From Ianthella basta (taxonomy: Eukaryota > Porifera > Demospongiae > Verongiida > Ianthellidae): 64,000 nucleotides of DNA. The stretch covers positions 3,216,813-3,280,812 of the forward strand of contig OZ025880.1 in NCBI GenBank assembly GCA_964019415.1, given 5' to 3'. Below are positions 1-64,000 of this stretch, piece after piece; positions within the stretch are counted from its first letter, which is position 1, and each line of letters starts with the position of its first letter. Both the position numbers and the translations under genes were made by a program. Under the pieces are notes generated by a model. It saw only the letters and a list, made by a program, of their open reading frames with translations. It was not told the DNA's origin and ran no database searches.

Positions 1-601
1 GATGTTTTTATGTGGAAGCAAAGAGACTCGAGAGCTGAACAATATTTTCTGCAACTCCATCTCTGCAACTTACACTTCCAGATATAGAATGAGCAGATGT
101 TGCCGCTGTGCATGGGAGGCACACTCTAATTTGAAGGATTGATAGCTTGCTGGTTCAAACTCTGCGATTTGTTAATATAGTAGGTAATGTATAGGTTTAA
201 ACATAGACTTAGTTTCATCCTTTCACCATGTACACCCAAGGACTGTTGGAGCTGTGAATTGGATATCATAAATATGTAACATATATGGTGAGATTATGAA
301 AAGATTCCTTGCCAAAGTGCACACTGCATACTGGAGGAATGCACCCTCATAGACATGACGAAACTATGTGTGCTTTGTCTATCCTCTTTCCTTGTGACAC
401 AGCAGCTGTTTGAGTGAAGTTAAATCTTCACAAAAAAGCTTGATCACATTGATTGGGTTGCACGTGTTATAGCACACCAAACTGTGCCTTCTTCCTGGTT
501 GTGGTAATGTTATATTACTCTTTAGCTACCTGGTCAACACACTCTTATATACCCTTGTGTACATGTCTACTGCATGATGTGTGAACCTTCATCCACTGTA
601 G

Positions 602-3600
602 GTCAGGACTGCTCCTCCTTCACTGACTGTCGCTCCTGCATTCAGTCACCCTTGCAGTGCCAGTGGTGTGCCCAGCCAGTGAGGACTGACTTGCCTTAAC
701 ATATGTAGTGCTTGTGTACACATAAGCCAATCAAATGGTGCTTATGAGGTACAAATTGAAAATTAATGTTTGGATTGCATTTGGATTGTTTTGTTTCATT
801 ATGTCTGTCATATGCAAGTATACGCAGGGGCCGGGTCCATAGCAGTAGTCTAGAACCTCCATTACATGCCACCAAATTATATACGTAATATATTATAGCC
901 TGTGGGTTGTGTCTATCCCTACACCAGCAATGCCTCTTTGAGAGCTGCTGCATGCAGCACACTACAGACAAACTTGACTAGAAGAGAGGCACCCTGCCTG
1001 GTGTACACTATAGCTATACATTAGAACTAGAGTAATTGCGTAGCGTCTTGCAACAGACATGCATACATTGTTTATATACCTACGGACTGCCAATATACTA
1101 GAATTTTTAGTGAATAATGGTATAGAATTCAAGCCTATTACATAATATTGTAAGGAATAATTATTCATACTCTAGATCTGTGTCATATCATCACATACAT
1201 CACCATCATTTGCACGAGTGCTTTCTTGTACCATTCACTGAAGGCTGTCAAACATCTGGGACTGCTGTGAGCTTGGCTAGACTCTACTTTATAGTTATAT
1301 TATGGCTGCGAGGGCGTTAAATTAGATTAATGCCCAAGCATGCCAAATATAACTGGCTTGTGTTTTCGAACAAGAATGGTTTGAATCGTCCAACGAATCA
1401 AGCTACAAGTAATCATGTATAGCCATTCAGGTTTTCATACAGTGGTATTATAAATACTACAGAGTTTGAGATGTACACAAGCTTCAAGCCTCTACTATAC
1501 ACAGGCTCTAACTATTCAAAGGCTGCACACATGCGCGTGTTGTTTGGGCCTGTTGCTGTGATTATTGTATTAATTGCATTGATTGTGTATTTGGTGTAGT
1601 ATAATAGTTGTGAAATTGAGTAAAATTCATGGCATTCACATTTACATGGCTCCCAATTCATACAAGTCTGAATGCTAGCACAGTGAATCATGTTAATTCA
1701 ACTATGGTTTAACTCGAACACTGCGCTTAATTGAGCTATGTTCGATGTCCCTGGACAACGCTATATATAGTATAGAAAAGCCTCTTGTTACTTTGGACGT
1801 CAATCACGTTAACTGGCCCAGGGACACTTTTAGAGGAATATTGCTGAAATGTACATTTACCAACAACAAAAGTACTAAAGAGTCAATAAATCATAGCTCC
1901 ATCATTTCTAGCACCCTTTGTAGCCTTTCTCAGTAGGAAAGCACGAGTGCCACTGAACCACAGGGAACTTACTTGAAGGGTACTTGAATAGCCACTGATG
2001 AGATGATTACATATCAATTACATATACTTTCTTGGGAAACTGTCATTTTGATGACACCATAATGTGTGCCATACATACTCTACTAAGTAATTTTTTTTGC
2101 TAAACAATTTCTGTACTAAATTTTAATAAAGAAGTAAATTACATTACACCGGTCAATACAGCTACTGGCACCAGTGGAACTAAATAATTATTTTATAATA
2201 CTTTCATTAGCTGGAACTCCCAGTAACTGGAACTTTTCATAAGGTCTCCTGGAGGTTCCAGTTAATGAGGTTCCACTGTATATAATAACTGTGTTGACAT
2301 ACATTTACTTTCCTCTCAGAATATCTTTGGGCGGTGCAATAATGAAGTCAATTCCAGTTGTGAGGCTGAGTTTGTTCAGGACCCCATTGGCAACCAAACT
2401 GTCCTGAGGGTGAGCTGCCACAGTAGCTTCAAGTGCCTCTACCGTACATACCTATAGGCCATCTGCCATCTTATCAATGTCTCACTGTTTGCAATTGCGC
2501 GTTCACCTCTTTCAACCACGCAGTCATCTTTCATGAGCTATGCCCAAAACAGTACTAAATCCTGACCCACTTTTAAATTCACTCACTCCCTCTCATTTGC
2601 CCACACCTTCCTCCTCTTCCACTCAGAATGACTCACTGAGTGATGATGTACAGATAACTCCACAAGCTGTGTCACTCAAAGTCAGACCAGGTGTGTTAAG
2701 GCTTAGGGTACACTACTCTTGACTGACACCTGACACATGGCCTGTAGTAGTGTAAGCATGTTGTACAGTGTTTCAATTATTATGTTACTTCTAAACTGGC
2801 AAATGTAATATTCCTGTAGGTTGACAACCAAATAATATATTACTTGGCAATATTATCTTCATAATATAGTACATTACAAATACCAGCTACTGAAATTGCT
2901 GCAAACCATTCGTTGTAACCATTTGTTGTACACTGTACTTATTATTATTGGAAATAAATATTTCTTGTCTTTTCCAGCACTTTCAATGCCTGCAGTACTT
3001 AATCAAGTTAACGTATGCAAATGGAAAATGAATATCTTTACCCATTTTCCCCTATAGGCCATCCTCAGTCTGTCCCCATCACTGTGAGACCTGCAGCTGT
3101 CTTTCCTCTTGATGTGTACTTTCTGATGGACTTCTCCAACTCCATGAATGATGACTTGGCAACACTTCAGTCAATTGCAGGAAATATTGGTATGTGTGTT
3201 GGTTTTGAAGAGCTACACAATAGCTTTAAAATTCTGGAATATTAAATGTGTCCGTCTAATTCTGATTGGTCTAAAGACTATATTCTACCGAACACTGATC
3301 AGATCACTTGTGCAACCATAACTTCATGAGTCAACCTTTAAACAGATTATTTTATATCACCTCTGGTGAAGGCAACTGGTTAACAGACCAATCAAGGTGT
3401 AACAAGTGATGTGGCTCACGGAACTGTGTAGGAACACTGATGTAGAAAGTTATTTTCCAACATATAACTATTCTGTGTCTTCTTGCAGCCCATAACATCA
3501 GTAGCATCACTACCAACTATACCTTGGGTTTTGGTTCATTTGTGGACAAGCTAACATCACCTTACATCGATGTCAAACCAGATAGGTAAGTAAGGATTGT

Positions 3601-6600
3601 AGTGACTGTGAACTGATTGGTGTATGTAATGGATAACTGTGTTCATCTCATCTCCTCCCACTAGACTGATTAACCCTTGTGAATTAGCTCAAAACTGTGA
3701 GGCACCTTATAGCTACAGACATTTTCTCTCTCTCACAAGTGACTCAGTTGCATTCACTGTTAGTGAGGCATGCAGTTGTATCATGTTGTGGTTACTTGTA
3801 ATGTGACTATAAAGTACATGGAAGTGCGCATGCATTTCTGTGCATCAGTAGTGCATGGTTTGATACAATCCAATGTTCAGAGTGCTGTGAACAGTCGGAG
3901 AATTTCTGGTAACCTTGATGCACCAGAAGGTGGAATGGATGGATTGCTGCAGGCTGTGGTTTGTCAAGATGTGGGTCACTGTCTAATGTGTACAAACGTA
4001 TTCTTATCGTTTAAACCTCATACCTTCTATGCCACAGATCATTGGTTGGAGACCAAACCCTGCTAGACGTCTGCTGGTGTACATGTCAGATGCTGTCTTC
4101 CACTTTGGAGGAGATGGCAAAGTCAGTTTACTAGTACCACTGTAATGCTGAGAGATTACATGGTGTGTATCATCTGCTGTCTCTTGTGCACTGCAGATTG
4201 GTGGTGCTGTCACTCCACATGATGGTCAGTGCCACCTTCGTAATACTACCAAGGGTAATGAAACATTCTACGAGTATGATAACTTGAGATTGGTGAGAGA
4301 ACATTTCCAATTTTCAGGGCAGAACTGACAAGAGCCAATATAGTGCACGTCAGACACTGCCAACATGCAATTGGCAGCATTTGAGTTGCAACATGCAATT
4401 TTAAGTTGTCCATGCATACACATAGAGTATTTTGTAGTTTGCGAGTGTTGTGAAAAGATGATGTTTACGTGTGTGCATTTGCCATGCTTAGTATTTATAG
4501 CCCAAATTGACTGACCTAGCTGCAGCTCAGTATCATTCCTGGTATGTTGTGGAACTATGTCACAGGACTATCCATCGGTGGCAATGATCAAAAGCCTGCT
4601 CCTTGAGAAGGGGATCTCCCCAATCTTTCTGGTGACATCCAAATTCCTTGACGTTTACAACGTAAGAGTTACTTGTAACTTGTACATCACATGCACATTG
4701 TACAGTGCATATCAGAGTGAGTTAGGGGAAATTATAATAGCGAATGTGTTAGTCACACATGTGCCTGACCCCCTGCAGGGATCTTATGCAATGATACCAT
4801 ATCATTGCTTAAGCTGACTTGCTTCCAAGACCAGAGCCTTCATGGCCAATTAGATTGGGCATTTACTATAATCATAGTGTTATTCTAAAAGAAAGTTTAG
4901 CTCAAATTTTAGAGACAAGTGTTGGCTCGGTCATATAATATTATTCAACACTTGCAAATTTGAAAACAGAGCAAGCGTTAGCCATACAAGCAGTCTGAGA
5001 GCAAAATACGAATTCAGACACTCCATATACTTTCACTTTGCTTGCCTCACTATCACACTATGGCAACATCATGCAAGAGTTAACAGCAAATGAAATACGT
5101 ACAATTACATTCCTATTGCACAGGTCAGCTTATGCAATGCTACCAGACCCTTGCAGGGGGTCTGGTGAGTGAGACTATGTATGCATTTGGTTCATCTGAA
5201 ATTGTAATACCCATTTCTCTCCACATTGTTTGCAGCTAACACAGACTGCCTTCGACAATGCTGTTGTGGAACGACTGGATGCAAACTCAGAAAATTTAAT
5301 CAATGCATTGACAAAAGGCTATAATGTGAGTCTTCTTCTGTACATCTTCTTCCTCGATCCATGGTGTGGTGTAGGGTGTTTGTCACTAGAAATGTTGTAA
5401 ATTGATGATTACTACGTAGATTCACTGTATTTACATTCTGTGTCCAAGTTGATGTGTATTCGTGTCTGCTGTGATGAACATAACCATACATGTCCATCAC
5501 ATGCGTTGTGTCTGCTGCTGTAGGAGCTTGTATCCAATGTGAGGCTCACTGCTGAGAGTGTTCCTGGCTTGGAGGTCTCATTCAGTGCTGACTGTGGTGC
5601 ACTTGCCACTGCTGATGTCACTGGCCATGGAGGCTGTGCTGGTGTGACTATTGGCAGTGAGGTATGGTGTATTCCTACATGAAGATGTGCCATACATGTA
5701 GCTGTGGAGCTGTATACTTGCTGCCCTACAATCCCTCCAACCTTGGCAGGTCACTATCACAGCTACTGTTTCAGTGACTGAGTGCACAGAAAGACTGATC
5801 AATGGCACTAGGTCAGGACCACCCTGCCTGGCATACTGTAGCTAGTCTCCTGAGCGAAGTGCAGAGTCACAGCAATACAATTTCTTTACATTTATGATTC
5901 TTGCAGAATAAAAATCTCATCTGCTCTGTTTGGTGAGGTCACTGTTGATGTTCAGGGTGTGTGCTCCTGTGATTGTGAAATGGATAGGGTAAGCTCTTGC
6001 AGCAAACCATCACATGGTGCTTATGTCTAAGCAGTCTGTGCAGTCTTACATTCAGTCTTTCGCCATGCACTAAGCCTTGCTTGCATTCAACAGATGGTGA
6101 ATAACTCCTACTGTTCCAACCAAGGAGACCTTGTGTGTGGTCTCTGTGACTGTGAAGAAGGAAGGTTTGTATATACTGCTGCAAGTTGCATGCAGTGGAT
6201 TTGTTGATGAATAAAATTGATGCATGTGCATGACTCGTGCTGTACCCCACAGGATTGGTGGCCAGTGCGAATGCAACATTGGCAGCTCTGGGTCTACATC
6301 ACTCATGTGTCCGTATGTGCAACTGTACCACTGCACAACATGCTACATCTCAGATATAACAAGTCTTCACTTGCCCTCTATCTATACTCCTTTGCAGTAA
6401 TGGCCCCAATGGCAAAATGTGTTCAGGCCCTAATGCAGGGAAGTGTGTGTGTGGACAGTGCAGGTGTAGACAGGATGTCAACCCACAGGTCAGACTCATT
6501 CCTCGAGTTTATGTAACAACATTGATCCAGCAAGTTAACTCTAGCTAGCTCTTGTGTACATACAGTAAATATAATGATGGCACGTATTATACAAAAGTTA

Positions 6601-9600
6601 CTCAACACATAATCATCTTATCTTTTATCTCTGCTTTTTGTGCAGCTTCAAATTGTGTTAGTTTAGCATTCACAACTTTTGCCCATCATCGATTACTGTC
6701 ATTGTGCTCACCCTTTCTACCAAATAGTCATATTTACTATTGCAGTATATACCTCTTATTTTCTTTTCCTGTTGAGTGCAGATTCCTGGATCAAGGTATT
6801 TTGGTAAAATGTGTGAGTGCAATAATTTCCGGTGTGATGTTGACACCAGGGGACGTCTTTGCAGTGGTAAGTGAAGAATGATTCAAAGCAAGCTGCTCAG
6901 TTCTACGTACATTAACAATACATGCTGTGTACATATTACATACGTTTAAGTATGGTGTTAATCTAGGTGACATGCTATTATATATTTTAATCAGCTCAAG
7001 GTCATGCTTGATGCTTAGAGGACAAGGGGTGAGCAAGGCTTATAGGCTAGCATTCACTCAAGCATGACATGTGCAGTCACTGTCATTAGCGTACACTACC
7101 ATGACTACTTGCACTGGTGTGCCCCTTTTGTCTTTGAGCCCAGCATAAGGCAATGCTACATTGTGGAAGGTGTTTTCTGTTGTATAACATGGTCTGTGGA
7201 TGATCGAGTCTGTTTTGTGTGACAAAGAAAAATGCATTTTGTACCGACATACTGATAGGCACTTACTTTGGAAGTGGCTTTGACACAGCAAACCTACGTA
7301 CATGCACCCTGTAGCTAGGCATCCAAATTATAATCTCTTCTTTGCCTTCTCCCTGGTCATCAGTGCAATATCTTCAAGGTAAGGCATATCTTAAATTATA
7401 GGATGGATGTATCACTTAGGTCATCACCCTATTTCCTTAAGTTCTCCTGAACACTGCCTCAATAGATGTATCCTGATGAGATGTGAAGTGATAAGGCATG
7501 TATTTCATGGATAAACCCAATTGTGTCTAGTATGAAATCAAAATAGTTTAAGTGGTTTGTACCACGTAAACTGTATTCTCCTGCAGTGTATTGTGAATGT
7601 GTGATGATATATAATATAGTGGATCCATGCGTTTGGATGCATATGTGAAGGGTACATGTAGTAGTGTATAATATTAAAAGAATTGTGATTTAAAAAGCAA
7701 TCAGTAGTTCAGTGCAGAACCACTCTCTTGTTTAGGGAATGGAGTGTGTGGCTGCAATGGGAACTGCACTTGTAATAAAGGATTCTCTGGGGACATCTGT
7801 GAGTGCAGACCCAATGAAGAGTGCAGGAACCCAGTAGGGGGAGAGGTGAGTGAGCTGTACACGAGGTCACTTCAGAATATGTTAAACGTATTCACTACAT
7901 TGTTACTGATTTTCATTTGGCATGCATATACATAGGGGAACTGGAGTAGGAGAACCCTGGAGGCATAATTTTTAACCGGGGTCCTCCTCCTGTTGAACTT
8001 GGACTGTTGCCTTCACCTTACTTCCTTTGTCCAGTACCCTTGACTTGATGCAGTATTACATTTTTCTCATGTTGCATATTATTTTGCATGTGTCAGTCCA
8101 CACAATCACCCTTTATGCTCCCATATGCACATCCCCATAATATCTTGGCACTGTTTCATTCAATCTGCATGATGTCTGACCAAGGCTTACTTAAACACCT
8201 TATCAGTTGTACATACGTTCTGAATAATTGATCTTTTGCTGTAATACGTCACCTGCTGAACGTTTTCCCATTTGGAGCTTACTGTACATGGTTTATTTGT
8301 TCATCCACTGCAGCTTTGCTCCGGAGTTGGCAAGTGTACATGTGGTAGGTGTACATGTGATGAAGGCTATGGTAGGATCTACTGTGACTTTTGCACTAAT
8401 GCAGAGGTAATGAGATTACTTCACTGCAAGTATATTAAATAAAAGTATATATTATACTACTGCCCATTTTAGTGGGCTACGATGGAGAAGAGCCAAGGCC
8501 CATTGAAACTAATCAACTCATCTTATGTATGTGTAAAGGTGTGTACCTCCACTGTAGATTGTAAATGTGTTGTCCAACTGGTCTTGCACAAATCAGTAAC
8601 CATCTCATTAGGGTCAGTAGGGCTTAGTGAAACAGTCTAGAATATAGGATTGCTTGGATGCCAGGGACAACAGAGCTGGTGTTTTGACTCTAGGCCATCA
8701 AACAATGGCTACCACTCTCAGACGTATGCTATTCACATCATTCTGCAATCCCAATGTTGTGTACAAATCAAACATACTGTAAACCTACAAACTGCAATAA
8801 TATGGGTTTATCAAATGAGCCTTAGTGTCTTGAATGTTTATGGGAGCAATGATTCTGTTTCCTGGCATAACCCATTCAGGTAGCAGACATTGCATATTAT
8901 AGTAGAACCTATTTGTACTGTAAGTCAGTCTACAGCTACAGCAGCACAGTGATAACTCGTAATAGGTAAATGGTGTGAACACTGTATTGTATACAATGAC
9001 CTTGTTTATTATTTGCTGACTCCATCAGTACATAGTGGATGCTTGCGTCCATAGGGTTAATGTTACATTCACATGCAGTCTGCTCATAACAACAGTGGCT
9101 CTGATGTTAAGCAGTTCTTGTGACCTAAACTGTACTATAAGTTTGGCCTACACAGGAAATCCCTCAGTTGCACTCGGTTGATGCTGGCATAATTATAATG
9201 ACATTAAGTGGCAGGGCAGAAGCATGACAATGTCTGATTGATAATTCTCTTGTGTTGTGATGTTGTACTGACTTGGGGTTATGTGCCGGAATACTGATAC
9301 TGATACTACATGCACTGGCTTTTGAGCGAGGTAACATATATAGCAACTGGAATGCTTGATCAAACCTTCCAGTTGCTATGTTATCCCAATTGAAATTTGG
9401 CACATGCACCCAACAGCACTCTTGCATTGTGTATGTTTAAGAATGAATTATACTCAACTTCGCACTTCTTGTATATATGTGTATACCACACAATATCTTG
9501 TGTCTCCTTTCACTGTATTTTATATTGTCAACTTACCTTAGCACATGATGTCCACACAACTTGCCTAAATTCCTGCCTTCCTGTTTGTATAGGCATGTAT

Positions 9601-10389
9601 TTCAAAGCAGCCTTCAGCTCCTCCCATTCCATCATGGCAGATTGCTGTCCCTATTGTTGTTGGGCTCCTTACCCTTATTCTAGGGTTCCTCATCATCATC
9701 CTTGTCAAGGTCATCCTTCTCCTACTGGTAAGGCACACATCTCACTAAACCATTTCATTGCAGATCTACTAGCAGTTCTTTGTATACCATGAGAGACATC
9801 ACACAATGCAGTAAATGTAATCCTCTTCTCTTTTCATGTGTGCATACAGGACCATTACTGCTATGATGAGTTCAAAGACAGGCACAGCAGTGCTCACTCC
9901 CAGCTGGAAGATGTAGAGCTGGAATCAAACCCAGCCTATGGGGAGGTGCCACAACCCTCACCCCCAGCCGATCTAGAACATGAGTATGAGGAGTATGAAG
10001 GTAGCACAACTGACATTGTTGTCCAAAATGAACAGAATAGTTTCCACTCGCAGATTGAAGATGTAGAGCTGGAGCCAAACCCAGCCTATAAGGAGGTGCC
10101 ACAACATTTACCCACAGCAGATCTAGGAAGTGAGTATGTGGAGTGTGGAGGGAGCACAACTGACAATGATGATGCTGCCAGAAATGAGCAGAGTGGTGTC
10201 CACTCCCAGTTTGAGGATGTACAACTAGAACTCAACCCAGCCTATGGAATGGTGCTACAATCTGCACCCTCAGCAGATCTAGAGCCACAATATGTGGAGT
10301 GTGGTGGAAGTGCAACTGATCCCTCTTACCAGTCGGTTGCACGTGGCATGCAGACTGCAGCCCAGATGGAAGAGGAGGATTATATATAA
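602..10389 (+). CDS. Integrin beta subunit, locus A (5' end outside window; NPAY-repeat tail, no beta-tail domain)
   Basis: Cell-surface adhesion receptor subunit that would pair with an integrin alpha chain. Exons: 602-678, 2320-2409, 2627-2690, 3058-3189, 3489-3585, 3665-3758, 3881-3970, 4038-4121, 4197-4292, 4566-4661, 5236-5325, 5524-5661, 5750-5811, 5907-5988, 6094-6164, 6253-6312, 6398-6488, 6782-6866, 7736-7845, 8314-8406, 9593-9727, 9850-10389. All phases agree. Order: PSI (DCSSFTDC...WCAQP), hybrid, beta-I with MIDAS DFSNS, metal-site loop NLDAPEGG and specificity loop CELAQNC, hybrid, four I-EGF modules, TM, tail. With a 64-nt signal exon like the other copies it would be about 846 aa. 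The signal exon lies upstream; 1-601 is intron 1. The beta-tail exon found in B-E is absent: the I-EGF4 exon (phase 0) joins the TM exon in frame. The membrane-proximal DHYCYDEFKD resembles the family DRxEYxxF motif and is followed by three NPAY repeats. Confidence 0.88.
1678..2281. mobile_element. Insertion in intron 2 of locus A, pogo/Tigger-like end
   Basis: The C intron runs directly from GAATGCTAGTATATAATAAC, whereas A has about 600 extra bases here. The right end reads, on the minus strand, ACAGTGGAACCTCATTAAC, like the CAGTGGAACC ends of pogo/Tigger-type DNA transposons. The left end (ACAGTGAATCATGTTAATTC) is only partly complementary. No transposase is visible, so it would be a non-autonomous copy. 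Confidence 0.4.
4767..5162. mobile_element. MITE-like element in locus A intron
   Basis: Starts GACCCCCTGCAGGG and ends with the near inverse, CCCTTGCAGGGGGTC. Inside each end is a second inverted match around CTTATGCAATG. About 396 bp, AT-rich, no coding potential. The same element sits at the same intron in C (24549-24958) and, interrupted, in D (35936 to about 37553), but not in E. It therefore entered before the A/C/D duplications. Confidence 0.6.
9850..10389 (+). other. Terminal exon of locus A: cytoplasmic tail with three NPAY repeats
   Basis: This single exon encodes 179 residues and a TAA stop, against 45-60 tail residues in the sibling genes. After the membrane-proximal segment come three imperfect repeats starting at 9895, 10045 and 10201 (150, 156 and about 150 bp). 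Each reads HSQ-x-EDV-x-LE-x-NPAY ... ADL ... Y(E/V)E(Y/C)xGSxTD. NPAY falls at 9928-9939, 10078-10089 and 10234-10245. NPxY in integrin tails is a PTB-domain docking site (talin, kindlin, Shc-like adaptors). The repeats end in DPSYQSVA, which resembles the ADNPLYQSA of the other copies with the Asn lost. The repeats are followed by an acidic end, EEEDYI. Confidence 0.85.
9895..10350 (+). repeat. In-frame tandem repeat, 3 units of about 150 bp
   Basis: Three direct repeats start at 9895, 10045 and 10201, all in the reading frame of the locus A tail. Units differ at many third and some first codon positions, so the duplication is not brand new, but the NPAY core and the flanking EDV and LE residues are kept in all three. 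Confidence 0.85.
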
Positions 10390-11185
10390 TTAGCTGTGGA
10401 GAGTGTCGCTGGTCTCCAAAATGTCATATATACTAATCAACTAAGTCAGAATATTTCACTGCACGCTAGGCCAGTGTAAGATGCACAGTGTAAGGTAGTC
10501 ATACATACTAATCTGTACGAGCATGCAAATCAAACTCCTTGATTTTCCAATTATTATGCATCAGGTCAATATTGTTTTATGCAAATGTACTCCAGATCAA
10601 TGACCATTATTATCTGAAATTGCAATGCCCTGTGATACATACTGAAACTAATTATGGGAACCTCAAGGACTACCTCAGAGAATTGAAGGTAGTAAATTTC
10701 CTTTGATGTGACGCCATACACATTGCTTTCAAGTATGAATTGTAGCTACACCTTCTCCTTGATCAAGCTATGAATAGTCATGTGAGTTATACATATGTAC
10801 CTTTTAGAGGATACTTGTTAACTTCACAATTAGGTGAACATCCACTGTATCAGCTAGCAAATACCAACCAAGGCAGCCATTATGTATACTAAATATATTG
10901 TAAACTTTATGTGACCTCTTGCTGCAGCTGTGGAAGTCCAAGATGACTGTAAATCAGCCATTCTATCTCTCACTTGCTTTACGAGCTTGCCAGTACTGAA
11001 TACTGTGAATTTGTAATGTGACCTATTGAATTCTGATGACAATCCACGACATTCTTCAGTAAATGTAATTTGTATTGTACAGCATTACAGTAGTGTTATG
11101 GCATCATATATGTGTGCCTTGCCATGCATAAGATAGACACATTTGACCTTATCTTAGGACCAAGCCACCAAGGGCTGTGACACAG

Positions 11186-11693
11186 GTGTTGTTCTGACAA
11201 ACTTACACTCTGTACTCTACCCTCCAACCCAAGCAGCAGAAATGAAGGCCACTGTCACCAGAAAAGATTCACCTGTTTTGGGTACCAAATTGCCAGTGGA
11301 ATAGTGAGTACTGTGCATCATGTATATAGAGTATACAGCACATCAGTGCAGCAAAGAGTACTTGTTACACTAGTTCAATGTATAATTATGCACATGCATG
11401 AAGACTCCATGTCAATCCTCATGCCAATAGTTGCACCATTAATGTACACTGCAATGTGTCTGATTACCATTCAATCACAATTTGTAGGAGTTTCTACTTT
11501 CTAAGTCAGTCATCCATCATGACCTGTCTTGCCGAAACATCTTGGTGGGAGATAATGAGCTATTGAAGATATGTGACTTTGGACTGGCCAAGGAGACCTT
11601 GGAGTATGCATCTGCTCTGAAGACTAGACTGCCCATTCGCTGGATGGCACCAGAAACACTCCTCAGAGGAGAGTTCACTGAAAAGTCAGATGT
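11186..11693 (+). pseudogene. Tyrosine kinase catalytic-domain fragment (two exons)
   Basis: Two exons of a protein tyrosine kinase. Exon 1 (about 11186-11303; start uncertain, acceptor ACACAG) ends in the helix-E motif YQIASGI before donor GTGAGT. Exon 2 (11488-11693) reads EFLLSKSVIHHDL...CRNIL, then KICDFGLAKE, then LPIRWMAPETLL and EKSDV, and stops at donor GTAAGT in phase 2. Catalytic-loop Asp, Asn, DFG and the APE motif are present. The usual HRD Arg is His. IRWMAPE is typical of tyrosine rather than Ser/Thr kinases. No N-lobe (glycine loop, VAIK Lys) was found upstream and no WSFGV-type exon downstream to 12680, so this is probably a fragment. It lies 0.8 kb after the stop of locus A on the same strand. 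Could be a transcribed remnant with distant exons. Confidence 0.72.
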
Positions 11694-12680
11694 GTAAGTA
11701 TGCCACTCAGTAAAGCACTGCCAGTGTACCAAAGAGTTGTATCCAGTATTATATGTAGTGAATTAGTGCATTACTGTTATCTACGTATCTAGATACATAT
11801 ATCATGATGTTATGATTAGTTCATGTTAATGTTCATTCTTAATCACTTAATTGATCTTATTTAATGTGGGGAGCCTTTAGCCAGAAGGCTACTCTTCCAG
11901 GCACCCACATTTAATACATTCAAAGTACAAACAACACAGACAGACAGACACACATACAGTAAATCAGTTTGTTATATGTTCAGTGGGGCTGCTTGTTGTC
12001 GGGGAACGTACTTCTTGGTTTTACGATTGGAGCATTGTAGACTGCAAGGTATATAGGTAATGAACATTATCAGCTTGAGGCAATTCAGGTATCAATAACA
12101 GAAATTACAGTCACCTGTGCAGAAGCCTTTAATTTGTTGCAATAACGATAACAATACAACAAGGATTCTAATAGCAAGGAGTCAATTCAGACAACTAGTT
12201 CTAAAAATCTACCATTAAAGCACGGAGCACATCAATGCTGGGTCTGCTCCATGCATCCTGGAGATCAGCACACCTCGCTCCAGTTAGTACAAATGGCAGT
12301 CGTTAGAATAATAAGAAATTTATTACCAGATGGAACAGGATCCCGACACTGATCACATAAGTGGGCCAGTGAAACACTGGCTGCAGAAAATTATAATTAT
12401 TCCATGTGGTCAAATGCCCCATATATATGTATGTTATATAGTATATTGACATCACAACATAATTGAACAGAAATATGAATTCAATTGCAAAACAGCATGT
12501 CTAACACTTGTGCAGCACTTCTTGCCTGAGCAGGATATTGAATATTGTACGTATACATATATATATTGATGGCTCTGACGTTGCCACTACATGCAGTGAT
12601 TGTATACAAACACGGACGTTTTTAGATTTCTTTCTGGCCACTCTGCTCTGTAGTCTTAGTTCTAGATTCCTCAATCAATC
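11694..12680. other. Spacer between kinase fragment and locus B
   Basis: No kinase C-lobe exon, RNA gene or element with clear ends was seen. A short ACAGACAGACAGACA tract is at about 11936-11950. Confidence 0.4.
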
Positions 12681-13301
12681 ATGTATCATACCACAGCTCT
12701 GATGTGTGCCGTACTGGTACTGGGATGTGTCTACTATACCAGAGGTGAGTGGGAAACCAACAGTTTACTGTAAATCTTTTGGCGGGAACTACAGCTGCAG
12801 GCCATCACTTTCAAACAGCACTCTACAAGTGATCGCTTACACTTCAGCAAGAGTTAGGCCAGGTCTATAGGGGAGTCATGTCAGCTGCTACCTTCATCAG
12901 TACGTGACAACAGTAACGGATGCTGACTGCCTCATAGCAAGGTCAGTATATAATAATAGTATGCAACATTGTCTCTGCATTGACAATGATTTTAAACATA
13001 ATGCTGAATGTAGAGCTAGCATGACTAAGCTGGCTAGATTAATCAGTAGGACTGGGTGTTGTTCTTTACCTAAACAGAAATCAATCAGTGTGTCAAATGT
13101 TAACATTAAATTATGAACAATAAATATATCAAAGGCCCCCTAAGCCCACGGAGGAGATGAAAATGCAGTCGAAAGTCCCCCCAGTCCAAGTCCATGGATC
13201 TGAGGTGTAGATTAATTCTTTCATCAGCCTGCTCTAGGCCACTGCCTGCTATGTCTGTGCTGCATGGTGTGGTGTACTCCTTAATCTACATCCACTGTAA
13301 G

Positions 13302-13378
13302 TCAGGACTGCTCCTCCTTCACTGACTGTCGCTCCTGCATCCAGTCACCCTTGCTATATAAGTCAGTGGTGTGCTAGA
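13302..13378 (+). pseudogene. Degenerate PSI exon of locus B
   Basis: The sequence matches the PSI exons at 602, 21144, 32522, 45412 and 59472 nearly base for base. A G-to-A change moves the acceptor AG one base downstream, and a +1 indel lies near 13355. Read from the shifted acceptor the exon stays open and leaves in the normal phase, but about 20 codons are out of frame. Most PSI cysteines are therefore lost, and only WCA near the end is restored. Confidence 0.75.
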
Positions 13379-13701
13379 GTGAGGACTGCAAACACATGTT
13401 CTTTGGTTTTGGACACTTCATGACTAATATATACATATTAATGTAATTTATTATTCAGACACTAATGATATGATTTAGCACACTTTGAACAATTCGTATG
13501 CATTCACATCTGTGCTCTTAGGTCAGTAAATAGTAGAATGGTCATGCAGTGAGTGTATATATTATGTAGATACCATCATTAAATTTTGCATTAAGCAGGG
13601 TAAAATTATTGTGTTGGCACAAAAGACAATAACAGCAGCATATCCATGACATTGTTTTGTACCTATAGCACACCATGGAACAGCTGAATTATTCCATTTT
13701 A

Positions 13702-13927
13702 AGAGTCATTAACTTTCATATGTTCTTAGGTATACATGCATGGGGAAGCCATCTCACCTCTCATTCCTATGTAGGGATGGTGTGCAGGTTGTTTGGTGTT
13801 CACAATGCATTTTCAGAGTCATTAACTTTTATATGTATTCTGTTAGGTATACAGGCGTGGAGAAGCCATCTCTCCTCTCATTCCTAAGTAGGGATGGTGC
13901 AGGTTGTTTGGTGTACATAATGCATTG
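13702..13927 (+). repeat. Tandem duplication, 2 x 113 bp
   Basis: Two copies starting AGAGTCATTAACTTT at 13702 and 13815, each continuing through GGTATACA, GAAGCCATCTC and TAGGGATGGTG to GTTTGGTGT. Within the gap of locus B where hybrid, beta-I and EGF exons would be expected. Confidence 0.7.
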
Positions 13928-15018
13928 GTATAGAAATAAATCCTCCAAACTGCAATTTTGTAGGATAGACGATTAAATCGTTACCATTTGGCATGAAGGT
14001 TAATAGCTACATACGTGTGAATGATTGCTCTACAATGCATTTGCTATTTATGCACTACATCAGTAGCTTTCTAAAATGGTGCCCCGGCCATCCCACCTGT
14101 GTCTGGAGATTGTGTACCCCTTACTGGGCTGTAGGGTGGGTTCCAGCCAACCCAGTATTGCCAGACCACTTTTTGCTGGTTAATAAATTCTGCTGAAGCT
14201 ATGATTAACTGAAGTACTTGGATTAATGTTTACTCGTACAGTTCCTAAGTTGTAACATTTAAACTACACACCTTTAATATCTGCTTGGTGCAACAATTTG
14301 CCTTCCACAATTTAAATAGCAGTGGTAGACATTGCAATGTATAGTCATCATGTACCAGTTCAAAATGTCCACCCATGGTCACAGCATTTCCTAATGACAC
14401 TTTCTGTGCACATAGCAGTAGCTACATGTAAATTATCATTGCCAAGCAGATGTGCATGGACACATGCAGCTGTACAACCTCAGTTGCCTTACAACAAGAT
14501 GTTCCTATACTTAAGCTTATCAGCCAGCCACTGCTAAGTTTCCACCATACGTCTCTGGGGACAAAGTGGTAAATTGCTCCTTCCAATGTCAATGTTTTCT
14601 TGCTGGCCATTCTTGCCCAATGGTGAAAGTCAAGATGATACTTACCATCACACATGTTTGATGGTACAGATCTCTGGCAATATGAATAAGAATCTTATTT
14701 GTTCTGGGCAAGATCTTTAGACAGAAGACTAATCAATGGCCATGACTGAACTGTGACCAATCTGTACTGATTTTGTGCTCTTACATCATCATACTTGTGC
14801 TCGCCTTGATAGAGTGTTAATAAATCTGGTCAGTGCACAACAGCCAATGTATCAATCACAGTACTAGTTGTGAGTTCCATGCAGATCTTCTAGACGAATA
14901 TGCTCCTATATTGTCACTCAGGCCATAAGAATATCCTAATATATGTTATCTTGTATACTTGTCTTGCACACTGTCGAGGCCTAAATGCTGAACACCTTCC
15001 TTTCTTCCCTGTTCACAG

Positions 15019-15283
15019 ACATGTGGTCCAGACCAGTGTAGTCGATACACTAACTGCACCACCTGCTTGTATAGAATTGTGGATGGTGTGTTCCAGGAGA
15101 CAGGGGAGGAGAGCTGTCAGTCCATCTGTGATGCTGTCAATGCCACTGTCATGGCTGATGCCATTAATGAGCCTAGTAATCCCCGTCTGGATGGGACCTT
15201 CACATGCACTACTGCTGTGGTGGGTGGGCAATGCAGTGGAATTGCATTCTATGTGAAGCCCAACACAGATGGATTAGTGGCAA
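15019..15283 (+). other. Beta-tail domain exon of locus B
   Basis: Opens with [16 protein letters not shown] and continues through [17 protein letters not shown] to [12 protein letters not shown], as in C, D and E. The start is fixed by the CACAG acceptor at 15018. The donor is probably GTGAAT at 15284, aligned with GTGAGT in E; reading past it hits a TAA at 15307. The end is 21 nt shorter than the siblings but in the same phase. Confidence 0.75.
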
Positions 15284-16130
15284 GTGAATGCACAGCCAGC
15301 AATGTGTAAAGCAAGAAAGCTCACAATGCTTTGTGGCCAGTAGTTGCCATCTACCCAACTGTAATTGCACTACACTGGATTCAATGTTTGCAGTGCAAGT
15401 GCCTACAGCAGATGCAGGATGTGCAGTATACATATATTGCATTATCAAGCAATGCTAGGAGGCTAATCTACTCCACCTCATGCAGCAATTAGAACACCCT
15501 TTTCCATTTCTTTTGCTGGTTGCCCAATTCCTTTTCTGCTACCTCTGCATGGTAGATTGCAGTACCTATTGTTGTGGGGTTGCTTATTGGGGGATTGCTC
15601 ATCATCACCATGATTGTCAAACTCTTAATATTTCTAAAGGTTAGGCCTACACTTCACATAGTTACATACAAGTCAGCGACCTCCAGATCTATATCGCCAC
15701 TAGTCACTGCCAACAGCCTTTGATCTATTCTCTCCTTAAAGTACCATCTTTCTTAGCACTTTGAATAATGCCACTGATTAGTCAGTGGCTGGTACATGTG
15801 TTTCCAAAGGAGGCTCTGAATAAAGCCCACCCACATCAGCACATAGGAGGGAATGGGAATCAGTGGCCATTAGCACATATGGTTCAGCTTCTAAAGGGTC
15901 AGCTATAGATCTGAAGGTCACTGGCACTGGTCCACTACGCTGCCATTCACCCCCTCCCCCTCCCTTTCCTACCATATGTGTTTTGTTCACAACCATGTCT
16001 TTCATTTGCATAGCCATGTTACATACACCATCAGGCTTACATTAAAGTATATGTTACGTGCATACCTCTATACATAGTAGAATTCATTACACATTCTAAT
16101 CATGCCCTTATTCTTTGTGTCTGCATCCAG

Positions 16131-16686
16131 GATCGTCACGAGTATCATACATTCAAGAAGGAGGTTGCAGAAAGTCAATTTGGTGCTGTGAGTACAGGTC
16201 CACTGCATAGGCTCATGTTAACCGATTGCTCTCTCTGGTTTGAGCAATTATAACTCATACAAAATGCTCTGAACACAGTACACAGGCCATTATTCATAGC
16301 AGTTATAGCACACTCTAATGCAAAATAATTGCTTGATAATATGTTCTACAATTTGTAAGAATCATAACCGAATGTTATTAATGTGCAATGAGTGCATGGA
16401 AGTAATATAACGTTGTGTAACTATATAGCTATCTTCTTCATCCTCCTCCAGTTAATGCATTTAATTACTTATCCCTCCCTACTACTACTACTACAATATT
16501 ATTCCTAAAGGTTCAGCCTGTACCTTACAGTGTCATTCATATGCAAGCTATATATACGTATATATAGTGTACTACATGTTTTCCAATTCTGTCCATAGCA
16601 CTTAGTATCCTTATTCCTTGTGTATACAGGATCGTCAGGAGTATCAAAAGTTCAATAAGGAAGTTAAACAAATTCAATGTACTCCT
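16131..16686 (+). other. Two successive membrane-proximal tail exons in locus B
   Basis: Exon 16131-16187 encodes DRHEYHTFKKEVAESQFGA, close to the E version. Exon 16630-16686 encodes [19 protein letters not shown], close to C and D. Both are 57 nt, phase 0 at both ends, with intact CAG acceptors and GTGAGT donors. From about 16505 onward the intron sequence matches the C/D intron after the TM exon. The pair therefore marks a recombination joint between an E-type and a C/D-type gene. Confidence 0.7.
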
Positions 16687-17258
16687 GTGAGTAAACAGTG
16701 GTATCTTGAAACTATGCTCTTGATAGCACAGTGATCCAATAGACTGGGTAAATGAAGGCTGAGATGCGATTGAACTTGCTGACTCATGCAATCTGCCCCA
16801 GAACATAGTCACAACCTGTTATGTCTACAGCCATTCTAGCAGACTCTCTAATGCTATAGATGTGACTAATGAACACCTGTAACACATCCATTAGCAAGAA
16901 CCACTTTGAATAAAGACTGCTCTACATTAATAGCCATATGTCACTGGTGTGAATTGTAAACAGGTATAGCTGTGCAGTGAATAAAGTTATAGGAAAGTTG
17001 TGGAAGATCTACAGGACCTGCACCTTCATACATAACCATATCAGTGATTTGTATAATTGATCATCATTGTGGGAACAGACAAGCAATCCAGTCCACGATG
17101 ACTCTTGATGAAGATAATCCCTTACTACCTGTAAGTGATCACCACTCTCACTGTAGCTATCCTCCTACCCTGTGTAGGCTGACAACCCTCTGTATCAGAG
17201 TGCTAATCAAGAGTTCCAGAATCCTACATTTCAGGAGGAAATTAAGACTGATATTTAG

Positions 17259-19044
17259 TATGATTGCCATTCAAACCTGATGAGCAATAAATTCAAAACA
17301 CATTAGTATGTCATTGACATTCAATCAATCAATCAATCAATGTCATTTGATACTGTAGTTGCAATTAAAGATTAACATTAATGATGTTAATGAACCATAC
17401 GGCAATGCTACAATATAAGGATGTTGGAGCACCCTTTGGATGCATGGGGTGGAGTGCCTACAGCAAATCATTATTTGACATCCATGCGGTATATAAGCAT
17501 GTTAGCAGCAGTGGTGAGTCTGTGTGCTTCCCACAGTTATGATGATTTGTTTAGTGTAATAGTGTTATAAGCATAAATGCATTCCCATTTAACAGCTATG
17601 CTAAACCAATCACCCATCACTGGCTATCATCCCAGTTCACTCCTCTGTGTATCAGCTTCTCTCTCATCTTCCTCCATGACCCCTCACCCTGCTGCTTAGC
17701 CTTCTTTCACTAAGATTCTTGAGAGGCAGTGTTCTATGATGACGACAGCCGGTATATGTAACTGTGTGCATAGGTGTGTGAGTGCATTATCCCCTTTGAC
17801 TATAGTGTTCACTCCATGCAAATTACTGAATGACACAATAAACTTGTAACATAATACTTTCAAAGGTTTACCCTCTGTGATGTCTCTTATTTGCCCTGGA
17901 AAATTATGTCCCTGATGGCAAATAGGTATTATGTGCTGTTACAGTCAATGCTTTCACTGTCTTTCCTTAAATTATTTCAAGTTTGTAGTAGTTTGTCGTA
18001 GACTTAGTTCTGGACCATTAACTAATCTAGTTTCTATATAGATAGGTGTAATTTAAAATTATGCACATATCTCTGTGTACATGCATATAAACATTATTGC
18101 ATAGTAATGATTCCTTTATCACTACATTTAGTGTTGACAGCTACCATTAGTCTACCATTACTGCCATTAGATATGGTAAATGTAAACAGACATTTTTGCC
18201 CTTCACCCTTTTAGCTATGCACAGTTATCACATCTAGAGAAAAGGGAAGCAGTACTATAGTATAGCTAGGGTTCAGTGTCCTTTGGACGGTGCACATGTA
18301 CAGGTATAGCCTGTGCTGACAGGTCACACCAGCTGGTGCTGGATGAATGCACAAGTCAGGCTTTGCTATAATGTCCCATTTTCTATTGTTTGCTGTTTTG
18401 TTGTTTATACTAGTAGACTATTAGCTACTGTGTCTGGTTAGTCCCGTCAGTGTAGTGCAGTTGATTGTTGTTGGTGTGCTAGCTGTTTCTTGGCTCCCAC
18501 CATTGTTATCTCATGTTCACCACGATGTTTACCAGCACCAGCTATTTTTCTTACTGTGGTTGTATATATTTGTCATAGGACTTGCAGGAAGACCAGCAAA
18601 TTGCTGATGCGACTCCCTATTCAAATATCAATTAATATATAAGGTGGCACACCACACTTGAACCATGAGGTTGTGCAGCATGCATGCAGAGTTCCACAAA
18701 AACAGAGGGAAGGCAGTTGCTTTGAACCATCCTGAGACATGTGCATGAGTGTCAAGCATTCTAACCTTGGGGTTGTTTTCGGGGCTTTCTTACAGCATCT
18801 ACCCTGCGGCCCCTTAGCTGTCCCAGTGGGAGGAGTTACATACAAAAAGTCTAGCACTGTGTTTCGACTTCCGGTTATAGCTTGGCGAGCGCGATACAAG
18901 AAAGTCGATGCATTATAGGATGACGGACTGACTGAGGTGTATACCGTATACTGTACAGGGCAAAAGTCTTCAGTTGTTGGATTCTTCTGCGAGACGAAAT
19001 CTGTCATTCGACACCACCGTGTCTGAACTGGTCTCCCTTCCACA
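17259..19044 (+). other. B-C spacer: 3' flank of B, promoter side of C
   Basis: AATAAA at about 17287 follows the B stop. The sequence from 17260 to about 18860 matches the region after C (29667-31070) closely, including a (TCAA)n tract. A possible extra tail exon, DLQEDQQIADATPYSNIN plus TAA, lies at 18579-18635 behind a CATAG acceptor. About 170 bp just upstream of the C start codon are nearly identical to those upstream of D, so C and D probably share promoter elements. No TATA box could be placed with confidence. Confidence 0.5.
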
Positions 19045-22000
19045 ATGAACAACGGCAAAGAGTTCATTTGTGTCTTCCTAGTGCTCGGATGTCTCTACTA
19101 TACTAGAGGTGGGTGCGGAGTGTACGTGCATTGTGACTAGTAGTGAGTTTCCAGTGGTGTTTGATTGCTCGTTACGGACGTATATACTGCCACTTCTGAC
19201 GAACTGCTGGACGGCTCGGCCGGCAGTTGTCGTCTCTCTGTGAGAGAAGTCACTGTGTGATGTACGTAGTTATTATTGGCAGATTTACAGACTACAAGTA
19301 CTTTGGGTGTGTAATGAATGAACATTTCGATACATGGGGCGAAATTGTGAGTAGTAGTTGTGAGACCAGTTGCGACCGAAGGCCACAACCTCAATCAACG
19401 ACCGTCAGGTGCGTATTTGTGCAAACCTTTCAGCCGAGCCATCTAAATGGGAATTTTCGGCACGAAGCGCTCGAAGCTGCCGGTGCAACACCTTTATGCC
19501 TATCAGACAGCACGGTAGTGCTGTCTATGTAGGGATGGCAGTGGTTGTTTGTATGCTGTAATACAAACAAAAAGTCGCGCTACTCCTGAACAGGACCGAA
19601 AACTGACAAACGAAGCTTACCATGACGAAGCGGGGACTAAACAGTGCGCACAACTAACCTTACTTCCCAGCGAAAGTGCGCCTACATGTAGAGAGCACCC
19701 TCGACATTACCCACGTTTCGTCTTCTTCTTCTTCTTCTCTGACAGCTGTAGCGCACAAACCATAGGGGCCAGGAGGATACTTCTTGCACCATATTGCATC
19801 AGATTTGGCTGGCTGCATTCCTTTGTAGATTAGAAGGCGGCGCGAGTTAGTGCGGAAGACGGCGCTTGCCACGACTCCTGCCGTGTTGCTGGCTTGGCCA
19901 AGCGGGACGGACGTCATTTTCAAATTATGTAATTAAACCGGATAAAACCGGAGTGACTGGTGCCATTGTTAGCGAGCAGTTAGCTTGCGCGCCGTTTGAA
20001 GGACTTTCGCGGTCGTGCATTCCCCGCTACGGTTGGCTTCCGGTCGCCGTTTCTCGCTGGGCTATTAGCGTGGAACCTAGGTGCTAGCCCACATCTTGAG
20101 CTCCAGGATTACAGAAATGAGGTATAATGCCTGCACCAATGCCCTATGGTTGAGACTAAGTCTGTTGCTTCAGCTTAGCTGCCCACTATAAAAAGTACAG
20201 AAACTAGAAATAATAAAAATTTTCTACAAAAATTGTAAGGATGTAGGGATGGCATAAAAAGGACAGAAACAAGTAAAGGCTGTTACACAGTGGAGCATTA
20301 ACCATTGTCCCTACATTCAAGAGCATAGGACTAAAAGGTACAACATTCTTGCATGTAGGGACCATGGTTGATGCTCCACTGTGTAACAGCCTTTACTTGC
20401 TTCTGTCCTTTTTATGCCATCCGCAACTGGTCTATTGATTGGCCGCACAGGCCCTATCTAATGCATTGCTCTGGTCCGATCTTACACGGCCCATTTAGAT
20501 AGCAAGTGAGAGCTGTTGGACAACGTACAGATGGATATTGGGGGCTGGGTGCATGATTGTAGAAACGCATTGCTGCCAAACGTGAATCATTTAAGAAGTC
20601 GTTGAGCTTCAGGGTGTGTACTAGCAGAGTCCATGCTTATGGATACACATATGGTGCATGCGAGGTATGCAGGTGTGAAGGCAGTCACTTTGGCTGCGGC
20701 ATATGCAGTTGCAAGCAGCGAGCAACTTTCTGGGGTGGACAGATTGCATCCAGTAGTGGAACTTGAGAATGAGATGAGTTTGCGTGATGTTTTTGTGGAA
20801 GCGAAAAGCCTTGAGAGCTACTGGAGAGCTGAACAGTGTTTTCAACTCTCCGCAACTTACATTTCCAGATACAGTATTAGCAGATGTTGCTACTGTGCAT
20901 TAGAGGCATGCACTAATTTGCTTGATTGATGGCTTGTTGGTTCAATCTCTGTGACTTGTAGGTAGTGGGTAATAGGTTTAAACCTTAACTTAGTTCTTCT
21001 TTTCACCACACCTTAGAGGACTGTTGGAGCTATGAATTGGATATCATACATTTACCATATATGGAGATTATGAAATGATTCCTTATAAACCTTTGTGTAC
21101 ATGTGTACTGCATGCATGATGTACGAACATTCATCCACTGTAGGTCAGGACTGCTCCTCCTTCACTGACTGTCGCTCCTGCATCCAGTCACCCTTGCAGT
21201 GCCAGTGGTGTGCCAAGCCAGTGAGGACTGACTTGCCTTCACATGTGCTTGCATGCACATAAGCCAAACAAATTTATGGTGCTTATAAGTGGGGTACAAA
21301 TTGAAAATGATTGTTTGCATTGCATTTGGATTGTTTTGTTCCATTACATCTGTCTGTCAGCAAGTAAAGCAGAAGGCCAGGTCCATAGCAGTAGTCTAGA
21401 ACCTCATGCATTACATGCAACCAAATTTATTATAATATTATAACCTAGGGTTGTGTCCATCCCTACACCAGTAATGCCTCTTTGACAGCTGGTGCATGCA
21501 GCACACTACAGACATGCTTGACTAGAAGAGGGGCACCCTGCCTAGTGTGACAGTGTACACTACACATTAGAACTAGAACAATTACTTAGCACTGTCTTGC
21601 AACACACATGTATACATTGTATACCTACTGACTGCTGGTATACTAGGATTATTAGTGAATGATGAAATATGGAATTCAAGCCTATCAAATCTCATTGTAA
21701 TGAATAATTTCTCATATTCTTTATTATAATTATCATCACCTGTCACAATCATTTGCATGAGTGTTTTCTTGTACCATTCACTGAAGGCTGCCAAACATCT
21801 GGGACCATTGTGAGCGTAGCTAGTGTGAACTGATCTGTGATCTATACATATTAAAATCATGTATAGCCATTCAGGTTTCTATATATACTGCAGAGTTTGA
21901 GATGTACACAAGCTTCAAGCTTCTACTACACACACGCTCTAACTATTCACAGGCTGCACACATGTGTCAGTTGTTTGGTCCCATTACTCTGACTGTTGTA

Positions 22001-25000
22001 TTAATTGCATTTATTTATGTATTATAGTAGCTGTGAAATATGTAAAATCTATTGTATTCACATGTACATGGCTCCCAATTGAATACAAGTATGAAATCCT
22101 GAATGCTAGTATATAATAACTGTGTTGACATACATGTAATTTCCTCTCAGAATATCTTTGGGCGGTGCAATAATGTAGTCAATTCCAGTTGTGAGGCTGA
22201 GTTTGTTCAGGACCCCATTGGCAGCCGAACTGTCCTGAGGGTGAGCTGCCACAGTAGCTTCATGTGCCTCTACTGTACATAGTTTACCTAGGCCTTCTGC
22301 CATCTTATCAAAGTCTCACTGTTTGCAATTGTGCATTCACCTCTTTCAACCATATATGCCATCATCATTCATGTGCTAAACCCAAAACAGTCCTGAATCC
22401 TCACCCACCTTTGAATTCACTCACCCCCTTTCACTTTTCCTTACACCTTCCTTCTCTCACACTCAGAATGACTCACTGAGTGATGATATGCAGATAACTC
22501 CACAAGCTGTGTCACTCAAAGTCAGACTAGGTGTGTTAAGGCTTAGCTAGGGTACACTACTCTTGACTGACACCTGACACATGGCATGTGGTGTAAGCAT
22601 ATTGCAGTTGTAATACATAGTTGCATATTTTATATTATTGCTAAGCTGGGAAATGCAATGTTCCTGTAGCTTAACAACTGAATAACTAATTCCTTGGCAA
22701 TATTATCTTCATATTAGTACATTCCAAGTACCAGCTACTGAAATTGCTACAAGCCGTTCATTGTACACTACTTATTATTACTGGGAAATTAATAATTCTT
22801 GTTATTTCCAGCACTTCCAATGCCTGCAGTACTTAATCAAGTTGCATGCGAATGGAAAATTAATATCTTTATCCCCTATAGGCCATCCTCAGTCTGTCCC
22901 CATCACTGTGAGACCTGCATCTGTCTTTCCTCTTGATGTGTACTTTCTGATGGACTTCTCTGAATCCATGAATGATGACTTGGCAACACTTCAGTCAATT
23001 GCAGGAAATATTGGTATGTGTGTTGGTTTTGAAGAGCTACACAATAGCTTTAAAATTCTGGAATATTAATTGTGTCTCATTCTGATTGGTCTAAAGACTA
23101 TATTCTACCGAACACTGATCAGATCACTTGTGCAAACATAACTTCATGAGTCAACCTTTAAACAGATTATTTTTATATCACTTCTGGTGAAGGCAACTGG
23201 TTAACAGACAAATCAAGATGTAACAAGTAATGTTGCTCACAGAACTGTGTAGGAGTACAGATGCAGAAAGTTAATTTTCCAACACATAACTCTTCTGTGT
23301 CTTCTTGCAGCCTATAACATCAGTAGCATCACCACAAACTATACCTTGGGTTTTGGTTCATTTGTGGACAAGCTAACATCACCTTATATTGATGTCAGAC
23401 CAGATAGGTAAGTAAGGAATGTAGTGACTGTGAAATGATAGGTGTATGGACTGGATAACTGTGTTCATCTCATCTCCTCCCACTAGGCTGATTAACCCTT
23501 GTACATTAACTCCAAATTGTGAGGCACCTTACAGCTACAGACATTTTCTCTCTCTCACAAGTGACTCAGTTGCATTCACTGTTAGTGAGGCATGCAGTTG
23601 TATGATGTTGTGGTTGTAATGTGACTATGAAGTACATGGAAGTGCGCATGCATTTCTGTGCATCACTAGTGCATGGTTTGATATAATCAAATGTTCAGAA
23701 TGCTGTGAACAGTCGGAATATTTCTAGTAACCTTGACGCACCAGAAGGTGGAATGGAAGCATTATTGCAGGCTGTGGTCTGCCAAGATGTGAGTCACTGT
23801 CTAATATGCACAAACGTATTCTTATCATTTAGACCTCATACCTTCTATGCCACAGATCATTGGTTGGAGACCAAACCCTGCTAGACGTCTGCTGGTGTAC
23901 ATGTCAGATGCTCGCTTCCACTTTGGAGGAGATGGCAAAGTCAGTTTACTAGTACAACTGTAATGCAGAGTGATCACAAGGTGTGTATCATCTGCTGTCT
24001 CTTGTGCACTGCAGATTGGTGGTGCCGTCACTCCACATGATGGTCAGTGCCACCTTCGTAATACTACCAAGGGTAACGAAACATTCTACGAGTATGATAA
24101 CTTGAGATTGGTGAGAGAACATTTCCAATTTTCAGGGTAGAACTCACAAGAGCCCATATAGTGCACGTCAAATACTGCCAACATGCAATTTTTAAGTTGT
24201 CCATGCATACACATACAGTATGTTGTAGTTTGGGAGTGTTGTAGATAGATGATGTTTTCATGTGTGCATTTGCCATGCTTAGTATTTATAGCCCAAATTG
24301 ACTGACCTAGTTGCAGCTCAGTATCATTCCTGGTATGTTGTGGAACTGTGTCACAGGACTATCCATCGGTGGCAATGATCAAAAGTCTCCTCCTGGAGAA
24401 GGGGATCTCTCCAATCTTTTTGGTGACATCAAGAATTCTAAACCTCTACAATGTAAGAGTTATTTGTAACTTGTACATCACATTGTACAGTGCATATCAG
24501 AGTGGGTTATGGTAATTATAATAGTGAATGTGTTAGTCACACATTCCTGACCCCCTGCAGGGGTCTTATGCAATGATACCAGACCCCAGTCTGGTATCAT
24601 TGCATAAACCGACTGCTCCCAGGACGAGAGCCTTCATGGCCAATCAGATTTGGCATTTACTATAATCATGGCGTTATTCTAAAAGAAATTTTAGCTCGAA
24701 TTTTAGAGACAAGTGTTGGCTCGGTCATATAATATTAGTCAACATTAGCAAATTCGCTTGGGTCCACTCTGAAAACAGAGGAAGCGTTAGCCATACAAGC
24801 AGTCTGAGAGCAAAATATGAATTCAAACACTCCATATACTTTCACTTTGCCATAGTGTGGCATCATGCAAGAGTTAACTGCAAATGAACGTTAAGAATAA
24901 TTACATTCCTAATGCACAGGTCAGCTTATGCAATGCTACCAGACCCTTGCAGGGGGTCGGGTGAGTGAGACTATGTATGTGTTAGGTTCATCTGAAATTG

Positions 25001-28000
25001 TAATACCCTTTTCTCTCCACACCGTTTGTGACTAACACAGACTGTCTTTGACAATGCTGTTGTGGAACAACTGGATGCAAACTCAGAAAATTTAATCAAT
25101 GCATTGACAGAAGGTTATAATGTGAGTCTTATTCTGTACATCCTCTTCCTCGATCCATGGTGTGGTGTAGGGTGTTTGTCACTAGAAATGTTGTAAATTG
25201 ATGATTACAGTTACTAGATTTACTGTGTTTACATCCTGTGTCCAAGTTGATGTGTATCCGTGCCCGCTGTGATGGCATAATCATACATATATTGTGCATG
25301 TGTTGTGTCTGTTGCTGTAGGAGCTTTCATCCAATGTAAAGTTCACTGCTGAGAGTGTTCCTGGTTTGGAGGTCTCCTTCAGTGCTGACTGTGGTGCACT
25401 TGCCACTGCTGATGTCACTGGCCATGGAGGCTGTACTGGTGTGACTATTGGCAGTGAGGTATGGTGTATTCCTACATGAAGATGTGCCATACATGTAGCT
25501 GTGGAGCTGTATACTTGCTGCCCTACAATCCCTCCAACCTTGGCAGGTCACTATCACAGCTACTGTTTCAGTGACCGAGTGCACAGAAAGACTGATCAAT
25601 GGCACTAGGTCAGGTTACTTGACATTTGCTATAATTCAAACTAGTCACAGTATAGTTCACTCTTTGCATTCACATTTGAACTGCAGTGGTCCTTTCTGTT
25701 CTTACAGTTTTAAGATCTCATCTGCTCTGTTTGGTGAGGTCACTGTGGATGTTCAGGGTATGTGCTCCTGTGCCTGTGAAATGGATAGGGTAAGCCTTTA
25801 CAGCACCGCATGTTCTGAGACACTACATACTCCCCGAAGTAGAGTGCATGCTATGGGCAAGTACGTTCCCCTACTGCTGTTCAACAGAAGGTGAATAGTT
25901 CGTACTGTTCCAACCAAGGAGACCTTCTCTGTGGCCTCTGTGAATGTGAACAAGGATGGTTGGTTCTTATGTGCAACTGATTAGAATAAATGTGGATGAA
26001 TCCATCATACTGTGCCTACATGCAGGATTGGTCACCAGTGCGAATGCAATATCATCGACAACTTTGGATCTGTGTCACTCATATGCCCGTATGTTATACT
26101 GTGCAATAAATGCACGAAGTTTTAATTGTATAAATTGGCTATAAAGACCCCATCCAAAGTGTTAACATCTGCCTATTCTTCTGTAAGCACTGGCCCCAAT
26201 GGGGACATGTGTTCAGGTCCTGATGCAGGGGAGTGTGTGTGTGGACAGTGCAAGTGTAGACAGAATGTCAACCCACAGGTCAGACTCATTCCTCAATACA
26301 ATTATTATAAGCAGGACTGTACAATTGGCCTCTGTACTACATGTGTCCAGCAGAGTGTAATTCCATTATTCACTTCATCTGATGACCACTTAAGATTTAA
26401 TAAAAAGGCATTCAGTACAGGTTGCTATTTATTTTATTGACATAATTCTGTAAGTTGTATGCATTAATGTTTACTAACCTTTCACAAGAGACAAGTTTCA
26501 AAAGTGAAACAGGCAGTCTTAGTCAATACTCATGGATAGGGCATCTTGCTGCATGTTAGAGAATAAATGTGAACACAGAATCAAAACACTTGTTCAACTA
26601 ACAAACCTCAGGGGTTGCACTTTTACTATGATGTTCTGACACAGACATCTCTGTTGTGTCTCCTGCAACATGCAGATCCCTGGATCAATGTATTTTGGTG
26701 AAATGTGTGAGTGCAATAATTTCGAGTGTGGCTTGGACACCAGGGCACGTCTCTGCAGTGGTGAGGAGAGCATAACATGACACCTATGAGCAGCTATGGC
26801 TTCTATTCTACACTTCACTTTTTGGCAATGACACTATACATCTGTGTGTGGGAAGCATGCCTATACTACTTCTCAAGGCATGCATCTATCTAGTGTGTGC
26901 AAAATGAACACAGAACCTCATTTACCACAGCACTTGGTCATACATACAGGACTGTCCCACTTGGTGTGTATGCTTAATGTCTTTCACATGCTTTGCCATT
27001 GGAATTCCATTCAGTTGACCCACCCACAGCTATAAAAGTAATTATGTAAAATGCAATCAGCTATTAATTGTATAGTCATGTCTATGTTGGAACACTTCAC
27101 AATTTTTGTGATAAAGTACAATATGATATCATCCGATTGGGGATAGCTGGTTGGTACTGCAAAGCACTGCCTATGAATGTACAGATGTGAAATAATTTCA
27201 GTGTTGACATTGGAAAGCGAAAGAAGGTCTGCTACCACTTTAGTGCATGGTGTAGGTGTTCTTTAGGCTAGAGTCTACTCAACTTCAAACCTGGAATAAT
27301 AGCCAGTGTATCATGGCAAGGGAGCATAATAACATGTTCATGAAAGAAGTGAAATGTGACAGTTGACAAAATGTACAATCTGTATGTCAGCTATGCCATT
27401 TCCCACTCATGTTTAGGAAATGGTATGTGTGGCTGCAATGGGAACTGCACTTGTAATGAAGGGTTCTCTGGAGACATCTGTGAGTGCAGACCCAATGAAG
27501 AGTGCAAGGATCCAGTAGGGGGAGAGGTGAGTTCATGCTGCATGTCTACAATTAGTTACGGCACTGCTTTATACTACTGTAGTCAAAGTTAACTGGCATT
27601 CTCCTGTTTGCAGCTTTGCTCCGGAGTTGGCAAGTGTACATGTGGTAGGTGTACATGTGATGAAGGCTATGGTGGGATCTACTGTGACTTCTGCACTAAT
27701 GCAGAGGTACGGAATGACCACTTCAGCTGTGTCTTGTAACACTACTTTACATGGACCCTATAATTCATTTATATATGTCCATGCAATGTAGCTCCTTGAG
27801 TTATACACATTTCAAGTGCACCTTTACTTTTAATAGTGGATTGTACGTATATATAGGGTGATCACTACCTATAAATATTGATATAATGTTGGTACATAGT
27901 TAGTGTACTCATGAATCCTGATACTTGTGAGTAGGCATATTAGATTATAATACACTGTATACCATCCACAAATCTGTTCATGTGTGTGGGCCTGGTAGAT

Positions 28001-29666
28001 TGACATGATGAGTCATCTTCCTCATTCCTGAATAAAGGGAGCCTTCACAGTGAACTGGATGGGGCTCTATGGAGTTAATATTTTGGTGAAATCTGTTGAT
28101 CTCAACGACAAATCCAATGGATTTGTCATTGAGATCTAATACCCTTCCAGTTCACTAAAAGTAATAGCAGGTTTTGTAACTAGCCACTTATGCAGGAAAA
28201 CACCATATTGCTTGCTGTTAACAGGCCTAACCACTAAATTGTACTCCAATTCCTCCCCACTCATAGATATGTGGTCCAGAGCAGTGTAGTCGATACACCA
28301 ACTGCACCACCTGCTTGTATAGAATTGTGGATGGTGTGTTCCAGGAGACAGGGGAGGAGAGCTGTCAGTCCATCTGTGATGCTGTCAATGTCACTATCAT
28401 GGCTGACACCATTTCTGGACCAAGTGATCCCCGTCTGGATGGGACCTATACTTGCGCTACTGGTGTGGTGGGTGGGCAATGCAGTGGAATTGCATTCTAT
28501 GTGAAGCTCAACAATCGATCTGCAGATATACTGGTAGCCAACTCCCCAGCACGTGAGTACACAGTGAAGGTACAAGTCAGGAAAGGGTACAGTGCCTTGT
28601 GCCCAGTAGCTATCTACCCACCTGTATCTGCTCAGTGCATACCTGCTGTTTTCACTGCACTGGATGACCTTTTGCATTCTGTACAGATAGCTATAACATG
28701 CAAAGATTTGTAATCATGTGTAGTAGCAGATAGCTGTGTAACTCTGCTTAATGGTCGCCATATAGAACACGCTGTCACTTCCCTACAGGTTGCCCCAGTT
28801 CAACTTCTTCTTTCACCATCCCCACATGGCAGATTGCAGTCCCCAGTATTGTGGGGCTGCTTATCCTGGGGTTGTTCGTCATCCTACTTGTGAAAATTAT
28901 ATTAATCCTAAAGGTTCAGCCTGTACCTTACAGTGTCATTCATATGCAAGCTATATATACGTATATATAGTGTACTGCACGTTTTCCAATTCTGTCCATA
29001 GCACTTAGTATCCTTATTCCTTGTGTATACAGGATCGTCAGGAGTATCAAAAGTTCAATAAGGAGGTTAAACAAATTCAATTTACTCCTGTGAGTAAACA
29101 GTGGTATCTTGAAACTATATGCTCTTGATAGCACAGTGATCCAATAGACTGGGTAAATGAAGGCTGAGTTGCAATTGATCTTGCTGACTCATGCAATCTG
29201 CCCCAGAACATAGTCACAACCTGTTATGTCTACAGCCATTCTAGCAGACTCTCTAATGCTATAGATGTGACTAATGAACACCTGTAACACATCCATTAGC
29301 AAGAACCACTTTGAATAAAGACTGCTCTACATTAATAGCCATATGTCACTGGTGTGAATTGTAAACAGGTATAGCTGTGCAGTGAATAAAGTTATAGGAA
29401 AGTTGTGGAAGATCTACAGGTTTTACTGCACCTTCCGACATAACCATATTAGTGAATTGTATAATTGATCATCATTGTGGGAACAGACAAGCAATCCAGT
29501 CCACAATGACTCTTGATGAAGATAATCCCGTACTACCTGTAAGTGATCACCACTCTCACTGTAGCTATCCTCCTACCCTGTGTAGGCTGACAACCCTCTG
29601 TATCAGAGTGCTAATCAAGAGTTCCAGAATCCTACATTTCAGGAGGAAATTAAGACTAACATTTAG
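19045..29666 (+). CDS. Integrin beta subunit, locus C (complete, 26 exons)
   Basis: Predicted 815 aa (ITGB1-type subunits are about 800). Exons: 19045-19108, 21144-21220, 22151-22240, 22467-22530, 22882-23013, 23311-23407, 23487-23580, 23699-23788, 23856-23939, 24015-24110, 24357-24452, 25041-25121, 25321-25458, 25547-25608, 25708-25789, 25888-25958, 26026-26088, 26188-26278, 26676-26760, 27417-27526, 27614-27706, 28267-28552, 28789-28913, 29033-29089, 29500-29538, 29586-29666. The exon sum is 2448 nt, frame kept throughout. Signal [16 protein letters not shown]; beta-I with [26 protein letters not shown] loop and [11 protein letters not shown]; four I-EGF; beta-tail; TM ([15 protein letters not shown]); tail with [16 protein letters not shown] and NPTF. 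Exon 12 uses an AG 9 bp inside the ancestral exon. The exon 7 donor is taken as GTTAGT (fits family length). ATG chosen because the hydrophobic stretch follows directly. Confidence 0.92.
19350..20100. repeat. GC-rich repeat block in intron 1 of locus C
   Basis: Noticeably more GC- and CpG-rich than the surroundings and absent from D at the same place. The part at about 19525-19740 (GGGATGGCAGTGG, ATGCTGTAATACAAACA, GCGCTACTCCTGAACAG) is repeated in intron 1 of F at about 55935-56140. The pattern fits an interspersed repeat with a short TTCTTC tract near 19726-19740. No known family was recognised and the short ORFs are not convincing. Confidence 0.5.
20247..20422. mobile_element. Foldback element, 70-bp arms
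   Basis: Left arm 20247-20316 (GGATGGCATAAAAAGGACAG ...) and right arm 20353-20422 are inverted copies with a few mismatches, separated by 36 bp. A partial, more diverged relative is at 56143-56320 in F, where the right arm and centre remain. No coding capacity. Confidence 0.75.
24549..24958. mobile_element. MITE-like element in locus C intron
   Basis: Orthologous copy of the element at 4767-5162, about 410 bp. The left end carries an extra local palindrome around 24572-24606 (ATGATACCAGACC ... CTGGTATCAT). The right end is AGACCCTTGCAGGGGGTC. Confidence 0.6.
28088..28140. repeat. Small inverted repeat in C intron
   Basis: GATCTCAACGACAAATCC is followed almost at once by GGATTTGTCATTGAGATC, a near-perfect 18-bp stem with a short loop. 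It also occurs in the matching D intron (about 40921-40960). It is intronic; no function can be assigned. Confidence 0.5.
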
Positions 29667-31279
29667 TATGATTGGCATTCAATCAATCAATCAATCAATG
29701 TCATTGATACTGTAGTTGCAATTAAAGATTAACATTAATGATGTTAATGAACCATACGGCAATGCTACAATATAAGGATGTTGGACCACCCTTTGGATGC
29801 ATGGGGTGGAGTGCCTATAGCAAATCATTATTTGATATCCATGCAGTAATAAGCATGTTAGCAGCAGTGGTGAGTCTGTGTGCTTCCCACAGTTATGATG
29901 ATTTGTTTAGTGTAATAGTGTTATAAGCATAAATGCATTTCCCATTTATCAGCTATGCTAAACCAATCACCCATCACTGGCTATCATCCCAGTTCACTCC
30001 TCTGTGTATCAGCTTCTCTCCCATCTTCCTCCATGACCCCTCACCCTGCCGCATAGCCTTCTTTCACTAAGATTCTCGAGAGGCAGTGTTCTATGATGAT
30101 GACATCCGGTATATGTAACTGTGTGCATAGGTGTGTGAGTGCATCATCACAATAAACTATAGTGTTCACTCCATGCAAATTATTGAATGACACAATGAAC
30201 TTGTAACATAATACTTTCAAAGGTTTACCCTCTGTGATGTCTCTAATTTGCCCTGGAAAATTATGGCCCTGATGGCAAATAGGTATAGTTATGTACTGTT
30301 ACAGTAAATAAATGCTTTCACTGTCTTTCCTTAAATTATTATTAAATTTTGTAGTAGTTTGTTGTAGACTTAGTCCTGGACCATTAATCTACCATTACTT
30401 ACCATTAGATATGGTAAATGTAAACAGACATTTTTTGCCCTTCACCCTTTTAGCTATGCACAGTTATCACATCTAGAGAAAAGGGAAGCAATACTATAGT
30501 ATAGCCTCATAGCTAAGAGTTCAGTGTCCTTTGGACGGCGCACATGTACAGGTATAGCCTGTGCTGACAGGTCACACCAGCTGGTGCTGGATGAATGCAC
30601 AAAGTCAGGCTTTGCTATAATGTCCCATTTTCTATTGTTTGCTGTTTTGTTGTTTGTGCTAGTAGACTGTTAGCTACTGTGTCTGGTTAGTCTCGTCAGT
30701 GTAGTGCAGTTGTTTGTTGTTGGTGTGCTGTTTCTTGGCTCCTACAATTGTCATCTCATGTTCACTGCAATGTTTACCAGCACCAGCTATTTTTCTTACT
30801 GTGGTTGTATATATATTTGTCATAGGACTTGCAGGATGACCAGCAAATTGCTGATGCAACTCCCTATTCAAATAACAATTAATAGATAATGTGGCACACC
30901 ACACTTGAACCATGAGGTTGTGCAGCATGCAGAGTTCCACAAAAACAGAGGGAAGGCAGTTGCTTTGAACCATCCTGAGACATGTGCATGAGTGTCAGGC
31001 ATTCTAACCTCGGGCTTGTTCTCGGGGCTTTCTTCTAGCATCTACCCTGCGGCCCCTTAGCTGCCCCAGTGGGAGGAGTTACATACAAAAGCGCTGTGTT
31101 TCGACTTCCGGTTATAGCTTGGCGAGCGCGATACAAGAAAGTCGATGCATGATAGGATGCCGGACTGACTGAGGTGTACGGTATACTGTACAGGGCAAAA
31201 GTCTTCAGTTGTTGGATTCTTCTGCGTGACAAAATCTGTCATTCGACACCACCGTGTCTGAACTGGTCTCCCTTCCACA
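29667..31279 (+). other. C-D spacer
   Basis: Near copy of the B-C spacer. The AATAAA present just after the stop in B and D is deleted here; ATTAAA near 29717 and AATAAA near 30150 are alternatives. The possible extra tail exon is at 30826-30882. The final 170 bp are the promoter side shared with C. Confidence 0.45.
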
Positions 31280-34200
31280 ATGAACAACGCCAAAGACTTC
31301 ACTTGTGTCTTCCTGGTGCTCGGATTTCTCTACTATACTGGAGGTGGGAGCGGAGTGTACGTGCATTGTGACTAGTAGTGAGTCTCCACTGGTGTTTGGT
31401 TACTCGTTACGGACGTACTGCCACTTCTGACGAACTGCTGGACGAGTTGGCCGGCAGTCGTCGTCTCTCTGTGAGAGAAGTCACTGTGTGATGTACGTAG
31501 TTAATATTGGCAGATCTAAAGACTACAAGTACTTTGGATGTGTAATGAATGAACATTTCGATACATGGGGCGAAAGTGTGAGTAGCAGCTTATTGATCGG
31601 CCGCACAGGCCCCTATCTGATGCATTGCTCCGCTCCGTTCTGGTCCGATCTTACACGGCCCATTTAGATAGCAAGTGAGAGCTGTTGGACAACGTACAGA
31701 TGGATATTGGGGGCTGGGTGCATGATTGTGAAACGCATTGCTGCCAAACGTGAATCATTTAAGAAGTTGTTGAGCTCCAGGGTGTGTACTAGTGGTGTCC
31801 ATGCTTATGCATACACATATGGTGCATGCGAGGTATGCAGGTGTGAAGGCAGTCAATTTGGCTGCAGCATGAGCAGTTGTGAGCAGTGAGCAACTTTCTG
31901 GGGTGGACAGATTGCATCCAGTAGTGGAACTGAGAATGAGATGAGTTTGCATGATGTTTTTGTGGAAGCGAAAAGTCCTGAGAGCTACTTGTGAGCTGAA
32001 CATTGTTTTCAACTCTCTTACAATTCCAGATACAGAACTTGCAGATGTTGCTACCATGCATTGGAGGCACACTCTAATTTGCAGGATTGATGACTTACTG
32101 GTTCAATCTCTGTGACTTGTAGGTAGAGGGTAATAGGTTTTAACTTAGTTCTTTTCACCACACCTTAGAGGACTGTTGGAGCTGCGAATTGGATATCATA
32201 AATTTACCATATAATTATTATGGAGAGATTATGAAATGATTCCATGCCAAAGTGCACACTGCATACTGGAGAAATGCGCCCTCGTAGACATGACAAAACT
32301 ATGTGCTGGTGTCTATCCTCTTTCATTGTGACAACACAACTGTTTGTAGTTAACTTTTCACAAGAAGACTTGATCACATTAATTGGGTTGCACGTGTTAT
32401 AGCACACCAAACTGTGCTTTCTTCCTGGTTGTGGACTCTTTAGCCACCTGGTCAACAAACAGACTTATATACCTTTGTGTACATGTCTACTGCATGATGT
32501 GTGAACATTCACCCACTGTAGGTCAGGACTGCTCCTTCTTCACCGACTGTCGCTCCTGCATCCAGTCACCCTCGCAGTGCCAGTGGTGTGCCAAGCCAGT
32601 GAGGACTGACTTGCCTTCACATATGTAGTGCTTGCGTGCAGATAAGCCAAATGAATGATGGTGCTTATGAGGTACAAATTGAGAACAGTTGTTTGCATTG
32701 CATTTGGATTGTTTGTTTCATTATGTCTGTCATAAGCAAGTAAAACAGGGGGCCGGGTCCATAGGAGTAGTCTAGAACCTCTATTGTAACATGCCACCAA
32801 ATTATAACCTAGGGTTGTATCCGTCCCTACACCAGTAATGCCACTTTGGCAGCTGGTGCATGCAGCACACGACAGACATACTTGACTAGAAGAGGAGCAC
32901 CCTGCCTAGTGTGACAGTGTACACTACACATTAGAACTAGAACAATTACTTAGCACTGTCTTGCAGCAGACATGCATATCCACTTACTTCTGGTATACTA
33001 GGATTATTAGTGAATGATAAAATAATATATATATTGAATTCAAGCCTATTAAACACACTGTAAAGATTTATTATTCATACTCTTCACGTACCACATACCA
33101 CATATGTCACCATCATTAATTTTGCATGAGTGCTTTCTTGTACCATTCACTAAACGCTGTCAAATTTCGAACATCTGGGACAGTTGTGAGCTTATAGCTA
33201 GTGTGAACAGATCTATGTAATCTGTGTATATAGCCACTCAGGTTTCTTTAAAGTGGTACTATATAATTATACTACAGAGTTTGAGATGTACACAAGCTTA
33301 AAACCTCTACTATACACAGGCTCTAACTATTCACTTAACTTTTCATGTGCTTTTTGTTTAGGCCCGTTACTGTGACAATTGGTATTAATTGCATTTATAT
33401 TGTTAGTATATATTGTTGTATTATAAATTAGTTGTGAAATTGAGTAAAATCCATGGCATCCAATTCAATACAAGTCTATAATCCTGAATGCTAGTATATA
33501 ATAATTGTGTTGAGATACATTTAATTTCCTCTCAGAGTATCTTTGGCCGGTGCAATAATGCAGTCAATTCCAGTTGTGAGGCTGAGTTTGTTCAGGACCC
33601 CATTGGCAACCAAACTGTCCTGAGGGTGAGCTGTCACAGTAGCTTCAAGTACCCCTACCGTACATACCTAGGATTTCTGCCATCTCATATATTGAATTTT
33701 CACTGTTTGCAAATGTGCATTTACCTATTTCAACCACGCAGTCATCGTTCATGCACTATACTCAAAACAGTCCTGAATCCAGACCCACCTTCGAATTCAT
33801 TCATCCCCTCTCACTTGCCCACACACCTTCCTCCTCTCCCACTCAGAATGACTCACTGAGTGATGATGTGCAGATAACTCCACAAGCTGTGTCACTCAAA
33901 GTCAGACTAGGTGTGTTAAGGCTTAGCTAGGGTGCACTACTCCTGACTGACACCTGACATATGGCCTGTAGTGTAATCATATTGCAGTTGTAATAGTACA
34001 ATTAATGTTGCAAACTATATGTTACTGCTAAACTGGTAAAAGCAATGTTCCTGTAGCTTAACAACCAAATAACTTATTACTTGGCAATATTATCTTCATA
34101 TAGAACATTCCAAGTACCAGCTACAGAAATTGCTACAAGCCATTCATTGTACACTACTTATTATTATTGGGTAATTAATATCTCTTGTCTTTTCCAGCAC

Positions 34201-37200
34201 TTTCAATGCCTGCAGTACTTAATCAAGTTAATTGCATCCGAATTGAAAATGAATATTTTTATCCATTGCCCCCTATTATAGGCCAACCCCAGTATATCCC
34301 CATCACTGTGAGACCTGCAGCTGTCTTTCCTCTTGATGTGTACTTTCTGATGGACTTCTCCGAATCCATGTATGCTGACCTGACTACACTTCAGTCAATT
34401 GCAGGAGACATTGGTATGTGTATTGGGTTGGAAGTACTACACAATAGCTCTCTAACTCTCTGGGCGGTAATTGTGACTAGTCTAGTTTTAAGTGGTCTTT
34501 AGACACTATTCTGCCAAACACTGGTCAGAATACTTGTGGAATCATAACTTCATGAGTCAACCTTTAAACAGACTATTTATATATCGTCTCTGGTGAAGGC
34601 AACTGGTTAACTGACACAGCAAGGTGTAACAAGTGATGTGGCTCACGGAACTGTGTAGGAAGTTATTTTCCAACATATAACTATTCTGTGTCTTCTTGCA
34701 GCCCATAACATCAGTAGCATCACCACCAACTATACCTTGGGTTTTGGTTCATTTGTGGACAAGCTAACATCACCTTATATTGATGTCAGACCAGATAGGT
34801 AAGTAAGGATTGTAGTGTGTGAACTGATAGGTGTATGGACTGGATAACTGTGTTCATCTCATCTCCTCCCACTAGACTGATTAACCCTTGTGAAGTAGCT
34901 CAAAGCTGTGAGGCACCTTATAGCTACAGACATTTTCTCTCTCTCACAAGTGACTCAGTTGCATTCACTGTTAGTGAGGCATGCAGTTGTATGATGTTGT
35001 GGTCACTTGTAAAGTACATTGAAGTGTGCATGCATTTCTGTGCATCAGTAGTGGTTTGATATACTGTAAATCCAATGTTCAGAGTGCTGTAAACAGTCAG
35101 AAAATTTCCAGTAATCTTGATTCCCCAGAAAGTGGAATGAATGGATTGCTGCAGGCTGTGGTCTGCCAAGATGTGAGTCACTTTCTAATGTGTATTTAGA
35201 GTATTCTTATTGTTCAGACCTCATACCTTCTATGCCACAGATCATTGGTTGGAGACCAAACCCTGCTAGACGTCTGCTGGTGTACATGTCAGATGCTCAA
35301 TTTCACTTTGGAGGAGATGGCAAAGTCAGTTTGCTAGTACCACTGTAATGCTGAGGGATTACATGGTGTGTATCATCTGCTGTCTCTTGTGCACTGCAGA
35401 TTGGTGGTGCCGTCACTCCACATGATGGTCAGTGCCACCTTCGTACTACTACCAAGGGTAACGAAACATTCTACGAGTATGATAACTTGAGATTGGTGAG
35501 AGAACATTTCCAATTTCACGGCAAAACACACAAGAGCCCAAATAGTGCACTTCAAATACTGCCAACATGCAATTTTAAGTTGTCCGTGCATACGCATAGC
35601 GTATGTTGTAGTTGGAGAGTGTTGTGGATAGATGATGTTTTCACATGTGCATTTGCCATGCTTAGTATTTATAGCCCAAATTGACTGACCTAGCTGCAGC
35701 TCACTATCATTCCTGGTATCTTGTGGAACTATGTCACAGGACTATCCATCAGTGGCAATGATCAAAAGCCTCCTCCTTGAGAAGGGGATCTCCCCAATCT
35801 TCCTGATGACATCCAAATACCTACACTTATACAACGTAAGTTACTTGTAACTTGTACATCACATGTACATTGTACAGTGCATATCAGAGTGGGTTAGGGG
35901 TAAGTATAATAGTGAATGTGTTGGTCTCACGTGTCTGACCCCGCTGCTTAAGTCGACTTGCTTCCAGGATGGGATCCTTCCTGGCCAATCAGATTTGCCA
36001 TTTACTATAATCATGGAGTGTTTCTAAATTAAGTTTTAGCTCAAGCTTTAGAGACAAGTGTTGGCTCCTTCACATAACTAGTGTACAAAAATTCCTTTAG
36101 AATTAAAAGGAATTTAGGAATGGCCGGCAGAAATAGCATAGAAACAAACAACAGTACCTCAACACCATGATAAACCACATTTCTGTGAAGTTCACTCTGC
36201 ATTCCTAATTTCCTTGTGGATGCATGGACCCAAATGTCTAGCTAGTTAGTCCCAATGTAGCTGCAATGAAAATTAGGAATGCAGAGCAAACTTTACAGAA
36301 ATGTGGTTTATCGTGGTGTTGAGTTACTGTTGCTTGTTTCTATGCCTTTTCTGCCAGCCATTCCTAAATCCCTTTTAATTCTAAAGGAATTTTGCACACT
36401 AGTTTGTACAGTTTTTGCATATCCAAAGGACTATGGCTACATTAGATTAATACTTGAGCTGACTAATACCCCTTTCTTAAAGTGATGAAGATTGTGCAGA
36501 AGATCAAGCACAGTTATGCCACTCTAGATGTACCGGCTGCCGTGTTACGGTAACAATGTATATACCAGCGCAACAGAATGGCGGCGTCAGGGTATCTTAA
36601 TACACAGGGAGGACAAGTTTCCTACCCGCTCTAGCACTGTACTTATTGGATTGCCACTGGCGCTCAGATCCTTCACATATGCATGTAAGGCGTTTTAGAA
36701 AATGGGGTCAATAGGTGCCCTGTGTCGTACACTAGAAGCATGCAAAAATTCTGTGAGAAGGAGAATAGGAATAAGAATAATGCACCTATCAATCGTTGTC
36801 CCCACCTACCCCACCTTGGGAAGCCCTAGGTAAGACGTTGGGATTGTCACTTTGCTGCTGCTCTTTCCCCCACCCCTTGGTTGCAACTTTGGTGTGGATC
36901 CCCACCCCAAAAGGTGGGGAACACCATTCTAACGGTAGCAAATCAGGGATTTCTACAGGGCTAACCAATGCCCGACCCCAGGGGCTACATCTACCTTGCA
37001 ATTGACAATCCCCACCCTATAACCTGGGGTCGCCTGAGGAGGGGCAGTGTGGGCAGCCATTGATATGTGCATAATAATATGTAAAGAACAAATGGGGTAC
37101 AAGCAGCCTATGATACTTTTCTCTTATGTGTACTCCAGGTTGCCTTTGGGTGCAGTACCATTTTCAATACATCCAAATAAGCCTATCCATGGCCTTTAAT

Positions 37201-40200
37201 TGTTCTTTGCCTCTGCCGTCTGGCTAGTTTCGCTGAAGCGTGCTAATACATTAAGATAGGAGACACCATTTTTATTGGGCACATTCCTAAATACACTAGG
37301 ACAGGACATGAGCATGACGTCTGATATTTTTCAACACGGGCAAATTTGCTTGGGTTCACTCTGAAACAGAGCAAGTGGAAGCCATACAAGCGGAGCAAAA
37401 TGTGAATTCAGACACTCCATATAATTGTACTTGTTTGCCTCACTACCACACTACGACAACAGCACACAAGAGTTAACAGCAAATGAACAATAATTACATT
37501 CCTATTGCACAGGTCAGCGTATGCAATGCTACCAGACCCTTGCAAGGGGTCTGGTGAGCAAGACTATGTATATATTTGGTTCATCTGAAATTGTAATACT
37601 CATTTCTCTCCACATTGTTTGTGGCTAACACAGACTGTCTTTGACAATGCTGTTGTGGAAGAACTGGATGCAAACTCAGAAAATTTAATCAATGCATTGA
37701 CAAAAGGTTATAATGTGAGTCTTATTCTGTACATCCTCTTCCTCGATCCATGGTGTGGTGTAGGGTGTTTGTCACTAGAAATGTTGTAAATTGATGATTA
37801 CAGTTACTAGATTCACTGTGTTTACATCCTGTGTCCAAGTTGATGTGTATTTGTGCCTGCTGTGATGGCATAATCATACATATGTTGTGTCTGTTGCTGT
37901 AGGAGCTTGTATCCAATGTGAGGCTCACTGCTGAGAGTATTCCTGGCTTGGAGGTCTCATTCAGTGCTGACTGTGGTGCACTTGCCACTGCTGATGTCAC
38001 TGGCCATGGAGGCTGTACTGGTGTGACTATTGGCAGTGAGGTATGGTGTATTCCTACATGAAGATGTGCCATACATGTAGCTGTGGAGCTGTATACTTGC
38101 TGCCCTACAATCCCTCCAACCTTGGCAGGTCACTATCACAGCTACTGTTTCAGTGACTGAGTGCACAGAAAGACTGATCAATGGCACTAGGTCAGGTTGC
38201 TTGACATTTGCTATAATTCATACTAGTCACAGTATAGTTCACTCTTTACATTCACATTTGAACTGCAGCGGTCCTTTCTATTCTTACAGTTTTAAGATCT
38301 CATCTGCTCTGTTTGGTGAGGTCACTGTGGATGTTCAGGGTGTATGCTCCTGTGACTGTGAAATGGATAGGGTAAGCCTTTACAGCACCGCATGTTCTGA
38401 GACACTACATACTCCCCAAAGTAGAGTGCATGCTGTGGGCAAGTACCTTCCCCTACTGTTGTTCAACAGATGGTGAATAGCTCGTACTGTTCCAACCAAG
38501 GAGACTTTGTCTGTGGTCTCTGTGAATGCGCAGAAGGATGGTTGGTGCTGCATGTTGTGTGCAACTGGTTAAAATAAATGTGGATGAACCCATCATACTG
38601 TGCCTACATGCAGGATTGGTCACCAGTGTGAATGCAATATCATCGACAACTCTGGATCTGTGTCACTCATATGCCCGTATGTTATACTGTGCAATCAATG
38701 CATGAAGTTTTAATTGTATAAATTGGCCATAAAAAGACCCCATCCAAAGTGTTAACATCTACCTATTCTCCTGTAAGCACTGGCCCCAATGGGGACATGT
38801 GTTCAGGTCCTGATGCAGGGGAATGTGTGTGTGGACAGTGCAAGTGTAGACAGAATGTCAACCCACAGGTCAGACTCTTAATACAATTATTTCATAACTG
38901 TACAATTGGCCTCTGTACTACTGTACATGTGTCCAGCACAGCTTAATTCCATTATTCACTGCATCTGATGACCACTTAATATATAAAAGGCATTCAGTAC
39001 AGGTTGCTATTGACGGCATAGCTCTGTAAGTTGTATGCATTAATGTTTACTAACCTTTCACAAGAGACAAGTTTCAAAAGTGAAACAGGCAGTCTTAGTC
39101 AATACTCATGGATAGGGCATCTTGCTGCATGTTAGAGAATAAATGTGAACACAGAATCAAAACGCTTGTTCAGCTAACAAACCTCAGGGGTTGCACTTTT
39201 ACTGTGATGTTCTGACACAGACATTTCTGTTGTGTCTCCTGTGACATGCAGATCCCTGGATCAATGTATTTTGGTGAAATGTGTGAGTGCGATAATTTCG
39301 AGTGTGGCTTGGACACCAGGGCACGTCTCTGCAGTGGTAAGGAGAGCATAACATGACACCTATGAGCAGCTATGGCTACTGTTTTACACTTCATCTTTTG
39401 GCAATGACACTGTACATCTGTGTGTTGGAAGCATGCCTATACTACTTCTCAAGGCATGCATCTATCTAGTGTGTGCAAAATGAACACAGACCCTCAATTA
39501 CTACAGTACTTGGTCATACATACAGGACTGTCCCACTTATGTCTTTCACATGCCTTGCCATTGGAATTCCATTCAGTTGACCCACCCACAGCTATAAAAT
39601 TATATGTGAAAGGCAATCAGCAATTATTAGTATAGTCATGTCTATATTGGAACACTTTGCAATTTTGTGATAAAGTACAATATGATAACAACCGATCGCG
39701 ATGGGGATAGCTGGTTGGTACTACAAAGCACTACCTGTGAATGTACAGATATGAATTCATTCCAATGTTGACCCTGGAAAGCGCAAGAAGATAGCATAGA
39801 GACTCATTGCTATGGGACGTAATGTGGCTAGTAGGTAGTTATTCGAGCACTTGCGTAGCAGAAATTCACTGTACGTACATGTAATTCAGGACATTTCGAC
39901 CACGTAGGCCTTCATCAGCTGATAAAGGCCTATGTGGCCAAACGTCCTGAATTGCAGTGAATTTCTGCTATGCAAGCGCTTGAATAACTACCTACTAGCT
40001 GAAGCGAAAGAAGGTCTGCTACCACTTTAGTACATGGTGTGGGTGTTCTATGGGATAAAGTCAGCCAAAGTAGATAATTATTGCATGCAGTTATATTATT
40101 ATATTTCATCTGGAACAAGCTACTCAACTTCAAACCTGGAATAGTAGCGGGTGTATCATGACAAGGGAGCATAATAACATGTTCATGAAAGAAGTGAAAT

Positions 40201-42936
40201 GTGACAGTTGACAAAATGTACACTCTGTATGTCAGCTATGCCATTTCCCACTCATGTTTAGGAAATGGAGTGTGTGGTTGCAATGGGAACTGCACTTGTA
40301 ATGAAGGATTTTCTGGGGACATCTGTGAATGCAGGCCCAATGAAGTGTGCAGGGACCCTGTAGGGGGAGAGGTGAGTTCATGCTGCATGTGTACAATTAG
40401 TTACGGCACTGCTTTATACTAGTGTAGTCAAAGTTAACTGGCATTCTCCTGTTTGCAGCTTTGCTCCGGAGTTGGCAAGTGTACATGTGGTAGGTGTACA
40501 TGTGATGAAGGCTATAGTGGGATCTACTGTGACTTCTGCACTAATGCAGAGGTACGGAATGACCACTTCAGCTGTGTCTTGTAACACTATTTTACATGCA
40601 CCATAATTCATTTATATATGTCCATGCAATGTAGCTCCTTGAGTTATACACATTTCAAGTGCACCTTTACTTTTAATAGTGGATTGTGCGTATAGGGTGA
40701 TCACTACCTAAAAATATTGATATAATGTTGGTACATAGTTAATGTACTGTGAAATCCTGATACTTGTAAGTAGGCATATTAGATTATAATACTCTGTATA
40801 TCATCAACAAATTTGTCCATGTGTGTGGGCCTGGTAGATTGACATGAATTCCTGAATAAAGGGAGCCTTCACAGTGAACTGGATGGGGCTCAATAGAGTT
40901 AATATTTTGGTGAAATCTGTTGATCTCAACAACAAATCTAATGGATTTGTCATTGAGATCTAATACCCTTCTAGTCAGGCGCCGCGTGACCCCTCCTCAT
41001 GGAAGGGTCAGGTTAAGTCTAATACATTGACTTGTCCAATTATGCCCTGTGGAATGTAATTATTGCGCAACATTAAGGCTCACTTGTGGCCGCAAGTACG
41101 CGCGACGGCTCGCGACACTTACCTGATCTTTCATAATAGCTGTCAAAAAGTGACAGCAATGATTATTGATGTCCCTTCGACCGGCAACACCAGGTTGAAC
41201 ACTGTCGGCGGCACACGTAGCACAGGCTCTTGCCGAAGCCGGTCGGCAAAACAGCGAAAACATTCCTCCCAGAAACGATGCCAGACACGACCTCAAGTTG
41301 CTCTGGCATCATGGTAGAATAACTAAGGCGCTGGATGGCTATCGTTGCAGCGTATAACACTCTCTGGTCCATGCTCTGGTCTGCTGCCATTTGCAGACAC
41401 GCGAGAGATAAATATTTCACACCGTTCCTGCAATCTGATTGGGCACGCAACCATTGTGGTGTGCTGCACAAGTCAATGTATTAGACTTAACCTGACCCTT
41501 CCACGAGGAGGGGTCGCGCGGCGCATGACTAATACCCTTCTAGTTCACTAAAAGTAATACCAGGTTTTGTAACTAGCCACTTATGCAGGAAAACACCATA
41601 CTGCTTGCTGTTAACAAGCCTAACCACTAAATTGTACTCCAATTCCTCCCCACTCATAGATATGTGGCCCAGACCTGTGTAGTCGATACACTAACTGCAC
41701 CACCTGCTTGTATAGAATTGTGGATGGTGTGTTCCAGGAGACAGGGGAGGAGAGCTGTCAGTCCATCTGTGATGCTGTCAATGGCACTGTCATGGCTGAC
41801 GCCATTTCTGGACCTAGTGATCCCCGTCTGGATGGGACCTATACTTGCGCTACTGGTGTGGTGGGTGGGCAATGCAGTGGAATTGCATTCTATGTGAAGC
41901 TCAACAATCGATCTGCAGATATACTGGTAGCCAACTCCCCAGCACGTGAGTGTAGGTAGTAGGTAGTGAAGGTGCATTCTGTACAGATAGCTATAACATG
42001 CAAAGATTTGTAATCATGTGTAGTAGCAGATAGCTGTGTAAATCTGCTTAATGGTCGCCATATAGAACACTCTGTCATTTCCCTTGCAGGTTGTCCTGCT
42101 TCCTCTTTCACCATCCCCGCATGGCAGATTGCAGTCCCCTGTATTGTGGGGCTACTTATCCTGGAGTTGTTCATCATCCTACTTGTGAAAATTATATTAA
42201 TCCTAAAGGTTCAGTCTGTACCTTACAGTGTCATTCACAAGCAAGCTATATATACGTATATATAGTGTACTACACGTTTTCCAATTCTGTCCATAGCGCT
42301 TAGTATCCTTATTCCTTGTGTATACAGGATCGTTGTGAGTATCAAAAGTTCAATAAGGAGGTTAAACAATGTCAATTTAGTCCTGTGAGTGGTATCTTGA
42401 AACTATGTTATCCAATAGACTGGACAAATGAAGTCTGAGTTGCAATTGAACTTGCTGACTAATGCAATCTGTCCCAGAACATAGTCACAACCTGTTATGT
42501 CTACAGCCATTCTAGCAGACTCTCTAATGCTATAGATGTGACTAATGAACACTTGTAACACATCCACTAGCAAGAACCATTTTGAATAAAGACTGCTCTA
42601 CATTAATAGCCATATGTCACTGGTGTGAATTGTAAACAGGTATAGCTGTGCAGTGAATAAAGTTATAGGAAAGTTGTGGAAGATCTACAGGTTTACTGCA
42701 CCTTCCGACATAACCATATTAGTGAGTTGTATAATTGATCATCATTGTGGGAACAGACAAGCAATCCAGTCCACGATGACTCTTGATGAAGATAATCCCT
42801 TACTACCTGTAAGTGATCACCACTCTCACTGTAGCTATCCTCCTACCCTGTGTAGGCTGACAACCCTCTGTATCAGAGTGCTAATCAAGAGTTCCAGAAT
42901 CCTACATTTCAGGAGGAAATTAAGAATAACATTTAG
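31280..42936 (+). CDS. Integrin beta subunit, locus D (complete, 26 exons)
   Basis: Close duplicate of C, predicted 813 aa. Exons: 31280-31343, 32522-32598, 33536-33625, 33847-33910, 34282-34413, 34702-34798, 34876-34969, 35083-35172, 35241-35324, 35400-35495, 35740-35835, 37634-37714, 37903-38040, 38129-38190, 38290-38371, 38470-38540, 38614-38676, 38778-38868, 39252-39336, 40262-40371, 40459-40551, 41660-41945, 42090-42208, 42328-42384, 42770-42808, 42856-42936. Sum 2442 nt. MIDAS DFSES is intact, but the following SMYADL has Ala where all other copies have SM(N/R)DDL, an ADMIDAS position. The metal-site loop is NLDSPESG, the specificity loop CEVAQSC. The tail has DRCEYQKF, NPLL, NPLY and NPTF. 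Introns are enlarged by insertions at 36078-37320, 39828-39998 and 40973-41530. The TM exon is two codons shorter than in C. Same downstream acceptor shift at exon 12 as C. Confidence 0.92.
36078..36402. mobile_element. Foldback element, arms of about 130 bp
   Basis: A long imperfect palindrome from CTAGTGTACAAAAATTCC to its inverse GGAATTTTGCACACTAG, with roughly 50 bp of unpaired centre near 36216-36265. It is inserted inside the MITE of the D intron and has no counterpart in C or A, so it arrived after C and D separated. No ORF of note. Confidence 0.7.
36403..37320. other. Unassigned insert in D intron, partly GC-rich
   Basis: Together with the adjacent foldback this block is absent from C. 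Positions 36790-37030 are rich in CCCCACC runs with a local inverted pair (CCCCACC ... GGTGGGG near 36900-36920). No protein family, RNA gene or clear terminal repeats were recognised. Confidence 0.4.
39828..39998. mobile_element. Palindromic element with hammerhead-like core, D intron
   Basis: Begins CTAGTAGGTAGTTATTCG and ends with the inverse. It is absent from the matching C intron, where AAGCGAAAGAAGG is uninterrupted. In D, AAGCGCAAGAAG before and AAGCGAAAGAAG after look like a target duplication of about 12 bp. The two arms each carry a core resembling the hammerhead ribozyme; the minus-strand arm is the better preserved. Confidence 0.65.
39884..39923 (-). ncRNA. Putative minimal hammerhead ribozyme
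   Basis: On the minus strand the core is CTGATGA (39912-39918), then a stem II of GGCC/GGTC closed by a five-base loop, then GAAA (39894-39897), a two-pair stem III, and the cleavage triplet GTC (39890-39892). Flanking TCAG and CTGA give a short stem I. These are the conserved parts of the type I hammerhead with very short stem III known from Penelope-like elements and retrozymes. The stem III pair is A-U plus a U-G wobble, so monomer activity would be weak. Confidence 0.5.
40973..41530. mobile_element. TIR element in D intron carrying a RecQ-like helicase fragment
   Basis: The ends are 63-bp terminal inverted repeats (40973-41035 and 41468-41530) with three mismatches, starting AGTCA(G/T)GCGCCGCG. 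The flanking AATACCCTTCT is duplicated (40962-40972, 41531-41541), an 11-bp target duplication. The empty site is seen in C near 28141. TIR length and 9-11-bp duplications suit Mutator-like elements. No transposase is present, so it is non-autonomous. Confidence 0.75.
41100..41420 (-). pseudogene. RecQ-type DNA helicase fragment inside the TIR element
   Basis: The minus strand reads MMPEQLEVVSGIVSGRNVF, then AVLPTGFGKSLCY, which is the Q-motif region and Walker A (motif I) of a RecQ-family ATP-dependent helicase. After a frame shift LTAIMKDQV (motif Ia region) follows. The reading frame is broken after SLCYV and no further helicase motifs are present. It looks like a captured host or element gene piece between the inverted repeats. 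Confidence 0.65.
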
Positions 42937-44163
42937 TATGATTGGCATTCAAAGCCTGATGAGCAATAAATTCAAAACACTCTAGTATGTCATTGACATT
43001 GTAGTTGCAATATTATTAAAGATTAACATAAATGATGTTAATGAACCATACTGCAGTTCTACAATAAGAGGATGTTAGACCACCCTTTGGATGCATGGGG
43101 TGGAGTGCCTATAGCAAATCATTATTTGATATCCATGCAGTAATAAGCATGTTAGCAGCAGTGGTGAGTCTGTGTGCTTCCCACAGTTATGATGATTTGT
43201 TTAGTGTAATAGTGTTATAAGCATAAATGCATTCCCATTTAACAGCTATGCTAAACCAATCACCCATCACTGGCTATCATCCCAGTTCACTCCTCTGTGT
43301 ATCAGCTTCTCTCTCATCTTCCTCCATAACCCCTCACTCTGCTGCTTAGCCTTCTTTCACTAACATTCTCGAGAGGCAGTGTTCTATGGTGATGACAGCC
43401 GGTATATGTAACTGTGTGCATAGGTGTGTGAGTGCATCATCCCAATTGCCAGTATATGTAGGTGGAATAGAAATTCACCAGATCCTAAACTGTAGCTGAC
43501 GAGTGGAGAAGGTGGATTGTTGGGAAAGTTACTGAAGAACCGTGTTAGAGTGTGATTGTGAGTACATTACAGCCACATCCTGTCTTCCTTTATAATGGCT
43601 GCAGTAGCTGGTGTTATACTGTCATGCACATATGGAATATTTCATAGCACTTTATCTGCTAAAAGGATAATTGCCAATGAGATGGTCCCGGTGAAAATAC
43701 TTCTTGATGACAAGAGAGTCTCACTTAATGGAGCATACACTAGGCAGTGTGACATTGGCTGTGTGGACTTATATGCATTATTTCATATTGTGTGGCTGGG
43801 GAAAAGCTTAAAATCTGCAGATAAAGTGACTCAGAGAAACTATAGATGCTTTGACTCACCACCATGACATGTCTGAGAGTGGCATGCATACGTATCTTGT
43901 TTATATATGGCACTGTCTCGGGCACTGTGTTACAGCTTATACAGCGGGCCAGACACTCTTTACCGCAGGCCGCACCCAAGTGGGAGTAATTGCATACGTA
44001 CAAAGTGCTCAATTACATTTTCCGGTTGGTGTGTGTGAGGTCAACGAAAGGCGCGATAGAGTCGATAGAGGGCCCGACAGACTGCTGTGCCCCGTGTATA
44101 TATTAGAGAACACGAAGACTGTGTCTGGCAATTATATAACTGAGCTCTCTTCAGCAGTAGATC
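42937..44163 (+). other. D-E spacer
   Basis: AATAAA follows the D stop (near 42965). The sequence matches the B and C 3' flanks to about 43440 and then diverges abruptly, so the extra-tail-exon region is missing. The upstream flank of E does not resemble that of C/D. A 90-codon open frame at 43595-43867 has no recognisable family. Confidence 0.4.
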
Positions 44164-47100
44164 ATGGACAAGACTAAAGAGTTAATTTGTGTCTTCCTGG
44201 TGCTCGGATGTCTCTACTACACTAAAGGTGGGTGCGGAGTGTACGTGCATTGTGACTAGTAGCTAGCGAGTCTCTAGTACAGTGTGTGACTGCTCGTTAC
44301 GGACACCCGTATACCATTATCCACTCTTTGGAAGAGCTTTCCCGCCACTATAGCTAGCCGACGTGCCGGTAAGGAGAATGGATGGGACACCATGGCTGCA
44401 GTGTTTAGTATACGCAGTTGCAATTCAGTGCTTAACTAGCAAACGAGTCGGTGGGAATCGATTCTGCAAACTAGCACAAGCTTGCCTGCGACTGGCTATC
44501 CTGCTCCTGTGCGCACCACGAGGGCGATTTTGACGGCAGAATCTTCAATGATGGTCATTTTAACCCCATATGAGACAACATCCCACGGCATCGCGCCCCT
44601 AATGTCGATTCTAGGCTAGTCTCGTGAGCCAGTATTGCGCGGGGACTTCGCATAGCCACCATAATATAGTCCGCAACCCCGCATACATAGTTAACCTGAT
44701 TTATTGATTTATCATTATCAGTTGTGTCTTGCTCAAGAATCTCGTATCATTGTATTATCAACGCAACTATGAGCCTCTACAATATCATAGTTAACCTGTC
44801 AAGTCAATGTCAGTTCCTTCATAGTTTACTTGGCAGACATGCAGAACAACAGCAACCAACTATATAATATGACTGAAGAGAAGACAGTTGTTGCTATTAG
44901 CGTTGCAGCATTGAAGCAATGGGAACAAACAGATGAAAGCAATAGTACTTCAAAAGGGATGCATCATTGTTATACTAATACCACGAAGGTACCCATGAAC
45001 ACCACCTGTGATAAAATAGCTAAGTTTCTATAACCACAAACTTAGAGACACATGTTCCTGGAGAAAATGAATAACAACGTCAGATCTGAAATACATGGAC
45101 CCAGCCCCCCCCCCCGAGCAGGTCAAGGCAACTGCATCACAAGGTAATGAGCCCCACGCAGGTATGCTATTGCACAACAGTGAGAGGCTTGGCCGGCACC
45201 TCAGCCAAAAGAGGGTTTGACTGTGTGGTTTATCCCATTCCTCTGCAATCATGGAGGCTATATGACAGTGATCAATGGTGGCAATGGGTTCCATACCTCC
45301 AGAGGTCTAAAGCACCGGAGTGGAAAAGGATCCATGCACAAGCTTAATGAAGTAATTAATGATGTAATCTTCACCTGGGTCAGCAAACTGTATTGACTTC
45401 ATCCACTGTAGGTCAGGACTGCTCCTCTTTCACTGACTGTCGCTCCTGCATCCAGTCACCCTTGCAGTGCCAGTGGTGTGCCCAGCCAGTGAGGACTGCA
45501 CTGCTCATTCAATCATGCACTGCAAACTTGTGTTACTCATAATGGCTAGGGTTAAAGCATGTGACCTGTAATGGCTGCCTGTACTCTTAATAAATTGAGC
45601 AATTTAACCATTTCGCTTATGAATTTAAACTGTTTGAATTAGAAGCCCTACAAATGTGCTGGCTGTCCACTGCAAGTTATTTAATACTCACTAATGTAAT
45701 AATTATGAGAACCCTAAAGCGATTAGCATTTGAATACATTAACACTCCTGCCCCACAAAGCCACAACCATGTTATGGGCTATGGCTCATAGTGCAAAGGG
45801 TGATGTATAGATATGAGCATATATGGCATTATGCTTCTACCACATGTACATACATGCCAAGATCTCCCAAACTGGCTATAATAATATTAATGTAAACTTC
45901 AAATTATGCACATGACTGTGCTGTGACAGTCTGTTGCTCATATGCCACTACCTGTGGCTTTTGAAACTATGTATAGCCCTTTACATACATGTTGTCTGAT
46001 GATTTAAGGCTCAGAGAACATAGTTTAGCATGTTATAGTCATTGTGTTGACATGCCTTCCCTTTCAGAATGTCACTGGCCGGTGTACCTCTGCTAATGCT
46101 GACAATCCCAAATGTGAGACTGAGTTTGCTCTGAACCCCATTGGCAGCCAATCTGTCCTAAGGGTACGCTCCACTAGTGCAGCACTAAGCCCATCCAATC
46201 ATGCAGTATTCTCAAACTTGCAATAATTCTTATACATGAATACAATCAGCATCTGTCAGTCCCATGATAATCCTGACTCTTTTGAGGCAATTCATTCTTT
46301 ATAGACACGCTCTCTTCCGCATGCAGACTAGCCCAAATTTCAGTCAGCCTAACCCACCCTCACTCACTCTCACTTGACCATGTACCTTTCTCCTCACACT
46401 TTTAGAATGAACCATTGAGTGATGATATGCAAATAGCCCCACAGGCTGTGTCGCTCAAAGTCAGACCAGGTGAGTCAGAGATACACTATATACTCCTGAC
46501 TGTCACCCATTGTTAAGTACACTGATGTCTTGCCACCTTTCTATACACTTAGTGCCCAACTGCAATGCTTGGATACATGCTGTAGTTGAACCATGCCCAC
46601 TGTTACAAAGTAGCTTATATAAGGTGACGATCAAGGGTGAATTGTCACCACCAAGTCAGTTGGTCCCATGACTAAAACTCCAGTTAGAGCATACATAGGT
46701 CTTGGGTTTAATACCAGGTGGTAGCAGATTTCCCTTCCTTACCCGTTCTGTTCAGATATGACTTCCATTAGATTACTCATCAATGCCTTTAAAAGAGTCC
46801 ATTACATGGCTATAGCAACTACAGCACATTCTTACATGTATACCATCAGCCACCCAGTCTGCCAGGAACTACTGCGTACTTTTTCTTCTCTCCTGCATTA
46901 CATTCATTGTAAATAGGCCAGCCTCAGTCTGTCCCCATCACTGTGAGACCTGCAGCTGTCTTTCCTCTTGATGTGTACTTTCTGATGGACTTCTCCAACT
47001 CCATGAATGATGATCTGACCACACTTCAGTCAATTGCAGGAGACATCGGTATGTGCGTTGAGTTGAAAATACCAAACACTATTGCAACCATCTAGAAGGT

Positions 47101-50100
47101 AATTATATGCAGTAAGAAACTGAGTAGCTAAGCAGTATTTTCAATAACACTAGCCATATAATGAGCTTGGACAGCCTTCATGCAGCCATCCTAAAGTCTC
47201 AGGTTTTTAAGAGTTAACTTTCATTAATTAGCCTTTCTCAGCCCACCTTTATCACTCAACTTTCATCAGTCTGTTCCTCATTAGGCAGTGTTTATCAGTC
47301 AGGATTTATGTAGTAAACTGTGCATGATGTAACCTGTGTGTATGCTCTAGGAATAGTAACTTACCTGTTCTTTATTGAGTGAGTCTTCTTGATTGTACCT
47401 TAAGTTAGACTCACATGTACTTGTACGCATGCGTAATTTTAATTACCTCATGTCTGTACAGTGATTGCCAGGTTTGACTTGTTCCCTGTGCTGGTTGTGT
47501 TTGAATCATTGATTGTTGAACACGTGCAAAGTTATTGTATCATGACTGAAGTCAATAGTACAATGTATCAGCCACTCTTCATCAGTCAGCTGCAACCAAT
47601 TACAAATATTAAGATTCATGAGCACAATGTGCAACAACAAGTGAAATGGTTGTTCCATTCATTCCACAGCATTTTATGTTTAATTATTTTATTCATTACA
47701 ATCGTAACCCCTTCAACCAAAGCCTGGTGTAGATGGGGGGTCTGAAAGGTATTCCTTATAGTACCAGTATATAGCATTGTAAAATATAAAATGCCTTCTG
47801 GAATCACACTGTGTTACATCCTCCTTTGCAGCACATAATATCACTAGCATCACCACCAACTTCACCTTGGGATTTGGAACTTTTGTGGACAAACGAACTT
47901 CACCTTACATTGACGTCAGACCAGATCAGTAAGATTGTAGTGATTGTGAACTGACAAATATGCACATAGACTCAGTAGCTGTTTCACTTCATTTCCTGCC
48001 ACTATAGGCTGATGAAACCTTGTCGAAGAAGTCAAGTGTGTGACCAGTCTTACAGTTACAGACATTATCTGTCTCTAACAAGCAACTCAGTTGCATTCAC
48101 TGTTAGTGAGGCCTTTGCATGTATGATGTTGCAGTCACTTGTAATGTGACTACAGTTCACAGATGTGTGCAGGTCTGGTCAGCAGTAGTTGTTTGTCATT
48201 CATTTTCAGAGTGCTGTGAACAATCTGATTATTTCTGGTAACCTCGATTCACCAGAAGGTGGATTGGATGGATTGCTGCAGGCTGTGGTCTGTCAAGATG
48301 TGAGTTGCCATCGCATGTACATTACATGTGTCCACCCATTTCATAACATGCACACATGCAAAACCAACTCCATGCATCCCACAGATCATTGGTTGGAGAC
48401 CAAACCCTGCTAGACGTCTGCTGGTGTACATGTCAGATGCTGGCTTCCACTTTGGAGGAGATGGCAAAGTTGGTTGCATGGTGCTACAATGGTAGAGACT
48501 GCTAGACACTACTTTGCATTATATATACTTGCTGTGTCTTGTGCACTGCAGATTGGTGGTGCTGTCACTCCACATGATGGTCAGTGCCACCTTCGTAGGG
48601 TAACCAGTGGAGGAAAAACATACTACGAGTATGATGAAGAGGCCTTGAAAATGGTAAGACACTTATTGGCAACCAGGCTCACAATGGACAAACTCTAGGT
48701 ATCAAGAGTCACACCAACTACTTTCATGCCACCTCTAGTCTCCAATCTCCAAGCTCTACACTCTGCTTTTGCTTTTTGAACCCACCCTCGCCCCACCCCA
48801 TGAAGCACTGTACAATAGCAGAAATAGAGGAGGGAAGGCCACACAGGCTAGACAACCCCACTAAATGCGTGTACATTGTTCAATTCACTAAATGTACTGT
48901 GTGTGTGTCAGACTTCCATTGGTAGGAGATTACGTTTACAATACTTTAATTATGCTGATGACTGTCTTAAGCTGACTGTCCATCTTTCTCAAGGAATAAC
49001 CTTGTTTGTGTGGCTATACCTTGCACAGGACTATCCATCAGTTGCAATGATCAAAAGCCTGCTCCTGGAGAAGGGGATCTCCCCAATCTTCTTGACAACC
49101 ATCACATCCTTGTACAATGTAAGAATCTGTTTTGTTACACTATTTTGCTTTCTGCTTACTTGGTTTCCCCCATGGCATCCATTGCTATTCATACACTGTT
49201 CACACATACAGCCACTGAGAACTGTCCTTGACAACGCTGTTGTGGAACGGCTGGATAGCGACTCGCAAAATTTGATTAATGCATTGACAGAGGGCTACAC
49301 TGTGAGTCCACATGCTTACATCACCCTTCATCCATAGTGCAGTGTATGTACTTGCTGTATGTGCACCTCAGCCATTGGTCTAATGTGCACATGATTGCCT
49401 GTATCTACGACTACTGTGACTTCAAATTCAGCTACCATTATGCTCGCGTTGTGTCTGTTGCTGTAGGAGCTAGTATCCCATGTGAGGCTCACTGCTGAGA
49501 GTGTTCCTGGTTTGGAGGTCTCCTTCAGTGCTGACTGTGGCAGTACTGCTATTCCAGATTTGGCTGGAGGCTGTACTGGAGTGACTATTGGTAGTGAGGT
49601 CAGATAAACTTAGTGAGGGCTTCAGATAGCTACACTGCCCAATATGCTTAACACACCATGAACCTCATCTAAATCTGCAGGTTACTATCACAGCCACTGT
49701 TTCAGTGACTGAGTGCACAGAAAGACTGATCAATGGCACTAGGTCGGGCATGGCCAACTACTCTGCAGTGAATAAAACTGACTGAAGTACACAATATCAG
49801 TAGTGCACTTTGCATTTTGCTTTGCTTTCACATTCACTTGCAGTTTTAGGATCTCATCTGCTCTGTTTGGTGATGTCACTGTTGATGTTCAGGGTGTGTG
49901 CGCCTGTGACTGTGAAATGGATAGGGTAAGCCTTTACAGCAACCAATACACATGGTGCTTAAATAATGTCTAAGTAATCTCGTTATAACATTTCACCACA
50001 TTTATTCAACAGATGGTGAATAACTCCTTCTGTTCCAACCAAGGAGACCTTGTGTGTGGTCTCTGTGACTGTGCAGAAGGAAGGTTAGTTCTGTAGCATG

Positions 50101-53100
50101 CTCAGTGATGTGTAGTGAGCAGGGAATGTCTCAACTTGCTATATGTTATGCTGCACCTCCAGGATTGGTGACCGGTGTGAATGCAACATCACTGACAGCT
50201 CTGGGCCTGTGTCTCTCATTTGCCCGTACGTGCTAAATGTGTACAATATTTACACAATAAATTTTTAATGTGTTAAGGCAATGATGTAAATGTGTTCTGC
50301 TTCTTCTGTGCAGCACTGGCCCCAATGGTCTTGTCTGTTCAGGTCCTAATGCAGGGGAGTGTGTGTGTGGACAGTGCAGGTGTAGACAGAATGTCAACAC
50401 ACAGGTTAGCCTCGAGCTCATTCCACAAAACAGCTACTACAGTACATCCAGCAGTGTGCACTCTGTAGCTTCCTGCATGTTGTTTAATATGACTAGTGAA
50501 TGAACTCCATTTGTGAGGATGAGCTCATCCACTGCTGTGACAGTCACAGAAATAAATTTTACCTCTTGACATTAAATCTGATATGGAGAAGCTCCTGTCA
50601 TTACAAACTATCGTCCACAATTATCAGTCACTGAAGTAAGGCTCCATTAGGTAGGCATTATAGTGTGATCGACATGCAGTCAATGGTAGTCAGCTTTTAG
50701 TCCAATAAGTACAAACAGTGTAGCACATGCTGGCCATGCACAATGCAAGTTCCTAGTAGGAAGCAAGCTTCAGGGATTAACAGGATGGTCATGGACATTT
50801 CTGTTGTTCTCTTCCTCACTGCAGATCCCTGGATCAATGTATTTTGGTGAAATGTGTGAGTGCAATAACTTCCAGTGTGGTGTGGACACCAGGGCACGTC
50901 TCTGCAGTGGTGAGGAGGGAGTTTACAGAGACAGAGCAAAATAGGGAGAACAAGCGCTTTAAAGTAGCCCTAAAGTAATAACTCTCAATCCGGAAAACAG
51001 TCACTATAATCCTGACATATGCTGCCACTAACCCCCCACTCATCTATGTTCCACTGTGTGTGAGAGATACATAGTTTGTTTTGATCTGGGTTATGGGTCC
51101 AGTCCATATATATGTGAAAGGGTGTGCAGTGCATGTTCATTAGGAATTAGAGTGTGACAGCTATCATTCGGTGCTGTATGTATATCTCTCTCTCTCTTAT
51201 TAATTAGGGAATGGAGTGTGTGGCTGCAATGGGAACTGCACTTGTAATGAAGGGTTCTCTGGGGACATTTGTGAGTGCAGGCCCAATGAAGAGTGCAGGG
51301 ACCCAGTAGGGGGAGAGGTGAGCTGACCTTGAGTAGTTTGTGTACTATATATGTAAGTCATGCCTCTATGATAAGTTCATTGAATTTCATGTTTGCAGCT
51401 CTGCTCCGGAGCTGGCAAGTGTACATGTGGTAGGTGTACATGTGATGAAGGCTATGGTGGGATCTACTGTGACTTTTGCACTAATGCAGAGGTAAGGATT
51501 GCCTCTGTAAAAGAGATAAACATTAGTTTCACTGTTGCTTGTAACTATTCATTTTTAGCCTTTTCTTGAGTGCTCAATGTGGTTGCATACAACAATGATC
51601 AAAAGTTGTGCTTATTTTGAAACCATTTTAACTCACACTACACACTGTGATTTCCATAGAAGCTCCCTTAGAATCCTTCTGATATATAGTGTATGGAGGA
51701 ATTTGTGAATGTCTATCAATTTCACACACGTTTGACCAAATATGTTGCTACTACAAAACTACTTGGTCCTAGGATACTCCCAATCTTCCCTGTTCACAGA
51801 CATGTGGCCCAGACCAGTGTAGTCGATACACTAACTGCACCAACTGCTTGTATAGAATTGTGGATGGTGTGTTCCAGGAGACAGGGGAGGAGAGCTGTCA
51901 ATCTATCTGTGATGCTGTCAATGCCACTGTCATGGCTGACACCATTTCTGGACCAAATGATCCACGACTAAATGGCACCTTTTCCTGTGACCCCAGGGAG
52001 AATGGGCAATGTAGTGGAATCTTGTTTTATGTGAAGCTCAACACAAATGGATCTGCACATATAACAGTATCCAAGTCCCCAGCAAGTGAGTGCATATGTA
52101 AATAGCAATAAAGTATGTACAAATCAGGATGCTCACAGTATATACCTTGTGCCATGGAGTTGTCTCATCGACATAATAATGTGGCTACATCTATAGCCTC
52201 ATGCATGTGTTGATCTAGTGCATGCATTCATTTCTTTACTGCACTGGAGCACATTTTGCAGTCTAGGTGAATATATAGCAGGATGCACACTATTAGGAAG
52301 TACATGTCAGTAAACTGCACATCTCTGCTTTTGATAGATAAATATCAATCATCAGTATATGCACTCTGTCAATCCCATTGCAGATTGCCCTACTCCAAGT
52401 TCAACATACACCATCCCTACGTGGCTGCTTGCAATCCCTATTGTTGTGGTGCTGCTTATCCTGGGGCTGCTCATCATCCTATTTGCCAGACTCGTCATAT
52501 TCACAATGGTTGGCTTCATTGCTATATATTTGCTTGTTATCTGCACTTCACCATGACCATATTCAACAATACTCAACAATGTCCACTGCGACATCAGTTC
52601 TCTTGCACATTGCACATTCATTTACTTGTGTCTGCATACAGGATCGCCTTGAGTATCATCAGTTCCAAAAGGAGGTTGCAAGAAGTCATTTTGGCACTGT
52701 AAGTAGAGGATAATCTACTGATTCTCTGCACTGATTATGACTGAAATTGATCTGATTCAGCTCACTGCACACAGTGAACAGCTGTAAACTTTACTGACTC
52801 CTGTAAAGATACTCCTGTGCATAGCCTATTGTGTGTACTGTAAAGCTACTATTTTACAGGAACTGAATTGAGCGAAATTAGTGAGCAGTCAGAAAATACT
52901 AAATTGCACAAACAGAAACATTTGCACAGGCAATACCTTTTGTACACAGAAGACTTGAAAATTGCTAAAATTCCCACTAGCAAAATCCTAGCTGGACTGT
53001 TGGAACACTAATTTTGTCACTAACGTTTGTAGCCTTAAGGTAACATTTCCAACAGACTCGCTGACTCTATCTAACCAGATAAGCACCAAACAAACATTGA

Positions 53101-53469
53101 TATGCAGTAAACACATGTGTGATATTATCTGCTGTATCCAATGTTACATTGATCACTTCAGCAAGGCTACACATGCTGTGAGTGGAAGGAACAGGAAGGA
53201 ATTGTATTGTTTCACATGTAGATCATCATTGTGGGTTTTCCTATTGGAAACAGACCATTCTACAGGGACCTTTGATGCACTGAATAATAATTACTTCTAT
53301 ACTCCCTGAAACAATTCTCACTGTAACATATTTTCTGTCTATATATCCGGTGCAGAGTGACAACCCTCTATACCAAAGTGCTATTCAAGAGTTCCCAAAT
53401 CCTACATTTATGGCAAGAAGTTATAGTGGAAGCTCAATAAGAGAATACACCACATCTAAATGCAATTGA
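44164..53469 (+). CDS. Integrin beta subunit, locus E (complete, 25 exons, extended C-terminus)
   Basis: The more divergent intact copy, predicted 816 aa. Exons: 44164-44227, 45412-45488, 46068-46163, 46406-46469, 46917-47048, 47832-47928, 48008-48101, 48210-48299, 48385-48468, 48552-48653, 49029-49118, 49212-49301, 49467-49598, 49681-49742, 49844-49925, 50013-50083, 50163-50225, 50314-50404, 50825-50909, 51208-51317, 51399-51491, 51800-52085, 52384-52508, 52642-52698, 53356-53469. Sum 2451 nt. [20 protein letters not shown] and [11 protein letters not shown] are present; the specificity loop is CRRSQVC, more basic than in A, C and D. The tail has [12 protein letters not shown] and NPTF, then runs on to a Ser/Tyr-rich end finishing at TGA. 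The small NPLL exon of B-D is decayed here (about 53266-53309; donor lost, stop in frame). AATAAA lies at 53610-53615. Confidence 0.92.
44699..44785. mobile_element. Short solo element with 13-bp target duplication
   Basis: An 87-bp insert flanked by CATAGTTAACCTG at 44686-44698 and 44786-44798. Its sequence is the reverse complement of the outer part of the element at 58653-58740 (TCTTGCTCAAGAATCTCGTATCATTG shared in pieces). It lies in intron 1 of E. Confidence 0.6.
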
Positions 53470-54248
53470 TAGGGTAACAACATCACCTAACATGATAGTG
53501 ATCCATTAATTTTCCCACTGGATTTCTCAATGGAGTGTAATGAATAATGTACTGCATGCATAGGTATGTGTAGTGCGGTTATACAAATGCTGCACTATCA
53601 TTTAGTCCAAATAAATAAATTTTATAAAACTGGAGTTCACATATCCAATTTGACTTAAAGCGCATGTTTATTGCAGGTTCAATCATTTATGTAGCATTCA
53701 CAACATTCTTACAAGAATACACTGTGTATAAATATAATAATTACTGTATCACAGCTAAAGGTTTCTAGTAAGGTACAATGCATAAAGGGTAAGTTAAGAG
53801 ATATGCCTTTCACAACCATGCAAGAAACTGTGAACTGCGATATGAGTATTAGTGCACAATCATGTGTTTGGATATATAGAATCCAGTTGTAGAATATATT
53901 AGTTCACAGCACAGCTATATATTATTATATTATTATTATTATGCCACATGCCCTCAGGCACTAGGGCCAAACTGCCCTGTGAGGCCAAAAGAAGCTATAT
54001 ATAGCTCAATACTATAAAGGTTCATTGCTGTGCTAGGGTGGATCAAAAAAATTTTTATGTCTGGTTTCCGACACATAAAGGAATAGCTATAAGGAAGCAT
54101 AGACATTATAATACTGATGCATGCAAATACTAGCCAGAGGTGATCTGACCAGTTTCTGGAAACCTTGGAAACACCCCTGGATCCGCCCTTGCTGTGTGCT
54201 GTAGATGATAAGTAGGCAGATGTATATTGGAGCAAATCACAATTATTC

Positions 54249-54290
54249 AATTCAAGACGTTTTGACCCGAAGGTCTTCATCAGTTGTACA
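54249..54290 (-). ncRNA. Decayed hammerhead-like motif
   Basis: The minus strand has CTGATGA (54277-54283), a stem II AGACC/GGTC with a TTCG loop, then AAAACGTC where GAAACGTC is expected. The single change in the GAAA box should abolish cleavage. Intergenic, between E and the Myb/SANT gene. Confidence 0.4.
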
Positions 54291-54841
54291 AAGCATAAGG
54301 AAAGCGCGACATTAATAAGTAGCTATAGGCGGAAAAGGTGGAACAGGGTGACATAATAAGATAAGGATGACCGCCTCGTGTGAACTGAAACCACCTTAAT
54401 TGGCTATTCTGCAATATGATTGGAAGGTCAGATCCTGGCCACCTCGTGACACGCAAAGCTGCATCACACGGCTGTTTCGTAGTGGCAACTTAGATTTATA
54501 CCCGCCAATTGGGAATTGGAACTGGGATCCTATCTATCCAAGAAGACACAAGTTCAGCTTCCTTTTCCTCCACGAAAACTGGAAAAATGCAGGATTAACG
54601 TCGGTACGCAGCAGAAATGACAGGTTTCCAGTGAGTCCTAGCCTTTAAACTGAGTGTGAACGCTTCCGTAACTGTGCCAGCTGATTCGGAAGCGATCAAT
54701 AGACGAGCCGAGTAGGTTAATCGTCGTAGAACAGTCGTCTTTGCCAGCGTTTTCGCTCGAATTTAGTTAGCGAACGAACATTTACAGCGCCTGTTTCGAC
54801 AAGGACGTGCTAACCGTTTCCAAAGTGAGGCACAAGCGACG

Positions 54842-55169
54842 TGTGAAGTACACAAACGTTGTTTGGGTGAGTGCTAGCGCTACGAGTGTTCTTGTTTCGC
54901 TAACGTTGGACTGATTCTTCTCCGCAGCGAAGATGGACAGCGGATGGACAGACAGAGAGGTACACCACCTCATTAGCATCTGGGCTGATGAGGAAAACCA
55001 GGCTCTTCTGGAGTCAGCAAAATGGAACAAGGCAATTCATGAAATAATTGCCAAAGAAATGGGGAAGGCTGGGTTTAAGAAGACTGCAGAGCAGTGCAGG
55101 GAAAAAATTAAGAAATTAAAAAATAACTACAAGAAGAAACGAGATGCAAGCAAACTGCAAGAAACCTGA
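54842..55169 (+). CDS. Short Myb/SANT-like DNA-binding protein
   Basis: The ATG at 54933 opens 78 residues ending in TGA at 55167-55169. The protein starts MDSGWTDREVHHLISIWAD, then KWNKAIHEIIAKEMGKAGF, KKTAEQCREKIKKLKNNYKK and a basic end. This is the three-helix pattern of Myb/SANT-like (Myb_DNA-bind_4 / trihelix) domains, with the helix-start Trp and the C-rich recognition segment. Such domains occur in host transcription factors and in the accessory protein of Harbinger transposons. A GTGAGT about 65 bp upstream and CCGCAG just before the ATG suggest a 5'UTR intron, and the leader is CpG-rich, as in an active promoter. It lies between E and F and is not an integrin component. Further coding exons downstream cannot be excluded. 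Confidence 0.55.
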
Positions 55170-55750
55170 CCCAAAACAAGAAAGTCTGCGGCAACATGCT
55201 CAATAGCTGGCTAGAAAGAGAACTTCACATAACACTGCAACCGTTATTCTGTATAATGATATTCATAATATTATGAATATCATTATTCCTGTCTAACACC
55301 CAGGCCAGGTTCAGTTTACACTTTTCAGTGTAAACGTGGCCAACAATCAACTGTTCCAACTGAGCTAAACCGAACCGGGTCAGTGTAAACGTGGTATTTT
55401 CCAGACCCTGGGAGGCAGCGAATAAAATGGCGGCCGGCGGACAGGGTCGGGTACAAGACTAGAGCGGGGACGCTATGCCAAAGGTGTGAGAGTTGTAAGG
55501 AGTCCGAAATGATTCAAGTGTCCGAAATGACACGAGTGCCTGAAGCAGGAGCAGCACTGCACCGTCGTGGAACTGCTCTGCACAGTCCGCAGCAGTAGCA
55601 CGTTCGATCGCTAGCCGCCCCCGCGCGAGACCAGCTAGACTAGCCGGAAGTGGGCTTAACTTGGAACGGCTACAAAAACACTAGACCTATCAGGACCCGC
55701 GGTCTGTGGTAGTCCGTGCATTGCGTCAAATCCATCCTCCACAGTAGATC

Positions 55751-58700
55751 ATGGACTACGCCAAGGAGCTAATTTGTGTCTTGCTGATACTTGGATGTTT
55801 CTACTGCACTAGAGGTTGGTACAAAGCGTAGCTTAGTTGCTAGTCTCGCTCTCCAGACCTTCCTGCGGTCTTGCGCAGGAACGTCTGGCGAGCGGACTAG
55901 CTAGTTACTTGAACGCATGGCGATGTATCGGGCGATGTATGGGGATGGCCATGGTTGTTTTATGCTGTAATACAAACAGAAAATAGCGCTACTCCTGAAC
56001 AGAAGCAAGAACCGACAAAAGGAACAACCAGCGAGGAGGAGAGGCTGTACAGTTTACAGAGCTAACCTTACTTCCAAGCGCCAGGGCGCCGTCATGTAGA
56101 AAGTATCGACGCCTTTCTCCGTGTTTCGTCTTCGTCGTCCATTGTCCCTACGTTGAAGAGTGTTGCACCATATAGTACTACACTCATGCATGTAGGGACA
56201 ATGGTGAGTGTTCCACTGGGTAGTAGCCTTTCCTTGTTTCTGTACTTTTTATACCAGCCCTACATCTTTAGTAGTTTTTTGTAGAAACTTTTGATTCTAT
56301 CTTTATTATAAGGTAAAATGCGGGTTTTTCGAACACGGCGCCGCGCCTTCCACTTGTACTTAAAGGAACAGCTTCTCACTACGTCAGTCAGCACATTGAC
56401 TCCGGGGCTACGTAACTGCAAACAAAGAAAGAACCTGTTCTACTGCGTACAGGCGAAAGCGGCGCCGTGTTCGGAACCCTCAACTTGTTCAGAATCCCCC
56501 TGTCCTACTTTACTCTGTTAGTCTTCGAATCATTGCCCTAACCCTAACCCATGCCTTCCTTACGATCTACTGGACGCGTCTGCTTGGCTGATCCTACTGA
56601 CAGACAACAGACAGAAAGAAAAACAATCGAAATTAATACATAATGATGTACCAGACATGAAATACAAAAAAGTGAGTCATAACACTAAATTAGAATGTCA
56701 TGTTAGTCAGCCATGTACATTATAAGGGCTGTAGCTGAGATTCCAGAGTGGCCTCTTGAATGATCTCAACCCTCTGATAGTCATGATTGATTGTCTCAAT
56801 ACACTACAAGTTACAATATACTAGGGTGAAGCCATACAAGGAATGCACCCAAAATGCGTATGGGGGCAGCAGTGAGGGATGGCCTGGCGGAAATATGCTT
56901 GCCATGATATTAAGGCTCTCATCATTTGGCGCAGAACAGATATTCATTTTTTTCCGATTAAGTCTTTGTTTATGTGGGAAGGGGGCTGAAACTTCGCATA
57001 TAAATGCCTATAGGAGAATACTGAATGTACTGTGCATTTATACTGATACATAGTGATGCCTACTATTGGAAAAAGAGTGCCACATACAGTCATGAACCGT
57101 TGCAGCCATGGCCAGGCAGTCCATCTGATTTGTGCTATGGGCATGACGTGGCAATGTGGCTCATGCAGCCCACGCTATAGACAGGCAAACAGAGAAATAC
57201 TCCCTTCCTGTTTGAGTACCTGGGATGGCCTGGCAGTAAAGTGCACACCGCAATATTAATATGCGCGACATTTGCCGACGTACATTTCATACTTTTTTTG
57301 CAGTAGGACTTTGTTCTTGTGTACGGCACGCTGAAAGTGCACTTATAAATGTACATAGGAGAACACTGCATGTACTGTGCATTTATACTAAGACATGGTC
57401 ATGTATAGTATTCCAAACAACACCTGTGGATATAGTCATGAACTGTGGCAGCCGTGCCCAGGTGGTCCAGCTGACCCATGGCATGGTTACGATTGCTTAA
57501 TGCGCCTCAAGATGGCCTCGAAAAGGAGGGTAATCTAAATATAGCACCAATTAGCAGGAATCAACACCTATGCAGTAGCTAGCCCTTAGCACAGTAGCCT
57601 GACAATCCCTATGGTGCAGGGTTCAAATCCTACTTCACCCATTCCCCCCTCTTTTTTGCTTGAGTTTATCTGCCCCTGCCAGCCTCACTACCATCTCCAC
57701 CACCAGCACTGGCCACTACCACCACCACCAGCACCAGCACCATGACCATGCACTGGTGGTGGTGGTCTTCCAGCAATGTTCCCAACTACTCTACATGCAC
57801 TGGTGATGGTGACCCTGTGTAACTATAGAAAAACAGAATCTTACAACTCAACCAAGTGACCACATGCTGATAACGTAGTTTCCTTTTCTCAGCAATCATG
57901 CTACCCAGGCGCTTGTAGGAGGTTTTGCATTCAGCGGCCATTCCTCCTGTGGAAGAAAAGACTAAAGGGGTGAAAGCTGCCCTCTCAACATCACGTACCC
58001 GCTGTCCATAGCACATTTTCTTTTCCTGCTCATGCTGTTGATATGCTCTTCAGGGTCTTGGAGCTATAGGATGAGGCATTAGAGTGAAAAATTCTTATGT
58101 CGAAAAATGCATCTTGTTGCACATACCAAACCTGAAGGTCTTGATGTCCAGCCTGGCCTCTTGACCACAATTAGCAGTCAACCGTTTCTTGTCTTCACCA
58201 CTGAGTGGTGCAGACAAGAGGTGGCTCAGTAGAGGTGTCAGGACACACCTCTCTTAACGGAGTCACTGTGAGCTCACAGAGAGCATTGTGATGAGTGATG
58301 GTATGCCCACCTTTGTGGCACACCAGGGCATGTTCAACTGACGTAGGTTTGCCACAAGCACACACAGTGGGTAGGTTATTCAAGTGCCAGCCATATTGCA
58401 AGGATAAGGCATCTCTAGAGTCACCTTTGTGGAGAAAGTAGTCATACTCGCCCAAGGGGAGGGCAGTGAACCAGTTAGATGCACCCTTCTCTTGTGCAAA
58501 CTCCAGGAGCCTTTGCTGACTTTCAGGAAGTTGCTCTAAAATTTCCCTTAGTTTCTCATTCTCATGCAGCATTCTCAAATTTTTCTTCAGCTTCAATTTT
58601 GGCAGTTTCCTCAGACAGAAGTGGAGCATGCATTGATGTCTTGAACAATATTAATGATATTGTAGAGGCTCATAGTTGCGTTGATAATACAATGATACGA

Positions 58701-61700
58701 GATTCTTGAGCAAGACACAACTGATAATGATAAATCAATCAGATGCAGGACGTTTCGACCCAAAGGTCTTTGTCAACTATCATCCTGTATGCAATTGACA
58801 AAGACCTTCGGGTCGAAACGTCCTGCATTTGATTGATTTACCATTATCAGTTGTGTCTTGCTCAAGAATCTCATATCATTGAACAATATTGTTTGTCAAA
58901 GGAGCAACTATCTTGACAGACGAGTGAAGCCGAGCAAGCCTGTGCTGATATGCGTTCCTTTTAGAATTTGCTAGCTATTGGTGCATCAGTTATACACATG
59001 ACTTAATTCTATAAATAGCATCACACTCCATTACATTATGTCCGCCAACATTGGCACACATTATTTTTCCCACTGTTTAAGTGCATATGAGTCATCTTGT
59101 TGGGTTTTGTAAGATCATTTTTACATTGATGAGGGCCTGGGATTATGTCGAAGCGTCTGTAATTTTGACAATGACATCTATCCAACAATTTTGGCTGGTG
59201 AAGTTTCCTTATTGATTGATCTTTATTGATCGTAATATGTAGCTAGCTACATATTCTCCCTTTCCTGTAGGGCAGTTTGAGTGAGTTGACAGTAATCAGT
59301 AAAGACTGATCAGTCTGTACAGTCTGTCAGGATACTGTACACCAACCTCTGTCAATTTCTTGAACTTACATACGTAACGTACTGCACTCCTCAGTGTCCA
59401 ACTATGCCAGCAATCTGCTTCATTCTGGGCTGTGCTACGTACTATGTTGTGTGAACCTTCATCCACTGTAGGTCAGGACTGCTCCTTCTTCACTGACTGT
59501 CGCTCCTGCATCCAGTCACTCTTGCAGTGCCAGTGGTGTGCCAAGCCAGTGAGAGCTACACTGTACATATTGGGGACATAGCTATACACCTTAGGGCAGG
59601 ACTCTCTATTGCCCTTTATGTATGATTTCATATGACATAATGCACTGTAGTCACGGTCTCTCCCATGAAAATGAATCCTATTCTGACCAGATAAACCTAG
59701 GACTACATACCAAACTTGGTGCAGAGCTATGTGACTCCCACAAGGGTGTTGTAATTGTAGGGTTTAATTTACAGCCTGTTTACACTAGAGGACCGGTTCG
59801 CTTTGGAATCGTTCCACACCCGTTTACACTACGGTAAGAACCGTTCCGGAACCGTTCCACTGCGTAGTGTAAACAGGCTGTTAGTTACCATAGCAGTGGG
59901 AAATACATATGTTGAGTTCTTTACGTTTGTATATACGTATGTGATGGAACCTGTCTAAGATGGCCACTGTGTTAGGCAGCCACCTCTCTAAAACAGCCAG
60001 CCCCCCTGGCCCCAAAAGGCACTAAAGCATTGTAATCTATCTCTGTAGAGCAGCCACCTCTCCATAAAGGTCAGTTAGAGCTGGCCCACTGGTGGCTGTC
60101 TTAGACATGTGTCATTGTACTCCCATTCCCTTTCAGAGTATCACTGGTCAGTGTACTGCAGCTAATGTAGCCAATTCCAGCTGTGAGGCTGAGTTTGTTC
60201 AGAACCCCATTGGCAGTCAAACTGTCCTAAGGGTAAGCTCCAACAGTAGCATCACCATCCACCCCACTACCACCTTCTCAAACCACTCCCTTGTAATCAC
60301 CATCTGTCGTGGACACCCACGACTATAACTGACTTTCCAACAATTTTAGATTAGTCTACACAATCTATCTTCCATGTGCTCCTTGACTCACCTTCACTCC
60401 CTCTCACTTGTACTCACACCTTCCTCCTCTCACACTCAGAATGACTCACTGAGTGATGATGTGCAGATAACTCCACAAGCTGTGTCACTCAAAGTCAGAC
60501 CAGGTGAGTCAGAGATTCACTGCTGCTGACTGGCACTTGACCCAGTGCTGGATGATCTCTCCGTTCTTGCGATTGCCCTCACTTTCCATGTGGAACGTAT
60601 AGACTACATGCCCTTGTTCTTGGCCTCATTTATAACTAGGACCAGACAACGCCGCACATGATGCTGCCAACCTGACCTTCTTTTGGTGGAGTACAGCTAA
60701 CACCACTGCCACATTCACATACTAACAAACTGCTCTATGTAATCTCCCTGCAATATTTGACCAAGTTGGCTGCATGACAGTGGCTAATAGTTAGCATGCC
60801 TATTATGCCATGTGTCATTAAAAGGCATGTACATACATACCGGTATACATAGTACGGTAAGTGCAATAGCTTATAGTAAAATATTTTCGCCCTGCACTTT
60901 GAATTTAGTGTGTCTTACTGGGATCTGTGTAGTCTCATTTTCCAGCCCCCCCAGAGGCAGTCTGATACCTTTGCTCTTAGTAGATCTTAGCAAGCACCTC
61001 CAGTTACATTTCATGAGTTGTAACAGCCTATGTACATATTTCTCTCACACTCTTCAGCTGTGTATGCATTTTGTGTAGGGTAGAGTTGGGTATTCCACAT
61101 GCCCATGTACCTCAGCACTTAAAAGACAAACTTCCTCAATAGTTTGCTATCACCTATAGGGGCAGTTGTGCAGGTGTTGGGAAGCACCCCTCCTCAGGAA
61201 AGCTGATTTTCTTGAATACTTGCTCTGTCACGGATGCGAATCATACCAGATGTAGGTGGTAATTGACAATAAAGCTTGGCTTAGTATGTATGTCAAATCT
61301 CAGGGCAGCAAATGAGTACACTGTGCAGCCGTCATCATGTGATATACCAAAAGTTTTCAAATATTGCACAATTGCATCAGGCCACCACTGAGGGAGCTGG
61401 TTCACAAGACTAGGATCCATGTGACCTAGTGGTAACACTATCCTACGATAGGGCTAAGTCACTTAAATGTCCTCTCCTGGTGTGTGATACAATGACCAAT
61501 GGGAAAGTGTGTGGAGATATTATGAAAGCTTTGGACTCTAGTCTCGGCTGTGGCTGGTTAGCACATGCTTGGAAAGCAGACTCTGCCCCACCATACAACG
61601 GAAGTAATGGATGCTTTGTATCATTGCCAATAACATGTCCTGTTGTTTCCCTGTTATAAATGCGTTCTTAGGAAGGCATGAGCATGTGTGCTTGCCTCTC

Positions 61701-63640
61701 TTTTGTGATAGTAGTTTGCTATTCGTGAAGCTGGAGCCTAATGGTTTCTCATGACTGTTTATATAGGGTGTTTTATGACATGAACTACTGTAGCTGTATA
61801 CAGACATTGTAGGGGCAGTTGCAGAACTGAGGGATCTAGGCAGCACATGTGATGGTCATTTCAGTTCAATGAAATTCAGGATCAGTAAATCTTATTTCAA
61901 CTGGGAAGAACCTTTAACTCGAATACTACTTTTCAAGGCACCCAGAACAAAATTATGATACAGACACAAACTTAATGGGAATGAGAGGTGGAATTATTGA
62001 TACATAGGCAAAATAAACGTAATTGTGTTCAGTTGAGACAATTGGTGTGGTGGCTACTCATACAGGGGATAAAATATCTATGTAAGTAAGCATGCAAATA
62101 ACAAAGTTCAAGAATGGTTAGAAGCTGGAGTTCGTATGATAGCAAGTACACCCTGGAAGCAGAGATAAAGGAGGAGGGTTGGGTGACGCTCCTCAGGTTG
62201 GATGGTAGGGAATTCCATCTATGGGCCCCCCAGAAGGCAAAGGTTTCCTTCCAAACTCTGTGCAGACTCGTGGGACCTGAAGACCTTTGGTAACTGAGGA
62301 TCTGGTCAAGTGGCTGTGCACAGAGGAGGTGGGCTTGAGGAGTGAGGAAAGGTAGTCAGGGGCAGAGCCTGATAGGCATCGATGCAAAATCAGAGTGGAC
62401 CAGCCCAGTTCCTTTTGCATCGAGGTGGCAGAGGCGTACCCATGGTGTTGTGGAATAATATGAGCAGCAAAGTTTTGAAGCCCTTCCAAATGGGCGCTCT
62501 GAGTCATAGTACAGCAACTCCACACTGGGGCTGCATACATCAGGTGTGGTAATCTCTCTTTGACGTAGGCCTATATCAGCACAAGTGATTGAGTTGTGTA
62601 TCTCTAAGAGCATTACCATCATGAGAAATGTCTAATTCTGTCATCTTTGTGACTAACCATGAAGTGACTCTATGAAGATGACATGGGGGAAAATGCTTAC
62701 TGCACTATTGTTCCTGCCATGAAAATTGTATTAAGGGCACTTGTCACCTCCACCAATGTAATGTAATACAGGATCATTCTTGTACCAGTATATAGTACTT
62801 TGATGTATGACATCATCATGTGCTATGTTGACATAGGCTGGCAAAATGGTAATGTACTCTCCACACAAATTTATTCATAATACATTTTCAGTTGCCACTT
62901 TATATGCTATGATAGAATAAAGATTACCGCATCTAGATATTAATTGGGCATTCATCTGTTTTGTACCCTTGCAACTGGAGAAGGCCATTTTGGAGCCAAA
63001 CATCCTGATTAATATTTAAGCAACTTTATGACATGATTTATGCTCAAACATTCCTTCCTCCAACCTAGTTATCTGTTATGTTTTTGTGGATAATGCATTA
63101 TGTGCATAAGATGCACAAATGTACATACATAGTATACCCAACCATCCTAACACCATTCCCTTTTTCCTTTGCTTAGCTTACACCCAACACCTCCAAACTG
63201 ATGCTTCTTCATTCCAGCAACCAGCTCCTGCTCTCTGCCATTCACTGATCTCACAAATAGTTACATATGATATTCAGCTTGCTGCTCACACTTGAAGCAT
63301 TGTTGCCTACTGCATTTAAGCTGTCCTTTAGATCAATACATTTGCCTGTCTTTAGTAGCTAGTATGGTACTGCATAAGATTTACCTATCAGTCTTGTCAG
63401 CAACTGAATCCTGCCTCTGATTGCAATTGGCAGTTATGTTTCACTTGTAGATCAGTGTCTCACATTCATTCATGACAGAAAAACAAGTTACCTCATTGTC
63501 ATTTGTAGGCCACCCTCAGTCTGTCCCCATCACTGTGAGACCTGCAGCTGTCTTTCCTCTTGATGTGTACTTTCTGATGGACTTCTCCAACTCAATGAGG
63601 GATGATTTGACAACACTTCAGTCAATTGCAGAAGACATTG
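55751..63640 (+). CDS. Integrin beta subunit, locus F (5' part; continues beyond window)
   Basis: First five exons of a sixth copy: 55751-55814 (signal, MDYAKELICVLLILGC), 59472-59548 (PSI, DCSFFTDC...WCAKP), 60137-60232 (rest of PSI, 96 nt as in E rather than 90), 60440-60503 (hybrid, [21 protein letters not shown]), 63509-63640 (start of beta-I with MIDAS DFSNS and SMRDDL). Phases match the complete copies exactly, so the gene is open as far as it is seen. The next expected exon (AHNIxSITTN...) does not occur before 64000. Intron 1 is 3.7 kb and holds several mobile-element remnants, and intron 4 is 3.0 kb. Signal and exon 3 resemble E more than C/D. Confidence 0.87.
56880..57500 (+). repeat. 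Diverged tandem duplication in F intron 1
   Basis: Two units of about 300 bp: 56880-57150 and 57215-57485. Shared blocks are GGGATGGCCTGGC, TATAGGAGAA(T/C)ACTG followed by TGTACTGTGCATTTATACT, and GCAGCC(A/G)TG(G/C)CCAGG. No coding potential was recognised. Confidence 0.55.
57590..57790. repeat. tRNA-like B-box followed by CCA-rich simple repeat
   Basis: GGTTCAAATCC at about 57629-57639 matches the internal B-box of tRNA-derived promoters, within 50 bases of a poor A-box-like segment. A (CCA)n/(CAC)n tract follows at 57690-57750, with an inverted TGGTGGTGG at 57753-57765. Possibly a decayed tRNA-derived SINE; no cloverleaf could be drawn with confidence. Confidence 0.3.
57800..58641 (-). pseudogene. 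Retroelement ORF remnant (C-terminal region)
   Basis: Read on the minus strand: EKGASNWFTALPLGEYDYFL, HKGDSRDALSLQYGW, then a CACG ... HALVCHKGGH metal-ligand-like motif, LTVTPLREVCPDTSTEPPL, after a frame shift LSGEDKKRLTANCGQEARLD, FFDIRIFHSNAS, and after a second shift CYGQRVRDVERAAFTPLVFS. I recall this order of motifs from the C-terminal part of reverse-transcriptase-bearing repeats common in cnidarian and other invertebrate genomes; that is memory, not a search. Frames are broken at about 58200 and 58055. It lies in intron 1 of F, opposite to the host gene. Confidence 0.6.
58653..58880. mobile_element. Palindromic hammerhead-bearing element nested in the retroelement
   Basis: TGAACAATATT at 58642-58652 is repeated at 58880-58890, an 11-bp target duplication. 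Inside, 58690-58881 is a head-to-head palindrome. Its centre holds two opposed hammerhead-like cores: minus strand 58745-58790 and plus strand 58795-58830. Both have GGTCGAAACGTC and the AGACC stem, but box I reads TTGACAA in place of CTGATGA, so both are probably inactive. Confidence 0.6.
59771..59881. mobile_element. Small TIR element in F intron 2
   Basis: 111 bp, beginning ACAGCCTGTTTACACTA and ending with its exact inverse TAGTGTAAACAGGCTGT. The interior contains GAACCGTTCC-type short inverted repeats. A non-autonomous DNA element is the simplest reading. Confidence 0.6.
62193..62560 (-). pseudogene. Non-LTR retrotransposon remnant, end of reverse transcriptase ORF
   Basis: The minus strand reads YAAPVWSCCTMTQSAHLEGL, QNFAAHIIPQHHGY, HRCLSGSAPDYLSSL, SHLTRSSVTKGLQVPRVCTE, FGRKPLPSGGP. 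The order YAxPVW ... LExLQNxA ... CLxGxAPxYL ... TRS ... LxVPR is typical of the region after the RT domain in CR1/jockey-like LINEs. It is truncated and lies in intron 4 of F, opposite in direction. Confidence 0.65.
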
Positions 63641-64000
63641 GTATGTATTCTGTGCTGCAATTACCAAACAATCTTTAATTATGCATCTAGAAGATAATGA
63701 GTGAAGTCTGAGTGTGTATGTACAGTGCTCCAATCCTAAAGGTTCCATTACTGTTTTTGAGGAAAATAAGTAATGTGCCTCTGTGATGATTATTAACAAT
63801 TTGTGATACACCTTTCTAGATCAAGTTTGACCAAATTTTTCATGTGTGGGTAGGAGGAGAGGTCACGCGACACATGCTATGAATAAATTATGTCTAATTG
63901 AAATTATGTTTTTAGATATTGATTCTGGAGGGAGCTATAGTTAAGATCCAAAACGTTTAAGCAAATATCTTTAGTACATCTTCTAATATTTCCCAATCAT
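63641..64000. other. Start of F intron 5
   Basis: Follows donor GTATGT after the first beta-I exon. AT-rich; nothing recognised to the window end. Confidence 0.5.

Follow-up and report, generated by a model that had tools for sequence, protein, structure and literature searches.

A sponge integrin-beta gene with tandem NPAY tail units related to the cytoplasmic tails of an Ig/FN3-type receptor family

Results

An integrin-beta gene ending in a repeat-bearing tail exon

The window, i.e., the whole 64,000-nucleotide stretch of Ianthella basta DNA analyzed here, sits inside an integrin-beta cluster, and its locus A was modeled as a signal exon followed by 22 exons (602 to 10389; Table 1). The signal-peptide exon falls outside the window, its ATG at C13:3216115 (C13 being the contig of the window) lying 698 bp upstream of the window start, and the 846-amino-acid model contains no stop and no frameshift, with GT-AG introns and all splice sites intact. 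In an 858-amino-acid version of the model, Pfam matches were obtained for the beta-I (VWA) domain (PF00362, E = 1.4e-79, residues 113-376) and for I-EGF repeats (I-EGF_1, 2.7e-7; EGF_integrin, 2.6e-7), and the PDB entries of integrin beta-2/beta-1 aligned over residues 23-635 at E about 1e-109. The Pfam PSI profile was absent from the Pfam match list of A; the alignment with PDB beta-2 begins in the PSI domain and reaches residue 635. In the protein database, 638 proteins matched the A model at E ≤ 0.001, and the closest among the best 120 of these 638 was Halisarca dujardinii integrin beta 1B (56% identity).

A single transmembrane (TM) helix was judged by eye, and the K-x6-D membrane-proximal spacing is present as KVILLLLD across the join of exons 22 and 23. 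The TM exon is 96% identical in DNA to that of a paralogue, P, and 90% to that of a further copy, C4. The assignment of locus A to the integrin betas in a preliminary description of this DNA is thus borne out by the PF00362 and I-EGF matches and by the PDB homology: judged by ectodomain and TM helix, A is predicted to encode an integrin-beta subunit, though one without a beta-tail domain.

Table 1 Features of locus A (positions in the window)
Feature	Position	Strand	Description
Ectodomain, exons 2-21	602..8406	+	PSI, beta-I/VWA with DxSxS MIDAS (DFSNS), hybrid, I-EGF repeats
Exon 21, I-EGF4	8314..8406	+	31 residues; spliced straight to TM exon, no beta-tail-domain exon between
Exon 22, stalk and transmembrane helix	9593..9727	+	ACISKQPSAPPIPSWQIAVP...KVILLLL; phase 0 at both ends
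Exon 23, entire cytoplasmic tail	9850..10389	+	179 aa + TAA; no Pfam match
Tail head	9850..9894	+	15 residues, outside repeat; DHYCYDEFKDRHSSA
Unit 1	9895..10044	+	50 aa; HSQLEDVELESNPAYGEV...YEEYEG
Unit 2	10045..10200	+	52 aa; HSQIEDVELEPNPAYKEV...YVECGG
Unit 3	10201..10320	+	40 aa; HSQFEDVQLELNPAYGMV...YVECGGSATD
C-terminal segment	10321..10386	+	PSYQSVARGMQTAAQMEEEDYI

The predicted tail exon translates as 179 open codons up to a TAA at 10387-10389. Its acceptor (atacag/GAC) is in phase 0 and the preceding TM exon ends in the donor CTG/gtaagg; these splice sites, the frame and an equal exon pair at two other loci suggest that the two exons are joined. Open translation and an AG acceptor agree with the earlier reading of 9850-10389 as one cytoplasmic exon of 179 residues, and the splice sites together with the agreement with paralogues led us to reject a frame running through an intron. 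Tandem Repeats Finder detected a period of 150/156 bp within 9895-10319 (2.6-2.8 copies, 77-78% matches), at a score of 443-452 on which chance repeats were rejected. Both this period and the alignment of units confirm that a ~50-residue NPAY unit occurs three times in tandem, and the second Tyr motifs read YEEYEG, YVECGG and YVECGG, as previously given. Across the three units of A and four of P, the pattern S..ED..LE.NPAY..V...Y.E...S.T is invariant. In the 846-residue model the NPAY motifs begin at residues 694, 744 and 796, and the tail contains 11 Tyr, 40 acidic and 5 basic residues.

Locus A is followed closely downstream by a tyrosine-kinase catalytic exon (11488-11697; HHDLSCRNIL...DFGLAK...WMAPE), with 94% copies at C13:4224776, C13:4229669 and C13:3288784, which is apparently a fragment of a very large family. 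A fusion of A with this exon was rejected because the tail already stops at its TAA; furthermore, the genome contains at least 150 matches to the kinase exon, none of them in the 200 kb of C13 that hold P.

Neighboring integrin copies and the missing beta-tail domain

Using exon queries (E ≤ 0.05), we examined 264 kb, made up of C13:3010001-3210000 and the window, and found 12 integrin TM exons. Canonical tail exons follow nine of these and an NPAY tail follows two (A and P), while none was found behind the remaining one (3020374). The canonical neighbors end in NPL(Y/F)...NPx(F/Y)-type motifs, and the short tails with two NP-type Tyr/Phe sites that the preliminary description regarded as ordinary do occur in these copies.

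A beta-tail-domain exon precedes all 10 non-NPAY TM exons but neither of the two NPAY ones. Searches by tblastn with a neighbor's exon failed to find the domain in A, in P or in the retrieved portion of the C4 locus, which likewise has none from I-EGF4 to TM (best E 0.11-0.34, over 12 residues); within A, positions 8407-9592 gave at best E 0.23, again over 12 residues. At all three loci, then, a repeat tail is accompanied by absence of this domain. Searching the TM helix plus tail of A against Pfam returned 0 families at E ≤ 10, compared to a PF08725 match of 2.1e-17 (63 bits) for the control paralogue B, and a genome-wide list of 36 PF08725 matches (E ≤ 1) included none at A or P. The NPLY and NPx(F/Y) sites of the canonical cytoplasmic domain are likewise absent from A. 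On sequence grounds, we place the A tail outside the integrin cytoplasmic-domain family (PF08725).

The window also holds a partial integrin-beta copy, A2 (about 12681-17258), with its own signal exon, a shortened PSI, a beta-tail exon, a TM exon interrupted by an in-frame TAG (between W and IAVP) and canonical tail exons behind; no beta-I or EGF exon query matched inside it. Splicing of A to the canonical tail exons at 16131-17258 was set aside from sequence only, as these exons belong to A2. A palindromic, MITE-like stretch was seen by eye at about 20226-20440. Elsewhere in the genome, C3:10.92-11.03 Mb carries eleven tandem PF08725 matches that are weak, lie under the cut-off (E 0.08-0.24) and are confined to the distal half of the profile. 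They may mark a further array of integrin-like or NxxY-tailed genes, and two PF00362 matches adjoin this stretch at C3:11.036-11.038 Mb.

Related integrin loci and selection on the tail

Searched against its own genome, the A tail gave 52 matches at E ≤ 1, including A itself, P (79%) and the C4 copy (71%). The number of units differs among these integrin loci: A has three, P has four in an open tail of 233 amino acids, and the C4 copy has three. The layout thus recurs outside locus A. Ectodomain exons of P were located in the genome, and P has two I-EGF4 exons. The introns flanking the A and P tails are 88% and 93% identical, and the frames remain open over 540 (A) and 702 nt (P); the 3′ ends of the two genes look like fairly recent copies. 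Unit 1 of the C4 copy reads DPAY and contains an in-frame TAA, and its dN/dS of 0.80-0.85 has intervals that include 1, so this copy is probably broken.

Between A and P, dN/dS was 0.48 for the whole tail (bootstrap 0.31-0.80) and 0.27 for the last unit (0.11-0.68), with a value of 1.4 and a wide interval (0.20-2.53) for the head plus unit 1. Among nine unit-to-unit comparisons, seven gave 0.79-1.56 and two gave 0.36-0.42.

The same tail module in a receptor family

Of the 52 matches to the A tail, 45 lie on C1. An 83-amino-acid receptor tail used as query gave 106 matches at E ≤ 0.1 and 47 at E ≤ 1e-7; the latter comprise two integrin loci (P and C4) and 45 non-integrin ones (43 on C1, one on C27, one on C13). 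Residues 4-79 of this query align with the last unit and C-terminus of A (52%) and of P (56%). Conversely, the best non-integrin matches of an integrin-type unit query were at C27:17150 and C1:1.48-1.51 Mb (53%, E about 1e-10). Profile comparison with hhalign of seven integrin units (from A and P, with C4 left out) to 8 of 20 distinct receptor tails returned a probability of 99.3, 48% identity over 48 columns and E = 2e-20, the latter applying to a single comparison.

Two of the 20 distinct non-integrin tails are shorter or of another form; the other 18 carry a single unit with a second NPxY segment behind it. Their layout is HSQ-x-EDV-x-LEPNPAY ... EPQYEE, the second NPxY segment and a terminal Tyr motif. 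The tail of A shares the NPAY unit with this module, along with collinear second-Tyr and C-terminal segments; its C-terminal segment PSYQSVARGMQTAAQMEEEDYI is collinear with the second NPxY segment of the receptor family (MEENPAYQPV...EPVYL). The same succession of unit, second NPxY segment and terminal Tyr motif is thus seen in A and in the receptor family (C1 0.99-1.85 Mb array; C13:3193312), except that the unit occurs once in the receptor-family tails read, three times in A and four times in P. These alignments lead us to regard the A tail unit as homologous to the receptor-family tail rather than integrin-born.

One of the 18 tails, at C13:3193312, lies inside the integrin cluster, and same-strand exons upstream of it match Ig_3 (9.7e-16) and fn3 (3.4e-6). 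Since Pfam matches at the C1 loci are only weak, their Ig/FN3 label is taken from the resemblance, by eye, of their TM-proximal exons to this C13 gene; the single good Ig match at a C1 locus is downstream of the tail exon. From their sequences, the C1 loci look like they encode single-pass receptors. Receptor-tail array(s) with LExNPAY-type motifs extend on both strands over C1:0.93-1.85 Mb and are a candidate for an expanded recognition-receptor family. At C1:13.87-14.33 Mb and C18:198-205 kb the tail matches are weaker (E 6e-4 to 0.1). A further locus, L050 (C1:8310401-8312100, minus strand), has a 332-amino-acid open frame of nine tandem MEDNP-type units (NPAY in five, NPVY in one, NPAC in three), possibly another receptor tail with multiplied units.

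The fusion point

Over 30 nt of intron and 33 nt of exon at the tail acceptor, A matched five of 10 canonical tail-1 exons at z 6.0-7.1 (0/300 shuffles), three of these five being near-identical copies. The remaining five canonical exons reached z 2.7-5.4, compared with z 1.1-3.2 for four acceptors of the receptor family. When only the 33 nt of exon were used, the two kinds of tail were not told apart (canonical z 0.2-2.8 vs receptor 1.0-3.1). The splice edge of the A head resembles canonical integrin tail exon 1, e.g., DRHEYHTFKKEV.

The acceptor of the tail exon is in phase 0 in A and in canonical integrin tails, but apparently in phase 1 in the receptor loci read, where the likely acceptors lie 23, 20 or 5 nt before the Ser/Ile of SYDD/SYES/IYDS and leave 2 nt of a codon. 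The A tail exon thus lacks the phase-1 acceptor of the receptor module. These different phases do not agree with a simple shuffling of the whole exon and require us to assume a breakpoint within it: the splice edge of A would be the integrin's own, with a receptor tail fused in behind it.

Discussion

We think it likely, with real room for doubt, that locus A is an integrin beta whose tail was swapped for a receptor-type tail and whose tail unit was then duplicated. Its 3′ end would have been remodeled by loss of the beta-tail-domain exon and of the canonical NPLY...NPx(F/Y) tail. The tail exon would be a fusion, in which the acceptor and perhaps the first few codons derive from the integrin's own tail exon, while an expanded family of Ig/FN3-type receptors in this genome would have supplied the remainder from its cytoplasmic tail exon. 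Tandem multiplication of the NPAY-plus-Tyr unit would have followed, giving three copies in A and four in P.

As for signaling, the three NPAY motifs of A all have V at -8, L at -6 and E at -5. Hydrophobic residues at -8/-6 are the ligand pattern of IRS/Dok-type PTB domains, e.g., in the IL-4R, where the IRS-1 PTB domain binds an NPAY that has hydrophobics at these two positions, while Dab/ARH ligands have F at -5 and integrins W at -8. The genome contains 14 PF02174 (IRS-type) and seven PF00640 (PID) exon-wise matches to PTB-type domains, and 150 scored matches among 736 candidates for the tyrosine-kinase exon query. The NPAY context, these PTB domains and the large kinase repertoire favor phosphotyrosine-dependent docking of PTB and SH2 proteins. 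The ectodomain of A would still pair with an alpha subunit and bind ligand, and upon clustering, kinases would phosphorylate the tyrosines of NPAY and YEE/YVEC. The tail could then dock several PTB adaptors, most plausibly IRS/Dok-type given the residues at -8, -6 and -5, along with SH2 proteins at YEEY/YVEC. Ligand binding would thereby feed into the Ig/FN3 receptors' pathway and not into talin/kindlin and actin, and PTB/SH2 adaptor docking is probably common to the A tail and these receptors. A multi-docking tail is the natural reading, and a scaffold for several PTB adaptors the prediction. For the A tail we infer expression, phosphorylation, this choice of adaptors and a loss of talin coupling; loss of the beta-tail domain could impair the receptor.

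Other readings of the locus have to be weighed against this one. The NPAY tail may first have arisen within an integrin beta, or else within an ancestral receptor, and later have passed to the Ig/FN3 family. Both tail types do share a short membrane-proximal (C/S)YD(D/E)xK head, and the exon bases alone favor neither source; however, the module stands at 45 non-integrin places (E ≤ 1e-7) vs three integrin loci, the simpler single-unit form belongs to the receptors (18 of 20 distinct tails), and nine nearby integrin copies have canonical tails. We therefore consider such an origin improbable and infer a transfer from receptor to integrin. We would be similarly surprised if the A tail kept an ordinary integrin job, with NPAY binding talin/kindlin merely in more copies: NPXY/F is the core talin motif (PMC6450878), and A retains a K-x6-D spacing (KVILLLLD) like the KLLxxxxD membrane-proximal motif described in cnidarian integrins (PMC2397394), but PF08725 has no match in the tail, and the residues flanking NPAY are of the receptor-family and not the integrin type.

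Somewhat less remote, though still unlikely, is that A is a decaying gene, i.e., a non-functional relic in a fast-duplicating cluster whose repeats are neutral tandem duplications. The in-frame TAA of the C4 relative and its dN/dS (0.80-0.85, intervals including 1), the neighboring fragment A2 with a stop in its TM exon and the seven of nine unit-to-unit values at 0.79-1.56 would all suit such decay. Yet A runs over 846 codons without stop or frameshift and with every splice site intact, the P tail is open over 233 amino acids, and dN/dS between A and P stays at 0.48 for the whole tail (upper bound 0.80) and 0.27 for the last unit (0.11-0.68).

Canonical integrin beta tails (PF08725; human betas except beta4 and beta8, and copies B, C and D of the window) share with A an ectodomain, a single TM, the K-x6-D spacing and NPxY. 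They differ in length (179 residues in A vs about 45-60, a figure from the preliminary description), and in A three NPAY units with second Tyr motifs are found and the PF08725 match and beta-tail domain are missing. Integrins beta4 and beta8 likewise departed from the canonical tail, and to our knowledge neither has tandem NPxY units. The beta4 tail is described as extraordinarily long (PMC6450878).

A comparable arrangement is seen in a database prediction from another demosponge, Halichondria panicea integrin beta-1-like isoform X1 (P0011), which like A combines a long tail, three N-x-A-Y units (NQAYGQ, NNAYGQ, NMAYEQ; LxSNxAY type) and no PF08725 match. Unlike A, it has no Pro in the motif and another spacing, and the two tails are 26% identical over 97 residues (E 0.009, for a single comparison), a marginal similarity that would fit a parallel or very distant origin. 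A search with the P0011 tail found only itself (270 candidates). Several phosphotyrosine sites for PTB/SH2 adaptors per tail are also a feature of receptors with multiple NPxY or with NPxY plus YxxL (LRP1/megalin, Draper/CED-1/MEGF10) and of the NPxY-bearing IL-4R/insulin receptor; their sequences are, as far as we know, unrelated to that of A.

Residues 640-858 of the 858-residue version, compared to 5.8 billion proteins, yielded 926 candidates but none at E ≤ 1, and the scheme is thus known from one genome only. Neither a tandem-NPxY integrin tail nor this receptor family was found described in the titles and abstract beginnings of the papers listed in our literature searches. The preliminary description knew of no described integrin with this layout. 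Because the P0011 entry with its three NxAY units is comparable in layout, though only marginally similar to A in sequence (E 0.009), we soften "never seen" to the statement that these searches showed no printed description.

Accounts of integrin signaling usually center on two NPxY/F-type sites, to which talin and kindlin bind, and talin binding has been traced to unicellular relatives of animals (PMC6450878). The main interest of locus A is that its tail appears to have been captured from another receptor class. More broadly, and as a suggestion that we hold with less confidence than the swap itself, the phosphotyrosine tail may be a mobile cassette across receptor classes: the output of an Ig/FN3 array, captured by integrins that shed their talin/kindlin sites and beta-tail domain, and tuned by tandem copy number (one unit in receptors, three to four in integrins, nine related units, six with Tyr, in the L050 frame). 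If this reading is true, integrins A and P are adhesion receptors wired into a recognition or immune-type pathway. A tail swap beside canonical-tail paralogues in one cluster would be a natural experiment, in which one ectodomain family has two outputs. It would show that evolution can exchange the entire output of an integrin, and would let the effect of tandem NPxY number be tested directly.
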